DNA of 64,000 nt from positions 62,001-126,000 of the forward strand of contig NZ_LAJH01000011.1 of the NCBI RefSeq assembly GCF_001292625.1. The letters run 5' to 3'. The DNA is from Shimia sp. SK013 (GTDB taxonomy: Bacteria > Pseudomonadota > Alphaproteobacteria > Rhodobacterales > Rhodobacteraceae). The notes below the pieces were generated by a model that worked only from the letters and a program-made list of their open reading frames with translations, did no database searches and was not told the origin of the DNA. The translations under genes and the position numbers were made by a program. Below, in pieces: positions 1 to 64,000 of the stretch; position 1 is the first letter of the stretch; the number at the start of each line of letters is the position of its first letter.

Positions 1-267
1 TGGGCGAGCCTTTGGGATGATATCGAAGCGGGTCGATTTGATATGGAAGAGCTGACTCGCGGTCATTTGCCACGCTTACCGAAAACCATTGATTTTACGG
101 TGGACTACCTTCGGTCTGGCTTACCGCGTGATGCCTACGCGCGAGCTAGAGTAACGCGGTCTGGGAGGCGATATGCATCTGTGCAAGTCGAGGCTTGGCA
201 AGATCAGCGCGACCAGCCCTTTGCGCAAGCCACTGGGCACTTCGTGATGCCGGCTCGCGATGAGTGA
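1..267 (+). CDS. PaaI-type thioesterase, C-terminal fragment
   Basis: The reading frame is open from the first base of the window, so the N-terminus is missing; 88 residues remain. The fragment looks like the second half of a hotdog-fold thioesterase of the PaaI/YdiI type: strands around TIDFTVDYLR, then a region resembling ASVQVEAWQ, and a closing strand FAQATGHFVM. Such enzymes hydrolyse small acyl-CoA thioesters in the cytoplasm. The stop overlaps the start of the MATE gene by 8 bases, which suggests one transcript. Family assignment rests on fold-type pattern only, because the catalytic part lies outside the window. Confidence 0.6.
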   Translation, partial: WASLWDDIEAGRFDMEELTRGHLPRLPKTIDFTVDYLRSGLPRDAYARARVTRSGRRYASVQVEAWQDQRDQPFAQATGHFVMPARDE

Positions 268-1594
268 GGCCGCAGGCGGCGTTGGAGAAATCACCCATCG
301 CCGGATTTTGCGAACTGCGCTGCCAATTGTTTTGGCCAATGCCACTGTGCCCATTCTGGGAGCTGTGGACACAGGTGTTGTCGGTCAGTTGGGGCAGGCA
401 ACTCCGATCGGGGCTGTCGGCATAGGCGCGATTATTCTGAGCGCGATCTATTGGGTTTTTGGCTTTCTTAGGATGGGCACGACGGGGCTGACTGCCAAAG
501 CGCAGGGCGCCGGGAGGCAGGGCGAGGTCGCGGCAATGCTCACGCGGGCTGTGATGCTCGGTCTGTGCGGCGGAGTGCTAGTGATCGCTTTGCAGGTCTG
601 GCTATTTCGAGGCGCGTTCCTATTGTCGCCAGCTTCGCCCGAGGTTGAAACGCTGGCACGCGACTATCTTTCAATCCGCATATGGTCTGCACCAGCCGCA
701 ATAACGATCTACGGGTTGACGGGCTGGTTGATTGCGCTCGAGCGCGGAAAAGCTGTTCTGATTATCCAAGTTTGGATGAACGGGCTGAACATCCTATTGG
801 ATATTTGGTTCGTGTTGGGATTGGGCTGGGGCGTTGGCGGGGTCGCCGCCGCCACCGTAATCGCGGAAGTCACCGGGTGCGCCCTGGCTTTGTGGATGTG
901 CCGCGACGCCTTCTTAAGGCCGGCGTCGCGCAATTGGTCTCGCGTTTTTGATCGATCGGCTTTGTTGGAAATGGCGGCGGTCAATCGTGACATTCTGCTG
1001 CGCTCGCTGATGCTGCAGTCGATCTTCGTCAGCTTTCTGTTCCTGGGTGCTGATTTCGGGGATGTGACACTCGCCGCAAATCAAGTGCTTTTGCAGTTTC
1101 TGTCGATCACCGCCTATGCGTTGGACGGATTTGCGTTTTCAGTGGAAGCCCTTGTCGGGCAAGCTTTCGGCGCGCGTGACAGGGCTGGGGTGCGGCGCGC
1201 GTCGATCCTTACGAGTCTTTGGGGCGTGATCTGTGTGGTTGGTTTAGCGTTCGTGTTCGCTGTGTTCGGTGGGTCGGTCATCGATTTGATGACGACAGCC
1301 AGTGATGTGCGTATGGAAGCGCGCGCCTATCTGGTTTGGATGGTTCTGGCGCCGCTTCTTGGTGTGGGGGCTTGGATGTTGGACGGAATTTTTGTTGGTG
1401 CCACATTGGGTCGTGAAATGCGCAACATGATGTTTGTTTCGGCGCTGATTTATTTGGGTGCCGTGCTTGTTTTGGTGCCACAATTTGGCAATCACGGACT
1501 TTGGGGCGCGCTGTTGATTAGTTTTGTAGCCCGCGGTGTGACGTTGGGGCTACGGTATCCCCGGTTAGAGCGGTTGACCGAGGTCAGTTCTTGA
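260..1594 (+). CDS. MATE family efflux transporter (DinF-like)
   Basis: 444 residues forming about 12 hydrophobic segments in two similar halves, the usual size and topology of a MATE exporter. The N-terminal part contains LPIVLANATVPILGAVDTGVVGQLG, characteristic of the DinF branch of MATE proteins, which export organic cations or drugs in exchange for Na+ or H+. It sits in the inner membrane. The start overlaps the thioesterase stop by 8 bases, and the 3' end overlaps the convergent ABC permease gene by 11 bases. The substrate cannot be read from the sequence. Confidence 0.9.
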   Translation: MSEAAGGVGEITHRRILRTALPIVLANATVPILGAVDTGVVGQLGQATPIGAVGIGAIILSAIYWVFGFLRMGTTGLTAKAQGAGRQGEVAAMLTRAVMLGLCGGVLVIALQVWLFRGAFLLSPASPEVETLARDYLSIRIWSAPAAITIYGLTGWLIALERGKAVLIIQVWMNGLNILLDIWFVLGLGWGVGGVAAATVIAEVTGCALALWMCRDAFLRPASRNWSRVFDRSALLEMAAVNRDILLRSLMLQSIFVSFLFLGADFGDVTLAANQVLLQFLSITAYALDGFAFSVEALVGQAFGARDRAGVRRASILTSLWGVICVVGLAFVFAVFGGSVIDLMTTASDVRMEARAYLVWMVLAPLLGVGAWMLDGIFVGATLGREMRNMMFVSALIYLGAVLVLVPQFGNHGLWGALLISFVARGVTLGLRYPRLERLTEVSS

Positions 1595-2384
1595 GCCGGT
1601 AGCCTGTTTTGATCATCGCCCAAGCGACTGAAACTACCAAAATTGTACTGATCGTTACAACAGCGAGGCCAAGCTCAGGGGCGCTATCAGAGGTGCCGAT
1701 CACGCCGTAGCGCGCACCGTCGATTAGATAAAATACCGGATTAAAGTGCGTGAATGTGCGCAAGCCTGAGGGTAAGGCCTCGACGGAATAGAACGTTCCG
1801 GAAAGGAATGCCAAGGGCGTCACGACAAAATTGGTGATCGCCGCCATCTGGTCGAATTTGTTAGCAAAAATACCAGCCACCATGCCGATTGCGCCCAAAA
1901 ACGTGCCGCCCATTGCGACGAAGGTGAGCGTCCAGAGCGGATGCGCTGGCACGATGCCGAGAAAAAGTGCCAAAGCCGCAAGAATTGCCAAGGCCACAAC
2001 CATCCCCCTTGCCACACCGCCCGCTAGGAACCCAAAAACCATTTCCAGAGGCGAGAGCGGGGGCATGAGGGTATCAACGATATTGCCCTGCACCTTGGAG
2101 ATCACAAGTGAAGAGCTCGTGTTGGCAAATGCGTTCTGGATAACCGTCATCATCATAATGCCCGGCGCCAGAAAGGTGATAAACGAAACACCCATGACGT
2201 TGCCGCGGCTCGGACCGATGGCAATGGAGAAAATCAGAAGAAACAGGCCCGCTGTGACCAATGGCGCCAAAAGAGTCTGAGTCCACACCGTGGTAAAACG
2301 TAGAATTTCCCTCATCGCGAGGGTTTTGAGGCCCAGCCAATTCACTAAACCAAAGCGGCGCACACCCATTTCCAGCTTATCCAT
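1584..2384 (-). CDS. ABC-2 type transporter permease (orphan)
   Basis: 266-residue membrane protein of the ABC-2 family, the permease type used in export of drugs, polysaccharides or lipids. About six membrane segments are visible, and the central region ending FNPVFYLIDGARYGVIG matches the conserved C-terminal part of this family. ABC-2 permeases need an ATPase partner, usually encoded next door, but both neighbours here are on the other strand and neither is an ATPase. The permease must pair with an ATPase encoded elsewhere or be a remnant. Its 3' end overlaps the convergent MATE gene. Confidence 0.88.
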   Translation of the reverse strand: MDKLEMGVRRFGLVNWLGLKTLAMREILRFTTVWTQTLLAPLVTAGLFLLIFSIAIGPSRGNVMGVSFITFLAPGIMMMTVIQNAFANTSSSLVISKVQGNIVDTLMPPLSPLEMVFGFLAGGVARGMVVALAILAALALFLGIVPAHPLWTLTFVAMGGTFLGAIGMVAGIFANKFDQMAAITNFVVTPLAFLSGTFYSVEALPSGLRTFTHFNPVFYLIDGARYGVIGTSDSAPELGLAVVTISTILVVSVAWAMIKTGYRLKN

Positions 2385-2478
2385 GCATGTCTCCGTGTCT
2401 GATTGGTCTGAAACTGATTCTCTGCCTTGTAACTCGGGCTGGGGTGATTAGAATAGGCCTCTGACCAAGAAATGCGGG

Positions 2479-2503
2479 GCGGTCCTTTTGGGGGCCGCTT
2501 TTT
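2479..2503 (+). terminator. Terminator-like hairpin in the gcrA leader
   Basis: Arms at 2479-2485 and 2492-2498 pair over 7 bp (one G-T wobble) around a 6-base loop, and T5 follows at 2499-2503. This is the form of a rho-independent terminator on the + strand. The gene upstream is on the - strand, so only a transcript heading into gcrA would meet it, 17 bases before the gcrA start codon. It may be an attenuator, or it may protect gcrA from distant read-through. Confidence 0.5.
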
Positions 2504-2520
2504 AGCTGAGGAAATATGGT

Positions 2521-3114
2521 ATGTCGTGGACCGACGATCGCGTTGAGCTGTTGAAAAAAATGTGGGGCGAGGGCCAGTCGGCCAGCCAGATCGCCAAGGA
2601 ACTGGGCGGGGTAACCCGCAATGCCGTGATCGGCAAGGTACACCGTTTGGGTTTGTCCAACCGATCCACTGGCGGAGGCGCGAAAGCCGAAGCCAAACCC
2701 AAGGCAGCGCCTAAGCCAAAAGCGGCGGCCAAGCCCAAGGCCATGCCCAAACCAAAAACTGCGCCTAAGCCTGAGGCCAAACCGGAACCCAAGACAGAAC
2801 CGGCAGTTGCCGCAAAACCGGCACAGTCGTTGCGCAAGGCAATCATTCCGGCCGGTCAGCCGCTGCCACCTCAACCTTCGGCCAACGAAATCAGCCCTGA
2901 AGCGCTGGCTAAAGTGAACGAAGTTGAAAAATCGGCCAAGAAGCTGTCTCTGATGGAACTTACGGAACGCACTTGCAAGTGGCCCGTCGGTGATCCTGCG
3001 ACAGACGAGTTTTGGTTCTGCGGCCTGCCGGTACAAGCAGGCAAGCCGTATTGCGAAGCGCATGTCGGCGTGGCGTTCCAGCCGATGAGCGCGCGGCGAG
3101 ATCGCAAACGCTAA
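2521..3114 (+). CDS. gcrA: GcrA cell-cycle regulator
   Basis: 197 residues. The N-terminus SWTDDRVELLKKMWGEGQSA followed by SQIAKELGG..TRNAVIGKVHRLGL is the signature GcrA DNA-binding domain (about residues 1-48). In Caulobacter GcrA binds methylated GANTC sites and the housekeeping sigma factor to activate cell-cycle genes. Residues about 50-110 form an Ala/Pro/Lys-rich linker, longer than in Caulobacter. The C-terminal domain (about 140-197) holds CKWPVGDP, FWFCGLP and YCEAHV, the conserved Cys/His-containing sigma-contacting region. A GAGG Shine-Dalgarno lies just upstream; an out-of-frame ATG 5 bases before the start was rejected. A strong terminator follows. Confidence 0.97.
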   Translation: MSWTDDRVELLKKMWGEGQSASQIAKELGGVTRNAVIGKVHRLGLSNRSTGGGAKAEAKPKAAPKPKAAAKPKAMPKPKTAPKPEAKPEPKTEPAVAAKPAQSLRKAIIPAGQPLPPQPSANEISPEALAKVNEVEKSAKKLSLMELTERTCKWPVGDPATDEFWFCGLPVQAGKPYCEAHVGVAFQPMSARRDRKR

Positions 3115-3137
3115 GTCGCAAAAACCTACGAAAAATG

Positions 3138-3170
3138 AGCCCCAAGGAGTTGAACCTTGGGGCTTTTTTG
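3138..3170 (+). terminator. Rho-independent terminator after gcrA
   Basis: Perfect 10-bp arms at 3138-3147 and 3155-3164 enclose a 7-base loop and are followed by a T6 run. This ends the gcrA transcript. Confidence 0.92.
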
Positions 3171-3210
3171 TGCGCAATACTCAAGAGTACCCGGATTTGA
3201 GGAGGCGTCG

Positions 3211-3939
3211 TTGCTTGGCATTCTGACCGTCAACGAAATCTTGACCCTAACGATCATCAGTACGGCCCACATTGGCGCTGTTCGGGTGTTTCGAGCCTAT
3301 CCCGGAACGTCCAGATGGCTCTTGGACTTCTCGTCAGGGCTGGGACTCGGCTATGCATTTCTGTACTTGTTGCCAAAGATTGGCATCATGACGACAAGCA
3401 TTCGGTCGCGTGCGCCCGATGTGCACGTGTTGATAGAGCATCAGCTTTACTTTTTTATGCTGTTTGGTTTTTTGATGTACTATCTTGTTGAATTCAAAAG
3501 GCATTCTTCCAAACCGTCTCGGTTTGGTTTGATGCTGAATTTGCTGTCGTTTACGGTCTATAGCGCGCTTCTCGGAGCTACAGTCGTGCACTTAAATCAA
3601 GATGTGCAAGGCGTGTATATTACTTCGGCCGTCGTGTTCACATTGCACCTATTCGGTGTGAATAAATTCCTGTTTCGCATGTATTCGGACCGGTTTGAAA
3701 CATGGATGCGTTGGGTCTTTGTGCTGGCATTGTTTGCTGGCGGATATGCCGGCACCCGGATCGAAGTCTATAGCCCGTCGCATTCGGTGGCTACTGCGCT
3801 GGTTGGCGGCATTATAATAATCCTGTCGGTGCGTTTGAAATTACCGGCGCGTTCTAAGGTCAACACGCAGGCGTTCTTGTTCGGTGTGGCGACGGCAATT
3901 GGTGCGGTGATCGTTTTCACGCAGAAAGGGTCTTTCTGA
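3211..3939 (+). CDS. Polytopic membrane protein, ZIP-like topology
   Basis: 242 residues if started at the TTG at 3211, which has an excellent GGAGG ribosome site 6 bases upstream; an ATG at 3157 would overlap the gcrA terminator and has no ribosome site. Seven to eight hydrophobic segments are visible. The stretch GLGLGYAFLYLLPKIGI resembles the pore helix of ZIP metal transporters, where HLLPE is expected, but the histidine is Tyr and the glutamate is Lys, so metal transport is doubtful. I do not recognise a characterised family. The 3' end lies 8 bases from the convergent tyrA-like gene. Confidence 0.75.
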   Translation: MLGILTVNEILTLTIISTAHIGAVRVFRAYPGTSRWLLDFSSGLGLGYAFLYLLPKIGIMTTSIRSRAPDVHVLIEHQLYFFMLFGFLMYYLVEFKRHSSKPSRFGLMLNLLSFTVYSALLGATVVHLNQDVQGVYITSAVVFTLHLFGVNKFLFRMYSDRFETWMRWVFVLALFAGGYAGTRIEVYSPSHSVATALVGGIIIILSVRLKLPARSKVNTQAFLFGVATAIGAVIVFTQKGSF

Positions 3940-3947
3940 GTTTGGCG

Positions 3948-4709
3948 TCACCTGACCTCAAATTGGGACCGCAAGACATCTGCTTTTTTGAAAAAGGCAT
4001 CACGTACGTCGGCCGAGAAAGGGTTTGCAGTCTCTATGGCGTGTAGCACCGTCGGCGGGTCGTCCTTGACCATGCCGATGGCCTCGCGAAGCAGGTCGAA
4101 GCTCACAGTGGTCATCTGGTCAGGAAGAGGCCCGAAGTCGTTTAAAACTTTGGCGATCAGATGGGTGAGACCCTGCACCATGGCGGCATCTCTGTCGTGA
4201 GCCTCTGGGGTCGTGAGGATGACCTCCAAGCCAAGTAAACGAAGAAACTTGGTAACAACGCCTGTTCGCGATCCACGCAAAGGGCAAAGGGCAATTTTGC
4301 AGTTTCGGATACCAGTTTGAGCAGATTGCGGCCCAAACAGAGGGTGGGTGCCGAGAATGTGTACGGTTTCTGGCAGATGATCAGCCATAATCTGCATCGG
4401 GCTGATCTTGACGCTACCGACATCCAGGACCAATGCACCGCTACGCAGATGTGGGGCGATGCGTTCGCAGAGTTGGGCAAGACGTGCAACCGGCACCGCA
4501 AGCACAACAACATCGCACCGGGCCGTTTCATCGAGTTCGCGCATCGGCAACGCGCGCCCGTCATCCAGCACCGCACCAACGTAAGCCGGATCACATACGG
4601 TGATCTCAAAATGGGCCGCCAATTCACGGGCGACAAGTTTGCCAAACGCGCCAAACCCAAAAAGGCCAAGCGTCTGTGTGCGGCGGGTGGAAGAGGGGAT
4701 CTGGTCCAC
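3948..4709 (-). CDS. Prephenate/arogenate dehydrogenase-like protein
   Basis: 253 residues. The N-terminus LGLFGFGAFGKLVARELAAH is a Rossmann NAD(P)-binding motif (GxGxxG), and GTHPLFGPQSAQ around residue 122 is the signature of the TyrA prephenate dehydrogenase family, which oxidises prephenate or arogenate in tyrosine synthesis. The C-terminal helical dimerisation part is present. The start is a GTG at 4709 preceded by an AAGGAT ribosome site. The protein is shorter than typical TyrA (about 300 residues), so the exact substrate is uncertain. Confidence 0.82.
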   Translation of the reverse strand: MDQIPSSTRRTQTLGLFGFGAFGKLVARELAAHFEITVCDPAYVGAVLDDGRALPMRELDETARCDVVVLAVPVARLAQLCERIAPHLRSGALVLDVGSVKISPMQIMADHLPETVHILGTHPLFGPQSAQTGIRNCKIALCPLRGSRTGVVTKFLRLLGLEVILTTPEAHDRDAAMVQGLTHLIAKVLNDFGPLPDQMTTVSFDLLREAIGMVKDDPPTVLHAIETANPFSADVRDAFFKKADVLRSQFEVR

Positions 4710-4905
4710 GGGCGTATCCTTTCAAAGACCGCGCCAGCGGGAACCGAATATTTAAGATGCCTCTGATGCAACCCCCGCGACGCGGCGAGTGTGCATGTTT
4801 AATGCCCCGCCACCTATGTGGACGAGGAGTAATAGTCGAAAGCGGTGAGGCGTGTCGGTTTCATGCAGGTTTGGTGCCACGGGCGGTGCGCGCGGTCAAG
4901 TGGCA

Positions 4906-6105
4906 TCACTCAGGTAGCGGATCTTGGATGTCGACCCAGCGCACATAGAGCCCAGCGAATAAGGATAGTAGCACGCATGCCAGTATCAGCAGCAAAAGAA
5001 CGACGGCACCTGTTTCCGGTGAAAGAATCGCACCTGTGAAGGACGTTAGGATCGCGCCTCCGGCCACGGCCATCGCTCCGGAAAGGCCAGCAGCGCTACC
5101 TGAAAGTTGTGGGCGTACCGACATGACACCGCTATTGGCCGACGGAATGGTCAGGCCATTGCCCAAACCAACCAGAGTGATCGCGCCAAAATAGCTGATC
5201 GGGTACATAAGCCCGGTTGCCAAAAACGCCAGGCCAAGCATTGGTCCACAAGCAGCCACGAGGCGACCGGCGATAACCATTTTGACCAGGGGTACTCGGC
5301 TGGAAAATCTACCTGACAAAAAGCTTCCTACAGCAAAACCACAAGTGATGATGCCTACACTTGCACCGACTTCCGCGGGGGTCAGATCGAAGATTGCGCC
5401 GCCCACTAATGCAGCGCCGGTGATATAGATGTAGAATGCGCCCAATGAGAACGTGAGGCAAAACGCATAGCCCCAAAACCGACGAGATCGCAGCAGTTCA
5501 GGATACGTTCGGAATTGATCTCTGATAGTGGCGCTGCGGTTCCGGTTGGTTTCCCCCATATCGGCCCAAGCCAACCACCACAGAAGGAAGCCGCCAACAA
5601 CAAAAAAGATGAATGTCGCACGCCAACCATAAAGTTGATCGAGGATGCCGCCCAGAACCGGTCCGGTCATGGGGGCGATAGCCATGGCCATTGAAATATA
5701 GCCCAGAAGGCTGGCGGCTTTTTGAGGGGAGTGTTGGTCTCGCACTGCAGCGCGAGACAGCGCCATGCCGGATATGAGCGCACCCTGAAGCAGGCGAAAG
5801 CCGAGAAAAACCCAGATGTCTGTAGCCAGCAAGCAGCCAATGGAGGCGAAACTAAAGATGCCCAGACCAGATAGCATTACCGGGCGTCGTCCGAAACGAT
5901 CGGAAAGTGGTCCCATTATGATTTGCAGAACGGCAGTGATGGCGAGGTAGCCGGCAATCGACAAATTCGCCATCGCATAGTCGACCTGAAAGTCAGCGGC
6001 TATATGCGTCAGCGATGGCAGAAACATATTGAGCGACAACACAGAAAACGCGGTGAGCAGGATCAGAGTTGTCAGGCTGGGAGGTGTGGTGGCAGCGCGG
6101 AACAT
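4906..6105 (-). CDS. Bcr/CflA family multidrug MFS exporter
   Basis: 399 residues with 12 predicted membrane segments, standard for the drug:H+ antiporter-1 branch of the major facilitator superfamily. The loop between segments 2 and 3 reads GPLSDRFGRRPVMLSG, the classic MFS motif A. FLPSLTHIAADF in segment 1 and the GPVLGG motif (motif C) in segment 5 are typical of Bcr/CflA proteins, which export bicyclomycin, chloramphenicol and similar compounds. It starts 10 bases downstream of the stop of the AsmA gene on the same strand, so the two may be co-transcribed. About 200 bases separate it from the next gene. Confidence 0.9.
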   Translation of the reverse strand: MFRAATTPPSLTTLILLTAFSVLSLNMFLPSLTHIAADFQVDYAMANLSIAGYLAITAVLQIIMGPLSDRFGRRPVMLSGLGIFSFASIGCLLATDIWVFLGFRLLQGALISGMALSRAAVRDQHSPQKAASLLGYISMAMAIAPMTGPVLGGILDQLYGWRATFIFFVVGGFLLWWLAWADMGETNRNRSATIRDQFRTYPELLRSRRFWGYAFCLTFSLGAFYIYITGAALVGGAIFDLTPAEVGASVGIITCGFAVGSFLSGRFSSRVPLVKMVIAGRLVAACGPMLGLAFLATGLMYPISYFGAITLVGLGNGLTIPSANSGVMSVRPQLSGSAAGLSGAMAVAGGAILTSFTGAILSPETGAVVLLLLILACVLLSLFAGLYVRWVDIQDPLPE

Positions 6106-6114
6106 GGCCCGTGG

Positions 6115-8022
6115 TTAATCTCCGCCAAGCAGTTTTAACAGCCCCTTCTTTGCATCCTCTTCAAGTTTCTTTTTGACGGCGTCCTCTGTCGATTGGTTCT
6201 CTTCTGCAGTAACGCCTAGTTCTTTGGCCAATTTGTCTTGGGCCTTTTGCTCTAGAGCTTTGCGTTCCTCATCCAAGTTTTGTTTGATGACCTGATCCAT
6301 GTCGGGCGCAATGCTGGGATCGTCCCAACTTCCTTCAATTTTGACCGGAACAATCAAAAGCGGCGCGTCATCACCACGGATTTGTGGGGAAACTATGTAG
6401 TTGATTGTGCGCAGGCCAAGGCCAATGGTGCCAGATCCGGTGGCGGCAAGACGGGGCAGTTCCATGAGCAAGTCCTCGTTGCGCATCACCCCCTTCAATA
6501 TGGTCCACGTGGCCGTCATGTTGTCAAAAACTGTGGTACCCCCGGTGATGTCACCCCGCAAAAGCTTGTCCAAATCGATGCCTTCGATTGTGCCGCGGCC
6601 AACAGTCACCGATCCTTCCCCTTTGAGTGAATTCATGATGGCAAACAGTGATTGACCTGAGCCAAGCACGGAGGTTTTCAGGTCTGCCTTGCCGGTAAAA
6701 CCGCCGAGGCCGGCGGTGGCAGAGAGAAAAGGTTGAAGCGCAATTTGAGCGACGTCCAAGTCGGCGCGCACCGACAATCCGTTGCGGTTGTTTGCAACAA
6801 ATCGTCCCGTAATCGTGCCTTCAAAGGCGTGCAGTTCGCTCAGCTTCGCGACGGCTCGGGAGTTGTCGATGGTAACCGTAGCCCTTGTGCGACCTAGGTT
6901 ATAATCGCCTAGGTCAACGGCCTCGGCGGCGAGGCTGATGGTGCCGTCGATCAAGCCTAGCGCGCTGGCATCAATTGCGGCTTTGGACCAGCTGGACCCT
7001 TTCGACGATACACCACCGCCCTCAGCGCTTTTGTCTGCAACCGACGGCGTAAGATCCAGCTTTTGCGCGGCAATTTGCGCCTTCACAACCGGCCTTGCGC
7101 CGCCCAAATCAACATCGGCCTGTGTTGTGATGACATTGCCAAATGCGGTTAAAGACCCTTTCCGCAGGCTAAGTTGCATGTCGCGGGTCAAGGTCACGTC
7201 ACCGGTGAGGCTTGCTGGACCTTGCAGGGCGCCGGCAAGGCCGAGCGCCGCTAGGAAAGCATCTGCGTCTGGCAAATCAGCGGTTACTGTGCCTGCAGCT
7301 TCCGGAGCGAGACCGGCTCGACCCTGAAAGTGCACTGTGCCCTTGGCGGCAGTGAGCACGGCGGTCAACTCGCTGAGCGACCCCGACAACAGCGAATCCA
7401 AGTCAACCACGGTCGCGTCTATGTTTACCGCTGATTTGGCTGGCTGCGCCGAAATGGTGATTTGGGCCGGGGCGGATCGGTCCGCCCATGCCAAGATGAC
7501 ACCCAGCCGGGTGATTTCAGTCGGGGTTTCACCCTCGACAAGTAGCCGCAGACGGGCGTCGCGTACAACCATGTTTTCAGGAGCAAACCCGTCCAGTGTT
7601 GAGACAGCGGTTGGATCGCTTTCGACGGCGCCGGAGGATGGTGTAATATCCCAGTTCGCATGGCCGTCAGCGGTTTTCTCGAGCAAGATATCCGGTCCGA
7701 TCAATTCAATTTTTTTGACACGAATATTGCCGGTGAGCGCCGCAAGGACATCTACGCCAATGGCGGCTTTTTGTGCCGAAAACATCGGCCCATTCTCAGA
7801 CCAAGGGGCGTTTCCAAAGGTTACCTTACCGGTGGAGACCCCCAAAGTTGGATACCAGCTAATGCCGACGTCGCCTTCGAAGGTGAGGTCACGACCGGTT
7901 GCGGCCTTGACCTGATCCGCGGCAATGGCTGCGATCTTCTCACCCGGCAGGATCGCGATCAAAGCAATCAGCCCGAGGACTACGGCGACGGTTACGGTAA
8001 GAAGAATTCGGATGATGCGCAT
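6115..8022 (-). CDS. AsmA family protein
   Basis: 635 residues. An N-terminal membrane anchor (IIRILLTVTVAVVLGLIALIAIL) is followed by ATGRDLTFEGDVGISWYPTLGVSTGKVTFGNAPW, the AsmA N-terminal signature, and by a long beta-rich periplasmic region ending with the AsmA C-terminal segment (LKGEGSVTVGRGTIEGIDL). AsmA-like proteins are thought to bridge the periplasm and affect phospholipid delivery and outer-membrane assembly. The last 70 residues are a Lys/Glu-rich, coiled-coil-prone tail. Size and architecture match the family. Confidence 0.92.
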   Translation of the reverse strand: MRIIRILLTVTVAVVLGLIALIAILPGEKIAAIAADQVKAATGRDLTFEGDVGISWYPTLGVSTGKVTFGNAPWSENGPMFSAQKAAIGVDVLAALTGNIRVKKIELIGPDILLEKTADGHANWDITPSSGAVESDPTAVSTLDGFAPENMVVRDARLRLLVEGETPTEITRLGVILAWADRSAPAQITISAQPAKSAVNIDATVVDLDSLLSGSLSELTAVLTAAKGTVHFQGRAGLAPEAAGTVTADLPDADAFLAALGLAGALQGPASLTGDVTLTRDMQLSLRKGSLTAFGNVITTQADVDLGGARPVVKAQIAAQKLDLTPSVADKSAEGGGVSSKGSSWSKAAIDASALGLIDGTISLAAEAVDLGDYNLGRTRATVTIDNSRAVAKLSELHAFEGTITGRFVANNRNGLSVRADLDVAQIALQPFLSATAGLGGFTGKADLKTSVLGSGQSLFAIMNSLKGEGSVTVGRGTIEGIDLDKLLRGDITGGTTVFDNMTATWTILKGVMRNEDLLMELPRLAATGSGTIGLGLRTINYIVSPQIRGDDAPLLIVPVKIEGSWDDPSIAPDMDQVIKQNLDEERKALEQKAQDKLAKELGVTAEENQSTEDAVKKKLEEDAKKGLLKLLGGD

Positions 8023-8122
8023 TTTGCACCTCTTTGCTGCTCGACCTCAGCCTAGCGGCTTGGAGTGGCGCGGCGCAATGGGGCAGGATGGGGAAAACGC
8101 CCATGTGCGGCTCAGAAAGAGA

Positions 8123-8266
8123 TTAACGCCAGAACGCGACCCATTCGATCAATTCAAAGAACTTGCGCACTATGACTAGAGTGGCGTCGCCGCCGTTGAA
8201 AACGACATCCACGCCCAGCCCGGTGAGGATCAGTAAAACCAAAAACACGGCGATGGGATTTGTCAT
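8123..8266 (-). CDS. 47-aa single-span membrane microprotein downstream of gap
   Basis: A short reading frame read directly from the - strand: ATG at 8266-8264, stop at 8125-8123, 47 codons. An AGGGGCG element about 10 bases upstream could serve as ribosome site. The product begins MTNPIAVFLVLLILTGLGVD, a single hydrophobic helix, then VVFNGGDATLVIVRKFFEL and ends with WVAFWR. It lies 88 bases downstream of gap on the same strand, so it is probably on the gap transcript. I recognise no characterised family. The hydrophobic helix, clean start and otherwise empty 330-base gap support it as a real gene. Confidence 0.62.
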   Translation of the reverse strand: MTNPIAVFLVLLILTGLGVDVVFNGGDATLVIVRKFFELIEWVAFWR

Positions 8267-8354
8267 GACGTGAAAACGCCCCTGCATTGGATAGTCAGCT
8301 ATGTATGCCTGACCACCTGCAGAGGCGCAAGAATTTGCGTACTAATTTGAGGGA

Positions 8355-9353
8355 TTAGATACGCCCCATCTTGGAGGCGACATCCGCCATTCGAGCCGAA
8401 AACCCCCACTCGTTGTCATACCATGCCAACACACGCACCAAACGGCCACCGATCACTTTGGTCTGGTCGGCTGCAAAAGTAGAGCTTTCGGTGGTGTGAT
8501 TGAAATCAACCGATACAAGCGGCAGGTCATTATAACCCAACACGCCTTTCATCTCGCCGGCCGCCGCCTCGGCCATGACAGCGTTAACGTCGTCCAGTGT
8601 TACGTCCTTGGAGGCAGTGAAGGTCAGGTCGACAGCGGAGACGTTCGGGGTCGGAACTCGGATGGCGGAGCCGTCGAGCTTGCCTTTCAGTTCCGGCAGC
8701 ACTTCACCCAAAGCTTTGGCGGCACCGGTCGAGGTCGGGATCATCGACATTGCGGCTGCGCGGGCGCGATACAGGTCGCTGTGGCGGCGATCCAATGTCG
8801 GCTGGTCGCCGGTATAGGCGTGAATCGTGGTCATGATGCCTTGCTCGATACCAAAGGCGTTGTTCAGCACCTTTGCCACGGGGGCGAGGCAGTTGGTGGT
8901 GCAGGACCCATTGGAGATCATATTGTCATTAGCTTCGAGCGTGTCGTCGTTCACACCAAAGACGATCGTTTTTTGAACGTTCTTGGCCGGGGCCGAGATT
9001 AGCACCTTTTTGGCGCCGCGCTCTAGGTGCTTGCGCGCTTTCTCACCGTCGTTGAAATTTCCGGTGCATTCCAAAACGACATCAACACCGTCCCAGTCGA
9101 GTTCGTCCATGTCATAAGTCGAATACATGCGCATCGGCCCTTGGCCGACGTCCATTGTTCCGTTGCCAGCAATAACTTCGTTACGGAACCGGCCGTGTAC
9201 GCTGTCGTATCGGATCAGATGCGCCGCCGTTTCCAGAGGGCCCGTTGCATTTACCTTGATGACGCGGACGTCCTGCCGTGCCTCTTCTGCGATGTGCATG
9301 AGGGTCGAACGGCCAATACGGCCAAATCCGTTGATACCTACAGTGACGGTCAT
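8355..9353 (-). CDS. gap: Glyceraldehyde-3-phosphate dehydrogenase, type I
   Basis: 332 residues, full length. VGINGFGRIGRSTLMHI is the NAD-binding N-terminus, and SNGSCTTNCLAPVAKVL carries the catalytic cysteine. HAYTGDQ, RARAAAMSMIPTSTGAAKA and WYDNEWGFSARM are further landmarks of type I GAPDH. It interconverts glyceraldehyde 3-phosphate and 1,3-bisphosphoglycerate in glycolysis or gluconeogenesis in the cytoplasm. An AGGAG-type ribosome site lies upstream of the ATG. The 47-aa ORF follows on the same strand. Confidence 0.97.
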   Translation of the reverse strand: MTVTVGINGFGRIGRSTLMHIAEEARQDVRVIKVNATGPLETAAHLIRYDSVHGRFRNEVIAGNGTMDVGQGPMRMYSTYDMDELDWDGVDVVLECTGNFNDGEKARKHLERGAKKVLISAPAKNVQKTIVFGVNDDTLEANDNMISNGSCTTNCLAPVAKVLNNAFGIEQGIMTTIHAYTGDQPTLDRRHSDLYRARAAAMSMIPTSTGAAKALGEVLPELKGKLDGSAIRVPTPNVSAVDLTFTASKDVTLDDVNAVMAEAAAGEMKGVLGYNDLPLVSVDFNHTTESSTFAADQTKVIGGRLVRVLAWYDNEWGFSARMADVASKMGRI

Positions 9354-9723
9354 CCTGCTCTCCTGACGCTCGGGATCTTCGGTTGGGTTGTGTTTCCTAT
9401 AGGGAACTAGGGTGCGTGCCGAAAGGTAAGATAGTGTGAAAAATCCATATGTTAGCGATAAATCCGACCGTTGCCGCCAACGGTAACGCTAACAGTTCGC
9501 GGTCCGCCGGTGGAATTCATGTCGTCAGCGTGCGATTGCGCGGCTCTGTTGCCATTGGACGCAAATTTGATTCGCAAATTTGGCCGTGGGTTTAAGCAGT
9601 TTTGAAGAGCCAGCGAGTTTGTTGACCTTAAAGAGAGTTTACTTTGTGAAATCGGCGTTAAGTTGATCGCGACTGCGGGCGATGTCGCTGGCGTATGGTC
9701 AGAGCAGTCATTGGATTAGTTAT
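9354..9723. other. Intergenic region upstream of gap and the frameshifted OMP
   Basis: About 370 bases between two divergent genes, and therefore presumably the gap promoter region. I see no convincing ORF, RNA gene or strong terminator. The element CGCAAATTTG occurs imperfectly twice near 9560-9580. Nothing else stands out. Confidence 0.5.
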
Positions 9724-10486
9724 ATGAGCTTTCAAAAGATGGGTTGTTGGATTTTTGGGGCAGCTTTGACGATCGCTGCGATGGGTCCAGGTTCCGAGCT
9801 CAACGCGCAGCAGGGCGGATCGGCCTCCTATTTTGGACAAGATGCACGTCCAAACAGATATCTGCCTGACGCGCGGCAGTTAAAACGCGGAGAGCTCGTC
9901 TATAGTTTGGATCAGGCGTGGTTGCCAATGCGGGCATCACAACGCAAATGTACGCTACATTGACCGCTCACTGGGGCGTGTCTGACAAGTGGCAGATCAG
10001 CGCCAACGTGGTGTCTCTTTATGGACTAAGTAGCACCGCGCGCGGTTTGTTGTCTACGAACGGTGTGGGAACAGTCGGGGTCAATGCGCGATATCAAATT
10101 GGTGAATACGGTGATTGGGGTGTATCCCTTCTCGGTGCAATTGAATACGTCGACTGGCAAGTTCGCGTGCCTGTAGGCGGGCGCACATTGACTGGCGCTC
10201 CGGCAGGGTCTCTGCACTTGCCGGTCACCTACAAGGCCTCAAAACGGTCGCCTTGACTGGGTCGCTGTCCTATTCGGTTTTAGGACAATTTGGCAACGGT
10301 GGTGCTGATATCGAAAAAATACTGGGGGCTGGATTGGGGATCGAAGTGACCCCAGCTGGGCCGCTGAGCTTGTTTGTGTCTGTAAATCACCCGATCGAGG
10401 GGGAAAACCGCCTGCTCTCAAGCGGGCGATTGGCCAAAGGAACAGTTTGGGCGGTGGGCGCGCGCGTCCATTTTGCAAAGGTTAGG
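9724..10486 (+). pseudogene. Frameshifted outer-membrane beta-barrel protein
   Basis: Three consecutive open segments in three different frames together encode one plausible protein. The first begins at ATG 9724 with a signal peptide (FGAALTIAAM..SELNAQ) and reads to about 9915. The second continues as VVANAGITTQMYATLTAHWG, with alternating beta-strand character, to about 10230. The third continues as QGLKTVALTGSLSYSVLGQF to about VGARVHFA near 10480. Each junction is a one-base loss (or two-base gain). The strand pattern and the closing aromatic strand suggest a transporter-like or autotransporter-like barrel of about 250 residues. It may be a decayed gene or a locus with sequencing errors. 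Confidence 0.6.
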
Positions 10487-10751
10487 CAGCTGATCTTTCT
10501 GTTTCCAATGGCAACCATGGCTCGCCGAGTACAGGCATCATATGATCCATGTCGGGTGACGTCGTGTTGGTGTCGCTTGGGGTGTCCAAAAAGTTTTCAA
10601 AATAGGAATACTTCCCGCGAGGCGGTACCTCAGAATGGTGGACGTGTCACAAACTGCATGAGGTTTGGCACAATCTGCGAGTGGAAATTCGGATCGACTG
10701 GACTACCTTGGAACTAACGCAACAGGATCTAGGTTTTCGGGAGGCAGAAAT

Positions 10752-11210
10752 ATGCAACTGATCGTGGACGGGAAACGCCACGAGGTGGATGTCGAAGACG
10801 ACATGCCACTTCTGTGGGTTTTGAGAGATGAATTAAACATCAAAGCTGTAAAATACGGTTGCGGTGTCGCGGCTTGCGGTGCGTGCACGGTGCATATTGA
10901 CGGGGTCGCCGTACGCTCTTGTCAAACCTCTGTCTCCGATGTGGACGGCGAAGTGACAACTATCAACGGTCTTGGTACGCCTGAAGCGATGCACGCTGTT
11001 CAAGAAGCCTGGGTCGAGCATCAAGTAGCTCAATGCGGATACTGTCAGTCTGGCCAAATTATGCAGGCCGCGTCTTTGTTGTCGGACAAGCCGAGCCCAT
11101 CAGACGAAGACATTGATGATGCGATGTCCGGCAATTTGTGCCGGTGTGGGACCTATCCTCGCATCCGAGCTGCAGTGAAAACTGCGGCCGTAAAGCTGCA
11201 GGAGGGCTAG
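10752..11210 (+). CDS. iorA: [2Fe-2S] subunit of a molybdenum hydroxylase (IorA type)
   Basis: 152 residues with the two [2Fe-2S] domains of small electron-transfer subunits in the xanthine oxidase family. [16 protein letters not shown] is the plant-ferredoxin-like cluster; [12 protein letters not shown] and [15 protein letters not shown] form the C-terminal cluster. The ATG at 10752, preceded by GGGAGG, was chosen over an upstream start at 10665 that adds a non-conserved stretch. The next gene follows after 3 bases and encodes the molybdopterin subunit, so this is a two-gene operon like iorAB of isoquinoline 1-oxidoreductase. The true substrate is unknown. Confidence 0.9.
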
Positions 11211-11213
11211 GGT

Positions 11214-13454
11214 ATGAGTAAAGTCGGAAAAATCGCACGTCGCACGTTTTTGATTGGCGCAGCAGCCGTGGCCGGTGGCGTCGCTTTTGGCGTCTACAAA
11301 GTCCGCACTCCGTTTAACAATCCATTGGAAAACGACCTTGCGGATGGATCTGCAACTTTTAATCCATGGGTGATAATCGATAGTGAAAAAGTCACGTTGA
11401 TAGGACCACACGGCGACAAAGGGCAGGGGATTGCCCATGCGCAAGCCGCGCTTATTGCCGAAGAACTCGACATTGAATTCGGGCAGTTTGAAACCAGTTT
11501 TGGCAAGCCCGACAAAGCCTATTGGAACCGCGCAATGGCTGATGATGGCGTGCCATTCATGTTCACTGACAAGAGCTTTTCTGCTGAGAGCATGCGCACA
11601 GTCATGGGCGGACTGCTAAAGCTCTTAGGCATGCAGGGCACGGGCGGATCAAGTTCGATCCCAGACAGTTTTGTCAAATTGCGGGAGGCCGGTGCGATGG
11701 CCCGCGAAACACTGAAATTGGCTGCGTCCAATGTCAGTGGTGTTCCTGTCAGGGACTTAAAGACCGCAAATGGCGCTGTTCTTTTGCCTGATGGTACCGA
11801 GATTGCATACACCGCATTGGCAGGTGAAGCCGCCAAGTTAGACCCCGTTCGCGAAATCAAACTGCGTGAGCCGAGCGAATGGCGCCTTATCGGGAAGCCG
11901 ATGCAACGACTTGATATTGTTTCGAAATCAACTGGCACAATGGATTATGGCATCGATATCGATATCGAGGGCGCAGTCCATGCGGCGGTTGTCTGCAATC
12001 CACGTCAGGGCGGTGCATTGAACAGCTATGATGCCGATACTGCCTCGAAAATGCGTGGCGTTCAAAAAATCGTCGACGTGACAGGCGGCGTAGCCGTAGT
12101 CGCTGATAACACATGGCGCGCTATTCAAGCGGCTCAGGCCATCGACTTTGACTGGGGCCCTGCGCCTTATCCTGCCGAGCAGGATGACCATTGGGCGGAG
12201 GTGGCGGCGTCATTTGTCGAGGATCGGTTGGACAAGGAGTGGCGTAACGAAGGCGATGTGGACCAAGCTTTGGCAGGCGGAAAGGCTGTCGACGTAGAGT
12301 ACCGAGTTCCTTACGTAGCGCATGCACCGCTTGAGCCGCTGAACGCGACCGTTTTGGTGGAAGACAACAAAGTGACGGTGTGGACCGGTCATCAAGTGCC
12401 GCGCATGTTGCAGCAGCAAGTGGCAGCGGTCACCGGGCACGCTCCGGAACAAGTTGATTTTTACAACCAGTTCATGGGCGGCAGCTTTGGTCATCGACTT
12501 GAATTCGAGCATGTGAAACTGGCGGCTGAAGTTGCCAATCAGATGCGCGGCACTCCGGTCAAATTGACTTATTCTCGTGAAGAAGATTTTGCACACGACT
12601 TCCCGCGCCACATCGGCATGGCCAGAGGCAGCGGTGCGGTGCAGGACGGCAAAGTGGTTGCGGTGGACTTGGCGGTCGCCATGCCATCAGTGATCAACTC
12701 GCAAATGGGTCGTGCTGGCTTGTCAGTTCCTGGACCGGACACTCAGATTTCCGCAGGTGCATGGAACAACCCATACTCCATACCCAACAACCGCATGCGT
12801 GCCTATCGCGTGCCTGAGTTGGCGCCAACGTCAAGTTGGCGGTCCGTTGGAGCTTCGGCTGGCGGGTTCTTCTTTGACAGCTTGCTCGATGAATTGATCT
12901 ATGAGGCCGGCGCAGATCCTTTGGCGGAACGCATCCGTCTAATGCAACACGACGTAAGCCGTAAGGTTCTTGAAGCAGTTGGAGAAATGTCCAATTGGGG
13001 CAGCACATTGCCTGCAAACACTGGCCGTGGTGTGGCCTTCGTCGAAAGCTTCGGTGTGCCGACTGCGGAGGTGATTGAAGTCTCCAATACAGATAACGGT
13101 ATTCGGATCAACAAGGTTTGGGTCGCGGCGGATGTTGGAACAGTGGTGGATCCCGTCAACTTTGAGAACCTTGTCCAAGGTGGCGTCATCTTTGGTCTTG
13201 GTCACGCAATGAACAGCGAGATCACCTATTCCGACGGAATGGCGGAACAGGCGAACTACTGGGATGCTGAGGGCATGCGAATGAGCCAATGCCCTGAGAT
13301 TTTTGTCAAAGGTCTGGAAAATAATCCAAGCGTGCGCGGGATTGGTGAACCCCCGGTACCGCCAGCGGCCCCTGCGTTGGCCAATGCGATCTTCGCGGCC
13401 ACGGGTCAGCGGATCCGCGAACTGCCGCTCTATAACCACATTGATTTTGTGTGA
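11214..13454 (+). CDS. iorB: Molybdopterin-dependent aldehyde oxidase/isoquinoline oxidoreductase large subunit
   Basis: 746 residues. The N-terminus ARRTFLIGAAAVAGGVAFG is a twin-arginine-type signal, so the folded enzyme with its cofactor is probably exported or membrane-anchored. The remainder matches IorB-type large subunits of the xanthine dehydrogenase superfamily: VPYVAHAPLEPLNATV, TGHQVPRMLQQQV, FMGGSFGHRLEFEHV and the C-terminal VRGIGEPPVPPAAPALANAI with the conserved active-site glutamate. With IorA it forms a two-subunit molybdenum hydroxylase lacking an FAD subunit. Substrates of this group include N-heteroaromatics and aldehydes; which applies here cannot be told. Confidence 0.9.
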   Translation: MSKVGKIARRTFLIGAAAVAGGVAFGVYKVRTPFNNPLENDLADGSATFNPWVIIDSEKVTLIGPHGDKGQGIAHAQAALIAEELDIEFGQFETSFGKPDKAYWNRAMADDGVPFMFTDKSFSAESMRTVMGGLLKLLGMQGTGGSSSIPDSFVKLREAGAMARETLKLAASNVSGVPVRDLKTANGAVLLPDGTEIAYTALAGEAAKLDPVREIKLREPSEWRLIGKPMQRLDIVSKSTGTMDYGIDIDIEGAVHAAVVCNPRQGGALNSYDADTASKMRGVQKIVDVTGGVAVVADNTWRAIQAAQAIDFDWGPAPYPAEQDDHWAEVAASFVEDRLDKEWRNEGDVDQALAGGKAVDVEYRVPYVAHAPLEPLNATVLVEDNKVTVWTGHQVPRMLQQQVAAVTGHAPEQVDFYNQFMGGSFGHRLEFEHVKLAAEVANQMRGTPVKLTYSREEDFAHDFPRHIGMARGSGAVQDGKVVAVDLAVAMPSVINSQMGRAGLSVPGPDTQISAGAWNNPYSIPNNRMRAYRVPELAPTSSWRSVGASAGGFFFDSLLDELIYEAGADPLAERIRLMQHDVSRKVLEAVGEMSNWGSTLPANTGRGVAFVESFGVPTAEVIEVSNTDNGIRINKVWVAADVGTVVDPVNFENLVQGGVIFGLGHAMNSEITYSDGMAEQANYWDAEGMRMSQCPEIFVKGLENNPSVRGIGEPPVPPAAPALANAIFAATGQRIRELPLYNHIDFV

Positions 13455-13472
13455 GTTTGAAGCACTAGAAGA

Positions 13473-13506
13473 CCCCCGCCGCCAGAAGGTTGCGGGGGCT
13501 TTTTTT
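13473..13506. terminator. Terminator after iorB
   Basis: Arms at 13473-13479 and 13492-13498 form a 7-bp GC-only stem with a 12-base loop, followed by a long T run. It ends the iorAB transcript just before the convergent enoyl-CoA hydratase stop. Confidence 0.85.
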
Positions 13507-13513
13507 GTCCAGT

Positions 13514-14278
13514 TTAGACAGCCTTGAAATTCGGTGGGCGTTTTTCAAAAAACGCTGCTCGGCCTTCTTTGGCGTTTTCACTGTCCAGCAGACCGGGTTG
13601 AACATCACGTTCATAGTCAATCGCGCGATCTAGACGACCGGAATCAAAAGCTTTTATGGCTTGTAGTGCTCCCGGGGCAAGGGTTTCGATGTGGTCCGCC
13701 AATTTCAGCGCCTCTGTCACCGACTGACCGTCCTCGCAAAGCGTGTCTACCATCCCATAGTCGTTTCCGTCTTCGGCACTGACTGGTTTGGCGTAGAGCA
13801 TGATTTGACGCGCGCGGGCTTGGCCAACACGGGCGGGAAGGGAACCCAGTAGGCCGTAATCGGGCATCAAACCAATTTTCGGAAAAGCCGACATGAAACG
13901 CGCGGATTTACCCGCAATCACAGTGTCGCACAGCATCGCCAATGCAAAGCCTGCACCTGCGGCCCACCCCTCCACTGCAGCGATGACTGGGACGGAGGCG
14001 CCGGTAACCTGATTGGCCAGATGTTTGACATGCTCAAAGTTAATCCGCTTCAAACGCTGAGGGGCGTCCATGGTCGATATGTCTCCACCGGACGAAAAAT
14101 TTCCTCCGGCGCCCGTGAGAACGATTGCGCGTAGGTTAGGGTCGGCTTCCGCATTTTCCAGAGCTTCGCTCAGGGCCTTGCGTGTTCCGGCACCAATTGG
14201 GTTTAGTCGCGCTGGGTCGTTAAGGGTAAGCACAAGGGCATTGCCCTGTCGCTTTTGCAGGATCGGATTCTCGGTCAT
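13514..14278 (-). CDS. Enoyl-CoA hydratase/isomerase family protein
   Basis: 254 residues from the ATG at 14278, which has GAGGAG 6 bases upstream; a longer frame to 14329 lacks support. The crotonase fold is clear: LNDPARLNPIG near the N-terminus, AIVLTGAGGNFSSGGDIS (oxyanion hole and CoA site, about residues 52-69) and VEGWAAGAGFALAMLCD (second oxyanion-hole loop). The usual pair of catalytic glutamates is not evident, so hydratase activity is not assured; related proteins act as isomerases or hydrolases. It is convergent with iorB and probably transcribed alone. Confidence 0.88.
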   Translation of the reverse strand: MTENPILQKRQGNALVLTLNDPARLNPIGAGTRKALSEALENAEADPNLRAIVLTGAGGNFSSGGDISTMDAPQRLKRINFEHVKHLANQVTGASVPVIAAVEGWAAGAGFALAMLCDTVIAGKSARFMSAFPKIGLMPDYGLLGSLPARVGQARARQIMLYAKPVSAEDGNDYGMVDTLCEDGQSVTEALKLADHIETLAPGALQAIKAFDSGRLDRAIDYERDVQPGLLDSENAKEGRAAFFEKRPPNFKAV

Positions 14279-14480
14279 GGGGGCTCCTCTCAGTTGCGAA
14301 GAGGTTATGCGGTGAAAACGCCAAGGCAAAGGTGCGTAAAAGGCGTGAACGTCACGTTACAAAGGTTAAGTGCGCAGGGCAGAATGGTCACAGAGGTTTC
14401 GGGAACTTGCGCGTTGACCTTTAATAATAGGGGGGCTGAGGGTATGGTTGCTCTGGGATGGAGCAATAGGGCGTAAGCCA

Positions 14481-14867
14481 ATGGGTGATCTTCGTAAGAT
14501 TTTGCACGTCGAGGACGATCCCGATATTCGGGAAATTGCCTATTTGGCATTGGCTGAACTTGGTGGGTTCGAAGTTTTGCAATGTGCCAGCGGAATGGAA
14601 GCAATTGAAAAGGCAGAGGCATTCTTGCCTGACGTCTTTTTGTTGGACATGATGATGCCTGGTATGACCGGTGTCGAAACTATTGTAGCTATCCGAGCGC
14701 AGACGTCCTTAGTCGAGGTGCCTGCAATTTTTATGACGTCCAAAAACATCGCAACTGAACATCAAGATGAAATCAGGACGCTGGCGGTTGGCGCCATTCA
14801 AAAGCCTTTCGATCCGGTTGCATTACCTGATCAGATTAGGTCGATGGTGGCAAAAAGCGCGACTTAG
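14481..14867 (+). CDS. Single-domain response regulator
   Basis: 128 residues consisting of one receiver domain with no output domain. All phosphorylation residues are visible: the acidic EDD near the N-terminus (ILHVEDDPD), phosphoacceptor Asp in FLLDMMMPGM, Thr in IFMTSK and Lys in AIQKPFDP. Such proteins act as phosphate shuttles or sinks in phosphorelays. It converges, 5 bases apart, on a gene for a free Hpt protein that is itself next to a histidine kinase, suggesting one relay. ATG 14481 was preferred over an upstream TTG because the domain begins right after it. Confidence 0.9.
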   Translation: MGDLRKILHVEDDPDIREIAYLALAELGGFEVLQCASGMEAIEKAEAFLPDVFLLDMMMPGMTGVETIVAIRAQTSLVEVPAIFMTSKNIATEHQDEIRTLAVGAIQKPFDPVALPDQIRSMVAKSAT

Positions 14868-14872
14868 CCGCG

Positions 14873-15211
14873 TCAATCAAGTGATGAGACACGCCTAAGT
14901 TCTTCCGCGAGTAGATCCGCTGCAACAAGAATTTCGTAGAAAGACTCTTCATCCGGACGACGCTTGCGAGCCTGATCAACCATAGCCTCAGCAGCCTCGG
15001 CTCGACTACCAAGCGCGGCCATTCCATATGTCGCCGATATCCCAGCCAATTTGTGTGTCGCGACAAAAAGGTCTTCGTAAACTTTCTGGTTGGGGCCAGA
15101 CTCCATCAACGCTGTGACCATGTCCTCGATCTCGGCTTCGCGTTGGGGAAGCGTAGCCAGAAAATTCTGGCGCAGTTTTGCGAATTTTTCTTGATGCTCT
15201 TGAGGAAACAC
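14873..15211 (-). CDS. Free-standing histidine phosphotransfer (Hpt) protein
   Basis: 112 residues, helical throughout. LFVATHKLAGISATYGMAALG carries the phospho-accepting histidine in the canonical HxLxG context of Hpt domains. Hpt proteins pass phosphate between receiver domains in the cytoplasm. The gene lies 18 bases downstream of the histidine kinase gene and converges on the single receiver gene, so kinase, Hpt and receiver are probable partners. The kinase has no receiver of its own, so the order of transfer is not the textbook hybrid type. Confidence 0.88.
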   Translation of the reverse strand: MFPQEHQEKFAKLRQNFLATLPQREAEIEDMVTALMESGPNQKVYEDLFVATHKLAGISATYGMAALGSRAEAAEAMVDQARKRRPDEESFYEILVAADLLAEELRRVSSLD

Positions 15212-15229
15212 TGTGAAAGCCCTTGGTCG

Positions 15230-16678
15230 TTAATCGGTGTTTTCGCCGTGTGAAGGCGGGAATGTCACGTAAAAGCAGGTACCTTCACCTGGTGCACTTT
15301 CGAAATCAATTTCTGCGTCATGGTCATCGACAATTTGGCGCACGATAGACAATCCCAAACCAGTGCCGTCAAAGTCCCGGCGATCCGAGTTATCGACTTG
15401 CGAAAACTTCTCAAACACCAGATCACGCGCGTCGTCGGGGATGCCAATGCCGAAGTCGCGCACCGTCAGAACTGGATGGTCGTCATCAAGGCTGGCGCTT
15501 AGTTCGATGTAGGATCCGCGGTGAGAAAACTTCACGGCGTTGGATAAAAGGTTGTCCAGAACCTGCATCATACGTTCATGATCTGCTCGGATGGTGATGG
15601 GACGCTTGGGGCTGGCGACACGGATCACAGTTTCAAACTGATCTGCATACGGCGCAACGGACTGCGCAGCTTCCTCAATCAGTTCGCCAAGATCAATCGC
15701 CGAGAAGAAGTAGGTCATTTTGTGCGCCTCCATCTTCTGAATGTCGAGAAGGTCGTTAATCAACTTGCTGAGGCGTTGGCTGTTTTTGTGGGCTATATCA
15801 AGCATTCGTGCCGCGCTGTCAGGGTTTTTCACCAAATCGGTTTCGCGTAAAAGAGTAAGCGAGCCGTTGATCGACGTCAGAGGAGTGCGCAATTCATGGC
15901 TCACTACCGAAACGAACTGGGATTTGACCTCATAGCTTTCTTGTGCCCGGTCCCGCTCTGCACGCAACTCGTCCAATTGATCCAGGCCTTTTTGATAGAG
16001 CCTTAAGAAAATGACCGAGCATTCCAACACAAAGTACAAGACAAACAACGCGGTAGCGAAGTGCAACCACGCTGTGGATTGATACGAAGTGTGCTCGTTC
16101 CAAATATCTGCACCTGGAATGAAGATGAACAGGCCGCCATAGATCACCAATCGCACCGCCAGAACTTGCGGCAATTGGTGGTTGTTAACGGCTGCAAACA
16201 AACCGGCAGCAAATAGGAAGAATAGTGAGGAAAAATGTTCTGTTGGCCCTTCGAGCTTGGCAATCAATAAGGTGAAAACCGCCACCGCCAGCGAACTCAG
16301 AGTGTTAGAGAAGAACAGCCATTTCAACAGTGCAATGCTGTGCCGGAACGAGTGATCTTTGCGGTTGATGACGCGCAAGGAAATGAAGCTATCAAATAGA
16401 TCTGTGGCCTGACAAAGTAGATAACACAGCACTGCAATCGGTATCGAATAGTAGAAACCGCAGAGGATTGCCGCGCCAGCGTAAATCCCTTGTCGTTGCC
16501 AGAAAAGAGCCAGGCCGCCGCTGGAAAAATCATGCATTTGCTTCTTGAGGCGACGTGCTTCTTCAACCGAGATACGGGCGGAAGGAAACATCGTCCGGAA
16601 CCGACGGGACCAACGAAAAGCCCAGACTCTCATCCAGTTGTAAGTTCCTTTTTTGCCGTCAATCATCAGCGTTCCCAC
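15230..16678 (-). CDS. Membrane-bound sensor histidine kinase
   Basis: 482 residues. Five to six membrane segments (about residues 60-225) form an integral sensor without a large periplasmic loop. A short coiled coil leads to the HisKA domain with FVSVVSHELRTPLTSINGS (phospho-His) and then a HATPase with DNLLSNAVKFS (N box), VRDFGIGIPDD (G1), FEKFSQVD (F box) and DGTGLGLSIV (G2). All catalytic motifs are intact. No receiver domain is attached. The gene precedes the Hpt gene on the same strand. An intramembrane sensor suggests detection of a lipid-soluble or membrane-state signal, but that is inference. Confidence 0.93.
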   Translation of the reverse strand: MGTLMIDGKKGTYNWMRVWAFRWSRRFRTMFPSARISVEEARRLKKQMHDFSSGGLALFWQRQGIYAGAAILCGFYYSIPIAVLCYLLCQATDLFDSFISLRVINRKDHSFRHSIALLKWLFFSNTLSSLAVAVFTLLIAKLEGPTEHFSSLFFLFAAGLFAAVNNHQLPQVLAVRLVIYGGLFIFIPGADIWNEHTSYQSTAWLHFATALFVLYFVLECSVIFLRLYQKGLDQLDELRAERDRAQESYEVKSQFVSVVSHELRTPLTSINGSLTLLRETDLVKNPDSAARMLDIAHKNSQRLSKLINDLLDIQKMEAHKMTYFFSAIDLGELIEEAAQSVAPYADQFETVIRVASPKRPITIRADHERMMQVLDNLLSNAVKFSHRGSYIELSASLDDDHPVLTVRDFGIGIPDDARDLVFEKFSQVDNSDRRDFDGTGLGLSIVRQIVDDHDAEIDFESAPGEGTCFYVTFPPSHGENTD

Positions 16679-16773
16679 AGTTTTCCATAACGGGTGTCAT
16701 GGCTAATTTTAGCTTAAAGGGCAAATGTGGCTGGACGATGGATGGCTTGTGCCAAGATTTGGCCGCTTTGGCG

Positions 16774-17157
16774 TCAGTGAGTAGGCGTTTGAGATGCGAC
16801 GTGGTAAACGCGTCCCGCGTACGACAAATCTGGTTGTTTTCCGGCGCGTTGCAAAAAACTGCGCATCTCAAATGTCGTATCAACGTGGATGTTGCCATGC
16901 GGCAGGTATCCAGATTGCTCAAAGGCACCGTGCGCCTCGATCACGTCCCCAACTGAGATTTCTCTTTGAAACCGTTGGATTAAACGATCATCTCGAATGG
17001 TGAAGCACACCCTATCGGGATAGCGAAACCCTGGTGCCTGTGCATCGGCGGCCGTTTGACGAGAAAGGTCCACCAAGAGTTTTGGCTTCGTCGACTTCAA
17101 TAGCAATGTGCCTGCGACTTCACCTTTGACGTGGAAATTCATGAAATAGGGATGCAT
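16774..17157 (-). CDS. Conserved hypothetical protein, OB-fold-like
   Basis: 127 residues, no signal peptide or membrane segment. Alternating beta-strand pattern with FHVKGEVAGTLLLKS, RVCFTIRDDRLIQRFQREISVGDVIEAHGAFEQSGYLPHGNIHVDTTFEMRSFLQ resembles a small OB-fold protein: the phrase GDVIEAHGAFEQ is typical of the strand-turn that defines nucleic-acid-binding OB folds. I do not recognise a named family. It lies between the sensor kinase and the autoinducer synthase, but on its own strand and without overlap, so a link with either is unproven. Confidence 0.62.
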   Translation of the reverse strand: MHPYFMNFHVKGEVAGTLLLKSTKPKLLVDLSRQTAADAQAPGFRYPDRVCFTIRDDRLIQRFQREISVGDVIEAHGAFEQSGYLPHGNIHVDTTFEMRSFLQRAGKQPDLSYAGRVYHVASQTPTH

Positions 17158-17722
17158 TGCGCGCTTTCTCTTAGCCTGAATTTCTGGGGCGAATTACTGC
17201 CACGCTTTCAACCTGACTGAATAAATGGGCAATTTCGTGGTCAGCCTGAGATATTTGTGCGAACACCAAAAAAAAATGTGACCAACGTTTTGGGTGATTT
17301 TTTTTTCATTTCCAATCAACACTCTAAGTTGCCCAGTAAAACAAAGGCGATAGCGTTGATCTGTGTATGGTAGGCCATTTTTTTGGTTGAGGGGGACGCT
17401 ACGGAAGTTCCGGAAAAGTTGAAAAAAAATATTGGAAAGAACAGGAAAGTGTGCGTCAAATGCAATGAGAGGCCGAGCAGTTGCCCCATTTCAAACGCAG
17501 AACGCGTTTTTGAGTTTTTGTGGATTACGGTGCCATTCAAGATGGACAGCGTTTCACAAGCGAGAGCACCGTTGGGGATGGGTGTGGCAAGGGTGCGGTC
17601 TCTTTGTGCAGTATGTGGTATGTTGGTTTTGTAACGTGTTCCGGGTCCCCAAGTTTCTTTTACGCGGTCCGGTTTTGTGAGTGTTCACTTTCCTGTCGAC
17701 TAAATACCGGAGACTAGGCGCA
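17158..17722. other. Long intergenic region upstream of the AHL synthase
   Basis: 565 bases without a credible gene. It is AT-rich compared with its surroundings, with A9 and T8 runs near 17267-17310. Reading frames of 60-80 codons exist on both strands but lack ribosome sites and sensible composition. I searched by eye for an 18-20-bp lux-box-like palindrome and found none I would defend. The region probably holds the AHL synthase promoter and long leader. Confidence 0.5.
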
Positions 17723-18310
17723 ATGCTTGCGACCACCCTATCGTTTGAAAATATGCATCAACATGGCGAACTGATGGTCAATCTTTTGAAAGCGCGTAAG
17801 CAGTCTTTCATTGTCCAGAACAACTGGGACCTGCCCGAAGCTGAGGGCATGGAGTATGATCAATATGACACGCCAGCCAGCCGCTGGATCGCCGTCCATG
17901 ACGGCGACAAAATTTTGGCTGGCATCCGTTTAACTCCCACGACGGCAAAATGTGGGATGTACACCTATATGATCCGGGATGCCCAGAAAGGTATGTTGGA
18001 CTCCATCCCTTCCGACTTGCTGGACTTCGAAGCCCCGGTAGATCCGGATGTTTGGGAATCCAGCCGGGTTTTTGTGTCCCACCTTGTTCCTGCTGAGCAA
18101 CGTACAGAGGTCCAGACACAACTGATGCTGCAGCTGATCGAAACATCTCGCGCGCTGAACGCGCGTCAGGTTTTGGGATTGGTGCCGGCAGTTTGGTCGC
18201 GTTGGATCGGACGATTGGGGCTGGTTGCCGAGCGCGCGGGGCCTGTGATGGTCATCGACGGCGCGCGCGTTCAAGTTGCTCGGATGGACCTGAATGCCGT
18301 TCCACACTGA
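17723..18310 (+). CDS. Acyl-homoserine-lactone synthase (LuxI family)
   Basis: 195 residues. The invariant LuxI residues are all present: Arg25, Phe29, Trp35, Asp46, Asp49 (in EYDQYDTP), Arg69 (GIRLTPT), Glu112 and Arg115 (WESSRVFV). These enzymes make N-acyl-homoserine lactone signals from S-adenosylmethionine and acyl-ACP. ATG 17723 was chosen over GTG 17681 because the family N-terminus aligns there. No luxR gene is adjacent or anywhere in the window, so it is an orphan synthase or pairs with a distant receptor. A REC-GGDEF-like gene converges on it from downstream. Confidence 0.93.
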   Translation: MLATTLSFENMHQHGELMVNLLKARKQSFIVQNNWDLPEAEGMEYDQYDTPASRWIAVHDGDKILAGIRLTPTTAKCGMYTYMIRDAQKGMLDSIPSDLLDFEAPVDPDVWESSRVFVSHLVPAEQRTEVQTQLMLQLIETSRALNARQVLGLVPAVWSRWIGRLGLVAERAGPVMVIDGARVQVARMDLNAVPH

Positions 18311-18331
18311 AGGCGTCAGAATTCAGACCGG

Positions 18332-18363
18332 CAAAAAAAAGAGGACCGGCTCTCAGCCGGTCC
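18332..18363 (-). terminator. Terminator between the AHL synthase and REC-GGDEF-like gene
   Basis: Perfect 9-bp arms at 18343-18351 and 18355-18363 with a 3-base loop. On the - strand the hairpin is followed by a run of about 8 U, so it terminates the REC-GGDEF-like gene. On the + strand the A run precedes the stem, so it is a weaker terminator for the AHL synthase. Confidence 0.88.
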
Positions 18364-18377
18364 ATTCAGCCTCGATA

Positions 18378-19457
18378 TCACCCGAAGGCCGTCGCGCGGG
18401 GATCTCCGGCGGTGTCTTCTTTCAACGCATCTTGCAATAGGACTTCGTACGCTCGACGCTCCATTTCGGTCTGAAATCCAGAGCGCGGCGCTAGCCGAAC
18501 AGATTTGCGCAACAAGGCGAGTACTTCCTGTTGGCTTTTGGCACGCACTTCCGCGCTTGCCGAAGCTTTTTGCAAAGAGAAGAGGGCCCCGGCGCGGGTT
18601 AACGACCGCAAACTGAACGCCTCGCCAACACAAATTTTGGCCGGGGTTTCAATGTCGCGCAGTGCAGGGCAGTATTCCAGCCGCGTGTTGAGATCGAGCT
18701 CGTATTTCGCATGCGAAAACCCACCGTTGCGTGGCAGTAAGCACAGAAAGACGCCGTTGCCGCGATATGCGGCCATGGCACCGTTGTCTGCCAACACAGA
18801 AACAATCTCGCTGGAGATGTCAGTCAGCATCTGCCTGAAGATGATTGGGTCTGACTTGTTGAATATTTTTTCCACGCCGGAAATCTTTACCGCAAAAACA
18901 GAACTGCGCAGCAATTTGGAGCGCGATAATTGCATGATGTAGTTTTCAAAAGCGACATAGCCCACCACCTGTGTCACGCCTATAACTTCGACGGGCTCGT
19001 TAAGGCTGTGGGTCGTGCTCTGTATTAGATCACGCTTAAGAGCAGTCATCTCAGAGGTTGATGCGGCAACCCGCTGTTGCTCCCCTACAAGCTTGTCCGC
19101 CACGCCTATGCGGCTGAACAATTCGAGGAAATCGAATGGCTTGGTGATGTAATCAGTCGCTCCGGCCGCAAAGGCACCGTCGATATACCGTTTTTGCGAC
19201 ATTGCCGTCAGCATTATGATCGGCGTTCGGGCATACCCCTTAGTCTTGCGAATTTTCTCAGCCAACGTGATGCCGTCCATGATCGGCATCTGGATGTCCA
19301 AAAGAAAGCAATCAAACGGTATCGTCTGACGCGCTATTACGCGAATTGCTTCTGGTCCGGATGGCACCGTAACCAATTCGTGATTTGTTTTGGCGGCCAC
19401 AGCTTCTGTAAGCAGCGCGCAAATGTTCTCGTCGTCGTCGACGGCCAAAATCTTCAT
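18378..19457 (-). CDS. Response regulator with degenerate GGDEF domain
   Basis: 359 residues. Receiver domain at about 1-120 is intact: LAVDDDEN (acidic pocket), FLLDIQMPIMDG (phosphoacceptor), IIMLTAMS (Thr) and YITKPFDF (Lys). Then a short coiled coil, and a domain at about 160-300 with GGDEF-like secondary structure in which the active-site loop reads AYRGNGVFLCLL, so the GG(D/E)EF catalytic motif is lost. It is therefore unlikely to make c-di-GMP; it may bind nucleotide or act by protein contacts. It converges on the AHL synthase gene, with a shared terminator. Confidence 0.85.
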   Translation of the reverse strand: MKILAVDDDENICALLTEAVAAKTNHELVTVPSGPEAIRVIARQTIPFDCFLLDIQMPIMDGITLAEKIRKTKGYARTPIIMLTAMSQKRYIDGAFAAGATDYITKPFDFLELFSRIGVADKLVGEQQRVAASTSEMTALKRDLIQSTTHSLNEPVEVIGVTQVVGYVAFENYIMQLSRSKLLRSSVFAVKISGVEKIFNKSDPIIFRQMLTDISSEIVSVLADNGAMAAYRGNGVFLCLLPRNGGFSHAKYELDLNTRLEYCPALRDIETPAKICVGEAFSLRSLTRAGALFSLQKASASAEVRAKSQQEVLALLRKSVRLAPRSGFQTEMERRAYEVLLQDALKEDTAGDPRATAFG

Positions 19458-19790
19458 TCTCAGCCCCTTCTTGGGTGCAAAAATTCCAAGTTCTACCCAA
19501 ACCGTTTCATACGCATGTGCTGACGTGAGTGTGTCAGCCGTTGCCTAGAAGGTGCCGTTGGAATGCGTCGAGAAAGGGGCGAAAGCTGGACCAATTGGAC
19601 TTTTTGACCAATTATCAAGAAATCGTTAAAGTCTGACGCTGGTTGGCGTCAAAAAGGGTGTCGAGCGCAGTTAAGCACCCAAAAGATGCGTGATTTATGG
19701 AACACAACGGCGCAATTACGGATCTCTTGAGAGGCTTTTGCGCTTCAATGATCTCCTGGTTTCGTCGTGGTGACTACGCAAAATGGCAGC
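19458..19790. other. Intergenic region between the REC-GGDEF-like gene and cobF
   Basis: 333 bases, upstream of the - strand regulator gene and downstream of cobF. No credible ORF. A perfect inverted repeat TGACGC-N6-GCGTCA lies at 19634-19651 and may be an operator or weak hairpin. No other structure was noticed. Confidence 0.45.
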
Positions 19791-20549
19791 TTATTGATCA
19801 ATTTTGCGCAGGATGTAGATGTCCATGATCCAACCAGATTCGGTGCGGGCTTGCGTGCGGGTCTGTATTATTTTGTCTCCGACCTCCCCCAATGGACCCG
19901 AGATCAGCGTTTGTTGTGGCATGCCAACGTAAGCTCCCCACCAAATGTGAATATCCGTCGGATCAAGGGAAGAGAAGGAGCACTCCCCATCCAGCATGAC
20001 GGCGACGCTGTCGGTCTGCTCGGGCCAACCGAATTCGCGCAGATTGCGGCCTGTTGTGATCAAAATAGGAGAGCCTAGTGTGTTGAGCGGAATGCCGTGA
20101 GCAGCGGTCAGCAGCTGAAGTGAAGTGATGCCAGGTACGACTTTTACCAGCAGCTGCATTCCGCGCGCGATCAACCGGCCCGCAATGCGCAAAGTACTGT
20201 CATACAGGGACGGATCCCCCCATACCATTAAAGCGGCGCGACCCTCTGCCTCGACATGGTCCATGAGCAGAGTTTGCCAAATGCCGGCAAGGGCATCGTG
20301 CCACGTATTGACGCCGTCGAGGTATTTAGGTGTGTTGGCATCGCGCACTGGGTAGTCAAATTCGATGATTTTTGGTGCGGTGCTTAGGATTTCGGCGGCA
20401 ATCATGCGGCGCAGGTCGGCGAGGTCGGATTTTTCCGCGCCTTTACGCGGCAACAGGATCACGTCGGCACTTTCCAGCGTCTTTATCGCCTCGCGTGTTA
20501 GGTGGTCGGGGTTGCCCGAGCCTATTCCGACAAGCGATAGAGTGATCAT
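19791..20549 (-). CDS. cobF: Precorrin-6A synthase (deacetylating) CobF
   Basis: 252 residues of the tetrapyrrole methylase fold: LVGIGSGNPDHLTREAI (SAM-binding N-terminus), LPRKGAEKSDLADLRRMI and MVWGDPSLYDSTLRI are CobF landmarks. In the aerobic pathway CobF methylates C-1 of precorrin-5 and releases acetate, giving precorrin-6A. It is the last gene of a - strand run cobL-cobE-cobM-cobB-cobA-cobF with 4-base stop/start overlaps, here with cobA. Its presence marks the oxygen-dependent route together with CobG. Confidence 0.95.
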   Translation of the reverse strand: MITLSLVGIGSGNPDHLTREAIKTLESADVILLPRKGAEKSDLADLRRMIAAEILSTAPKIIEFDYPVRDANTPKYLDGVNTWHDALAGIWQTLLMDHVEAEGRAALMVWGDPSLYDSTLRIAGRLIARGMQLLVKVVPGITSLQLLTAAHGIPLNTLGSPILITTGRNLREFGWPEQTDSVAVMLDGECSFSSLDPTDIHIWWGAYVGMPQQTLISGPLGEVGDKIIQTRTQARTESGWIMDIYILRKIDQ

Positions 20550-21268
20550 GGGCTCTCTGCCAGTTCACCAAACAAGATGATGCCGGGCGCTGAAGAAATG
20601 TCTTTGGCCAGCATTGTGGCGAGATCCTGCATGGTGGTTCGGGTCAATGTCTGGTCCGGATGGCTGACGTTTTCGGCTAAAAGTGCCGGGCAGTCGCGAC
20701 GCAGGCCGGCTTCAAAGAGCTTTTCCGCCAATTCGGGAAAGGTGCGTTTAGGCATAAACAGCACAGTGGTCGCACCGGGGTCAATCAGTGATTGAAGGTG
20801 CAGATCGCCAGGGAGGGCACCTGCAACATCGTGGCCGGTCACAAACTGCACGCGCCGCGCGACAAGCCGGCGGGTCAGCGGGATGCGGGCTGCGGCTGCC
20901 GCAGCACTGGCTGAGGTCACACCGGGGACAATCTCAAAGTCGATGCCGGCCTCTTGCAGTGCTGCAATCTCTTCTTCGAGGCGGCCAAAAATTCCACTGT
21001 CACCCGATTTTAGCCGCACCACCTTCGCCCCGCTTTTGGCGTAGTCCACCAACAGTTGACTTACGTGGTGCTGTTTAGGCGAGGGGCGGCCGGCGCGTTT
21101 GCCTACACCCACGAGGTCGGCTTCTGCGTTGGCATGCTCAAGGATCGGACCCGCGGATAGGTCGTCAAACAGCACAGCCTCGGCCTTCTTGAGGCGGTCC
21201 ACAGCCTTAAGGGTCAGTAGGGACGGGTCGCCGGGACCAGAACCTACGAAGCTGACAAAACCCGTCAT
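20546..21268 (-). CDS. cobA: Uroporphyrinogen-III C-methyltransferase
   Basis: 240 residues. VGSGPGDPSLLTLKAVDRLKKAEAVLFDDL is the N-terminal SUMT signature, followed by VGKRAGRPSPKQ, VRLKSGDSGIFGRLEEE and IVPGVTSASAAAAAARIPLTRR. It methylates uroporphyrinogen III at C-2 and C-7 to precorrin-2, the entry step into corrin synthesis and also siroheme. It has no CysG-type dehydrogenase extension. Both ends overlap neighbours by 4 bases (ATGA), so it is translated as part of the operon. Placement inside the cob operon suggests it serves B12 rather than siroheme. Confidence 0.95.
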   Translation of the reverse strand: MTGFVSFVGSGPGDPSLLTLKAVDRLKKAEAVLFDDLSAGPILEHANAEADLVGVGKRAGRPSPKQHHVSQLLVDYAKSGAKVVRLKSGDSGIFGRLEEEIAALQEAGIDFEIVPGVTSASAAAAAARIPLTRRLVARRVQFVTGHDVAGALPGDLHLQSLIDPGATTVLFMPKRTFPELAEKLFEAGLRRDCPALLAENVSHPDQTLTRTTMQDLATMLAKDISSAPGIILFGELAESP

Positions 21269-22578
21269 AGGTTGGCCTCTGCAATAAGATGGAAGAAAGT
21301 GCCTGTGACGTTGCCTTTGATTGAGCCCGTCTCGGGCACGGGGTTGCCGTCGGCATCGCCAACAATGGCTAGCGGTGCGTCAGGTTCATCCACTATAGTG
21401 GTGTAGTGGAACTCATGGCCGCGCAATCGCGCGCCGGAGTCAAAACCGGGCATGGGCGCCTGCAACGTGGCTTGTCGGTAGCCGAGGTGAAACTTGCGTT
21501 TCTCATATGAGGTCACAAGCCCCAAAAGGCCTGCCATTTCATGAGCGACGCCGTCCTTGTCGATCAGCTTTGAGCCTAGCGCCATGTAACCGCCGCACTC
21601 TCCGTGCACCGGTTTGGTTTCGGCGTGTTTGCGCAGTCCGCTTAGGTAGGTCTTGTTTGCAGCCAAACGACCCGCGTGCAATTCCGGGTAGCCGCCGGGC
21701 AACCACACGAGGTCGGCATCGCCAACAGGGGCTTCGTCTGCGAGCGGTGAAAAAGGCAGAATTTCTGCGCCTGCGTTACGCCATCCGGTCAAAAGATGCG
21801 GATAGGTGAAGCTGAAGGCCGCATCGCGGGCCAATGCGATGCGTTGCGCGGGCGGTTTTGGCAATGTGCCGGTTTTGGCGTCTCCGGCGCGCGCGGCGGA
21901 TTTGATGGCGCCAAGGTCCACGTGGTCTCGCAAGAACTTGGCATAGCCGGTAATGGCTTCTTCGAGATCAGGATGTTCGACCGCCTGAATGAGGCCAAGG
22001 TGGCGTTCGGGCAGGGTGAGATCTCCACGACGGGGCAGCACGCCAAGCACGTTGATGCCAGCTTGATCCATACCAAGGCGTGCCAGCCGCTCGTGCCGGG
22101 GCGACGCGCAGCGGTTCAGAATCACACCAGCGAAGGGCAGGCTCGGGTTATATGCCTTGAACCCCAAAGCAGTCGCCGCCGCGGATTGGGCTTGACCGCT
22201 TACGTCAATTACCAGAACCACCGGCCATCCCATCATCAATGCGGTTTCTGCCGAGCTGCCAAAGCCATTTTCGCCGCGTGTGGCGACGCCATCAAACAGC
22301 CCCATAGAGCCTTCGGCAACAACGATGTCGGCGCCCACGGCTCGTTCGGCGATGCCGCCCGCAAGCTCGGGGGGCATGGCCCAAGTATCAAGGTTAAAAG
22401 CAGGGCGACGAGCTGCTGCATGGTGAAACGCCGGGTCGATGTAGTCAGGCCCAGACTTGAAGGGCTGCACTTTGAGACCATCTTCGGCCAATGCACGCAG
22501 CAGACCCAACATGACAGTCGTCTTGCCGGTGCCAGAAGATGGCGCAGAGATCAGAATGCCTGGGGGCGGGGGTGTCAT
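21265..22578 (-). CDS. cobB: Hydrogenobyrinate/cobyrinate a,c-diamide synthase CobB
   Basis: 437 residues from the ATG at 22578, which has CGGAG 9 bases upstream; an ATG at 22587 is possible but too close to that site. The N-terminal synthetase domain has the P-loop SAPSSGTGKTTVMLGLLRAL and SGPDYIDPAFHHAA; the C-terminal glutamine amidotransferase domain has VHGECGGYMALG with the catalytic cysteine. It amidates the a and c carboxyls of hydrogenobyrinate using glutamine and ATP. The stop overlaps cobA by 4 bases and one base separates it from cobM. Confidence 0.95.
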   Translation of the reverse strand: MTPPPPGILISAPSSGTGKTTVMLGLLRALAEDGLKVQPFKSGPDYIDPAFHHAAARRPAFNLDTWAMPPELAGGIAERAVGADIVVAEGSMGLFDGVATRGENGFGSSAETALMMGWPVVLVIDVSGQAQSAAATALGFKAYNPSLPFAGVILNRCASPRHERLARLGMDQAGINVLGVLPRRGDLTLPERHLGLIQAVEHPDLEEAITGYAKFLRDHVDLGAIKSAARAGDAKTGTLPKPPAQRIALARDAAFSFTYPHLLTGWRNAGAEILPFSPLADEAPVGDADLVWLPGGYPELHAGRLAANKTYLSGLRKHAETKPVHGECGGYMALGSKLIDKDGVAHEMAGLLGLVTSYEKRKFHLGYRQATLQAPMPGFDSGARLRGHEFHYTTIVDEPDAPLAIVGDADGNPVPETGSIKGNVTGTFFHLIAEANL

Positions 22579-22579
22579 A

Positions 22580-23374
22580 TCAGTCATCTCCGTGTTGCCA
22601 ACTTGACCACGGGCTATTGGCCGTTTGTGGTCGATATCGGCGATCGTATTCGCTGGCGTATAAGCAACTTTCGTCAAATCCTTCACCAGCCAGCGCTGGC
22701 CCAACAAGGATCAATGCTGTGCGGGTGATATTTTCGGTCACATCCTGCGCTAGTGTTTTTAGAGTGCTGCGGATGATCTGTTGATCAGGCCAACTGGCGC
22801 GATAAACGACGGCAACTGGGCAATCCGCGCCATAGGCCGGTGTCAGGTCAGCGATCACCTGGTCGAGGTTGCCTATAGACAGGTGGATCGCCAGTGTCGC
22901 GCCGGTGGCCGCAAAATTGGTCAAAGTTTCGCCTTCTGGCATCGTAGACGCGCGGCCCGGCGTGCGGGTTAAAACCACAGATTGTGCAAGGCCCGGCAAG
23001 GTGAGCTCGGTTTGCAGTGCTGCGGCAGCTGCGGCGAAGCTGGGCACGCCCGGCGTGACAGAAACGGGGATACTTTCGGCGCGCAAGCGGCGGATTTGTT
23101 CACCCATAGCGGACCAGACCGACAGATCGCCGGAATGCAGGCGGGCGACGTCTTGGCCGGCGTCATGCGCTGTTTTGCATTCGGCCACGATAGCGTCGAG
23201 ATCCAGTGGCGCCGTGTTGATGACCCGTGCGCCTTGAGGGCAGTGCGAAAGAATGGCATCCGGCACCAACGAACCCGCATAGAGGCAGACCGGGCAAGCG
23301 GCGATTAGGTCGCGACCTCGTAACGTTAGAAGATCGGCGGCACCCGGACCTGCTCCAATGAAATGAACGGTCAT
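22580..23374 (-). CDS. cobM: Precorrin-4 C11-methyltransferase CobM
   Basis: 264 residues. [22 protein letters not shown] is the SAM-binding tetrapyrrole methylase N-terminus; [35 protein letters not shown] and [15 protein letters not shown] are CobM signatures. It methylates C-11 of precorrin-4 to precorrin-5. The ATG at 23374 overlaps the cobE stop by 4 bases, which decides the start against a longer frame reaching 23476. The protein ends with a 20-residue polar tail after the methylase fold. Confidence 0.95.
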
Positions 23375-23736
23375 CGATGTACTCCACGTGCGATTGCGCA
23401 GGTGGCGAGCCGATCTTGGGAAACCACGCGCGGTCCTGTTAGCGTCGCTCCGTCCCCTGCCGCGACAAGCGCGCAAGCTTCCGCAACGGATCCGGTACCG
23501 CGTTTCTCACGCACTTTGCTGGAGTCGGTTATGGTCTGCGCTGACCGCATCAACTCGGTCGCTATTTCGATTACTGGCATGCCCAAAGCGCTCGCAAGTT
23601 CCTGCAGAGCGTCATTCTGCGCCTTGTCCGACGGTGCGGCGATCGCGGTGATTTTACGCACGCCAGTGGCCGCTAACGCGTTTTCTAGGCTTTCAACTGT
23701 GGCGGTGGCCCGAAAGCCGAACCCTGCAACGATCAT
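23371..23736 (-). CDS. cobE: CobE, CbiG-C-like cobalamin biosynthesis protein
   Basis: 121 residues. [20 protein letters not shown] is the CobE/CbiG C-terminal-domain start, with [12 protein letters not shown] and the closing [15 protein letters not shown]-type strand. CobE is found in most aerobic pathways, and it is suspected to handle an intermediate, but its reaction is unproven. The start at 23736 overlaps the cobL stop by 4 bases and has GGAG 9 bases upstream, so a 185-codon frame was rejected. Confidence 0.88.
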
Positions 23737-24947
23737 TTGGACACACTCCATTGCACGATAGGATAGGCGGATTTCCAACCGCGTTTGCGGCCCAAGGAAT
23801 TTGCATGCGCCAGTTCGATACGCAAGAGGCCGCCGCCTTTTTCTGCGTGCCAAACGGCAAGCAATGCCTCTGCTTCTAGGGTGACAGCGTTGGCAACAAG
23901 GCGAGCGCCGTCCGGCAAGTGCGCCCAAACGTTTTCCAACATTTGCGCGCTGATACCGCCGCCAATGAAAATGGCATCCGGTATAGGCAGGTCAACAAGT
24001 GCAGCCGGGGCGGTGCCAGTGACCACTTTCAGTCGGTCGACGCCCAATTTGGCGGCATTAACGGTTATACGCGCTGCGCGGGCGGCGTCCGCTTCAATTG
24101 CGGTGGCTTGCGTCGTTGAGTGCGAGAGAAGCCATTCAATGGCGACTGAGCCCGAACCCCCGCCGATATCCCAGAGAAGTTCGCCGGGCCGTGGCGCAAG
24201 GGATGAAAGCGTTATTGCCCGCACGGGGCGTTTGGTGATCTGGCCGTCGTGATCAAAGAAGGCGTCGTCGATACCGGAACTCGTGGGTAGAGTTGACCCC
24301 GTGCCGCGAAACACCAAACCGACACACACTGGGTGCGCCACATCGGTAAAGTCATAGGTTGCCGCGGTTGCTTGCCGCACTCGTTCGCGAGGCCCGCCAA
24401 GGGCTTCCATGATGTGCATTTCGGACGCACCAAAGCCGTGATCCGTCAGCCATTCAGCCAACTCGCCTGCAGCAGCGCCGTCGCGCAGGGTCGCGATTGT
24501 GCATTGGCCCGCAGCCATTTGGCGGCGCAGGCTTGAAAACGGAGCGGCGTGAAGCCCAAGTGTTGTGGTTTTTTCTAGCGGCCAACCGAGTTTCGCAGCG
24601 GCCAAAGACATTGTGGACGGTGCGGGCAGGACCCGGCATTCCGCAGGGTTCAAATGGGCCATCAATGCGCCGCCAGCACCATGCCAAAAGGGATCGCCGG
24701 ATGCGAGCACAACCGTCTTGCGCCATCGTCGCGCGAGCAATACGGGAATGCCGTCGGCAAAAGGCACGGGCCATGTGACGGTTTCGCATGTCAGATCCGG
24801 CAGCAATGCCAGGTGCCGCTCGGCGCCCATTACGGTCTCTGCTTGCTCAAGTGCTTTCTGGCTTGCGAGCGACAGCCCATCTGGGCCATCTTCGCCCAGA
24901 CCAACAATGGTCAGCCAGCATTCTGTGAGCAGGGGATCACCTGTCAT
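23733..24947 (-). CDS. cobL: Precorrin-6Y C5,15-methyltransferase (decarboxylating) CobL
   Basis: 404 residues, a two-domain enzyme. The N-terminal CbiE-like tetrapyrrole methylase domain starts LTIVGLGEDGPDGLS and contains LASGDPFWHGAGGAL. The C-terminal CbiT-like domain has the Rossmann SAM motif LLWDIGGGSGSVAIEWLL and DAIFIGGGIS. It methylates C-5 and C-15 and decarboxylates the C-12 acetate side chain. The ATG (24947-24945) overlaps by two bases the ATG of cobK on the other strand, so the two genes diverge with no spacer. AAGGAG lies upstream within cobK. Confidence 0.94.
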   Translation of the reverse strand: MTGDPLLTECWLTIVGLGEDGPDGLSLASQKALEQAETVMGAERHLALLPDLTCETVTWPVPFADGIPVLLARRWRKTVVLASGDPFWHGAGGALMAHLNPAECRVLPAPSTMSLAAAKLGWPLEKTTTLGLHAAPFSSLRRQMAAGQCTIATLRDGAAAGELAEWLTDHGFGASEMHIMEALGGPRERVRQATAATYDFTDVAHPVCVGLVFRGTGSTLPTSSGIDDAFFDHDGQITKRPVRAITLSSLAPRPGELLWDIGGGSGSVAIEWLLSHSTTQATAIEADAARAARITVNAAKLGVDRLKVVTGTAPAALVDLPIPDAIFIGGGISAQMLENVWAHLPDGARLVANAVTLEAEALLAVWHAEKGGGLLRIELAHANSLGRKRGWKSAYPIVQWSVSK

Positions 24948-25680
24948 GATGACCAAACTCCTTATACTCGGCGGTACCACCGAGGCGAGCCTTTTGGCTC
25001 GCGCTGTGGCAGGGCAGGGCGTCGGCGCGGTATTTTCCTATGCCGGGCGCGTGGACGCGCCCAAGGCGCAGCCCATCACGACGCGGGTGGGCGGCTTTGG
25101 TGGCGTTGACGGTTTTGCGAATTACATCCGGCAGCATAACATCACTCATGTTGTGGACGCCACACATCCATTTGCCGCTCAAATGAGTTGGAATGCCTTT
25201 TTGGCAAGCGAGTCTGTTGGCGTTCCACTTGTTGCTTTGACGCGTCCGGCGTGGGTTGCGCAAAAGGGCGATGACTGGGAGCATGTTGCCGATATTGACG
25301 GCGCGGTTACCGCCTTGAACGGCTCGGCTCGGCGGGTGTTGCTGGCACTTGGCAAGCAGAATGTGCCTGCTTTTAGCGCACAGCCCCAGCATCACTATGT
25401 CCTTCGGCTCGTGGATGAACCTAAGGTAGCCCCTGATTTGCCTCATCACACCGTAGTTGTGTCGCGCGGGCCATTTGATTTGGCTGGCGACCAAGCGCTG
25501 ATGCGAAAACACAGAGTGGATTTGGTGGTTTGTAAAAATAGCGGTGGCGTTGGGGCCGAGGCCAAACTTGTCGCCGCACGAGAGTTGCGTGTGCCGGTCG
25601 TGATGATTAACAGGCCCAAGGTGCCGCCGCGCCGGGAGATGGCGACGATCAAAGCCGTTTTGGATTGGGCAGCTATCTGA
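24946..25680 (+). CDS. cobK: Precorrin-6A reductase CobK
   Basis: 244 residues (243 if the second of two consecutive ATGs is used). KLLILGGTTEASLLARAV is the NADPH-binding N-terminus; YAGRV, VVDATHPFAAQMSWNAF, VSRGPFDL and VCKNSGGVGAEAKLVAARELRVPVVMINRP are CobK/CbiJ landmarks. It reduces the macrocycle of precorrin-6A to precorrin-6B. It is the only + strand gene among the ring-building genes, starts head-to-head with cobL with overlapping start codons, and ends 23 bases from the convergent cobJ. AGGGGA upstream serves as ribosome site. A much longer frame opening at 24565 is not the gene. Confidence 0.94.
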   Translation: MMTKLLILGGTTEASLLARAVAGQGVGAVFSYAGRVDAPKAQPITTRVGGFGGVDGFANYIRQHNITHVVDATHPFAAQMSWNAFLASESVGVPLVALTRPAWVAQKGDDWEHVADIDGAVTALNGSARRVLLALGKQNVPAFSAQPQHHYVLRLVDEPKVAPDLPHHTVVVSRGPFDLAGDQALMRKHRVDLVVCKNSGGVGAEAKLVAARELRVPVVMINRPKVPPRREMATIKAVLDWAAI

Positions 25681-25703
25681 CCCGCAAAGTCGATGTTCGC
25701 CTG

Positions 25704-26456
25704 TCATATTTCCACCGATCGCGGCGTATACACTACAGGAGCGCCATCGCGCGCGATGATCCGCGTTTGGCTGGATCCCAGCAACACCACGGTTCTCATG
25801 TCAGCCATGTCGGGAGTGGTGTCCTGCAACGGCACAATCTTGATTGTCTGATCTGGGCGGGACACATTGCGGGCAAAGATCATCGGGCGGTTGTCGCCAC
25901 ACGCGGCCTTGAGCGTTCGTAGCGCCTTTTCAAATCCTTCGGGGCGGGACTTGGAGCGCGGGTTGTAAAACGCCATCGCGAAATCCGCTTCTGCCGCCAG
26001 CCGCAGGCGTTTGTCGATCAATGCCCAAGGCTTCATGTTGTCGCTGAGGTTGATGGCGCAGAAATCATGGCCCAGCGGCGCGCCGCAGGCCGCCGAGGCT
26101 GCCAACATGGCCGTGATGCCGGGCAACACACGGATGTCCAGATCGCGCCACGCCGGATCGCCATGTTCAACCGCTTCATAGACCGCCGCCGCCATAGCAA
26201 ACACGCCAGGATCGCCTGAAGATACCACAACAACCCGCTTGCCCGCTGCCGCCATTTCCAGCGCATGCCGCGAGCGGTCGAGTTCGACGCGATTGTCAGA
26301 GGGATGCAACGTGAGGTTCGGATTTTCAGATACGCGGTCCACATACGGAATATAGCCGACTGCATCGGTGGCCTGCGCCAGCGCTTCTTGAACTTGCGGC
26401 GTAACAAGGCGCGCGTCTCCGGGACCGATGCCGACGATCTGCACCCAGCCAATCAT
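25704..26456 (-). CDS. cobJ: Precorrin-3B C17-methyltransferase CobJ
   Basis: 250 residues. VQIVGIGPGDARLVTPQVQEAL is the methylase N-terminus; VGYIPYVDRV, VVVSSGDPGVFAMAAAVYEA and VLPGITAMLAASAACGAPLGHDFCAINLSD are CobJ signatures. It methylates C-17 and contracts the ring of precorrin-3B to precorrin-4. The ATG overlaps the cobI stop by 4 bases. It is the last gene of the riboswitch-led transcript, ending against cobK. Confidence 0.95.
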   Translation of the reverse strand: MIGWVQIVGIGPGDARLVTPQVQEALAQATDAVGYIPYVDRVSENPNLTLHPSDNRVELDRSRHALEMAAAGKRVVVVSSGDPGVFAMAAAVYEAVEHGDPAWRDLDIRVLPGITAMLAASAACGAPLGHDFCAINLSDNMKPWALIDKRLRLAAEADFAMAFYNPRSKSRPEGFEKALRTLKAACGDNRPMIFARNVSRPDQTIKIVPLQDTTPDMADMRTVVLLGSSQTRIIARDGAPVVYTPRSVEI

Positions 26457-27184
26457 GGGCGGCGTCCTTGGCCATGCACAACAATGATCGAGAAATAAGG
26501 CGTGACGTCGTCGGTCATTTCGCTGAGTTTTGTGACGGTCTGATTGGCCATCGTGGCATATTGCACGATCCATGCGTCATCAAAGCGGCCACCGGATTTC
26601 AAGGCGGCAATCACCTTGTCAAAGTTAGTGCCAATTTTCATGATCACCAGCGCATCGGTACGCGAAATGTAATCCGACAGCGTGTCTTGGGGCAGAGTGC
26701 CCATCAACACGGTCAACACATCGTCGCCCCAAGTGATCGGCGTCTCGGTGGCCGTCCAAGCGCCAGACATGCCGGTGATGGCGGGTACAACTTTCACAGG
26801 AACCACGTCGCGCAAGCGGGCATAAAGATGCATGAAAGAGCCGTAAAAGAACGGATCGCCCTCACACAGCACGACCACGTCTTCGCCATTTTGCGCCAAT
26901 GTGATCAGGTGTTGGGTGACGTCTTCATAAAACGCGGAGAGCACCTCATTGTAGCGCGGATCTGAAAGGGGGATTTCCGTGGTGACAGGGTATTCCATCG
27001 GAAATTCAATGACGCTGTCGGGCAGGAGGTCTTCGACGATTTGACGCGCTTGGCCTTTTCGGCCAGCCTTGCGGAAAAAGGCCACGTGTTTCGCGCCGGT
27101 CAAAAGCCGATGCGCGCGCACGCTCATCAAGTCAGGATCGCCCGGGCCAAGGCCCACGCCGTGGATGGTTCCAGTTTGGGTCAT
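26453..27184 (-). CDS. cobI: Precorrin-2 C20-methyltransferase CobI
   Basis: 243 residues. IHGVGLGPGDPDLMSVRAHRLL begins the methylase fold; VAFFRKAGRKGQAR, DVVVLCEGDPFFYGSFMHLYARL and VVPAITGMSGAW follow in CobI order. It methylates C-20 of precorrin-2 to precorrin-3A. Start and stop each overlap a neighbour by 4 bases (cobH upstream, cobJ downstream), consistent with translational coupling. Confidence 0.95.
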   Translation of the reverse strand: MTQTGTIHGVGLGPGDPDLMSVRAHRLLTGAKHVAFFRKAGRKGQARQIVEDLLPDSVIEFPMEYPVTTEIPLSDPRYNEVLSAFYEDVTQHLITLAQNGEDVVVLCEGDPFFYGSFMHLYARLRDVVPVKVVPAITGMSGAWTATETPITWGDDVLTVLMGTLPQDTLSDYISRTDALVIMKIGTNFDKVIAALKSGGRFDDAWIVQYATMANQTVTKLSEMTDDVTPYFSIIVVHGQGRRP

Positions 27185-27813
27185 TCTTTGCGGCTCGCAA
27201 TGGCGTTGATAGCGGCGACAGTCATGGCGGAGCCGCCAAGGCGGCCTTGGACAATCATGCACGGCACGGGTTGATCAGCCCAAAGCGCATCTTTGCTTTC
27301 CATCGCGCCAATAAAGCCGACGGGGCAGCCGATGATGGCGGCAGGGCGGGGGCAGTTGGGGTCTTCCAACATGTTGAGCAGGTGAAAAAGCGCAGTTGGT
27401 GCGTTACCGATGGCAACAATCGCGCCGCCAAGTTTGTCGCGCCAATGCTCTAGTGCGGCTGCCGAGCGCGTGTTGCCAATCTCTTTGGCCAACTCATAGA
27501 TGCCGTCAGCGTGCAATGTGCAGATCACTTCGTTGTCGGCGGGCAGACGAGGGCGGGTGACGCCTTCGCTGACCATACGCGCGTCGCAAAAGATCGGCGC
27601 GCCGGCCTCCATCGCGGAGCGGGCTGCGGCGACCATTCCGGGCGAGAATTTCACATGCTTTTCCAGACCGATCATTCCGGCGGCGTGGATCATGCGCACG
27701 GCAACCTGTTCTTCGTCCCGGTCAAATGCGCTTAAGTCGGACTCGCGCCGGATCGTGGCAAAGCTGTCATCATAGATGGCCTGGCCGTTCTTTTCGTATT
27801 CATAGGGCATCAA
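27181..27813 (-). CDS. cobH: Precorrin-8X methylmutase CobH
   Basis: 210 residues. MPYEYEKNGQAIYDDSFATIRRE at the N-terminus, VRMIHAAGMI with the catalytic histidine, IFCDARMVSEGVTR and AAIIGCPVGFIGAMESKDAL are the CobH/CbiC hallmarks. It moves the methyl group from C-11 to C-12 in precorrin-8X to give hydrogenobyrinate. Coupled by 4-base overlaps to cobG upstream and cobI downstream. Confidence 0.96.
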   Translation of the reverse strand: MMPYEYEKNGQAIYDDSFATIRRESDLSAFDRDEEQVAVRMIHAAGMIGLEKHVKFSPGMVAAARSAMEAGAPIFCDARMVSEGVTRPRLPADNEVICTLHADGIYELAKEIGNTRSAAALEHWRDKLGGAIVAIGNAPTALFHLLNMLEDPNCPRPAAIIGCPVGFIGAMESKDALWADQPVPCMIVQGRLGGSAMTVAAINAIASRKE

Positions 27814-28943
27814 AGCTCTCCCAACGATTCAATTAGGGTGTCAGGCGCGAGGCCGGAATGAGTTGGCTGATCCCACGGGGTGCCATTTTGGACAAGGTCA
27901 AACGCACCGTTGTGCCCCACCAAAGTTGTCGTACAGGGTCTTGGGCGGGCACAGCCTTTGGAGCAACCCGAGATATGCAGAGGTCCCTTTATTTTTCCGG
28001 CCAAGGCGCGGGCCACTTCACGGGTTTTGACACTGGACGATGTGCAAAGCGGCGCGCCTGGGCAGGCGTCGATTGTCAAAAGCGGATCGGCAGAGGCGGT
28101 TATAAAGGTCGAAGTGTCAGTCATCTCTGCATCTTCAAAAAGGAACAGTCGCCAAGGGGTGACGCGCAGGGCAGTTGCATCGGTGGCAGTCACCAAATGG
28201 GCGAGTTCGGTGGCCTCGATTTGACCAAAGGCCACGCCGAATACAGCGCCTATTGGCGATTGGCCGGGCGTAAGGTTTGCAGCGGGAGCGGCAGGCAGGG
28301 CTGATTGCCATTCCGCTGGCAGCGCGGTCAGCGAGGTGTGACGCGCCATGCGGCGGTTTTGTGCTCCGCCTGTTGTTACAAACCAGTCGGCCATTTCTAA
28401 GACCGCATCCACGGCTGTGTTTGCTGTAACCAGTCGCCCGCGCGATGCACCGTCGGCCCGCAGCACCAAGCCTCCATCGGAGGCGAGTTCAAACCGAAAA
28501 TCCGCTGAGCATTCAGACAATTGAGGTGCGCCATTGATGTCGACGGCGTACCCCATTTTTGCCGGCAATTCTGGCAGATCTCCAAGCCGCCTCAGGAGTT
28601 CGGTCACGATTTGGTATGTTTCGTCCCCGTCCTGCCACATCGGCGGGACCAGAATATTGCGGCGGCTTTCCAAGGCAGGATCGTCGGGCAATAATGCGAG
28701 GTCTTCGAGTTGAACCAAGACCGCTTCATGATTGGCCTCTGACACCCCGCGAATTTGTAGATTTGACCGGCTTGTCAGATCTATTATCCCCGAACCGAAT
28801 TGGCAGGCTGTCGCGCAGAGGCCCAGGATTTGATCTCTGGTTAAACGCGACATTATAGGGCGAACACGCACCACCAATCCGTCGCCGGACATCATGGGTT
28901 GATATGCGCCGGGACACCACCCTTTCGGAGAAGGTCGGGTCAT
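27810..28943 (-). CDS. cobG: Precorrin-3B synthase CobG
   Basis: 377 residues of the nitrite/sulphite reductase ferredoxin-like family. KGWCPGAYQPMMSGDGLVVRVRP at the N-terminus and the cluster-binding set DACPGAPLCTSSSVKT plus HISGCSKGCARP fit CobG, which uses oxygen and a [4Fe-4S] centre to hydroxylate C-20 and form the lactone of precorrin-3B. This is the marker enzyme of aerobic corrin synthesis. It is a little shorter than characterised CobG (about 460 residues). The start at 28943 overlaps the cobN stop by 4 bases. Confidence 0.92.
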   Translation of the reverse strand: MTRPSPKGWCPGAYQPMMSGDGLVVRVRPIMSRLTRDQILGLCATACQFGSGIIDLTSRSNLQIRGVSEANHEAVLVQLEDLALLPDDPALESRRNILVPPMWQDGDETYQIVTELLRRLGDLPELPAKMGYAVDINGAPQLSECSADFRFELASDGGLVLRADGASRGRLVTANTAVDAVLEMADWFVTTGGAQNRRMARHTSLTALPAEWQSALPAAPAANLTPGQSPIGAVFGVAFGQIEATELAHLVTATDATALRVTPWRLFLFEDAEMTDTSTFITASADPLLTIDACPGAPLCTSSSVKTREVARALAGKIKGPLHISGCSKGCARPRPCTTTLVGHNGAFDLVQNGTPWDQPTHSGLAPDTLIESLGEL

Positions 28944-31900
28944 GACAGTTCCCTCAAATCGGCCAGGATCGAATTCTTGCGCGTAACCCACAGCCCGGCA
29001 TCAAAAAGCGCGGCAAACCGGTCGCGCATCGCCGCAAGCGCTTGAGGGTTCTCGCGTTTCAGAAAGTCGATGATGTCCCGATCACCGAGGGTTGCGTCAT
29101 AATAAGCATCAAACAGTTGCGGCGGGACGGCACCCGCGAGATTGGCAAAGGCCGCCATGTGATCCAGCGTTGCGGCGATTTCGGCACCACCTCGGAAACT
29201 GTGCCGCATCATGCCAGCCAGCCAGTCAGGATTGGTTGCGCGGGCATGAACCACGCGGGCGATTTCTTCGGTCAAGCTGCGCGCGCGCGGGTTTTCTGGG
29301 TTGGTATTGTCCACGTGATACAAGTTGGCAGAGCCGCCGGTTACCGCCTGCGCGGCGGCAAATCCGGCCTCGTGTGCCGCGTAATCGGAGGCGACAAGCA
29401 CGTCAGTTTCCGGCAGGTCTTGTAGGTGTACGAAGCTGTCAGCCGCTCCGACACGGGCGCGGATGCCTTCGGCGTCTTTTGCGATCTTGTCGCCATCTAG
29501 CGCATAGGATGACGCGCTGAGCCACGCCTCGCCCGCGGCTTTGCGACCTTCGTCAGAGTAGTTTTCGATCACGTGCCCCATGCCAAGACCATAGCTTCCG
29601 GGTGCCGGTCCATAGACGCGCGGCGCGATGATACGGCCAGAAAAAGGGTTCCAATCTGGCGCTTCGTCCCGTTCCGACAAGGCCTTGACGGCTTGGCCAA
29701 ACAGTGTGGATAGCGTTGGGAATACATCGCGGAACAGGCCGGAAACGCGCAGAGTAACGTCTATGCGAGGCCTTTCCAAAAGCGTTATCGGCAGAATTTC
29801 GACCCCGGAGACCCGCTCGCTGCCTTCGTCCCAGACGGGTTTTGAACCCAACAAATGTAGCGCCATGGCGAACTCCTCGCCCGCCGTGCGCATGGTCGCG
29901 CTGCCCCAAAGGTCGACGATCAGGTTTTTGGGATAATCGCCGTTTTCCTGCAAATGGCGGCGGACCAGTTCTTCGGCCAGTTTAACCCCTTGGGCGTAGG
30001 CGGAACGGGACGGCACAGATCGTGGGTCCGTCGTGTAAAGATTACGACCTGTGGGCAGAACATCGTAACGCCCGCGATACGGAGAACCCGACGGGCCAGC
30101 CTCAATTCGTTTGCCGTTGAGCGCGCGCAACAACGCGTCGCGCTCGGCGTTGGCAGATGGCGCTGCGTCAAAGCTACCTGCGGCTTGCGGAGCGCGGCCA
30201 AAAACATGGAGCCCGTCGCCAAATTGGCTTTCTTTGATGTCACACACAAAGGTGTCGATGCGGGTGATCGCTTCAGCCAGGGATGTCGCGGATGTCAGGC
30301 CAAGCTCGGTTTGCAGGTCAAGCGCTTCAGCTTCGTCTTTGATGTCGCTTTGCAGGCGGTCGCGACGTTTGGGGTCAAGACCGTCGGCGTTAGAAAACTC
30401 GTCCAGAAGGGTTTCCAAACGCGCGAACCGTTGCGGTGTGGCAGAGGTTTTTAGTGGCGGCGGCACATGGCCCAACGTCAACGCGTTGATGCGGCGTTTG
30501 GCCTGTGCAGCCTCGCCAGGGTCGTTGACGATGAAGGGATAGATCACTGGCAGATCGCCAATCAAAGCCTCGGGCCAACAGGTGTGAGACAATGCAACAG
30601 ATTTGCCCGGGAGCCACTCCAGCGTGCCGTGCGCGCCGACATGGATCATCGCGTCAGACCCAAGCGAGTGGCGCAGCCAAAGGTAAAAGGCGACATAGCT
30701 GTGGCGCGGCACGCGGGTCAGGTCGTGGTATTCATCCTCTCGTTGTTGATCGCTGCCACGTTCGGGCTGCAACGCGACAAGCGCATTGCCGCGGTGCGTT
30801 GCTTTGAAATGGAACGCGCCGTCCGCAAATATCGGGTCGTCTTTTGGGGTGCCCCATGCCGCCGCCAGATCGTCTTGCAACATTCGAGGCAGATCCGCCA
30901 AGGCCAACAGATAGTCGGCAAGCGGATATGTCAGCGTTTGGGACAATAGGGCTTCGTCCAAGCGTGTTTGAGGCTGGCCGGTCGTAAAACCTGCCTTTGC
31001 CAGATCATCCATCAACGCATCAACGCTCGCCAGCGGGTCCAGACCAACTGCATGTGCCATGTTCCAATCCTTGCCGGGATAGGTGGACAACACACACGCA
31101 ACGCGTTTGTCGGCATTGGGCTTGGCCGCTAGGCGCACCCAACCTTCGACTTTGTCGGCGATGGCCGTGATACGGTCGGACAAGGGACGGTGCGCAAAGC
31201 GGGAATATTCCAGCGCGGTGTCTTGTTTGCCGGGTTCCTTGAAGGAACTGACGCCTGCAAACAGCCGCCCGTCGACTTCGGGCAGAACCACATGCATGGC
31301 CAGATCTGCAGGAGCGAGGCCGCGTTCGGCCTCTGCCCATGCCTTTTTGCGCGACGTGGCCAGCGCAACCTGAAACACCGGCGCGTCGGTGGCATCAAGT
31401 GGCGAGGTGCCGTCGTCGCCTTTGCCGGAGAACGAGGTGGCATTTACGATGGCGGCGGGGCGCAGGGTTGTGAGCGTTTCCGCCAACCAAGTCGCAGAGG
31501 CAAGAACTTTGAGCGAGGGCGCAAAAAGGCCAATCACATCAAAGCCGCGGCTGCGGAATTCCGTGAACATGGCCTCGATCGGTGCGGTGTCAGCGGCACT
31601 TACGTATGCGCGGTAAAACGTCAGCGCGACCAAAGGTTTGTCGGTGCCGCGCGCCGCAACGGGATCACAGAGTCCGTTTTGGGGGGTCCAGCCGCCGTGA
31701 TCAGGCAGAGCTTTGGAACCAACAACCGGACGCGCGTAAAGACCCGCAGCTAAAGCCAGTTGCGCCAGTGCGGCTTGCGCGGCAATCGCACCGCCTGTGT
31801 CGCATAGATGGGTCAGGCGATGCAGAGTTGACACCGGCAGGGTCGAGACCTCGTCCAAACGCGCGTCTGGTCTGCCATCTGCGGGCAACACCGCCAGAGC

Positions 31901-32227
31901 GATGCCTTTTTCAGCCGCCAAAGCCTGCACCTGTTGGATGCCGTATTGCCAGTAAGAAATGCCCCCAATCAAGCGGATCAGGATGGCTTTGGCGCCCTCC
32001 AAAGTTTGCTCGATATAGGTGTCCACCGACAGCGGATGTTTGAGCGCGGTGAGATTGGCAAGTCGCAACGTTGGCAATTCTCCTTCGCTGCGATGCCAGC
32101 CCGCCGCGAAAGCCCCTAGATCGCTGTCAGAAAACGACAGCACCACAAGATCGGCCGGGGACTGGCCCAGATCGATCGGGGTGTCGGCCTCGTCAAGGCC
32201 ATGGCTTTCGCGAAAGACTACGTGCAT
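28940..32227 (-). CDS. cobN: Cobaltochelatase subunit CobN
   Basis: 1095 residues, the large subunit of the ATP-dependent aerobic cobalt chelatase. Recognisable blocks include IRLIGGISYWQYGIQQV, AIVNATSFSG, MIHVGAHGTLEWLPGKSVALS, the PVIYPFIVNDPGEAAQAKRRINA segment and EEFAMALHLLG..PVWDEGSERVSGVEILP. It is shorter than the 1275-residue Pseudomonas denitrificans enzyme. CobS and CobT, its AAA+ partners, are not in this window. It is preceded by cobW after 6 bases and coupled to cobG. Confidence 0.96.
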   Translation of the reverse strand: MHVVFRESHGLDEADTPIDLGQSPADLVVLSFSDSDLGAFAAGWHRSEGELPTLRLANLTALKHPLSVDTYIEQTLEGAKAILIRLIGGISYWQYGIQQVQALAAEKGIALAVLPADGRPDARLDEVSTLPVSTLHRLTHLCDTGGAIAAQAALAQLALAAGLYARPVVGSKALPDHGGWTPQNGLCDPVAARGTDKPLVALTFYRAYVSAADTAPIEAMFTEFRSRGFDVIGLFAPSLKVLASATWLAETLTTLRPAAIVNATSFSGKGDDGTSPLDATDAPVFQVALATSRKKAWAEAERGLAPADLAMHVVLPEVDGRLFAGVSSFKEPGKQDTALEYSRFAHRPLSDRITAIADKVEGWVRLAAKPNADKRVACVLSTYPGKDWNMAHAVGLDPLASVDALMDDLAKAGFTTGQPQTRLDEALLSQTLTYPLADYLLALADLPRMLQDDLAAAWGTPKDDPIFADGAFHFKATHRGNALVALQPERGSDQQREDEYHDLTRVPRHSYVAFYLWLRHSLGSDAMIHVGAHGTLEWLPGKSVALSHTCWPEALIGDLPVIYPFIVNDPGEAAQAKRRINALTLGHVPPPLKTSATPQRFARLETLLDEFSNADGLDPKRRDRLQSDIKDEAEALDLQTELGLTSATSLAEAITRIDTFVCDIKESQFGDGLHVFGRAPQAAGSFDAAPSANAERDALLRALNGKRIEAGPSGSPYRGRYDVLPTGRNLYTTDPRSVPSRSAYAQGVKLAEELVRRHLQENGDYPKNLIVDLWGSATMRTAGEEFAMALHLLGSKPVWDEGSERVSGVEILPITLLERPRIDVTLRVSGLFRDVFPTLSTLFGQAVKALSERDEAPDWNPFSGRIIAPRVYGPAPGSYGLGMGHVIENYSDEGRKAAGEAWLSASSYALDGDKIAKDAEGIRARVGAADSFVHLQDLPETDVLVASDYAAHEAGFAAAQAVTGGSANLYHVDNTNPENPRARSLTEEIARVVHARATNPDWLAGMMRHSFRGGAEIAATLDHMAAFANLAGAVPPQLFDAYYDATLGDRDIIDFLKRENPQALAAMRDRFAALFDAGLWVTRKNSILADLRELS

Positions 32228-32233
32228 ATTGGC

Positions 32234-33271
32234 TTAGTCTAGCAGAGCTGCGCGGATCGCTTCGACGTTTACGTCGTCATGTTCCGCAATCACGACCATC
32301 CGGCCCTGACGGGCTTCTTCGGCTTTCCAAGGGCGGTCAAACTGATGACGCACGCGGGCACCGACGGCTTGCACCAGCAAACGCATCGGCTTGCCTGCGA
32401 CAGCCGCATAGCCTTTGACGCGCAAGATGTTCTGGTCTTTCGCCATTTTCTCAATCTTCGCTGCAAAAGCCGCGGGGTCCGATTGCTCGGGCACATCCAC
32501 AACGATGCTTTCGAAATCGTCGTGTTCATGGTCGTGGTGGCCGTCGTGGTGGCTTGGGCGCGCGTCCATGTCGTCTTCGGCTGCGGCTTCAAGGCCAAGG
32601 ATCACGCGCGGATCCACTTCGCCTTCGGCGACTTCGACCACTGGTAGAGGGCGTGGCGCTTCGGCCAGCACGATTTCTTTGGCTTTGGCCACACCCTCGG
32701 GGCCGGCAAGGTCGGGTTTTGTCAACAAGACGATGTCGGCGCAGCTGATCTGGTCCTCAAACACTTCAGACAGGGGTGTTTCGTGGTCCAGACCTTCGTC
32801 GGCTTCGCGCTGGGCATCCACAGCGGCCACGTTGGGCGCAAAGCGACCATCTGCCACGGCCTCGGCATCGGCCAAAGCGATCACACCATCCACGGTGATT
32901 TTGGAGCGGATATCAGGCCAGTCAAAGGCCTTGAGCAAGGGTTTGGGCAGGGCCAATCCAGAGGTCTCGATCAGGATATGTTCGGGGCGCGGATCAAGCG
33001 CCATCAGCGCCTCGATGGTGGGGATAAAATCATCCGCCACGGTACAGCAGATGCAGCCGTTTGCCAGTTCGAGAATGTTCTCGGCGGGGCAATCGGGGAT
33101 CGCACAGGATTTCAGGATTTCGCCATCCACACCTACATCGCCAAATTCGTTCACAATCACCGCGAGGCGCTTGCCTTGCGGGTTCTGAATGAGACTGCGC
33201 ACCAGCGTGGTTTTGCCAGAGCCCAGAAAGCCAGTGATGACAGTGACGGGCAGTTTCTCAAGGTTGCTCAT
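32234..33271 (-). CDS. cobW: CobW GTPase, putative cobalt chaperone
   Basis: 345 residues, G3E GTPase family. VTVITGFLGSGKTTLVRSLI is the P-loop, ELANGCICCTV is the family's metal-binding CxCC, LIETSGLALPKPLLKAF follows and LLTKPDL is the base-recognition loop. A His/Asp-rich insert at about residues 240-255 (PSHHDGHHDHEHDD) likely binds metal. CobW homologues are known to bind Co(II) with GTP and probably deliver cobalt to CobN, whose gene is next. The start overlaps the DUF1636 stop by 4 bases. Confidence 0.95.
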   Translation of the reverse strand: MSNLEKLPVTVITGFLGSGKTTLVRSLIQNPQGKRLAVIVNEFGDVGVDGEILKSCAIPDCPAENILELANGCICCTVADDFIPTIEALMALDPRPEHILIETSGLALPKPLLKAFDWPDIRSKITVDGVIALADAEAVADGRFAPNVAAVDAQREADEGLDHETPLSEVFEDQISCADIVLLTKPDLAGPEGVAKAKEIVLAEAPRPLPVVEVAEGEVDPRVILGLEAAAEDDMDARPSHHDGHHDHEHDDFESIVVDVPEQSDPAAFAAKIEKMAKDQNILRVKGYAAVAGKPMRLLVQAVGARVRHQFDRPWKAEEARQGRMVVIAEHDDVNVEAIRAALLD

Positions 33272-33651
33272 TCGGGGATCTCCAGTGGGGGAATGCGGGC
33301 GATGCAGTTTTTACGGAAATGGGTCGAGCGTTCGCGCCACGGCACAAGACCATCCGCGGTTGCGGCATATTTGGTGATGCCATCAGCGACCAGTTCGGCG
33401 TCATCCGCGCCAGTGAAATTGCCATAGACATAGGTCCAGCGCTCGTCACCACCGCGCACGGTGATGGAACAGCCAAAGTCGCAATTGGAGAAACACTCAA
33501 CGCCTTTGATGGTCACGTTATCGGGCAGGTCAGACGCGCCAAGCGCATCAAAAAGCTGCGTGCCGGGGCGGGGGCCTTCGGCGTCGGTTGGCTGTCCGGC
33601 ACGGCAGGTCGTGCAGACAAGCAATTCGACTGGAGCAGAAGCGTCAGCCAT
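33268..33651 (-). CDS. DUF1636 protein, ferredoxin-like cysteine pattern
   Basis: 127 residues. First gene of the riboswitch-controlled operon, overlapping cobW by 4 bases. LLVCTTCRAGQPTD near the N-terminus and GVECFSNCDFGCSITVRG further on give a cysteine spacing like that of thioredoxin-fold [2Fe-2S] ferredoxins; the C-terminus is WRERSTHFRKNCIARIPP. I recognise it as DUF1636, which often accompanies cob genes. Its role is not established; electron supply to the pathway (for example cobalt reduction or CobG) or metal handling are possible. A start at 33651 fits better than an upstream frame that runs into the riboswitch. Confidence 0.82.
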   Translation of the reverse strand: MADASAPVELLVCTTCRAGQPTDAEGPRPGTQLFDALGASDLPDNVTIKGVECFSNCDFGCSITVRGGDERWTYVYGNFTGADDAELVADGITKYAATADGLVPWRERSTHFRKNCIARIPPLEIPE

Positions 33652-33740
33652 CAAATTCGGTCCCTCTTTGGGGACGGGGAAAGCGCGGGAAGCCGTTGGA
33701 CAGCCCGACACCGAAACACCCCGTCCGGTTCATGTCACTC

Positions 33741-33930
33741 GCGCTGGCAGGTCTCCCGGCTTGCGGATCTCGACGCTTTTGGCGTCTGCGGCCCACCTGC
33801 CTTCCCGGATGTCTCCAGTGGCTGTGGCGGACCTCTCCGGTCACGGTCGCGGGGGCGGCTGCGTTTTCGGGGTTGTCATCCAACCCCTTTCGCATTCCCT
33901 TTTCACCTGCTCTAAGAACAGGAACCAGCG
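33741..33930 (-). promoter_or_regulatory. Cobalamin (B12) riboswitch
   Basis: On the - strand about 90 bases ahead of the DUF1636 gene. Reading 5' to 3', the RNA has an outer arm (CGCTGGTTCC), GGTGAAAAGGGAATGCG, AACCCCGAAAACGCAGCCGCC, the GCGACCGTGA element, the B12-box-type GCCACTGG, GGGAAGGCAGGTGG and GCCGGGAGACCTGCCAGCG closing the outer stem. These are the conserved blocks of the cobalamin riboswitch class, which represses the operon when adenosylcobalamin is plentiful. It should control DUF1636-cobW-cobN-cobG-cobH-cobI-cobJ. The divergent cobO side does not carry it. Confidence 0.93.
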
Positions 33931-33985
33931 TCATCCCGAATGGGCAATGATGACACCAGAGTCAAGCGCGAACGGAGAGGCATCT

Positions 33986-34603
33986 ATGTCGGAGACCACA
34001 GACCAAAACGACCGCCACAAGGCAAAAATGGCAAAAATCAAAGCCGCGCGCGACCGGATGATGGCCACCAAGACCGAGGAAAAAGGTCTGATCATGGTGC
34101 ACACGGGGCCGGGCAAAGGGAAATCGTCATCGGGATTCGGCATGATCATGCGCTGCATCGCCCATGAGATGCCCGTGGCGGTGGTGCAGTTCATCAAAGG
34201 TAACTGGGCCACCGGAGAGCGGGATTTCTTGCGTTCTCATTTTGCGGATGAGGTGAAGTTTTATGTTTCGGGTGAAGGTTTTACCTGGGAAACACAGGAT
34301 CGAGAGCGCGATATTGCCAAGGCAGAAGCGGGCTGGGAGTTGGCCAAAGACTTGATCCGAGATCCTGCCAACCGGTTTGTGATGCTGGACGAAATCAACA
34401 TTGCGCTGCGCAACGATTATCTGGATATCGACGATGTGGTGGATTTTTTGCTTAGCGAAAAGCCCGAGATGACACATGTGCTTTTGACGGGGCGCAATGC
34501 CAAGGAAGAATTGATCGAGGCTGCGGATCTGGTCACCGAGATGACGTTGCTGAAACACCCGTTTCGCGATGGGATCAAGGCGCAGGCTGGGGTGGAATTC
34601 TGA
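33986..34603 (+). CDS. cobO: Corrinoid adenosyltransferase CobO
   Basis: 205 residues. KGLIMVHTGPGKGKSSSGFGMIMR is the P-loop of the BtuR/CobO family, followed by VVQFIKGNWATGERDFL, DEINIALRNDYLDIDDVV (Walker B region) and HVLLTGRNAKEELIEAADLVTEM. It transfers the adenosyl group of ATP to reduced corrinoid. The ATG at 33986 is preceded by GGAGAGG; a 380-codon frame starting at 33461 crosses the riboswitch and was rejected. The stop overlaps the next start (TGATG). Confidence 0.95.
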   Translation: MSETTDQNDRHKAKMAKIKAARDRMMATKTEEKGLIMVHTGPGKGKSSSGFGMIMRCIAHEMPVAVVQFIKGNWATGERDFLRSHFADEVKFYVSGEGFTWETQDRERDIAKAEAGWELAKDLIRDPANRFVMLDEINIALRNDYLDIDDVVDFLLSEKPEMTHVLLTGRNAKEELIEAADLVTEMTLLKHPFRDGIKAQAGVEF

Positions 34604-34953
34604 TGACAGTCAAACGCCTTTTGACCGAATTTGGTATGGGGTCATCGCTGCGCCGTCAGGATTATACCGAGGCCGCGAGCCGTGCTGTGCGCGACGCGCT
34701 GTGGCACAATTCGATCAACCTTGCCGAGCTGTTTGGCAAAGACAAATCCGAGATGATCATCATTGTCGATGTGGCCGTACAGCAGCCGGATCAGATTGAC
34801 GTAGGTACCCTCACTGCAATCTTCCCTTATGGGCAAGTCACTGTAGATCCAGTGAAAGGCGGGTTGGATGTGCCGCGAGATGATGGCGGCAATCCGACGG
34901 TGATCGCCAACATCGCGATCTCTGTGGCGTTGGATGTGGAGGATGCAGCATGA
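34603..34953 (+). CDS. Lin0512 family protein, copy 1
   Basis: 116 residues. LTEFGMGSSLRRQDYTEAASRAVRDALWHNSINLAELFGKDKSEM matches the Lin0512 family, small alpha/beta proteins of unknown function. The predicted fold alternates strands and helices with no catalytic motif I can name. Overlaps cobO and the second copy by a few bases, so it is translated with them. It shares the MGxxxxxQDYTxAxxRAVxDAL pattern with its neighbour, so the pair arose by duplication and may form a heteromer. Confidence 0.82.
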   Translation: MTVKRLLTEFGMGSSLRRQDYTEAASRAVRDALWHNSINLAELFGKDKSEMIIIVDVAVQQPDQIDVGTLTAIFPYGQVTVDPVKGGLDVPRDDGGNPTVIANIAISVALDVEDAA

Positions 34954-35294
34954 GCGATCAGCGCTTCATCATCGAAATGGGTATGGGCAACAGCCAATAC
35001 GGGCAGGATTACACCAAGGCTTGCGCCCGTGCGATCGAAGACGCAATCCGCCATTCATCTATCCCGATGTTCGCGGCCTTAGGCAAAGACCCTAAAGAGA
35101 TGCGCGTGCAGGTCACAGTGGGCGTTCAAGAACCTGACAAGGTCGACTGCGCGGCCTTGGTGGCGCATCTGCCGCGTGGCAAAGCGTCTGTCAAAGCTGT
35201 GTTTGGCGGCATGAATGTGACCAATCCGGACGACGGCAACGTGTTGGTGATCGCCTCCGCTGCGGTCGAGGCGTTCTTGCCGAAAATGGAGTAA
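34950..35294 (+). CDS. Lin0512 family protein, copy 2
   Basis: 114 residues, the second of a tandem pair. IIEMGMGNSQYGQDYTKACARAIEDAIRHSSIPMF, LGKDPKEMRVQVTVGVQEPDKVDCAALVAHLPRG and the closing strand VLVIASAAVEAFL parallel copy 1 throughout, at roughly 35-40% identity by eye. The start overlaps the copy 1 stop by 4 bases. The gene lies between cobO and cobQ, so a role in late corrin synthesis or its control is a reasonable guess but unproven. Confidence 0.82.
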   Translation: MSDQRFIIEMGMGNSQYGQDYTKACARAIEDAIRHSSIPMFAALGKDPKEMRVQVTVGVQEPDKVDCAALVAHLPRGKASVKAVFGGMNVTNPDDGNVLVIASAAVEAFLPKME

Positions 35295-35298
35295 TTTC

Positions 35299-36105
35299 TT
35301 GGCAAGCTTTGATATTAACGTTCAAAAATGGTCGATACGCCCGCAAAGGTGGCCTCTGGGGCAGAAACTCCAGATCGGCTTGCTAGCAGATCCTCACGTT
35401 TGCCATCCATGGAGTCCCTTGGAGTTTCTTCAGGGGGCGGTGGAGGTTTTGCAGGCACGGCAGCCAGACTTAATTCTGCTGTTGGGTGACTATGAGGCTC
35501 ATCTCCCGTTTTCCCAAAATCCCGCCGAGGCGGAGGTTGCGAATGTTCTTGCCAAGCTTTCAGCGCCCTTAGGGGTGTATAACGTCTTTGGAAATCACGA
35601 TTGGCGCCGGGTGCGGAACGACCCTGACCGGTACACGAAACAGACAGTCTGGCACAACGTTTTTGAAAGTGCCGATTTACGCACGCTTGAAAACTCTTCG
35701 ATAGACGTTGTGCATGGGCAAACGCCAATCACATTGGCCGGTTTGGGATCTCAGATGGCCTTTTGTCGTAGGTTCCGACGTCCTGTTGCCGGAAGGGACG
35801 ATTTAGGCCAGACATTGCGCCAAACCGATCCGGATCGTTTTACGATTTTGATGGCGCATGAGCCGGACGTTTTCGCCACACTTCCAAAGCATGTTGATTT
35901 GACTGTGTCGGGGCATACACACGGTGGCCAAGTTTTGCCGTTTGGCAGACCTATGTATGTGCCGTCCAAGTTCGGTACACGCTTCGCCTATGGCGCGCAC
36001 AAGCTGGACGACCGATGGTTGGTTGTATCCCGAGGATTGGGGTACTCTGGCCTGCCGTGGCGTTGGGGAGCGCCGCCTGAAATAACTATGGTAGAATTGA
36101 CATGA
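35299..36105 (+). CDS. Metallophosphoesterase (calcineurin-like) in cob operon
   Basis: 268 residues. [35 protein letters not shown] and [10 protein letters not shown] are the five metal-binding motifs of calcineurin-like phosphoesterases, in order and intact. Members of the YkuE-type group often act on UDP-diacylglucosamine or similar. It starts with TTG (GGAG 8 bases upstream) 4 bases after the second Lin0512 gene and overlaps cobQ by 4 bases, so it is embedded in a B12 operon. No characterised B12 step needs it; it could remove a phosphate in nucleotide-loop metabolism, or just be a passenger. Confidence 0.88.
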
Positions 36106-37550
36106 CCAAAGCTGTGATGATCCAAGGCACTGGGTCCAATGTCGGTAAGTCGATGTTGGTCGCGGGCCTGTGTCGCGCAGCGGCGCGGCGGGGGCTGTCC
36201 GTGGCACCGTTTAAGCCGCAAAATATGTCCAACAATGCGGCCGTGACTTCAGACGGTGGCGAGATCGGTCGCGCGCAAGCGTTGCAGGCTTTGGCCTGTG
36301 GCAAGCCGTTGGTCGTAGACATGAACCCTGTGTTGCTAAAGCCGGAAACAGATGTCGGCTCGCAAGTGGTGGTGCAGGGCAAGCGGCTTTGCACCGTAAA
36401 GGCGCGGGAATATGCGTCGTTGAAGCCGCAATTGATGCAGGCTGTGCTTGAGAGCTTTAACCGACTGAAGTCACGAGTTGATCTGGTGATTGTCGAGGGC
36501 GCAGGGAGCCCGGCCGAGGTGAATTTGCGTCCAGGTGACATTGCCAACATGGGTTTTGCACAGGCGGCAGATGTCCCTGTAATCTTGGCTGGTGACATCG
36601 ATCGAGGCGGTGTGATTGCGCAGATCGTCGGCACACAGGCCGTGATCGACGACAGCGACGCGGGTTTGATTGCAGGCTTTCTGGTGAATAAGTTTCGGGG
36701 CGATCCCAGCCTGTTTGACGATGGCTATGCAATGATCGAAAAGGCCACAGGTTGGCCCGGATTTGGCGTGCTACCGTATTTTTCTGAGGCCTGGAGATTG
36801 CCCGCCGAAGATGCGTTGGACATTAAAAATGCAGAGCGTGAGGGCGAGCTGAAGATTGTGTGCCTTGGACTCTCAAGAATTGCAAATTTCGACGATCTTG
36901 ATCCGTTGGCCCAAGAGCCGGCGGTGTCGCTGATCATGTTACGCGCCGGAGAGGCCATTCCCGGTGACGCGGATGTGGTGATAATTCCCGGCAGCAAATC
37001 CACGCGCGGCGATCTGGTTTTCCTTAAGGAACAAGGCTGGGACATTGATTTAAAGGCCCACGTTCGACGTGGCGGTCAAGTGCTCGGGATTTGCGGTGGA
37101 TATCAAATGCTTGGCCGGGTTGTGTGTGATCCAGAAGGAATTGAGGGGCCGGTTGGCGACACCCATGGGCTTGGTCTTTTGGATGTGGAAACCGTGATGA
37201 CTCCGGATAAGCGGCTCACAGAAACACACGCGGTGCACTGTGCGTCCGGCCAGAGCTTTCGAGGATACGAAATCCACATCGGCCGCACGGACGGCAGGGA
37301 TTGCACGCGCTCCTTTGCCCGAGTGGAAGGTCGCAATGAAGGGGCGGTTTCGGCAGATGGGCGCGTGAGTGGCAGTTATTTGCATGGCATGTTTCGAGAT
37401 GACGGTTTCAGGCGAGCTTGGCTTGCCGCTCTTGGTGTGACGGCTGGCAAACAGGGTTATGACGCGACCGTCGAAGCAGTGCTTGACCGGCTGGCCGACC
37501 ACGTGGAGCGGAACTTGGATGTCGACTCCATTTTGTCTGTCGCGCGTTAA
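36102..37550 (+). CDS. cobQ: Cobyric acid synthase CobQ
   Basis: 482 residues. The N-terminal synthetase domain has [22 protein letters not shown] (P-loop), [14 protein letters not shown] and [14 protein letters not shown]; the C-terminal glutaminase domain has [11 protein letters not shown] with the catalytic Cys and the terminal [15 protein letters not shown]. It amidates the b, d, e and g side chains of adenosylcobyrinate diamide. Overlaps the metallophosphoesterase by 4 bases. It is the last gene of the + strand cobO-Lin0512-Lin0512-phosphoesterase-cobQ run. Confidence 0.96.
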
Positions 37551-37592
37551 GGAATATACGCCCTCGGAACAAAACTATGAAAAAACAAGAAG

Positions 37593-38567
37593 TTAAATTG
37601 ATCCAGCCCGCAGGTCACGGACAGATTTGCCATGCGCTGCCTTGAATGCTCGCGCGAAGCTCGCAGGGGTGCCGAAACCAGTGGCTAGAGCGATGTCGCG
37701 CACCGGTAGAGAGGTGTCGGTCGCGAGGCGCAGCGCTTCTTCGAGCCGCATTTGCAGGTAGGTGGATTTGGGCGATTGACCGAGGTGCGTCTGAAACCGC
37801 ATTTCCAAAGCTCGGGGAGATAATCCGGCGTGGGCGGCGATTTCCGGAATAGGCAGCGGGTCTGCAAAAGTCGCTTCCATCCGTTCAAGCGCGCGGGCAA
37901 GGCGAGGGTTGCGGCGTATAGGACGCGGGGCGGACGTGAGGCCCTGTCGCCCTGCGGGTTGTGGATCATAGAGAAACGCGCTGCCGACGCGACGTGCAAG
38001 ATCGGATCCGAAACGGGTGCTGATCAAGTGCAGCATCATGTCTATACAAGGCGCTGCGCCTCCGGAAGTCGCGAACTGACCAGAGACGCAAAAACGGTCG
38101 CGACGTGTGTTAACCTGCGGGAACCGCGTGGCAAAATCCTCCAGATCTTCCCAATGTGTGGTGGCGGTTTCTCCGTCCAGGAGACCGGCGCGGGCGAGGA
38201 ACCAGGGTCCACCATCGATGGCGGCGATGGTACTGTTTTGCGATGCGATGCGGCGCAGGGACGCTAGCAGGGCGGGCGTGGTCTGCTCTTCGAGGCGGAA
38301 GCCAGCGACAACCAAAAGGAGATCGCATTTGGCGAGCTTGGAAATTGCGGATCCGTTGATTTCAAGGCCGCTGGTGAGAGCCGCGGGTTGGCCGTTTGAC
38401 GTGAAGAATTTCCAATTGAACAGCGGCTTTCCTGCGCGTCGGTTGGCCGCACGCATCGGGTCCACGGCGGCTGCGAAGCTGAGGGTGTTGCAATCGTCCA
38501 GCACCAAAATTGCGGTAGAAAGCGGCCGCGGATCTGGCTTGAATATTGAGAGAACTTCGTTTTTCAT
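37593..38567 (-). CDS. GlxA-type AraC regulator, probable carnitine regulator
   Basis: 324 residues: a DJ-1/PfpI-like ligand domain (about 20-190) followed by an AraC HTH pair (about 220-320; IPEIAAHAGLSPRALEMRFQTHLGQSPKSTYLQMRLEEA and IALATGFGTPASFARAFKAAHGKS). This architecture is shared with GbdR and CdhR, which sense glycine betaine and carnitine. It is divergent from a carnitine cleavage gene, so control of that cluster is likely. ATG 38567 was chosen over the adjoining TTG. A palindrome at 38572-38584 lies directly upstream of its start. Confidence 0.88.
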   Translation of the reverse strand: MKNEVLSIFKPDPRPLSTAILVLDDCNTLSFAAAVDPMRAANRRAGKPLFNWKFFTSNGQPAALTSGLEINGSAISKLAKCDLLLVVAGFRLEEQTTPALLASLRRIASQNSTIAAIDGGPWFLARAGLLDGETATTHWEDLEDFATRFPQVNTRRDRFCVSGQFATSGGAAPCIDMMLHLISTRFGSDLARRVGSAFLYDPQPAGRQGLTSAPRPIRRNPRLARALERMEATFADPLPIPEIAAHAGLSPRALEMRFQTHLGQSPKSTYLQMRLEEALRLATDTSLPVRDIALATGFGTPASFARAFKAAHGKSVRDLRAGSI

Positions 38568-38571
38568 CAAG

Positions 38572-38584
38572 TATACTTCGTATA
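38572..38584. promoter_or_regulatory. Palindrome in the regulator-carnitine divergent promoter
   Basis: TATAC-TTC-GTATA, a perfect 5-bp inverted repeat with a 3-base spacer, 5 bases upstream of the regulator's ATG and about 60 bases before the carnitine gene. It overlaps the expected ribosome site of the regulator gene, so it would suit autoregulation. Confidence 0.4.
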
Positions 38585-38642
38585 TTGCAATAAGAAGCGC
38601 CGCAACCCCGGTAAACTAGGGCAAAGCAAAAGGGGAATCACC

Positions 38643-39557
38643 ATGCCGTTAACAATGAACCGCGAGGTTTTCATCACTTGTGCTGTGACCGGATCGGGCG
38701 GCACGCAGGATCGCAGTCCGCACGTACCACGTTCGCCTGAGCAGATTGCCGACAGCGCGATCGCTGCGGCCAAAGCGGGGGCCGCGGTGGTGCATTGCCA
38801 CGTGAGGGATCCTGAAACCGGTGCGCCGAGCCGCGATTTGGGGCTTTACCGCGAGGTGACCGACCGCGTGCGCGACAGTGACACAGACATGGTGTTGAAC
38901 CTGACCGCCGGCATGGGCGGTGACATTGTGTTTGGCGGCGTAGAGAGCCCGCTGCCGCCTGTGGCGGGGACCGATATGGTCGGGGCAACCGAGCGCGTCG
39001 CGCATGTGGCGGAGTGTCTGCCGGAGATTTGCACGCTGGACTGCGGCACGATGAATTTTGCCGAGGCCGATTACGTCATGACCAACACTCCCGGTATGCT
39101 GCGCGCGATGGGAAAAATGATGACTGATCTGGGGGTTAAACCCGAGATTGAAGCTTTTGACACTGGTCACCTTTGGTTTGCCAAGCAATTGGTAACAGAG
39201 GGAATTCTTGCGCCCGACGCGCTTGTGCAACTGTGCATGGGGGTGCCTTGGGGCGCGCCAGATGACCTCAATACCTTCATGGCGATGGTCAATAACGTGC
39301 CGGATGACTGGACGTTCAGCGCCTTTGGACTGGGCCGCAACCAGATGGCTTATGTGGCGGCGTCGGTGCTGGCGGGTGGCAATGTGCGGGTTGGTTTGGA
39401 AGACAACCTGTGGCTTGGCAAAGGCGAGTTGGCGCAGAACTGGCAGTTGGTCGAGCGGGCAGGCACCATCATCGAAAATATGGGCGCGCGGGTGATTGGA
39501 CCGGCGGAGGTGCGTGAAAAACTGGGGTTGGTGAAGCGGGCGCCAACAGTAGCGTAA
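38643..39557 (+). CDS. cdhC: BKACE enzyme, probable 3-dehydrocarnitine cleavage enzyme
   Basis: 304 residues of the beta-keto acid cleavage (DUF849/BKACE) family: VFITCAVTGSGGTQD at the N-terminus, VVHCHVRDPETGAPSRDLGLYREV with the zinc-binding HxH, and DTGHLWFAKQLV. BKACE enzymes condense a beta-keto acid with acetyl-CoA. Next to a fused carnitine dehydrogenase/thioesterase it most likely turns 3-dehydrocarnitine and acetyl-CoA into betainyl-CoA and acetoacetate, as cdhC does in pseudomonads. First gene of the + strand carnitine run. An 11-bp tandem repeat follows it. Confidence 0.87.
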   Translation: MPLTMNREVFITCAVTGSGGTQDRSPHVPRSPEQIADSAIAAAKAGAAVVHCHVRDPETGAPSRDLGLYREVTDRVRDSDTDMVLNLTAGMGGDIVFGGVESPLPPVAGTDMVGATERVAHVAECLPEICTLDCGTMNFAEADYVMTNTPGMLRAMGKMMTDLGVKPEIEAFDTGHLWFAKQLVTEGILAPDALVQLCMGVPWGAPDDLNTFMAMVNNVPDDWTFSAFGLGRNQMAYVAASVLAGGNVRVGLEDNLWLGKGELAQNWQLVERAGTIIENMGARVIGPAEVREKLGLVKRAPTVA

Positions 39558-39578
39558 CGGGGCCCAAAAAGGGTGTCT

Positions 39579-39615
39579 GTATCACGTCGGTATTGCGTCG
39601 GTATCACGACGGTGC
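39579..39615 (+). repeat. 11-bp tandem repeat, copy A
   Basis: Three tandem 11-base units (39579-39589, 39590-39600, 39601-39611) of consensus GTATYRCGWCG, then GTGC. A second array of the same kind is at 62517-62555. It is located 22 bases after the cdhC stop, in the gap before the lipoprotein gene. Three periods of 11 put repeated contacts on one face of the helix. Confidence 0.75.
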
Positions 39616-39652
39616 AGTTTGGGTGCGGTCCAGCAGGGGAAAAGGTTTGGAA

Positions 39653-40003
39653 ATGACGCTTGGAAAATCTGCGGTGGGCATTTTGGCCGCTTTGGTTTTT
39701 GTGACCGGATGTCAGGACGCGGGTCCCCGAAGCGCGGCAGAGCGCGAAAAGGCGGCGGCGTGCCAAGCACAAGGCGGCACCTTCGGACGGTTGGGAAAGA
39801 AAGCGCAAATTCCGAATTGCACCTTGCCCGAGAAACCCGCCAGCGATGCCGGCAAAAGCTGCTCTGACGGAAGCCAGTGTGAGGCGAACTTATGTTTGGC
39901 TGAGACCTCAAGCTGCGCCCCGGTCGTGCATGGATACTATTGTGGTCAGGTCATCCTATTCGAAGGTCAGAAGTCTGGCTTGGAATGCGGATATTTTGAG
40001 TAG
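39653..40003 (+). CDS. Small lipoprotein, cysteine-rich
   Basis: 116 residues. The N-terminus GILAALVFVTGC is a lipoprotein signal with a VTGC lipobox, so the mature protein starts at Cys20 and is membrane-anchored. The C-terminal half has about seven cysteines (ICSDGSQCEANLC-like spacing, then CAPVV, YCGQ, CGYF), suggesting disulphides in the periplasm. I recognise no family. It lies within the carnitine cluster between cdhC and the dehydrogenase gene, but membership in the pathway is only positional. Confidence 0.72.
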   Translation: MTLGKSAVGILAALVFVTGCQDAGPRSAAEREKAAACQAQGGTFGRLGKKAQIPNCTLPEKPASDAGKSCSDGSQCEANLCLAETSSCAPVVHGYYCGQVILFEGQKSGLECGYFE

Positions 40004-40039
40004 ACGAAGCGGCTCGGCAGGGCTTTGGAAAGGGAAGAC

Positions 40040-41515
40040 ATGACAAAAACGGCAGCAATCATCGGGGGTGGGGTTATCGGCGGCGGATGGGCCGCGCGGT
40101 TCCTTTTGAATGGCTGGGATGTGCGGGTGTTTGATCCCGATCCCGAAGCGCAGCGCAAAATCGGCGAGGTGATCGACAATGCGCGCGTGTCGTTGCCGGG
40201 ATTGAGTGACACGGCGCTGCCCCCCGAGGGCGCGTTGACGTTTCATGACACGATGTCTGGGGCTGTCGATGGTGCGTCGTGGGTGCAGGAAAGTGTGCCG
40301 GAGCGGTTGGAGTTGAAGCAGAAGGTCTATCAGACCCTTCAGGAGCATTGTGCGGCTAATGCGATCCTTGGCAGTTCGACCAGCGGGTTTAAGCCAAGTG
40401 AATTGCAGGGTTGCGCAAGCCGTCCCGAGCAAATCGTGGTGACGCATCCGTTCAACCCTGTGTATCTGATGCCTTTGGTGGAACTTGTGCCGACCGAAAT
40501 GAACCCGCCAGAGATGGTGGAGCGTGCCAAGGCGATCCTGAAAGATGTGGGCATGTTCCCGCTCCATGTGCGCAAAGAGATTGATGCGCATATTGCGGAT
40601 CGCTTCCTTGAGGCGGTGTGGCGTGAGGCTTTGTGGCTGGTCAAAGACGGCGTGGCCACCACCGAAGAGATTGATGAAAGCATCCGCATGGGCTTTGGCA
40701 TTCGCTGGGCGCAGATGGGGTTGTTTGATACCTATCGGGTTGCCGGTGGCGAAGCGGGCATGAAGCATTTCATGGCGCAATTTGGTCCCGCGCTTGAATG
40801 GCCTTGGACCAAGTTGATGGACGTGCCGGAGTTCACCGATGAGTTGGTGGACCTGATCGCGGGTCAATCAGACGCGCAATCCGGCCATATGAGCATCCGC
40901 GAGATGGAGCGCATTCGCGACAACAATCTTGTGTCGATGATGCGGGCGCTGAAGGCGCAGGATTTTGCGTCCGGTGCTGTGTTGAATGCGCATGACGTCA
41001 AATTGTCGGCAGAGGCGGGCATGGTGCGGCGCGCAAGTGACATTGCGGATCCCAGTTTGCCAATCGTGACCCAGCGGCGCGCGGTGCCGGTGGATTGGTT
41101 GGACTACAACGGTCACATGACCGAGAGTCGGTATTTGCACGCCTTCGCCGACGCAAGTGATCGCCTGATGGAGATCGTCGGTTGTGATCAGGCCTATATC
41201 GCGACGGGTGGCTCGTTCTTTACCGCCGAGACGCATATCCGACATATTGATGAAACCAAGTTGGGCTCGGTGATCGAAGTGCGCACACGGGTTTTGATGG
41301 CTGAGGGCAAGAAAATGCACCTATGGCATGAGATGTACGCAGGTGACACGCTGCTGGCGACCGGCGAACATATCCTTATTCACGTGAGCCTTGAGACGCG
41401 CCGCCCCGCGCCGTTTAGCCCCGAGATTGCGACCAACCTGAAGATGATCTCCGAGGCGCAAGCCGGTCTTGAAGCGCCGGAAGGTGCCGGGCGCTATGTG
41501 GGACAGCCACGATGA
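40040..41515 (+). CDS. Fused L-carnitine dehydrogenase-betainyl-CoA thioesterase
   Basis: 491 residues, two domains. Residues 1 to about 315 are an L-carnitine dehydrogenase of the 3-hydroxyacyl-CoA dehydrogenase family: AAIIGGGVIGGGWAARFLL (NAD), TSGFKPSELQ, THPFNPVYLMPLVELVP with catalytic His. Residues about 345-491 are a hotdog thioesterase (VPVDWLDYNGHMTESRYLHAFADASD). In pseudomonads these are separate genes, cdhA and cdhB; here one polypeptide should oxidise L-carnitine and hydrolyse betainyl-CoA to glycine betaine. ATG 40040 with AAAGGGAAG upstream decides the start. The SDR gene start overlaps by 4 bases. Confidence 0.9.
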   Translation: MTKTAAIIGGGVIGGGWAARFLLNGWDVRVFDPDPEAQRKIGEVIDNARVSLPGLSDTALPPEGALTFHDTMSGAVDGASWVQESVPERLELKQKVYQTLQEHCAANAILGSSTSGFKPSELQGCASRPEQIVVTHPFNPVYLMPLVELVPTEMNPPEMVERAKAILKDVGMFPLHVRKEIDAHIADRFLEAVWREALWLVKDGVATTEEIDESIRMGFGIRWAQMGLFDTYRVAGGEAGMKHFMAQFGPALEWPWTKLMDVPEFTDELVDLIAGQSDAQSGHMSIREMERIRDNNLVSMMRALKAQDFASGAVLNAHDVKLSAEAGMVRRASDIADPSLPIVTQRRAVPVDWLDYNGHMTESRYLHAFADASDRLMEIVGCDQAYIATGGSFFTAETHIRHIDETKLGSVIEVRTRVLMAEGKKMHLWHEMYAGDTLLATGEHILIHVSLETRRPAPFSPEIATNLKMISEAQAGLEAPEGAGRYVGQPR

Positions 41516-42273
41516 GTGGTCGCGTCCTGATCACAGCGGGGGCGTCCGGCGTCGGGCGTGCCATGGCAGACGCGTTTGATCGCGACGGCTGGCAGGTTTG
41601 GATTGCTGACATGGACGGCGCGGCGTTGCAGGCTGCGCCAGCGTCATGGCAACGCACGCAGGTGGATGTGAGCGATGAGACTGCCGTTTCGGCCTTGTTT
41701 GACGAGGTATCCACAGTTTGGGGCGGTTTGGACGCCCTTTGCGCGAATGCTGGTATTGCTGGACCAACCGCGCCGATTGAAGATGTATCCTTGCAGGACT
41801 GGCAGGCGTGTTTGGCGGTCAATCTGGAGGGCGCGTTTCTGGCAGCTAAATATGCGGCACCCATGATGAAAACCGCAGGAGAAGGCGCGATTGTGGTGAC
41901 GTCGTCAACCGCCGGTCAGTATGGCTATCCGTTTCGCGCGCCTTATGCGGCAGCCAAATGGGCGGTGATCGGCCTGACAAAAACACTGGCGATGGAATTG
42001 GGACCCCATGGCGTTCGGGCCAATGTGATTTGCCCCGGCGCCGTTGAAGGCCCGCGCATGGAAGGCGTTTTGGAACGCGAGGCCGCCGCGAAAGGCATGA
42101 CGCGGGACGCAGTTTATGAGGGCTATGCCTCGGGCACGGCAATGGGGTCATTTGTGGAGGGGCGGGACGTGGCCGAGATGGCGGTGTTCCTGTGCTCGGA
42201 CAAGGCGCGATTGGTGAGCGGGCAAGTCATCGCGGTGGACGGGTTCACGGTAAATCCCGATCCCAAAGTCTAG
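41512..42273 (+). CDS. SDR family oxidoreductase in the carnitine cluster
   Basis: 253 residues, classical short-chain dehydrogenase. NAD(P)-binding TAGASGVGRAMADAF with DMDGA after the second strand (acidic, favouring NAD), NAGIAG, SSTAGQYGYPFRAPYAAAK with the Tyr-x3-Lys catalytic pair, and IAVDGFTVNP near the end. Starts within the last codons of the carnitine dehydrogenase gene, so it is co-translated. Substrate not evident; a D-carnitine or related beta-hydroxy acid oxidation would fit the context but is inference. Confidence 0.85.
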   Translation: MSGRVLITAGASGVGRAMADAFDRDGWQVWIADMDGAALQAAPASWQRTQVDVSDETAVSALFDEVSTVWGGLDALCANAGIAGPTAPIEDVSLQDWQACLAVNLEGAFLAAKYAAPMMKTAGEGAIVVTSSTAGQYGYPFRAPYAAAKWAVIGLTKTLAMELGPHGVRANVICPGAVEGPRMEGVLEREAAAKGMTRDAVYEGYASGTAMGSFVEGRDVAEMAVFLCSDKARLVSGQVIAVDGFTVNPDPKV

Positions 42274-42287
42274 GCGCGTTCGACGTC

Positions 42288-43145
42288 TCAGAGCAGCTTT
42301 TTGAGGTCACGCACGTGGTCTGGAATTTGTCGCGCGGTGACGTCGGCTTGTCGAACCAAGGCGTCAAAGTGCTCGGTAAAGCCCGAGACACGTTCGGTAT
42401 CGCGAAACGCGAGGTAGTTGCGGCCGAGATAGAGCACGGCCAGCAAGGGGCCGAACACGGTGATCGGGCTGGAAAATAGCCGGTGCGCGTCAAACAAATA
42501 GAGCCGCATACGGGGGTAGAGTTGCTCGGTGAGGTCCGCGAATTGGTCAAGCTGGCGCTGGCGGATGTGAGTTGGCAGGCCGGCGTAGTAGCCAACCCCC
42601 TGTGCAAAGGAGTCCATCTCGTGGCGTGGCAGGGCAATTTCGTAATCTGATTGCGAGGAGCGCATCCAATGCAGACGGTCGCGTGAGGCGTTGATCGCCT
42701 GTTCAGAGGTGCGACCCAGATGGGCGGAGTATTCCCAGACCAGCATTTCGTCAGTTTTGAGCATGTCCGGCAGGCCCGCGGGCACGTGGCGGATTTTGAA
42801 GCCTGCGGCTTCTTGGTGCCAGTTGAAAATCTGCTCATCCACCAGCGCGCGCGGCGCCTCGGTGACTGTCAGCGCATTGGCAAGTATGGCCGCAGTGTTC
42901 TCCGGCAGATCCGTCAGTGACAAAAGCCAGTCGGCAGAGACACCAAGTGCTGTGGCGCATTCCCCCACCACTTGCGCGTTGGGCAAGCGGGCGCCCTTGT
43001 CCTTGAGCAGTTGCGAAATTGTGGAGCGGTCCACGCCAATGCGCCGGGAGAGTTCCGACTGGGTGATGGATGTGTCTTTCATTGCGGTCCCAAGCCGCTG
43101 GCGAAAGCGGTCGGCGCGCAGACGTTTGTCGATAATATCGCTCAT
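42288..43145 (-). CDS. XRE family transcriptional regulator
   Basis: 285 residues. Helix-turn-helix at about 20-70 (SQSELSRRIGVDRSTISQLLKD-type helices, then LPNAQVVGECATALGVSADWLLSL), followed by a 200-residue C-terminal domain ending with PITVFGPLLAVLYLGRNYLAFRD, which I do not recognise. It is divergent from the DUF2061-desaturase pair, 113 bases away, and a palindrome overlaps its own start, consistent with autoregulation and control of that pair. Convergent, 14 bases from the SDR gene end. Confidence 0.87.
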   Translation of the reverse strand: MSDIIDKRLRADRFRQRLGTAMKDTSITQSELSRRIGVDRSTISQLLKDKGARLPNAQVVGECATALGVSADWLLSLTDLPENTAAILANALTVTEAPRALVDEQIFNWHQEAAGFKIRHVPAGLPDMLKTDEMLVWEYSAHLGRTSEQAINASRDRLHWMRSSQSDYEIALPRHEMDSFAQGVGYYAGLPTHIRQRQLDQFADLTEQLYPRMRLYLFDAHRLFSSPITVFGPLLAVLYLGRNYLAFRDTERVSGFTEHFDALVRQADVTARQIPDHVRDLKKLL

Positions 43146-43163
43146 GTGATGATAAATATCACA
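43145..43163. promoter_or_regulatory. Operator-like palindrome at the XRE regulator start
   Basis: TGTGAT-N7-ATCACA, a perfect 6-bp inverted repeat that overlaps the first base of the regulator's start codon. A half-site AATCACA follows about 20 bases further. It is a good candidate operator for the XRE protein acting on itself and on the divergent DUF2061-desaturase genes. Confidence 0.45.
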
Positions 43164-43258
43164 GATGCTGAATTTTGTTAATCACATTCATAATTCCGCA
43201 CATGGCGGCGAGCAGGTACCACATTTGTAAGGGGCAAGTTTCACAGAAAGAGGACGTA

Positions 43259-43465
43259 ATGGACACACGGCAACGTTCGGTGCTGAAGGCAGTGATTTGG
43301 AATGTGATTGGCTTGGCAACAATGGCGGTTGTGGGGCTGGTTGCGACTGGGTCTCTGGCGTTGGGCGGCAAGATGGCGGTGATCAACGCCGCGCTCGGCC
43401 TGAGCATGTATGTTGTTTATGAGCGTATCTGGGCCGGCATAGGCTGGGGGCGTGCGCATGGCTGA
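43259..43465 (+). CDS. DUF2061 membrane protein
   Basis: 68 residues, two membrane helices (VIWNVIGLATMAVVGLVATGSLALGG and MAVINAALGLSMYVVYERIWAGIGWG). The RSVLKAVIWNVIG start and YERIWAGIGWGR end are DUF2061 landmarks, small inner-membrane proteins of unknown function. ATG 43259 with AGAGGA upstream. It overlaps the desaturase start by 8 bases, so the two are translationally linked and may form a complex. Confidence 0.87.
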   Translation: MDTRQRSVLKAVIWNVIGLATMAVVGLVATGSLALGGKMAVINAALGLSMYVVYERIWAGIGWGRAHG

Positions 43466-44363
43466 TCCGCGCAAGTCCATACAGGTGGAGTGGCCGACGT
43501 TGGGATTGTTTGCGGTTTGTTATGTGGCGTACGGTGTTGGCACGGTCTGGGCGGCGGCTTGGTTTTTGCCGCTGGGCATGGGCCTGACGATTTTGGCGCT
43601 GGCGTTGCATTCGTCGTTGAGCCACGAGGTTTTGCACGGGCATCCCTTTGCATCACGACTTGCCAATGAGGCGTTGGTGTTTCCGGCCATCGGGCTGTTC
43701 ATCCCGTTTGTGCGGTTTCGCGACACCCATCTGGCCCACCATAAGGACAGTGTGCTGACCGATCCCTATGACGATCCCGAAACCAATTTTCTGGACCCGG
43801 CGCGCTGGGCGCGGATGCCGAGATGGCTGCGGTTGGTGCATGATTTTAACAACACGCTTTTGGGGCGCCTGTTGGTGGGACCTTTGTTGGGGCAGTTGGC
43901 ATTTATGCGCTCTGACATGCGTGAAATCGCGCGGGGCAATACGGCGGTTCTGCTGGGCTGGTTACTGCACATTCCGGCTGTGGCAGTGGTGGTCTGGTGG
44001 ATGACAGCTGTTGGGCAGATGCCGGTCTGGGCGTATGTGCTTAGTGCCTACGCGGCCCTGTCGGTGCTAAAAATCCGCACATTTCTGGAGCATCAGGCCC
44101 ACACCAAGGCACGGGGGCGAACGGTGATTATCGACGATCAGGGGCCACTGGCGTGGATTTTTCTCAACAACAATCTTCACGTCGTGCACCACATGCACCC
44201 GAGGGTCCCGTGGTATCGCCTGCCGGTGTTGTTTCGCGAGAACCGCGAGCGGTATCTATCGCGCAACGACGGGTATTATTTCAAAAGCTACGGCGAGGTG
44301 TTCCGACGCTATTTCTGGCGCAGGAAAGATCCGGTGCCCCATCCAATGTGGGGTGAGAAATAG
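43458..44363 (+). CDS. Membrane fatty acid desaturase
   Basis: 301 residues, about four membrane segments. Three histidine boxes bind the di-iron centre: HSSLSHEVLHGHP, RDTHLAHHKD and NNLHVVHHMHPRVPW. These are characteristic of membrane desaturase/hydroxylase enzymes. The substrate may be membrane lipid acyl chains or a specialised lipid; the sequence does not decide. ATG 43458 was preferred over an in-frame GTG two codons upstream. Its partner DUF2061 overlaps it and the divergent XRE gene probably controls both. Confidence 0.9.
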   Translation: MADPRKSIQVEWPTLGLFAVCYVAYGVGTVWAAAWFLPLGMGLTILALALHSSLSHEVLHGHPFASRLANEALVFPAIGLFIPFVRFRDTHLAHHKDSVLTDPYDDPETNFLDPARWARMPRWLRLVHDFNNTLLGRLLVGPLLGQLAFMRSDMREIARGNTAVLLGWLLHIPAVAVVVWWMTAVGQMPVWAYVLSAYAALSVLKIRTFLEHQAHTKARGRTVIIDDQGPLAWIFLNNNLHVVHHMHPRVPWYRLPVLFRENRERYLSRNDGYYFKSYGEVFRRYFWRRKDPVPHPMWGEK

Positions 44364-44429
44364 CGCGCCGCGCAGGCCAACCTCCAAGGGTGCGTGACTT
44401 TCCGAGAGTTCCGCGCCATCAATGCGATC

Positions 44430-45332
44430 ATGGAACTTTGGATCATCGCCTCTGTGGCTGCTGCCGCATTTCAGACCGTGCGTTTTATGTTGCAAAAACA
44501 TCTGGCGGCGGTGTCATTGTCGGCGGCTGGCGCGACGTTTGCGCGGTTTCTGTACTCCGCGCCGATTGCCTGTCTGATCCTTTTTACATGCGTTACCAAC
44601 GGCTGGATTAAGCTGCCGCCGCTGGGTGCGGCCTTTTGGGCTTTCGGCGCGTTGGGCGGCGCAGCACAGATCACGGCGACGGTGTGTACGGTCATGTTGT
44701 TTGGGCGGCGTAACCTCGCGGTGGGCATGGCTTTTATCAAGAGCGAAGTGTTTTTCACCGTGTTGATCGGTTTCGTTTTGTTGGCCGAGGGCGTTTCGGG
44801 CGTCGGGTTTGCGGCAATTGCGGTGGGCGTGGCCGGAGTGCTGGTTCTGTCAGGCCCGATCGAGGCCACTGGCCGCGGGTGGCGGGGTATTCTTAGCCCA
44901 TCGGCTGCTTTGGGGCTGACGGCGGGCGCGTTGTTCGGCGTATCGGCGGTGGCGTATCGCGGCGCATCGCTCGCAGTTGAGCTGGACGCCCCGTTGGGGC
45001 GGGCTTTGGTCACGCTGGCGGCGGTGACGGCGATGCAAATGGTGGCGATGTGGCTGTGGTTGCGGTTTCGTGAACCCGGCGAGGTGGGACGCGTACTTTC
45101 GGCATGGAAGAGCGCGGGTTTCATCGGATTGACCAGCATGGCCGGAACGTTTTGCTGGTTCACGGCGTTTACGCTGCAGACCGCCGCCTACGTCAAAGCC
45201 GTCGGTCAGATCGAGTTGGTATTTGGCATACTCGGCACGGTTCTGGTGTTTCGTGAAAAGATCAGCCGCCGGGAATTTGCGGGCATGGCGCTGTTGGCGG
45301 GCTCAATTCTGGGGCTGATACTATTTGCTTAG
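44430..45332 (+). CDS. EamA/DMT family transporter
   Basis: 300 residues with ten membrane segments arranged as two EamA repeats (first half ending LSGPIEATG, second containing FIGLTSMAGTFCWFTAFTLQTAAYVKAVGQIELVFGILGTVLVFREKIS). DMT exporters move amino acids, nucleosides or other small metabolites. A GTG at 44394 adds 12 residues and has a weak AAGG site, so the start is not certain. It follows the desaturase gene after about 65 bases and overlaps the convergent NUDIX gene end by 4 bases. Confidence 0.87.
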   Translation: MELWIIASVAAAAFQTVRFMLQKHLAAVSLSAAGATFARFLYSAPIACLILFTCVTNGWIKLPPLGAAFWAFGALGGAAQITATVCTVMLFGRRNLAVGMAFIKSEVFFTVLIGFVLLAEGVSGVGFAAIAVGVAGVLVLSGPIEATGRGWRGILSPSAALGLTAGALFGVSAVAYRGASLAVELDAPLGRALVTLAAVTAMQMVAMWLWLRFREPGEVGRVLSAWKSAGFIGLTSMAGTFCWFTAFTLQTAAYVKAVGQIELVFGILGTVLVFREKISRREFAGMALLAGSILGLILFA

Positions 45333-46045
45333 TCGCGGTTCCAATCCGGTACGTGGCCGCGTAGGCGCAGGAAGTGGCTGGCCTCGTCGTTGTTGTTGAA
45401 GAACGGCACGTTTTGCGGCGGTTCGGGAGTGTCCAGACGGCCTTCCACTTCGGCCAGGACGACTTCGGTGATGAACGGCAGATCAAATTCCCGCGCTTTG
45501 GCGAGAGGGATCCATTGCAGGTGTGATAGCTCATCACAGGCGGCGGAGAAATCATCCAGATCGGTGGCGATGGCGGCGGCGTCGAGCAAGAAGAACCGCG
45601 CGTCAAAACGGCGGGGACGCCCCGGAGGGGTGATGGCGCGGAACACAAATTGTAACGCATCAGCCGTGGGCAGGTGGCCGGTTGCGGCGTAGGTTTGCCA
45701 ATCTGCGGGCGGGGTAGCCTGCCAAGCGCCTTGTTGGCCAAGGATCAATCCGGTTTCTTCCCAGAGTTCACGCACAGCGGCCACGGCGAGGGGGTGTGCC
45801 AGATCGGGATCTGACTGTTCTCCGAGACGGGCCTGACAAATGTGGGGCAAGGGCGTTGCCAGCGCGATATCGGCGTCTGCTGTGTCTACGGCACCACCGG
45901 GAAAGACAAATTTGTTGGGCATGAACGCCGCTTTTGCGCCACGCTGTCCCATAAGGATGTGCGGATCGGAAATGCGATCACGCAGCACGATCACGGTGGC
46001 GGCATTGCGGATTGCAGTTTTGTCGATGATCGGCGAGTCGGTCAT
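45329..46045 (-). CDS. NUDIX hydrolase
   Basis: 238 residues. FVFPGGAVDTADAD starts the Nudix box and AVAAVRELWEETGLILG completes it (REx2EExGU), with a longer than usual insert between. NUDIX enzymes hydrolyse nucleoside diphosphates linked to another group; the N-terminus (ATVIVLRDRISDPHILMGQRG) and insert resemble the coenzyme A pyrophosphatase-like/RNA-processing-unrelated group found in proteobacteria. Downstream of the DUF983 gene by 39 bases on the same strand, so probably co-transcribed. Confidence 0.88.
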   Translation of the reverse strand: MTDSPIIDKTAIRNAATVIVLRDRISDPHILMGQRGAKAAFMPNKFVFPGGAVDTADADIALATPLPHICQARLGEQSDPDLAHPLAVAAVRELWEETGLILGQQGAWQATPPADWQTYAATGHLPTADALQFVFRAITPPGRPRRFDARFFLLDAAAIATDLDDFSAACDELSHLQWIPLAKAREFDLPFITEVVLAEVEGRLDTPEPPQNVPFFNNNDEASHFLRLRGHVPDWNRD

Positions 46046-46084
46046 AAGATCCCCTTTTGTCTTGGGGTCAGTATATGACGGATA

Positions 46085-46483
46085 TTAAAATCCGTGCATT
46101 CTTCGTGCCCATTGAAACGCAACGACACACCCCTTTAGTCGCGGCAGAAGGTAGAGCGAGAGCGCGACACAGCCAACCGCAAAAACCGTGAACAAAATAA
46201 GGGGTTCAGGGCGCCACTTAACAAACGCGATATGCAAAAGCGGTGCCATCAAGTGACCCACAATCAGAATCGTCAGATATGCCGGACCGTCATCGGCGCG
46301 GTGGTGATGCAATTCCTGTTTGCAGACCGAACAGTGGTCACGCACCTTAAGGTAGTCCTTGAGCATGGGGCCTGTCCCGCAGTTCGGACATTTGCGTCGC
46401 CAGCCACGTTTAAGCGCGGGTTTTAGAGGGCGATCTTCGTCAACGGAGATGTGGTTCAAGGTTTGGCTGGACTGGTCGGTCAC
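46085..46483 (-). CDS. DUF983 zinc-ribbon membrane protein
   Basis: 132 residues from a GTG at 46483; a longer frame to 46762 was rejected because conservation-type features begin only here. RKCPNCGTGPMLKDYLKVRDHCSVCKQEL is a Cys4 zinc ribbon, then HHHRADDGPAYLTILIVGHLMAPLL and a second helix before LLPRLKGCVVAFQWARRMHGF, the DUF983 pattern. Function unknown; located in the inner membrane with the ribbon in the cytoplasm. It precedes the NUDIX gene. Confidence 0.85.
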   Translation of the reverse strand: MTDQSSQTLNHISVDEDRPLKPALKRGWRRKCPNCGTGPMLKDYLKVRDHCSVCKQELHHHRADDGPAYLTILIVGHLMAPLLHIAFVKWRPEPLILFTVFAVGCVALSLYLLPRLKGCVVAFQWARRMHGF

Positions 46484-46776
46484 GGAAATACACTCAATAA
46501 GATTAGGTCTGTTCGCACATCCAAGATGACTGTGAGGTGCAAAAGTTAAAAGGGCGCAAATGCGCTTGCGGCGCCATGTCGCAAAGAGTGTGCCGTGTGG
46601 CGATCCGAGGTGTGTTTGGCAAAAATATTTTGGCGTCGGTAAAAAAACTTTGGTCTTTGGCGACGGAAACACCGCAACCGCGCGTTCTATCATCACCAAA
46701 CAGGCACAGAAACAGGCCCACGACAGACACCGGGCCGGTGCGCTCCCCTCGCGCATTCCCAAAGGAGACCGAAGAC

Positions 46777-47391
46777 ATGAAGAATAAATATTTTATTGGT
46801 GGCGTGATTGTTGCAGCCCTGAGCGTGACCGCAGTTGCAGCAGCGGCCAAAGAAGGCGGCATGCACCGCCATCAGCGCGGCATGCAGATCACGTTTGAAC
46901 AACTGGACGCCAATGGTGACGGCTTTGTCACGCTGGAAGAAATGCAGGCCCACGCGCAGGCGCGGTTCATGGAGCTGGACACTGACGGTGACGGCGCAAT
47001 CTCGCTTGACGAGTTGAAATCCAAGTTCAGCGAACGCGGTGGCGAAAGAGCTGGTAAGCGCGCTGAGCGGATGTTCTCCAAGATGGATGCCAATGGCGAC
47101 GGCAAGCTGACAGCGGAAGAGATGGCGCCCAAAGGCGATCGTGCGGCCAAGATGATTGAGCGTATGGACACAGATGGCGACGGTAAAATCAGCGCTGCAG
47201 AGTTTGAAGCGGCCAAAGCGGAGCGCGAAGGCAAGCGCGGTGAGCGCCGTGCAAAAACCTTTGAAATGCTGGACACCGATGGCGACGGCATGATCTCCAA
47301 AGAAGAGTTTGAGGCCGCCAAGGACAAGATGCGCGATGCGCACAAAGGCAAAAAACGCCCCGGTTCCGGTCAAGCTGTGCAAGACAATTGA
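46777..47391 (+). CDS. Exported EF-hand protein with five calcium sites
   Basis: 204 residues. A signal peptide (YFIGGVIVAALSVTAVAAAA) leads to five EF-hand loops at residues 44-55, 68-79, 104-115, 131-142 and 166-177, each with the DxDGDG or DxNGDG pattern and a glutamate at position 12. Highly charged linkers separate them. The likely location is the periplasm, binding Ca2+ or other divalent metals. AAAGGAG 9 bases upstream fixes the start. An ECF sigma operon follows after 85 bases, so the protein may be a target or partner of it. Confidence 0.93.
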   Translation: MKNKYFIGGVIVAALSVTAVAAAAKEGGMHRHQRGMQITFEQLDANGDGFVTLEEMQAHAQARFMELDTDGDGAISLDELKSKFSERGGERAGKRAERMFSKMDANGDGKLTAEEMAPKGDRAAKMIERMDTDGDGKISAAEFEAAKAEREGKRGERRAKTFEMLDTDGDGMISKEEFEAAKDKMRDAHKGKKRPGSGQAVQDN

Positions 47392-47397
47392 GCAGAG

Positions 47398-47430
47398 GTG
47401 CCTCCGGGTGGTAATTTCGTCCGGAGGCAC
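47398..47430 (+). terminator. Hairpin between EF-hand gene and sigma gene
   Basis: Perfect 10-bp arms at 47398-47407 and 47421-47430 around a 13-base loop. No T run follows, so it is either a weak terminator or a stabiliser of the 3' end of the EF-hand mRNA. Confidence 0.5.
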
Positions 47431-47475
47431 TGACAGGATTGCAACACGCAGCAACACAGGCTAGCCGTCGGGATC

Positions 47476-48060
47476 ATGCCTATGCCCTTTGATCAGCAAA
47501 CTGACATCCCTGATGAGGCGCTTTTGGTGCTTTATGCAAATGGGGATGCCGGTGCCGCACAAACGCTGACATTGCGGTTTACGCCGCGGGTCTTTGCCCA
47601 AGCGTTTCGTATGTTGGGCAATCGGGCTGACGCAGAAGATGTGGCGCAAGAAGCGCTGATCCGGTTGTGCAAGATCGCACCGGTGTGGCGTCAGGGCGAG
47701 GCCAAGGTGACTACATGGTTGTATCGTGTGGTGGCCAATTTGGCGACGGATCGATTGCGCAAGGCACGCGGTGTGGCGCTGGACGCCATAGCCGAGCCGG
47801 AAGACAGCGCGAAATCGGTCTCTGAAACGATGCAGGATCGGGCACGGCAGACCGCGCTGAACGCGGCGCTGAACACGTTGCCGGATCGGCAGAAAGAAGC
47901 GGTGGTTCTGCGTCACATCGAAGGTCTGGGCAATCCCGAGATTGCCGAGGTTATGGACATTAGCGTCGAGGCTGTGGAAAGTCTGACGGCGCGGGGAAAA
48001 CGGGCGTTGGCTCAGGCTTTGGCCGGACAACGCGATGCATTGGGGTACACCGATGGCTGA
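47476..48060 (+). CDS. ECF-type RNA polymerase sigma factor
   Basis: 194 residues with sigma region 2 (FTPRVFAQAFRMLGNRADAEDVAQEALIRLC and TWLYRVVANLATDRLRKAR) and region 4 (NTLPDRQKEAVVLRHIEGLGNPEIAEVMDISVEAVESLTARGKRAL), no region 3: an extracytoplasmic-function sigma factor. The start at 47476 lies 84 bases after the EF-hand gene. Its stop overlaps by 8 bases the next gene, which encodes a membrane protein, the usual sigma/anti-sigma order. Group identity resembles heavy-metal-type ECF41-unlike CnrH groups, stated from context. Confidence 0.9.
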   Translation: MPMPFDQQTDIPDEALLVLYANGDAGAAQTLTLRFTPRVFAQAFRMLGNRADAEDVAQEALIRLCKIAPVWRQGEAKVTTWLYRVVANLATDRLRKARGVALDAIAEPEDSAKSVSETMQDRARQTALNAALNTLPDRQKEAVVLRHIEGLGNPEIAEVMDISVEAVESLTARGKRALAQALAGQRDALGYTDG

Positions 48061-48448
48061 TAAGAAAACGGATATTGCACCACTGGCGGCGAAAGACGAC
48101 GCCATGCTGGAGTCGCTCTTTGCAGTGGCCAAGGACGCCCCTGAGGCGCAACCATCGCCGGATTTCATGGCGCGGGTTTTGGCAGAAGCGGAAGCCCTTC
48201 AGCCAGTAGCGGCGGAATTGGCAGCAGCATCTGCGCCGCGCAGCGGGCCGCTGACGCGTTTGGTGGCGATGTTGGGTGGCTGGCCGTCGGTGTCCGGGCT
48301 GGCGGTGGCGACGATGGCGGGCGTCTGGGTTGGTGTGGCCGCGGGACCGGCCATGATGCAGAGCGATCTGGGAGCCAGCTTGCTGGTTACAACTGATGAA
48401 ACATATCTCACCGCGTTGGACGCAAGTTTTGCCTTTCTTGGCAACTGA
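48053..48448 (+). CDS. Putative anti-sigma membrane protein
   Basis: 131 residues. The first 80 residues are helical and hydrophilic (DDAMLESLFAVAKDAPEAQPSPDFMARVLAEAEAL), then one hydrophobic segment (VSGLAVATMAGVWVGVAAG) and a 30-residue outer tail. A soluble N-terminal domain plus a single span directly after an ECF gene is the typical layout of an anti-sigma factor, but there is no recognisable zinc motif. Starts 8 bases inside the sigma gene. Confidence 0.7.
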   Translation: MADKKTDIAPLAAKDDAMLESLFAVAKDAPEAQPSPDFMARVLAEAEALQPVAAELAAASAPRSGPLTRLVAMLGGWPSVSGLAVATMAGVWVGVAAGPAMMQSDLGASLLVTTDETYLTALDASFAFLGN

Positions 48449-48483
48449 CGGGACCGCGGGATGAGACACGGAAAGGCGCAACG

Positions 48484-48984
48484 ATGACGCAAACCCAAGA
48501 GAAAAAGCAGCGCAAACCCCTGCGCGGATTGCTGGTGGCCTCATTGGCCGTAAACCTGGCAGTGGCTGGCGTTGTGGGTGGAGCGTTCTTGTCACACAAG
48601 CGCTTTGACGGCGATGGTCCTAAGGCAAGCGAGCGGTTCGGAACGCCTTATGTGCAAGCCCTGTCACGCGAGGATCGCCGAAAAGTTGGACGCGCAATCC
48701 GCAATAGTTACCGCGAAGAAGGCATCGGAGTGATTGGCAACAAAGCACTGTATGCGCAGACGCTGGAGATGTTGCGTGCGCCAACTTTTGATCCTCAGGC
48801 GCTCAGCGCAGTGTTGGCTGAGATTGACACCGCAGCCGAAGGGCGCCGGACCTTGGCGCGCGATCAGTTGGTGGCGCGGATCGAAAGCATGTCGCCGCAA
48901 GAACGCGCGATTTATGCCGACCGGCTTGACGAAATGCTGCGACGCGGTCCGCAAAAGCGTCCGAGCAAACCTAAAAAACCTTAA
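48484..48984 (+). CDS. CnrX-like periplasmic metal sensor
   Basis: 166 residues. An N-terminal membrane helix (LRGLLVASLAVNLAVAGVVGGAFL) and a helical periplasmic domain of the heavy-metal-resistance sensor family (LSREDRRKVGRAIRNSY..., LAEIDTAAEGRRTLARDQLVARIESMSPQERAIYADRLDEML). The N-terminal H3xxH metal ligand set of CnrX is not evident, so metal binding is open; related proteins sense envelope stress. It follows the putative anti-sigma gene by 35 bases in the same operon. Confidence 0.75.
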   Translation: MTQTQEKKQRKPLRGLLVASLAVNLAVAGVVGGAFLSHKRFDGDGPKASERFGTPYVQALSREDRRKVGRAIRNSYREEGIGVIGNKALYAQTLEMLRAPTFDPQALSAVLAEIDTAAEGRRTLARDQLVARIESMSPQERAIYADRLDEMLRRGPQKRPSKPKKP

Positions 48985-49007
48985 GAAACTCTGGAAGGCC
49001 GCGCAGT

Positions 49008-50423
49008 TTAGGCTGCGGGGCGCGCCATTGTGACATTGTTGCGACCACAGGCTTTGGCGCCATAGAGCGCTTGGTCTGCAAGGTCGATCAATGTCGTGGC
49101 GGTGGCGTCGTTTGAAGGCATCGCTTCGGCCTGAAAGTGGTCGGACTCGCTCTCGCTGCCCATGGTTACCCCGATGCTGATGGTGACCGGAATGCGCAGG
49201 TCGCGATCGCGTAAGTAGACTGGTGTTTTTCGGACGACATCACGCAAATGATGCGCCAGTTCTGAGGCGCTCTCAGGTGTGGCTCTTTGCATCACAATCA
49301 GGAACTCTTCGCCGCCGATCCGCGCGATCAGGTCGCCGGCCTCAACAGTTGCACGCAGGCGGCGGGCCACCTCTGCGAGCACGATGTCACCTGCGGCATG
49401 GCCGAACTTGTCATTCACCAACTTGAAGTGATCCAGATCCGCAACCATCACCGCGAAATCTTGACCCTGAAGGCGCGCTTTGTGTGCTGTTCGAGCCAGC
49501 TGCGGCAAGGCATAGCGGCGGTTGTGGAGCCCCGTGAGCGGATCGGTCACAGCTGCGTTTAATCCGGCTTCAAGCGAGCGCGACATGCGGTCCATGAGCT
49601 TTTTGCGTTTGAGGATGACCGCAAGGCGCAGCGCCGCTTCTTCCGGATCAAAACTGCCAACCATCACGTCGTTGGCCCCTAAGTCCAATGCATTCACCCG
49701 CGCGCTGTCATCTTCGCGGTCTAGCACCATCAACACGGCCGCTTGGCGTGTTGCGGCTCTGGCGCGGATCTCCGCGAGAAATCGCAGGCCTTCTTCGAGA
49801 GTGTCGGCGGACACACCAATGACGAAGCCGTCGGGCACCGCAAAATGTGACATGGTTCGGACCGCATCGCATATGGAGTCGGCGCGCATACGATAGGGCA
49901 CGAGAGGTTTCAAACGGCGACACCATTTCAGCGCGTCCGCGCCGTCACGGGCGGCAAACACCAGCGCAGCGGGAGCGTCAAAGGCGCTGCTGTCTTCGGC
50001 AAGACCGGGAATGCGCTTCGCCGTTTCCTGCAGGCGCAAACCATGTACCGTGTCATGGGCGCGTTGCAAACAGCGGATACGCGCAAGAAACGGGCCCTCG
50101 CTGATAGGGGAGGTGATGATATCATCCGCACCAGCGCGCAGAGCAGCGAGCCTGTCGATGCGGGAAAAGTCGCTGCCGGTTACGATGATCGGCAGAGCCG
50201 CGCCGTCGGCGGACGTTTTAACAGTACGGCAGAAATCATCACGCACCATGTCCGTCAGGTCGCCGCCCAAAATCACCAGATCCGGCGGTTCTGACCGGAT
50301 CATTTCGAGGGCTTCTTGTCCTGTTTCGGCTTGGCGCGTATCCATAAAGCTGCCCGACAGCCGCGCTTTGAGCACACAGCGGTTTGAAGCAATACTATCG
50401 ACGATCAAAAGATGACCTGTCAT
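49008..50423 (-). CDS. PleD-like diguanylate cyclase with degenerate receivers
   Basis: 471 residues in REC-REC-GGDEF order, as in PleD. The first receiver (1-120) begins LLIVDS, with one acidic residue, and at the phosphoacceptor position reads VILGGDL. The second (about 155-280) reads FVIGVSADT at the same place. The GGDEF domain (about 300-460) has DPLTGLHNRR, DLDHFKLVNDKFGHAAGD and an intact GGEEF, so catalysis is likely. The autoinhibitory I-site is lost: EAGD takes the place of RxxD. Phosphorylation control is therefore doubtful. Confidence 0.87.
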   Translation of the reverse strand: MTGHLLIVDSIASNRCVLKARLSGSFMDTRQAETGQEALEMIRSEPPDLVILGGDLTDMVRDDFCRTVKTSADGAALPIIVTGSDFSRIDRLAALRAGADDIITSPISEGPFLARIRCLQRAHDTVHGLRLQETAKRIPGLAEDSSAFDAPAALVFAARDGADALKWCRRLKPLVPYRMRADSICDAVRTMSHFAVPDGFVIGVSADTLEEGLRFLAEIRARAATRQAAVLMVLDREDDSARVNALDLGANDVMVGSFDPEEAALRLAVILKRKKLMDRMSRSLEAGLNAAVTDPLTGLHNRRYALPQLARTAHKARLQGQDFAVMVADLDHFKLVNDKFGHAAGDIVLAEVARRLRATVEAGDLIARIGGEEFLIVMQRATPESASELAHHLRDVVRKTPVYLRDRDLRIPVTISIGVTMGSESESDHFQAEAMPSNDATATTLIDLADQALYGAKACGRNNVTMARPAA

Positions 50424-50504
50424 AACAACACCTTAAAATGGCAAACTGGTTTGCATCAGAGTGCCAAGTCAAAGGTTAAGAAAAGATTTCGAAAGTACGA
50501 AAAA

Positions 50505-50789
50505 ATGTCGCTTTCCCATGATGCAGCGGAAACCCTTGCTTTGGATGCGCTGGGCTGGTTGGTAACCAACGACGAGGTGTTGCCGGTATTCCTTGGGGCT
50601 ACGGGGGCGTCTGTCGAAGACTTGCGTGTCCGAGCCGGTGAGGCGGATTTCCTTGGCTCAGTCCTCGAGTTCCTGACAATGGACGACACCTGGGTGGTCG
50701 CGTTTTGCGATCAGAAAGGTTGTGGGTACGATCAGCCTCTGATGGCAGCGCATGTGCTTTTGGGCACGGCGCGCATGCATTGGACATGA
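50505..50789 (+). CDS. DUF3572 protein
   Basis: 94 residues from the ATG at 50505; the frame opens earlier but the domain starts here. ALDALGWLVTNDEVLPVFLGATGAS and DFLGSVLEFLTMDDTWVVAFCDQKG match DUF3572, small helical proteins of alphaproteobacteria with no known function. It is divergent from the PleD-like gene and followed 90 bases later by the HAD gene. Confidence 0.8.
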   Translation: MSLSHDAAETLALDALGWLVTNDEVLPVFLGATGASVEDLRVRAGEADFLGSVLEFLTMDDTWVVAFCDQKGCGYDQPLMAAHVLLGTARMHWT

Positions 50790-50879
50790 CACCGTATTCG
50801 CGCCGGTGAAAGCGCTTGTGCGACATAGAGCGGTGGGGCAAGGTCCGGCCAACAAGACTGGCCACGACAGGATTATGTG

Positions 50880-51569
50880 ATGCGCGCGGATGGGGTTCTC
50901 TTTGACAAGGATGGCACGCTTTTTGATTTCGGGGCGACTTGGAATGCATGGGCGTATACGGCAATTCACGAATTCGCGTCGGGTGAGGCCGGACTTGCCG
51001 CGCAGATTGCCGAGGCACTTGCCTTCGATTTGGACGCGCGCAGTTTTCGGGCCGACAGCTTTGTGATTGCGGGCACCAACCGCGAGGCGGCAGAGGCCGT
51101 CGCTGCGGTTGTTGAAGGCAGCGATGTGGATGCGATTGAGCGTAAGTTGGCGGTTGATGCCGCCCATGCGCCGCTTGCGCCAGCTGTGCCGCTTGCGCCC
51201 TATCTACAGGATTTGCGCGCCAAGGGTCTAAAGCTTGGCGTAATGACCAATGACAGCGCCTATTCGGCCCAAGCCCAATTGCAAAGTGCAGGCGTGACTG
51301 ATCTGTTTGATTTCATTGCGGGATTTGACAGCGGCTATGGCGCCAAGCCTGATCCCGATCCCTTGTTGGCTTTTGCTGACCAGCAGGCGTTGGCGCCGGA
51401 ACGGGTCGTCATGGTTGGCGACAGCACCCATGATTTGATTGCGGGTCGGCGCGCCGGCATGCAAACAGTCGGCGTTCTGACCGGCATGGCGGCAACAGAC
51501 GAACTTGCGCCTTATGCCGATGTGGTTTTGCCCGACATTGGCCATATCCCCGGATGGCTCGTGACCTGA
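50880..51569 (+). CDS. HAD family phosphatase (phosphoglycolate phosphatase-like)
   Basis: 229 residues. LFDKDGTLFDF is motif I with the nucleophile Asp, LGVMTNDS is motif II, KPDPDPLL motif III and VVMVGDSTHDLIAGRRAGM motif IV. The four motifs are intact and in order, with a helical cap domain between I and II, so it is a Gph-type HAD phosphatase. ATG 50880 with AGGA 9 bases upstream; the GTG just before is in frame but less favourable. The target phosphate ester is unknown. Confidence 0.88.
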   Translation: MRADGVLFDKDGTLFDFGATWNAWAYTAIHEFASGEAGLAAQIAEALAFDLDARSFRADSFVIAGTNREAAEAVAAVVEGSDVDAIERKLAVDAAHAPLAPAVPLAPYLQDLRAKGLKLGVMTNDSAYSAQAQLQSAGVTDLFDFIAGFDSGYGAKPDPDPLLAFADQQALAPERVVMVGDSTHDLIAGRRAGMQTVGVLTGMAATDELAPYADVVLPDIGHIPGWLVT

Positions 51570-51583
51570 TCTTCCCCTGTCTT

Positions 51584-51660
51584 CCCGCGCGCAAGCGCGG
51601 GGCCACGCCCAACTTCTGGCAGGGGCCGTTGGCCCCCGAAGAGGGCGAGAGCCCGCGGCT
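51584..51660. repeat. Cluster of short hairpins between the HAD and mttB-like genes
   Basis: A 7-bp stem with a GCAA tetraloop (51584-51601), a 6-bp stem with a 3-base loop (51622-51636) and a 4-bp stem (51650-51660) follow one another in the otherwise empty 190-base gap. None has a T run. It looks like a palindromic intergenic element, perhaps affecting transcript stability; whether it is repeated elsewhere cannot be seen here. Confidence 0.5.
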
Positions 51661-51761
51661 CGCGGCTAAGAGGGCGAAAAAACGACAGCTTCTGTCGCAA
51701 TCGCGCAGACTTCATCTGCCAGCCGCGCTTTGCTTGGGGCAGGTGACGACGGGAGGCTTTC

Positions 51762-53348
51762 ATGGCGGACACAGATGGGCGCGCGCAGCGCAAAGGCGGA
51801 CGAACCGGTGGCAGAGCCGGCGGGCGGGCCGGCAAGGCGGCGCGGCGCGGTAAGGCAGGTGTCATCGAGCAGATGCCATGGCGGTTGCCGGTCAATATGG
51901 ATCGGCCCACGGAGCCTCTGAGCCCTGAGGGAGTGCAGGCCATCCACGAGGGATCGATGCGCATTCTTGAAGAGATTGGCATCGAGTTTTTCAACACAGA
52001 GGCCCGCGACATCCTCAAAGAGGCCGGATGTGCTGTGGACGGGGATACCGTACGCATGGGGCGTGATTTTGTGATGGAAATGGTGGCCAAAGCGCCGTCA
52101 AGCTGGACGCTGACCCCGCGCAATCCGGACCGTCAGATCACAATGGGCGAAAACCACATCCTGTTTGGCAATGTGTCCAGCCCGCCCAACTATTGGGACA
52201 TGGAACTGGGTCGCAAGGTGCCTGGAACCCGCGAAATGTGCGCGAACCTCTTTAAGCTCAGCCAGTATTTCAACTGCATCCACTTTGTTGGCGGCTATCC
52301 GGTGGAACCGCAGGACATCCACGCATCGGTGCGCCATCTGGACGTGCTTTATGACAAGCTTACGCTGACCGACAAAGTCGCCCACACCTATAGTCTCGGC
52401 AAAGAGCGGGTTGAGGACGCGATGGAGATGGTGCGCATCTCCGGTGGCTGGACAGATGAGGAATTTGAGGCCAGCCCAAAGCTTTACACCAACATCAACT
52501 CCACTTCGCCGCTGAAACACGATGAGCCGATGATGGACGGTTGGATGCGTATGGCGCGGCGCAATCAGGGGCTTGTGGTCACGCCATTCACGCTTGCGGG
52601 GGCGATGGCGCCTGTGACCATGTCGGGTGCGGTGGCGCAATCGCTGGCGGAGGCGCTTTGTGCGGTGGCTTTGGCGCAATACATCCGCCCGGGCGCGGCT
52701 TGTGCGATTGGCACGTTTACTTCGAATGTGGATATGAAATCGGGCGCGCCGGCCTTTGGCACGCCGGAATACATGCGCGCCACGCAGATGACCGGCCAGA
52801 TGGCGCGGTTTTACGATCTGTCAATGCGGGCCAGCGGCGTTTGTGCAGCCAATGTGCCGGACGGGCAAGCCATGTGGGAGACCTCAAACAGCCTCTGGAG
52901 CGCGGTACAGTCGGGCGCCAATATGGTCTATCATGCGGCCGGTTGGCTTGAAGGCGGTCTGATCGCCAGTCCCGAGAAATTTGTGATGGATTGCGAAGTC
53001 TTGCAGATGATCCAGCGTTATATGGAGCCGGAACTCTGGGCGACGGGGCCGGATGAGATCGCGATCGATGCGATCAAAGACGTCGGCAGTGACGGACATT
53101 TCTTTGGCGTCCAGCACACTCAGGATCGCTATACCACCGCGTTTTACCAGCCGTTTGCCTCCGATTGGCGCAACTATGAGGCGTGGGAGGCTGCGGGCGG
53201 CGTGTGGACGCCGGAACGCGCGCATCACATCTACAAAGACATCATCAATGACTTTGAGGCCCCGCCAATGGATGAGGCAATCCGCGAAGAGTTGGCGGCA
53301 TTCGTTGCGCGGCGCAAAGAAGAAGGCGGCGCACCAACCGATTTCTGA
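51762..53348 (+). CDS. MttB-family corrinoid methyltransferase (non-pyrrolysine)
   Basis: 528 residues of the trimethylamine methyltransferase family. Recognisable segments include ILEEIGIEFFNTEARDILKEAGC, PPNYWDMELGR, TPFTLAGAMAPVTMSGAVAQSLAEALCAVALAQ and YHAAGWLEGGLIASPEKFVMDCEVL. No in-frame amber codon occurs, so pyrrolysine is absent, as in MtgB-type enzymes that demethylate glycine betaine or other quaternary amines with a corrinoid protein. The first 35 residues are Arg/Gly-rich and basic. No corrinoid-protein gene lies nearby. Start at 51762 with GGGAGG upstream. Confidence 0.9.
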   Translation: MADTDGRAQRKGGRTGGRAGGRAGKAARRGKAGVIEQMPWRLPVNMDRPTEPLSPEGVQAIHEGSMRILEEIGIEFFNTEARDILKEAGCAVDGDTVRMGRDFVMEMVAKAPSSWTLTPRNPDRQITMGENHILFGNVSSPPNYWDMELGRKVPGTREMCANLFKLSQYFNCIHFVGGYPVEPQDIHASVRHLDVLYDKLTLTDKVAHTYSLGKERVEDAMEMVRISGGWTDEEFEASPKLYTNINSTSPLKHDEPMMDGWMRMARRNQGLVVTPFTLAGAMAPVTMSGAVAQSLAEALCAVALAQYIRPGAACAIGTFTSNVDMKSGAPAFGTPEYMRATQMTGQMARFYDLSMRASGVCAANVPDGQAMWETSNSLWSAVQSGANMVYHAAGWLEGGLIASPEKFVMDCEVLQMIQRYMEPELWATGPDEIAIDAIKDVGSDGHFFGVQHTQDRYTTAFYQPFASDWRNYEAWEAAGGVWTPERAHHIYKDIINDFEAPPMDEAIREELAAFVARRKEEGGAPTDF

Positions 53349-53416
53349 GCCAATTTACCACGTTGTTTTTCCACATAGTTTTGCGGTACTATCCCGCCAA
53401 ATCTGTGGAGACTGGC

Positions 53417-55132
53417 ATGTATAGCGAAGACGGGCGAACCATGGCGGGACGCGTTGAGATGGCCATCGTTGGTGCGGCGGCGGGATTGGCGATGTGGGCG
53501 CTGGTGGACAAAGGCCGTGACATCGTCACGAACCCGCACGCGTATCTGGCAACGGTGTCCTTTGCCGCCGGTTTTTTTGCGATTCTTCTTGGGCTGAGCG
53601 GCCCGCATCGGGTGGCACGTGCAGCTTTGCCTGCGTTGCTGCTTGGTGGCATCGGCGCTCTCCTCATCACGTTGTCGGGGTTGCGGTTTGGCACACTGGA
53701 CGAGATTGGACAGGCGGGGCATCCCATCGCGGGATGGGCTTTGTTTCTGTGTATCGCCACGCCGTTTGCAGCCGTCAGATTGGTGCAACACGAAAGCCTG
53801 ACGGACTACGGCCGGCTGTTTGACACAAGCTGGAGCATTTTGGTGCGCTATTCAGCCGGTTGGTTGTTTTCAGGCATTTTCTTTGGCGTGGCGTTTTTGT
53901 CCCATGCCTTGTTGGACATTGTCGGCATCACGATCATCGAAGATCTTTTGGAACACGAGCCAGTCCTGTGGGCATTTGTTGGTTTTTCACTGGGGCTTGG
54001 CTTGTCAGTCGTGCACGAGCTGCGGCAATATTTGTCGCCTTACCTGTTGTTGCGGATGCTGCGCATGCTGGTGCCGGTGGTGCTGGTGGTGGTGGCGGTA
54101 TTTGCTGCTGCGGCGCTGTTTCAGGGGCCGGATCAGCTGTTTGGCAGCCTCAGCCGCGCGGCAACCCTTTTGGCGGTCGCGCTGGTGATGATTTCTCTGA
54201 TCACCATCGCGCTGGACCGCAGTGATGCGGATGCGTTTGAGCCGCGATGGATGCAACTGTCAACGGCAGCTTTGGCGATGCTCTTGCCGGTGATCGCGGC
54301 GCTTGCAACCTATGCGATCTGGCTGCGGGTGGCGCAATATGGCTGGACGCCGACGCGTCTGCTATCGGCGGCGGTGGCGTTTGTCATTGTGCTGCACGCG
54401 GTGGCGTATCTGGTGTGCGTTGTGATGGGCGCCGGCTGGATGGCGCGGGTGCGTCGGGCCAATGTCTGGATTGCGGGCGCGACCCTAGTTTCAATCGCGG
54501 CGTGGATGTCGCCGGTTTTGAATGCCGAGCGAATTTCCACATCAAATCAGATGGCACGGGCCGAAAGCGGCGCGGTGCGCCCTGATCAGGCGCCGCTTTG
54601 GGAAATGCAGCATGAGTGGGGTAAGGCAGGACGGGACGGGCTTGAAGCGCTAAAAGTCTCAGAAAATGTCGCGCTGGCTAAAGCCGCGGAAGAGGTATCC
54701 AAAGGACGGCGACCGGGCCGCGAAGATCAGCGGGCAGAAATGGTCCAGCAACTTTTGGAGGTTTTGGTTGTTTTGCCAGCAGGTGAACAGATCACTGCAG
54801 ATCAGATTGGCAACATGAGCTCTTGGGAATTGGCCGAGTTTGAAGACTGCGGAGAAGACCCCGAGAACCGGTGTGTTCTGGTGTTTGGAGACTTTGGCGC
54901 GACCGTTGAAGGTCGGCAAGCGATTTTGCTGCAATCTGAACCGGGTCGGTCGTCCTGGCGGCGCTGGATGGTGACTTTCGATTCAAATTCAGTCGATTTC
55001 CAACGGCTCGCCAGCCGTTATTCCTTGACCAAGGCGCATATCCAAAGGCTTGTTGACGGGGACTATCGCGTGGCGCCTTCAAGCCTTAACTCTCTTTGGA
55101 TTGGTGACTTTGAAATCTTACCGACCGAGTGA
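53417..55132 (+). CDS. DUF4153 membrane protein
   Basis: 571 residues from the ATG at 53417 (GGAGA 7 bases upstream); an earlier ATG at 53363 lacks a ribosome site. About 12 hydrophobic segments in the first 370 residues are followed by a 200-residue soluble region with QLLEVLVVLPAGEQITADQI and DCGEDPENRCVLVFGDFG. FSGIFFGVAFLSHALLDIVGI and similar blocks correspond to DUF4153, a family of unknown function. The periplasmic C-terminal region is longer than the usual DUF4153 tail. Confidence 0.82.
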   Translation: MYSEDGRTMAGRVEMAIVGAAAGLAMWALVDKGRDIVTNPHAYLATVSFAAGFFAILLGLSGPHRVARAALPALLLGGIGALLITLSGLRFGTLDEIGQAGHPIAGWALFLCIATPFAAVRLVQHESLTDYGRLFDTSWSILVRYSAGWLFSGIFFGVAFLSHALLDIVGITIIEDLLEHEPVLWAFVGFSLGLGLSVVHELRQYLSPYLLLRMLRMLVPVVLVVVAVFAAAALFQGPDQLFGSLSRAATLLAVALVMISLITIALDRSDADAFEPRWMQLSTAALAMLLPVIAALATYAIWLRVAQYGWTPTRLLSAAVAFVIVLHAVAYLVCVVMGAGWMARVRRANVWIAGATLVSIAAWMSPVLNAERISTSNQMARAESGAVRPDQAPLWEMQHEWGKAGRDGLEALKVSENVALAKAAEEVSKGRRPGREDQRAEMVQQLLEVLVVLPAGEQITADQIGNMSSWELAEFEDCGEDPENRCVLVFGDFGATVEGRQAILLQSEPGRSSWRRWMVTFDSNSVDFQRLASRYSLTKAHIQRLVDGDYRVAPSSLNSLWIGDFEILPTE

Positions 55133-55196
55133 CGGTGTTGTGACTTTGTTAACCTCAATATGGCTTTATCGATGCGAGAACGATTGAGGTGAGCAG

Positions 55197-55784
55197 ATGC
55201 ATGGTCTGATTAACAGAGCCATACAGTGTTTTGTGCGCGACAGTTATGGGCAGCGGCGTTGGGTGGATGTGACCCGTTTAGCCGGACTCGAAATTATTGA
55301 TTTCGAAGCGATGCTGCAATACGAGGACAGCACAACAAAAGCGTTGGTCGCGGCCATTGCCAAAACTCTGCGTGTGCCCGAAGAAACCGTGCTCGAGGAC
55401 TTAGGCACCTACCTCGTGTCCCACCCGAATGTCGAGGCGCTCAGGCGTCTTTTGCGGTTTGGCGGCGTGAATTTCGTTGAATTCCTCCATTCCCTGGATG
55501 ATTTGCCCGAGCGCGCCAGGTTGGCCGTGGATGACCTGATAATACCGGGGTTGGAGCTTGAAGAACTCAGTCCTGACAGGTTTAGCCTGCGATGTTCATA
55601 TGACTATGTCGGGTTTGGCCATGTTATCATCGGGGTTCTCAGAACGATGGCGGATGATTATGGTGCGCTTGTGTTCCTTGAACACAATGGCGTTAAAGAC
55701 GGGGTTGAGGTCATCGATATAACGTTGATTGAAACTGCCTTTGCCAGTGGCCGTGAGTTCGATTTGGGCGCGCGTGCGGAATAG
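55197..55784 (+). CDS. H-NOX (heme NO-binding) homologue lacking heme ligands
   Basis: 195 residues. MHGLINRAIQCFVRDSYG, LGTYLVSH and LLRFGGVNFVEFLHSLDDLP show the H-NOX fold. The axial heme histidine that follows the LD(D/N)L sequence in family members is Pro104 here. The heme-propionate motif YxSxR has become Cys133-Ser-Tyr135-Asp-Tyr137. His98 four residues earlier might substitute, but no other candidate is nearby. It lies 9 bases ahead of an HNOBA-GGDEF gene, the usual partner of H-NOX sensors. GAGGTGA precedes the ATG. Confidence 0.85.
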   Translation: MHGLINRAIQCFVRDSYGQRRWVDVTRLAGLEIIDFEAMLQYEDSTTKALVAAIAKTLRVPEETVLEDLGTYLVSHPNVEALRRLLRFGGVNFVEFLHSLDDLPERARLAVDDLIIPGLELEELSPDRFSLRCSYDYVGFGHVIIGVLRTMADDYGALVFLEHNGVKDGVEVIDITLIETAFASGREFDLGARAE

Positions 55785-55793
55785 GGTGCGAGT

Positions 55794-56798
55794 ATGACGG
55801 ATACGCAAGACATGCTTCGGATGTTGGACGTTTTATGTCCAATGCACGTCCAATTGGACGCGAACGGACTGATTTCCCACGCTGGCCCGACGTTGCAAAA
55901 ACTGTATCCGGACCTCGCGTTGCCGGGGCAAGGCTTTCTGGATGTCTTCGAGTTGAGCCGCCCCAAACGCATCACAAATATGGAAGGGTTGCTGGCAACC
56001 GCGGGGCAAAAATTGCACCTGCGCAAACGCTTGAAACCGCTCACGGGGCTCAAAGGGGTTTTGGTGCCAATGCCCATGACGGGGGGCGCGATGGTGAACC
56101 TTGGGTTTGGCATTTCGATTTTGGACGCCGTGAGCGACTATGATCTGAATGCTGCTGATTTTGCGGCAACAGATCTGACGATTGAAATGCTGTATCTGGT
56201 GGAAGCAAAATCCGCCGCGATGGAGGCGTCTCGCAAGCTAAACCTACGTTTGCAGGGGGCGATGATCGCCGCCGAAGAACAAGCGTTTACTGACACGCTG
56301 ACCGGTTTGAAAAACCGTCGTGCGCTGGAACATATCCTTCCGCGTCTGGTCAAGGATTGCACGCCTTTCGGTCTGATGCAGGTCGATTTGGATTTCTTCA
56401 AGCAGGTGAATGATGCTCTTGGCCACGCGGCAGGCGATGCGGTTTTGCAACATGTAGCGCGCGTTTTGGTGGAGTCCAGCCGCGACGAGGATTGCGTTGC
56501 ACGGGTTGGCGGGGATGAGTTTGTGTTGGTGTTTCGTGGCGCCACTGATCTCGAGATTATGGGACGTATTGCGGATCGTATTATTTCCGAAGTCGAAAAC
56601 CCTGTGCCGTTCCGCGACACGATCTGCAAAGTATCCGCCAGCGTGGGCATCGCTATGTATTCAGGCTGCGGTGAGACCGATATGGATCAACTGCTGAGCG
56701 ACGCCGACACGGCGCTTTATGCGTCCAAGCACGCGGGACGTTCGACGTATCGGGTGTTTGAACCGCAGATGCGCGACTCCGGTCCGTTGGCGGGTTAA
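55794..56798 (+). CDS. HNOBA-GGDEF diguanylate cyclase
   Basis: 334 residues. The N-terminal HNOBA domain (about 10-140) has HVQLDANGLISHAGPTLQKLYP, FELSRPKRITN and the closing DFAATDLTIEMLYLVEAK, the PAS-like domain that partners H-NOX in guanylyl cyclases. A helix leads to the GGDEF domain: DTLTGLKNRRALEHIL, DLDFFKQVNDALGHAAGD and intact ARVGGDEFVLVF. The I-site RDED lies 5 residues before the motif, so product inhibition is likely. Co-transcribed with the H-NOX gene. Confidence 0.92.
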   Translation: MTDTQDMLRMLDVLCPMHVQLDANGLISHAGPTLQKLYPDLALPGQGFLDVFELSRPKRITNMEGLLATAGQKLHLRKRLKPLTGLKGVLVPMPMTGGAMVNLGFGISILDAVSDYDLNAADFAATDLTIEMLYLVEAKSAAMEASRKLNLRLQGAMIAAEEQAFTDTLTGLKNRRALEHILPRLVKDCTPFGLMQVDLDFFKQVNDALGHAAGDAVLQHVARVLVESSRDEDCVARVGGDEFVLVFRGATDLEIMGRIADRIISEVENPVPFRDTICKVSASVGIAMYSGCGETDMDQLLSDADTALYASKHAGRSTYRVFEPQMRDSGPLAG

Positions 56799-57697
56799 CG
56801 GGCAATGCGCTTGCGGCATTCACTCGACATGTAATCTACAAACAACCGGATTTTCGGGTCCTGAAATTTTCGATGCGGGTAGAGGCAGCCAAATGCGGCA
56901 GGCAGGGGAGGCGTTTCGGGCAGCACTTCGACCAAATCGCCAGCGTTCAGATGCTTCGCAACCTCAAACCGCACTTTGTTGGCGATTCCCGCCCCTTCCA
57001 GCGCCCATTGGGTCAGGACGTCGCCGTCATCCGCGTCAAACCGGCCCGTGGCCTCGATCTTGCGCGGTCCCTTGTCAGTTTGAAGGGTCCAAAAATACTC
57101 GGGCGATCGGGGAAAACGCAGCAGCAGGCAGTTGTGGGCTTTCAAAAGGTCATCAGGTGTTTTCGGGAGTCCGGCACGGGATAGATAATCCGGAGCGGCG
57201 ACCAGAACGCGGTCGCAATCAGCAATTTTGCGCAGCTTGAAATTGCTGTCCTTCAGCTCCCCGAGCACAAAGGCCACATCGAGCCCGTCTTCTAGCAGGT
57301 CGACATTGCGATCAGAAAGCCGCAAGCGCACATCCACATCGGGGTAGGCCTCTGAAAACGCGGGGATTAACGGCGCGATGATGCGGCGACCAACCCCGAG
57401 CGGCGCGGTCACGCGGATGGTGCCTCGCGGGTGGTCAGAGAAGTCGGCAACCACGGCCTCGGCCTCCTCCAGCGCGAGGATCACCTTGCGGGCGTGGTCA
57501 TAAAATACCTTACCAACTTCGGTGGGCGACAGGTTGCGGGTTGTCCGGTTGAAGAGGCGCGCGCCAAGGCGACCTTCCAATTCTTTGATGCGGTTTGAGG
57601 CCACCGCGGGTGTCAGGCGCAGATCGCGCCCACCCGACGTAATAGAGCCGAGTTCCACAACACGCACAAACACGCGCAAGCTTTCCAGATAAGGCAT
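56795..57697 (-). CDS. LysR family transcriptional regulator
   Basis: 300 residues. HTH at about 1-60 (LRVFVRVVELGSITSGGRDLRLTPAVASNRIKELEGRLGARLFNRTTRNLSPTE) and a LysR substrate-binding domain (GTIRVTAPLGVGRRIIAPLIPAF onward) of the CrgA-type group. Divergent from xdhA across 200 bases that contain a LysR-type palindrome, so it may regulate xdhABC. It overlaps the end of the HNOBA-GGDEF gene by 4 bases. Confidence 0.9.
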   Translation of the reverse strand: MPYLESLRVFVRVVELGSITSGGRDLRLTPAVASNRIKELEGRLGARLFNRTTRNLSPTEVGKVFYDHARKVILALEEAEAVVADFSDHPRGTIRVTAPLGVGRRIIAPLIPAFSEAYPDVDVRLRLSDRNVDLLEDGLDVAFVLGELKDSNFKLRKIADCDRVLVAAPDYLSRAGLPKTPDDLLKAHNCLLLRFPRSPEYFWTLQTDKGPRKIEATGRFDADDGDVLTQWALEGAGIANKVRFEVAKHLNAGDLVEVLPETPPLPAAFGCLYPHRKFQDPKIRLFVDYMSSECRKRIAR

Positions 57698-57771
57698 GAT
57701 CTCTCTCCGCAGCGGTTTTCAGGGGCATCTTGCCCGATTTCACGCATTCTAGCAGTGAAAGAGGGGGCTAT

Positions 57772-57790
57772 TTTCAATCAAATATTGAAA
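57772..57790. promoter_or_regulatory. LysR-type operator palindrome
   Basis: TTTCAAT-CAAAT-ATTGAAA, a perfect 7-bp inverted repeat with a 5-base spacer containing the T-N11-A layout of LysR boxes; an imperfect extension CTAT/ATAG continues the symmetry to 57768-57793. It is 75 bases upstream of the regulator start and about 110 bases before xdhA. Confidence 0.6.
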
Positions 57791-57898
57791 TAGATTTGCA
57801 AAAACCCGCGTATCATCCCCCTATCAAGTGGATTTACACTGCCTGCAAGGGCGCCGTGGGTGCCGTCGGAATGCCAGCCTAAGAACAGGGAACAGCCA

Positions 57899-59368
57899 AT
57901 GACGCAGGGCGCAAAGGTCCGCACCGAGATCCGTTTTGTCCTCAACGACCGAGAGATGCGGTTGCCGGATGTGGGTGCTGATGACACATTGCTGGATTTT
58001 CTGCGCATCGATCAGCGCCTGACCGGCACCAAGGAGGGCTGCGCCGAAGGGGACTGCGGCGCTTGCACGGTGTTGGTGGGTCGGCTGACGCCTGAGGGGC
58101 TGCGATATGAGGTGGTAAATGCCTGCATCCGGTTTCTAGCGTCGCTGGACGGCTGTCATGTCGTGACAATTGAATATCTAGGCGGGCCGAATGGAAGGCT
58201 TAGCCCGGTGCAGCAAGCCATGGTGGCCCATCACGGCAGCCAATGCGGGTTTTGCACGCCGGGCATTGTGATGTCGCTATATGCGCTGTGGATGGAACAT
58301 GAGCGGCCCACAGTGCCGCAGGTCGAAGTCGCTTTGCAGGGCAATTTGTGTCGCTGTACAGGCTATGCCCCTATCATTCGGGCAGCGCAGGCAGTGACGG
58401 ACTACGGAAGCGCCACTGCCGAACATTTGACGACAGAACGGGATGCGGTGACGGCCAAGTTACAAGGTATGCGCGACGGTGCGCGGGTCGAAGTTGCCAA
58501 GGACGAAAGTCGTGCGATCCTGCCTGCGGATGTGGATGATCTGGCCGCTGTTCTGGAGACTGAGCCGAACGCGACGATCATTGCAGGCAGCACGGATGTG
58601 GGGCTTTGGGTAACCAAATTTCTCAAGCGGATTTCTCCGGCGGTCTTTGTTGGTCACCTTGAGGGGCTGAAGTCCATCGAGGTCAACGAGGATGCGGTAA
58701 CGTTTGGCGCAGGTGTGACCTATACCGAAGCGCAGGACGTGATTGCGCAGTATTATCCGCACCTTAGCGATTATTGGGACCGCATTGCGGGCTGGCAGGT
58801 GCGCAACATGGGCACGATTGGCGGCAATATCGCGAATGGGTCTCCTATTGGGGACACGCCACCGGTTTTGATCGCTTTGGGTGCGTCGATCACACTGCGT
58901 AAGGGCGAAGTGCGGCGGGTTCTGCGGCTGGAAGATTTCTTTGTGGCTTATGGAAAACAGGACCGCGCCGACGGTGAATTTGTCGAGAGTATCTCGGTGC
59001 CGCGTCTCATCTGTGGGTATCATGCGGCCTATAAGATTTCCAAGCGGCGCGAGGAGGATATCTCTTCTGTGGCTGTGGGCATGACCGTGCAAGTCGATGC
59101 GGGCGTGATCACCAAGGCAGTGCTGGCATTTGGTGGTATGGCAGCGACGCCCAAGCGCGCGGCATTGGCGGAGGCGGCGATGATCGGGCAGCCGTGGTCT
59201 GAGGCGGCGCTGTTGGCTGCTGCCGCGAAGCTGCCTGAAGATTTTCAGCCGCTGGATGACATGCGAGCATCGGCGGCTTATCGGATGAAAGTGGCGCAAA
59301 ACTTGTTTCAGCGGTTCTGGCTGGAGCAATCCGGTGCAGAGGCGCAATTGATTGCGGAGGGCCTGTGA
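57899..59368 (+). CDS. xdhA: Xanthine dehydrogenase small subunit
   Basis: 489 residues. The [2Fe-2S] domains (about 1-170) show GCAEGDCGACTVLV, QCGFCTPGIVMSLYAL and GNLCRCTGYAPIIRAA; the FAD domain (about 190-480) has ATIIAGSTDVGLWVTK and NMGTIGGNIANGSPIGD. It carries electrons from the molybdenum subunit to NAD+ during oxidation of hypoxanthine and xanthine to urate. ATG 57899, since upstream codons add a non-conserved stretch. It overlaps xdhB (TGATG). Confidence 0.95.
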   Translation: MTQGAKVRTEIRFVLNDREMRLPDVGADDTLLDFLRIDQRLTGTKEGCAEGDCGACTVLVGRLTPEGLRYEVVNACIRFLASLDGCHVVTIEYLGGPNGRLSPVQQAMVAHHGSQCGFCTPGIVMSLYALWMEHERPTVPQVEVALQGNLCRCTGYAPIIRAAQAVTDYGSATAEHLTTERDAVTAKLQGMRDGARVEVAKDESRAILPADVDDLAAVLETEPNATIIAGSTDVGLWVTKFLKRISPAVFVGHLEGLKSIEVNEDAVTFGAGVTYTEAQDVIAQYYPHLSDYWDRIAGWQVRNMGTIGGNIANGSPIGDTPPVLIALGASITLRKGEVRRVLRLEDFFVAYGKQDRADGEFVESISVPRLICGYHAAYKISKRREEDISSVAVGMTVQVDAGVITKAVLAFGGMAATPKRAALAEAAMIGQPWSEAALLAAAAKLPEDFQPLDDMRASAAYRMKVAQNLFQRFWLEQSGAEAQLIAEGL

Positions 59369-61680
59369 TGACTGAGACAGTTTCCATCAAAGGCGGCGTT
59401 CACCGCGATCTGGCCCACGACAGCGCGGCCAAGCACGTGACAGGTGCTGCGGATTACACCGATGACATCGCTGAGCCCATCGGCACGTTGCACGCCTATT
59501 TCGGAACCTCGGGCGTGGCGCATGCGCGGATCACATCGGTTGATCTTGACGCGGTGCGCGCGGCCCCCGGTGTGGTGGGCGTGCTGACGGCACAGGACGT
59601 TCCCGGGGTTAACGATGTCAGCCCGACAGGGCGACACGACGAGCCACTTTTTGCCAAAGATACCATCGAGTTCTGGGGACAAGTTGTGTTCGCAGTTGTG
59701 GCCGAAAGCCGGGATGAAGCGCGTCGTGCGGCGGCTTTGGCGCAGATCAGCTATGAGACTTTAGCGCATGTCATCGAAGCGGATGAGGCCATAGCCAAGG
59801 GGTATCCGGATGTAACCGACCCCATGACCCTGCAACGTGGTGACATTGCCAAGGGGCAGGCCGAAGCGGCGCATCGTATCAAGGGGCATATGCGGATTGG
59901 CGGGCAGGACCACATGTATTTGGAAGGGCACATCGCCTTTGCCATGCCCGGAGAAGACGATGATGTGGTGGTGCATTGCTCCACCCAGCATCCCAGCGAA
60001 GCGCAGCATATGGTGGCGCATGTTCTGGGCGTGCCAAACAACGCTGTGGTGGTGAACGTGCGGCGCATGGGCGGCGGTTTTGGCGGCAAGGAAAGCCAGA
60101 TGAACCAGTTCGCGGCTACTGCAGCTTTGGCGGCCAAGCGATGGAAAAGGCCGGTGAAAATCCGGCCAGACCGCGATCAGGACATGGAAAGCACCGGCAA
60201 GCGGCATGATTTTGTGGTCGACTATGATGTCGGGTTCGGGGACGATGGCCGCATCACAGCAGTGGACGCGCAATTTGCGGCGCGCTGTGGGTGGTCGTCG
60301 GACCTTTCGGGTCCTGTCACGGATCGGGCGCTGTTTCATGCCGACAACGCCTATTTCTACCCGCATGTGCGGCTGAAAAGTCGTCCGATGAAAACCAACA
60401 CCGTGTCCAACACCGCCTTTCGCGGGTTTGGCGGGCCGCAGGGCGTCGTCGGCGCGGAGCGCATGATCGAAGAGATCGCCTATGCCTTGGGCAAAGACCC
60501 GTTGGAGGTGCGCAAGGCGAACTTCTATGGTGACACGGACCGCAATATTACGCCCTACCATCAAGAGGTTGAGGACAACGTAGTTGGGCGACTGGTGGAT
60601 GAGCTTGAGCAGAGTTCCGACTATCAGGCGCGGCGCCAAGCGGTGTTGGATCACAACGCCAAGGGTGGCATTATCCGCAAAGGCATCTCACTTACGCCGG
60701 TGAAATTCGGGATCAGCTTTACCGCGACCTGGTTCAATCAGGCGGGCGCGTTGGTGCATGTCTATAACGATGGCTCGATTATGCTCAACCACGGCGGCAC
60801 AGAGATGGGGCAGGGGCTAAACACCAAGATAGCCCAAGTGGTGGCCGAGGCGTTTCAGGTTGATATTGACCGGATCAAGATCACCAAGACGACAACCGAG
60901 AAGGTGCCGAACACCTCTGCAACGGCGGCCTCATCCGGCACCGATCTGAACGGAATGGCGGCGCTGGATGCGTGTGCGCAGATCAAGGCGCGGCTGGTGT
61001 CGTGGGCGGCTGAGGCGTGGGATGTGGCAGAGGACGCCGTGATTTTTGTCGCCAATGCGGTGCGCGTTGGAAAACAGGAAATCGCGTTTAACGAATTTAT
61101 CTCAAAGGCTTACATGGCGCGTGTGCAGCTATCGGCGGCCGGGTTTTACAAGACCCCGAAAATCCATTGGGATCGTGAAAAGGGTCAGGGGCGGCCGTTT
61201 TACTATTTTGCCTATGGCGCGGCTGTGGCGGAAGTGTCGGTGGACACGTTGACCGGCGAATACCGCGTGGATCGGGCTGATGTGCTGCACGACGTGGGCA
61301 AGTCGCTGAACCCTGTATTGGACAAAGGTCAGGTTGAAGGCGCCTTTGTGCAAGGTTTGGGCTGGCTGACATCGGAAGAACTGGTCTGGGACGACAAGGG
61401 GCGGCTCAGAACCCATGCGCCAAGCACCTACAAAATTCCGTTGGCGGGCGATATCCCTCTGGAATTTAACGTGAAATTGGCGGATTGGTCCGAAAACCGC
61501 GAGTTGACGATCAAGCGATCCAAAGCGGTGGGCGAGCCGCCGTTCATGTTGCCGATCTGCGTGTTCGAAGCGCTCGGCATGGCGGTGGCGTCGGTGGCAG
61601 ACTATCGCGAATGCCCGCGGCTGGATGCGCCAGCAACGCCGGAACGGGTGTTGATGGCTGTGGAGCGGTTGAAGGCATGA
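59368..61680 (+). CDS. xdhB: Xanthine dehydrogenase molybdopterin subunit
   Basis: 770 residues. GAADYTDDI at the start, GGFGGKESQMNQFAA (Moco-binding), NTAFRGFGGPQGVVGAERMIEEIA with the substrate Arg, HGGTEMGQGLNTKIAQVVAEAF, TAASSGTDLNG and the C-terminal SKAVGEPPFMLPICVFEAL with the catalytic Glu are all XdhB landmarks. Purine oxidation in the cytoplasm. The start overlaps xdhA and the stop overlaps xdhC, so the three are one operon. Confidence 0.96.
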   Translation: MTETVSIKGGVHRDLAHDSAAKHVTGAADYTDDIAEPIGTLHAYFGTSGVAHARITSVDLDAVRAAPGVVGVLTAQDVPGVNDVSPTGRHDEPLFAKDTIEFWGQVVFAVVAESRDEARRAAALAQISYETLAHVIEADEAIAKGYPDVTDPMTLQRGDIAKGQAEAAHRIKGHMRIGGQDHMYLEGHIAFAMPGEDDDVVVHCSTQHPSEAQHMVAHVLGVPNNAVVVNVRRMGGGFGGKESQMNQFAATAALAAKRWKRPVKIRPDRDQDMESTGKRHDFVVDYDVGFGDDGRITAVDAQFAARCGWSSDLSGPVTDRALFHADNAYFYPHVRLKSRPMKTNTVSNTAFRGFGGPQGVVGAERMIEEIAYALGKDPLEVRKANFYGDTDRNITPYHQEVEDNVVGRLVDELEQSSDYQARRQAVLDHNAKGGIIRKGISLTPVKFGISFTATWFNQAGALVHVYNDGSIMLNHGGTEMGQGLNTKIAQVVAEAFQVDIDRIKITKTTTEKVPNTSATAASSGTDLNGMAALDACAQIKARLVSWAAEAWDVAEDAVIFVANAVRVGKQEIAFNEFISKAYMARVQLSAAGFYKTPKIHWDREKGQGRPFYYFAYGAAVAEVSVDTLTGEYRVDRADVLHDVGKSLNPVLDKGQVEGAFVQGLGWLTSEELVWDDKGRLRTHAPSTYKIPLAGDIPLEFNVKLADWSENRELTIKRSKAVGEPPFMLPICVFEALGMAVASVADYRECPRLDAPATPERVLMAVERLKA

Positions 61681-62495
61681 AACCCGCGGATATCATAGCG
61701 TTTTTGCAAAGCGATCTCCCTGTTGTAGAAGTGTCGCTTGCGCGTGTGCGGGGATCATCGCCACGTGAGCAAGGCGCTGTGATGTATGTGTCGAACGCGG
61801 GTATGGCGGGCACAATTGGTGGCGGTCAGTTGGAGTATATGGCGCTGGATGAGGCGCGTAAGTTGCTGAAATCAAATGGCAATGCTGCGATTATGGATGT
61901 GCCGCTGGGACCGGAGATTGGTCAGTGCTGCGGTGGTCGGGTCGAGATTTCCCTGAGCGTGATGGACGCGCATGCGCGGGCCGCGGCAACGGCGCGGGCC
62001 GCGGCAGACGCCGCCGCTTTGCCGCATGTTTATGTGCTGGGAGCAGGGCATGTGGGGCGGGCTTTGGTCAATGTGTTTCAACACATGCCGGTGGCGTGCC
62101 ATCTGGTGGACAGCCGCCCGGAAGAGCTGGGCATGAGCCAGGCTGATGTGGCCAAATCCCTGACAGCGTTGCCAGAATCTTTGGTGCGCTTAGCCCCAAA
62201 AGGCAGCGTTTTCATTGTGTTGACCCATGACCACGCGCTTGATTTTCTATTGGCGGCTGAGGCTTTGGCGCGCGGGGATGCGGCCTATGTCGGCATGATC
62301 GGATCGGCCACGAAACGCAGCAAATTTACCAGTTTTGCCAAAGCACAGGAGTGTGTGGACGCGCAGGCATTGGTCTGCCCTATCGGCGCCATGGGCAGCG
62401 GTGACAAGCGCCCCGAAGTGATCGCAGCTGCGGTGGTGGCAGAGGTGATGGCGGTTTTGACGGCCACATCTGTTGTGGCGCCCGTAACGAGCTGA
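61677..62495 (+). CDS. xdhC: Xanthine dehydrogenase accessory protein XdhC
   Basis: 272 residues. VEVSLARVRGSSPREQGAVMYVS and GTIGGGQLEYMALDEAR form the N-terminal XdhC domain; a Rossmann-like C-terminal domain has VYVLGAGHVGRALVNVF and YVGMIGSATKRSKFTSF. XdhC binds molybdenum cofactor, helps convert it to the sulphurated form and inserts it into XdhB. The ATG overlaps the xdhB stop by 4 bases. Confidence 0.95.
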   Translation: MKPADIIAFLQSDLPVVEVSLARVRGSSPREQGAVMYVSNAGMAGTIGGGQLEYMALDEARKLLKSNGNAAIMDVPLGPEIGQCCGGRVEISLSVMDAHARAAATARAAADAAALPHVYVLGAGHVGRALVNVFQHMPVACHLVDSRPEELGMSQADVAKSLTALPESLVRLAPKGSVFIVLTHDHALDFLLAAEALARGDAAYVGMIGSATKRSKFTSFAKAQECVDAQALVCPIGAMGSGDKRPEVIAAAVVAEVMAVLTATSVVAPVTS

Positions 62496-62516
62496 AACTT
62501 CGAAAAAACAGGTTCG

Positions 62517-62555
62517 GTATCGCGTCGGTATTGCGACTGTAACGCGTCGGTGCCG
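62517..62555 (+). repeat. 11-bp tandem repeat, copy B
   Basis: Units at 62517-62527, 62528-62538 and 62539-62549, then GTGCCG: the same three-unit 11-base array as at 39579, about 77% identical over 44 bases. It begins 21 bases after the xdhC stop. Both copies lie just behind a + strand gene. Confidence 0.75.
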
Positions 62556-62567
62556 TTTTCGTCCCGC

Positions 62568-62972
62568 TTAGCGGCGATAGGTCAAGGCCAGGGCAATGGC
62601 GTGACGCAGTGCGTCTGTATCGAGCGGCGCATCCAGTGGCACAAAAAGCGCGCGACTGCCGTCGTAGGTGAATGCATCGCCAAAACGCTCGCGCCACGCC
62701 TCGACCACGGTTGTCTGGCAATGCACCAGCATGGCGATGCGGTCTGGCGCATCAGCGGACCAGCCAAGACGGATCGGAGTGCCGTCGCGTTTGGGCGGCG
62801 CAAAACTGGGTTGGCCCCATTTCAGGCTTTCCTCAATCGGCAAGGCACCGGTTTCGGCGGCCGTGTCACAGATCAAATCCCGCAAAGCCCGCATGCCATC
62901 CTGCGGCGCCTTTGGAAGCGCCGCAATCGCCGGAGCAATCTGGGCCGGCAAGGGGGTTGCGGTTTTGGTCAT
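62568..62972 (-). CDS. DUF1801 domain protein
   Basis: 134 residues from the ATG at 62972, which overlaps the alcohol dehydrogenase stop by 4 bases. MRALRDLICDTAAETGALPIEESLKWGQPSF and the C-terminal LFVPLDAPLDTDALRHAIALAL fit the DUF1801/YdhG fold of small alpha/beta proteins with unknown function. The longer frame to 63257 was rejected. Co-transcribed with the alcohol dehydrogenase. Confidence 0.78.
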   Translation of the reverse strand: MTKTATPLPAQIAPAIAALPKAPQDGMRALRDLICDTAAETGALPIEESLKWGQPSFAPPKRDGTPIRLGWSADAPDRIAMLVHCQTTVVEAWRERFGDAFTYDGSRALFVPLDAPLDTDALRHAIALALTYRR

Positions 62973-64000
62973 GGCAGCACAACGATGTTGCCGGTGTGCT
63001 TTTTGTCGATGAAAGCCGACTGCGCGTCTTTGAGATCCGCCAACGGATAAGACGCGGCAAGTGCGGGGCGAATGTCGCCTGCCTCGATATAGCGGATCAG
63101 ATTGGGCATGACCGACAGGTCGATCACAGTGGATCCGGTGAACGTCAGGTCGCGCAGATAAAGCGTGCGCAAATCGAGTTCGACCATCGGGCCTGCAATC
63201 GCGCCCGATGTGGTCAAGCGACCACCGCGTTCCAGCATGTCCACCAGAGATGGCCAAAAGTCGCCGCCAACTACGTCGGCCAGCACGGTGATCTTTTCGT
63301 CGCCAAGGGCTGCGCGCAGGTTGTTGGGGGCACGTGGCAGGACGACGTCCGCGCCAAGGGCGGCGACGTCGGCGTGTTTTGCCTCTGATGCCAGCGCGAT
63401 CACCCGCGCGCCGCGCCGCTTGGCCAACTGGATCACCGCGCCGCCAACCCCGCCCGAGGCGCCGGGCACCAGCACCGTGTCCGCTGCTGTGACGTGCGCG
63501 CGTTCCAGCATGCCTTCGGCGGTAGAGTAAGAGCAGGAGAATGTCGCCAGTTCCGCGTCCGACAGGGAGCAGTTTACAGCCAGCGCGTTGCGGGCAGGCA
63601 TGACGGTGAACTGGGCGAAGCCGCCATCCATTTCAGACCCGAAATAGCCGGTTTTGTTTTTGTCCTGAAGGTCATCGGGATCGCGGATCCAGCAATCGGT
63701 GATGATGCGCTCGCCGATGCGGGCCATATCGACGCCTTCGCCCACGGCAACAATTGTGCCGCAGACATCCGCGCCCTGGATGCGAGGGAAGGTGATCGGC
63801 GCCCCGCCCCAGCTGGGATCATCACCATCGGGCGATTCATCGGTGGCGGTTTCGGTGGCGCCGGTGACGGCCTTGGAATACCAACCCGCACGTGTGTTCA
63901 CGTCGGTGTTGTTCATCCCGCATGCGCCGACGCGCACCAGCACCTGACCAGCGGCGGGCGTCGGCACGGGCCAATCGGTGCGCCATTCATACGCGTCCAG
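62969..64000 (-). CDS. Zinc-type alcohol dehydrogenase family protein, 5' end beyond window
   Basis: The frame stays open to the window edge, so the N-terminus is missing; 343 residues are visible. VLVRVGACGMNNTDVNTR is the N-terminal GroES-like segment, with Cys to Asn differences that suggest no catalytic zinc. VLVPGASGGVGGAVIQLAKRRGARVIALAS is the NADPH-binding GxGxxG region of the quinone oxidoreductase-like branch, and PNLIRYIEAGDIRPALAASYPLADLKDAQSAF ends the protein. The substrate is unknown. Confidence 0.87.
   Translation of the reverse strand: MDAYEWRTDWPVPTPAAGQVLVRVGACGMNNTDVNTRAGWYSKAVTGATETATDESPDGDDPSWGGAPITFPRIQGADVCGTIVAVGEGVDMARIGERIITDCWIRDPDDLQDKNKTGYFGSEMDGGFAQFTVMPARNALAVNCSLSDAELATFSCSYSTAEGMLERAHVTAADTVLVPGASGGVGGAVIQLAKRRGARVIALASEAKHADVAALGADVVLPRAPNNLRAALGDEKITVLADVVGGDFWPSLVDMLERGGRLTTSGAIAGPMVELDLRTLYLRDLTFTGSTVIDLSVMPNLIRYIEAGDIRPALAASYPLADLKDAQSAFIDKKHTGNIVVLP

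Follow-up and report, generated by a model that had tools for sequence, protein, structure and literature searches.

A heme-ligand-less H-NOX-fold protein encoded beside an intact diguanylate cyclase in Shimia sp. SK013, and its relatives across Rhodobacterales

H-NOX proteins that lack heme ligands and are paired with a cyclase have already been described in the literature. Lee-Lopez and Yukl (2022; PMC8738867) reviewed a very large 'Group 5' of H-NOX proteins, in which His is found in <10% of members and Pro in most, reported no conserved Cys in this group, and asked how such proteins sense any signal; the legend of their neighbourhood figure names GGDEF, MTTB, and HAD families, the group being unspecified in that legend. 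Kumar and Spiro (2017; PMC5588039) described an H-NOX of P. denitrificans that, like the R. sphaeroides one, is without the axial histidine. Deletion of hnoX lowers biofilm in that species, deletion of cyclases raises it, and an NO-responsive HnoX was proposed by the same authors. In two papers that cite the original work (PMC8846402, PMC7232146), the H-NOX of D. shibae is reported to inhibit Dgc1 in its NO-bound form, and it is listed as a heme NO sensor (PMC8846402). Precedents for NO-independent output exist in the H-NOX proteins of Caulobacter and Vibrio cholerae (PMC12329717, PMC7108781).

We analysed a 64,000-nucleotide stretch of the genome of Shimia sp. SK013 (hereafter the window; contig NZ_LAJH01000011.1, positions 62,001 to 126,000), which encodes an H-NOX (HNOB)-fold protein of 195 amino acids on the forward strand (55197..55784). 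The H-NOX fold of this protein is beyond doubt: PF07700 matches at 76.1 bits (E = 3.8e-21; curated cut-off 25.5 bits), the AlphaFold2 model has a pLDDT of 91, and the best structural match to the model is human sGC beta (VIA-align Z = 23.1, rmsd = 2.1, 178 residues), with Nostoc H-NOX at Z = 22.0. No NCBIfam model matched the protein. A gap-free phmmer alignment with Nostoc H-NOX (4iae), spanning residues 37 to 167, places the ligand histidine at Pro104 (codon CCC, 55506..55508, forward strand), a placement also obtained with the orthologues, and places the conserved H-NOX proline of the heme pocket at Pro117. At the position of the YxSxR motif, residues 133-137 read C-S-Y-D-Y (55593..55607, forward strand), so that Cys, Tyr, and Tyr stand at 133, 135, and 137 where Nostoc H-NOX has Tyr, Ser, and Arg. 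As judged by these alignments, the window protein lacks both features of a heme-binding, NO/O2-sensing H-NOX, the axial histidine and the YxSxR propionate motif. Nostoc H-NOX and the sGC beta heme domain have the same fold (Z = 22-23 across some 178 residues) but keep both motifs and bind heme. The earlier note on this DNA had claimed a retained fold, Pro104 at the axial position, and Cys/Tyr/Tyr in place of YxSxR, and had proposed searching by alignment for a conserved histidine at the axial site; all three claims were borne out, and the search did not refute its reading.

That note had presented the protein as a singular case, which it is not: the same state is that of the majority in a large, already published orthologue group of Rhodobacterales. 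Among 248 genomes sampled from the bacterial family, 181 have a PF07700 match, and a profile built for this particular H-NOX group finds members in 99/121 genomes of the order. From 287 loci we obtained 227 distinct in-group proteins, a set for which an adjacent cyclase was required; clear group members without an adjacent cyclase numbered only three (L064, L161, L167). The axial histidine is absent in 207/227 proteins. The residue there is P in 165, H in 20, E in 10, A in 8, Q in 7, R in 5, S in 4, N in 3, T in 2, and K, D, or G in one each, so that ten kinds of residue other than Pro and His account for 42/227. A complete YxSxR was found in none of the 227 (Tyr133 in 2, Arg137 in 10), whereas all six outgroup proteins have both His and YxSxR. 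The loss of the heme residues is therefore not a matter of chance. Pro117 is kept in 227/227. No Cys column is conserved, the two most frequent reaching 60% and 40%, and this sets the group apart from the Caulobacter and Vibrio cholerae proteins, which keep the His and have a Cys/zinc redox site.

These proportions resemble those reported for Group 5, with His in 9% of our set (20/227), Pro in 165 including the window protein, and no conserved Cys. The gene order in the window (HAD-MTTB-DUF4153-H-NOX-DGC) is also alike, as far as the review's legend naming GGDEF, MTTB, and HAD goes. We found no difference from Group 5 among the features compared, and by these features the window gene belongs to it. 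P. denitrificans HnoX/DgcA (Pden_3719/3720) is likewise similar, with Pro in place of the axial His (confirmed by us in the HAMBI_2443 protein, L288), no YxSxR, and an adjacent GGDEF cyclase; it differs from the window protein in sequence (37% identity) and in the location of its gene on a 1.7-Mb replicon. Its host is a denitrifier, whereas neither nirS nor nirK was found in the window's genome.

The D. shibae protein differs at the decisive residue. Locus L172, which we take, in part from its map position, to be the one on the Dinoroseobacter shibae DFL12 chromosome, encodes an orthologue (46% identity) with an adjoining cyclase of the same type and no YxSxR, but with the axial His kept (LDDLHDRARL). 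The D. shibae protein, reportedly NO-responsive, would then sit in the 9% His minority, a point newly added here, and NO sensing should therefore not be carried over to the Pro majority without test. This bears on current usage: H-NOX proteins of this group are annotated 'heme NO-binding' (e.g., that of Phaeobacter sp. G2, L289), and papers apply the D. shibae NO-inhibition result to R. capsulatus and other relatives. The window protein, like most of the family, is without heme ligands, and the c-di-GMP pathway is found across Rhodobacterales.

The partner gene begins 9 nt after the H-NOX ORF (55794..56798, forward strand) and encodes a diguanylate cyclase of 334 amino acids; among the orthologue loci, the median gap between the H-NOX stop and the cyclase start comes to -4 nt, i.e., an overlap. 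Spacing and conserved adjacency suggest that the two genes are co-transcribed. The GGDEF domain matches at 143.4 bits. Its active-site motif GGDEF (residues 239-243, 56508..56522, forward strand) is invariant in 33 aligned cyclases and present in 226/227 partner cyclases, and the I-site RDED (RxxD; residues 230-233, 56481..56492, forward strand), five residues ahead of it, is kept in 224/227. All 20 partner cyclases of His-bearing members have both. The description of this protein as an intact HNOBA-GGDEF cyclase holds for GGDEF and RxxD. At the N-terminus, HNOBA (PF07701) matches above its cut-off (27.1 vs. 23.4 bits) but only over residues 9-62 (54/216 positions), and in the AlphaFold2 model (pLDDT 94.7) a PAS-like domain reaching roughly residue 105 is followed by a long helix (128-164) and the GGDEF domain. 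PAS-GGDEF proteins match the model with Z = 24-25 but a large rmsd, which we read as a probable difference in domain orientation. The modelled architecture would fit control through the N-terminal domain.

The loss of all textbook heme ligands is what a decaying, non-functional remnant would show, but this alternative is highly improbable and is already contradicted by selection, prevalence, and mutant phenotype. For eleven pairs of closely related His-less genes, dN/dS was 0.04-0.09, and the gene is therefore under strong purifying selection despite the absent ligand. Internal stop codons are lacking among the family matches listed, 99 of the 121 genomes of the order carry a group member, as noted above, and the hnoX mutant of P. 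denitrificans has a phenotype (PMC5588039). What is conserved is not heme ligation, since position 104 changes at the rate of an average site (44 parsimony steps vs. a median of 48), whereas Pro117 shows zero changes on the tree.

We followed the history of position 104 on two trees of H-NOX plus cyclase (FastTree and IQ-TREE fast, both approximate), rooted with His-bearing outgroups. The posterior for His at the crown of the group was 0.22 on one tree and 0.01 on the other, which makes a loss of His close to the group's base probable. His104 is now scattered over separate lineages. A model without regain of His gave lnL = -88.6 vs. -62.9 on the FastTree tree and lnL = -92.5 vs. -62.3 on the IQ-TREE fast tree, where the Mk rates depend on the approximate topologies. 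On these values we lean toward regain of His, as a lean and not as a result; the number of regains may be inflated by topology error, and therefore only the lability of position 104, as read from these trees, is firm. Pro (CCN) and His (CAY) codons are one base apart, and one protein otherwise placed among Pro relatives (L098, 74% identity to the window protein) carries CAT at position 104. His104 showed no association with carriage of nirK/nirS (8/19 vs. 20/61 genomes, Fisher P = 0.58). Residues that seemed coupled to His104 (Trp135, 45% vs. 6%; Leu82; Asp189) were rejected, their raw contrasts vanishing after correction for kinship. A broader and rather doubtful proposal is that the whole family has abandoned heme chemistry and controls c-di-GMP by sensing some other molecule or none at all, with His reappearing only sporadically and the NO sensing of D. 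shibae re-acquired locally instead of being ancestral to the group.

In the main rival to the reading preferred below, the window protein would still bind heme by way of His2, His98, Cys133, water, or a ligand from outside the protein, and would sense NO or redox state through that heme. The heme-pocket proline Pro117 would agree with this, being kept in 227/227; so would S. oneidensis H-NOX H103G, solved in the Fe(II)CO state (2kil), in which a histidine-free pocket holds heme, and the His-bearing D. shibae orthologue, listed as a heme NO sensor (PMC8846402). We nevertheless consider it unlikely, for no member retains YxSxR, the motif that binds the heme propionates, and no candidate ligand is universal (H2 in 205, H98 in 139, and C133 in 137 of the 227). 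His98, which the earlier note took for the only nearby replacement ligand, has to be given up on position and distribution alike. It lies six residues ahead of position 104 on the same predicted helix (93-110 in the AlphaFold2 model) and is therefore not on the face of position 104; it is less conserved than H2 or H76 (169/227); and its presence does not track loss of His104, since it is common both to His104-bearing (7/11) and to His104-lacking (109/162) members, and therefore does not compensate for that loss.

We favor, with somewhat better than even confidence, a partner role without heme: the H-NOX-fold protein would dock on the co-encoded cyclase and modulate it, its input being something other than a His-ligated heme. 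The idea of a re-purposed fold or cyclase partner had been put forward in the earlier note together with the singular status and the His98 ligand dismissed above; the idea itself is reasonable because both heme motifs are lost, the cyclase is intact, and the gene is under purifying selection. The protein would most likely carry no histidine-ligated heme and perform no classical NO sensing. Its most likely role, by analogy with D. shibae, is that of a partner dedicated to this cyclase: it would dock on the PAS/HNOBA-like N-terminal part and alter c-di-GMP synthesis, probably downward, the direction being taken from the same analogy. Possible inputs are another small ligand, the redox or the metabolic state, or mere protein amount. 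The P. denitrificans protein is a Pro member, and its loss in the hnoX mutant still impairs biofilm (PMC5588039), which counts for the heme-independent reading; the H103G structure (2kil), in which a pocket without histidine can hold heme, counts against it, as does the NO-responsive HnoX that Kumar and Spiro propose for P. denitrificans (PMC5588039). As a sub-case of this preferred reading, the former heme pocket may bind a different small molecule. The fold and the motifs RRLLRFGG, ADDYG, and GRxFxL are strongly conserved, and the question raised in the 2022 review, how Group 5 proteins sense any signal (PMC8738867), invites such a ligand; residues 133, 135, and 137 are highly variable, which speaks against it, and we regard this sub-case as a tentative possibility.

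Upstream of the pair on the forward strand are genes for an MTTB-family methyltransferase (51762-53348; PF06253, 719 bits) and, directly before the H-NOX gene, a DUF4153 protein (53363-55132); a HAD gene of the window (50877-51569; PF00702, 92 bits) precedes them. Among the H-NOX loci compared, 131 have MTTB relatives in their flanks, a conserved arrangement without an explained link to c-di-GMP, and in 75 loci a DUF4153 homologue is found near H-NOX. The reverse strand (49008-50423), some 5 kb away from the H-NOX/DGC pair, encodes a second diguanylate cyclase, which is PleD-like with a receiver and a GGDEF domain (GGEEF motif); GGDEF matches in the window's genome total eight.

The sequence TTAACC, a possible but weak CtrA half-site, lies 48 nt before the H-NOX start (55149..55154, forward strand). 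It occurs at -70 to -35 in 37/232 relatives vs. 0 in the control interval at -170 to -130, and TTAA-N7-TTAA, one mismatch being allowed, was observed in 48 vs. 7 expected, mostly near -60. This clustering fits the reported CtrA control of the R. capsulatus and D. shibae genes.

The window's genome encodes another H-NOX (L001:1483-2043) that is canonical, with His and YSSER, and stands beside a hybrid histidine kinase; this gives the organism a candidate classical NO sensor as well. In a further canonical-type H-NOX (L027:1383-2036), Gln replaces the axial His and YxSxR is kept, a possible second independent loss. In Phaeobacter sp. G2 (CP104104.1), the entire HAD-MTTB-H-NOX-DGC block is carried on a 120-kb plasmid.
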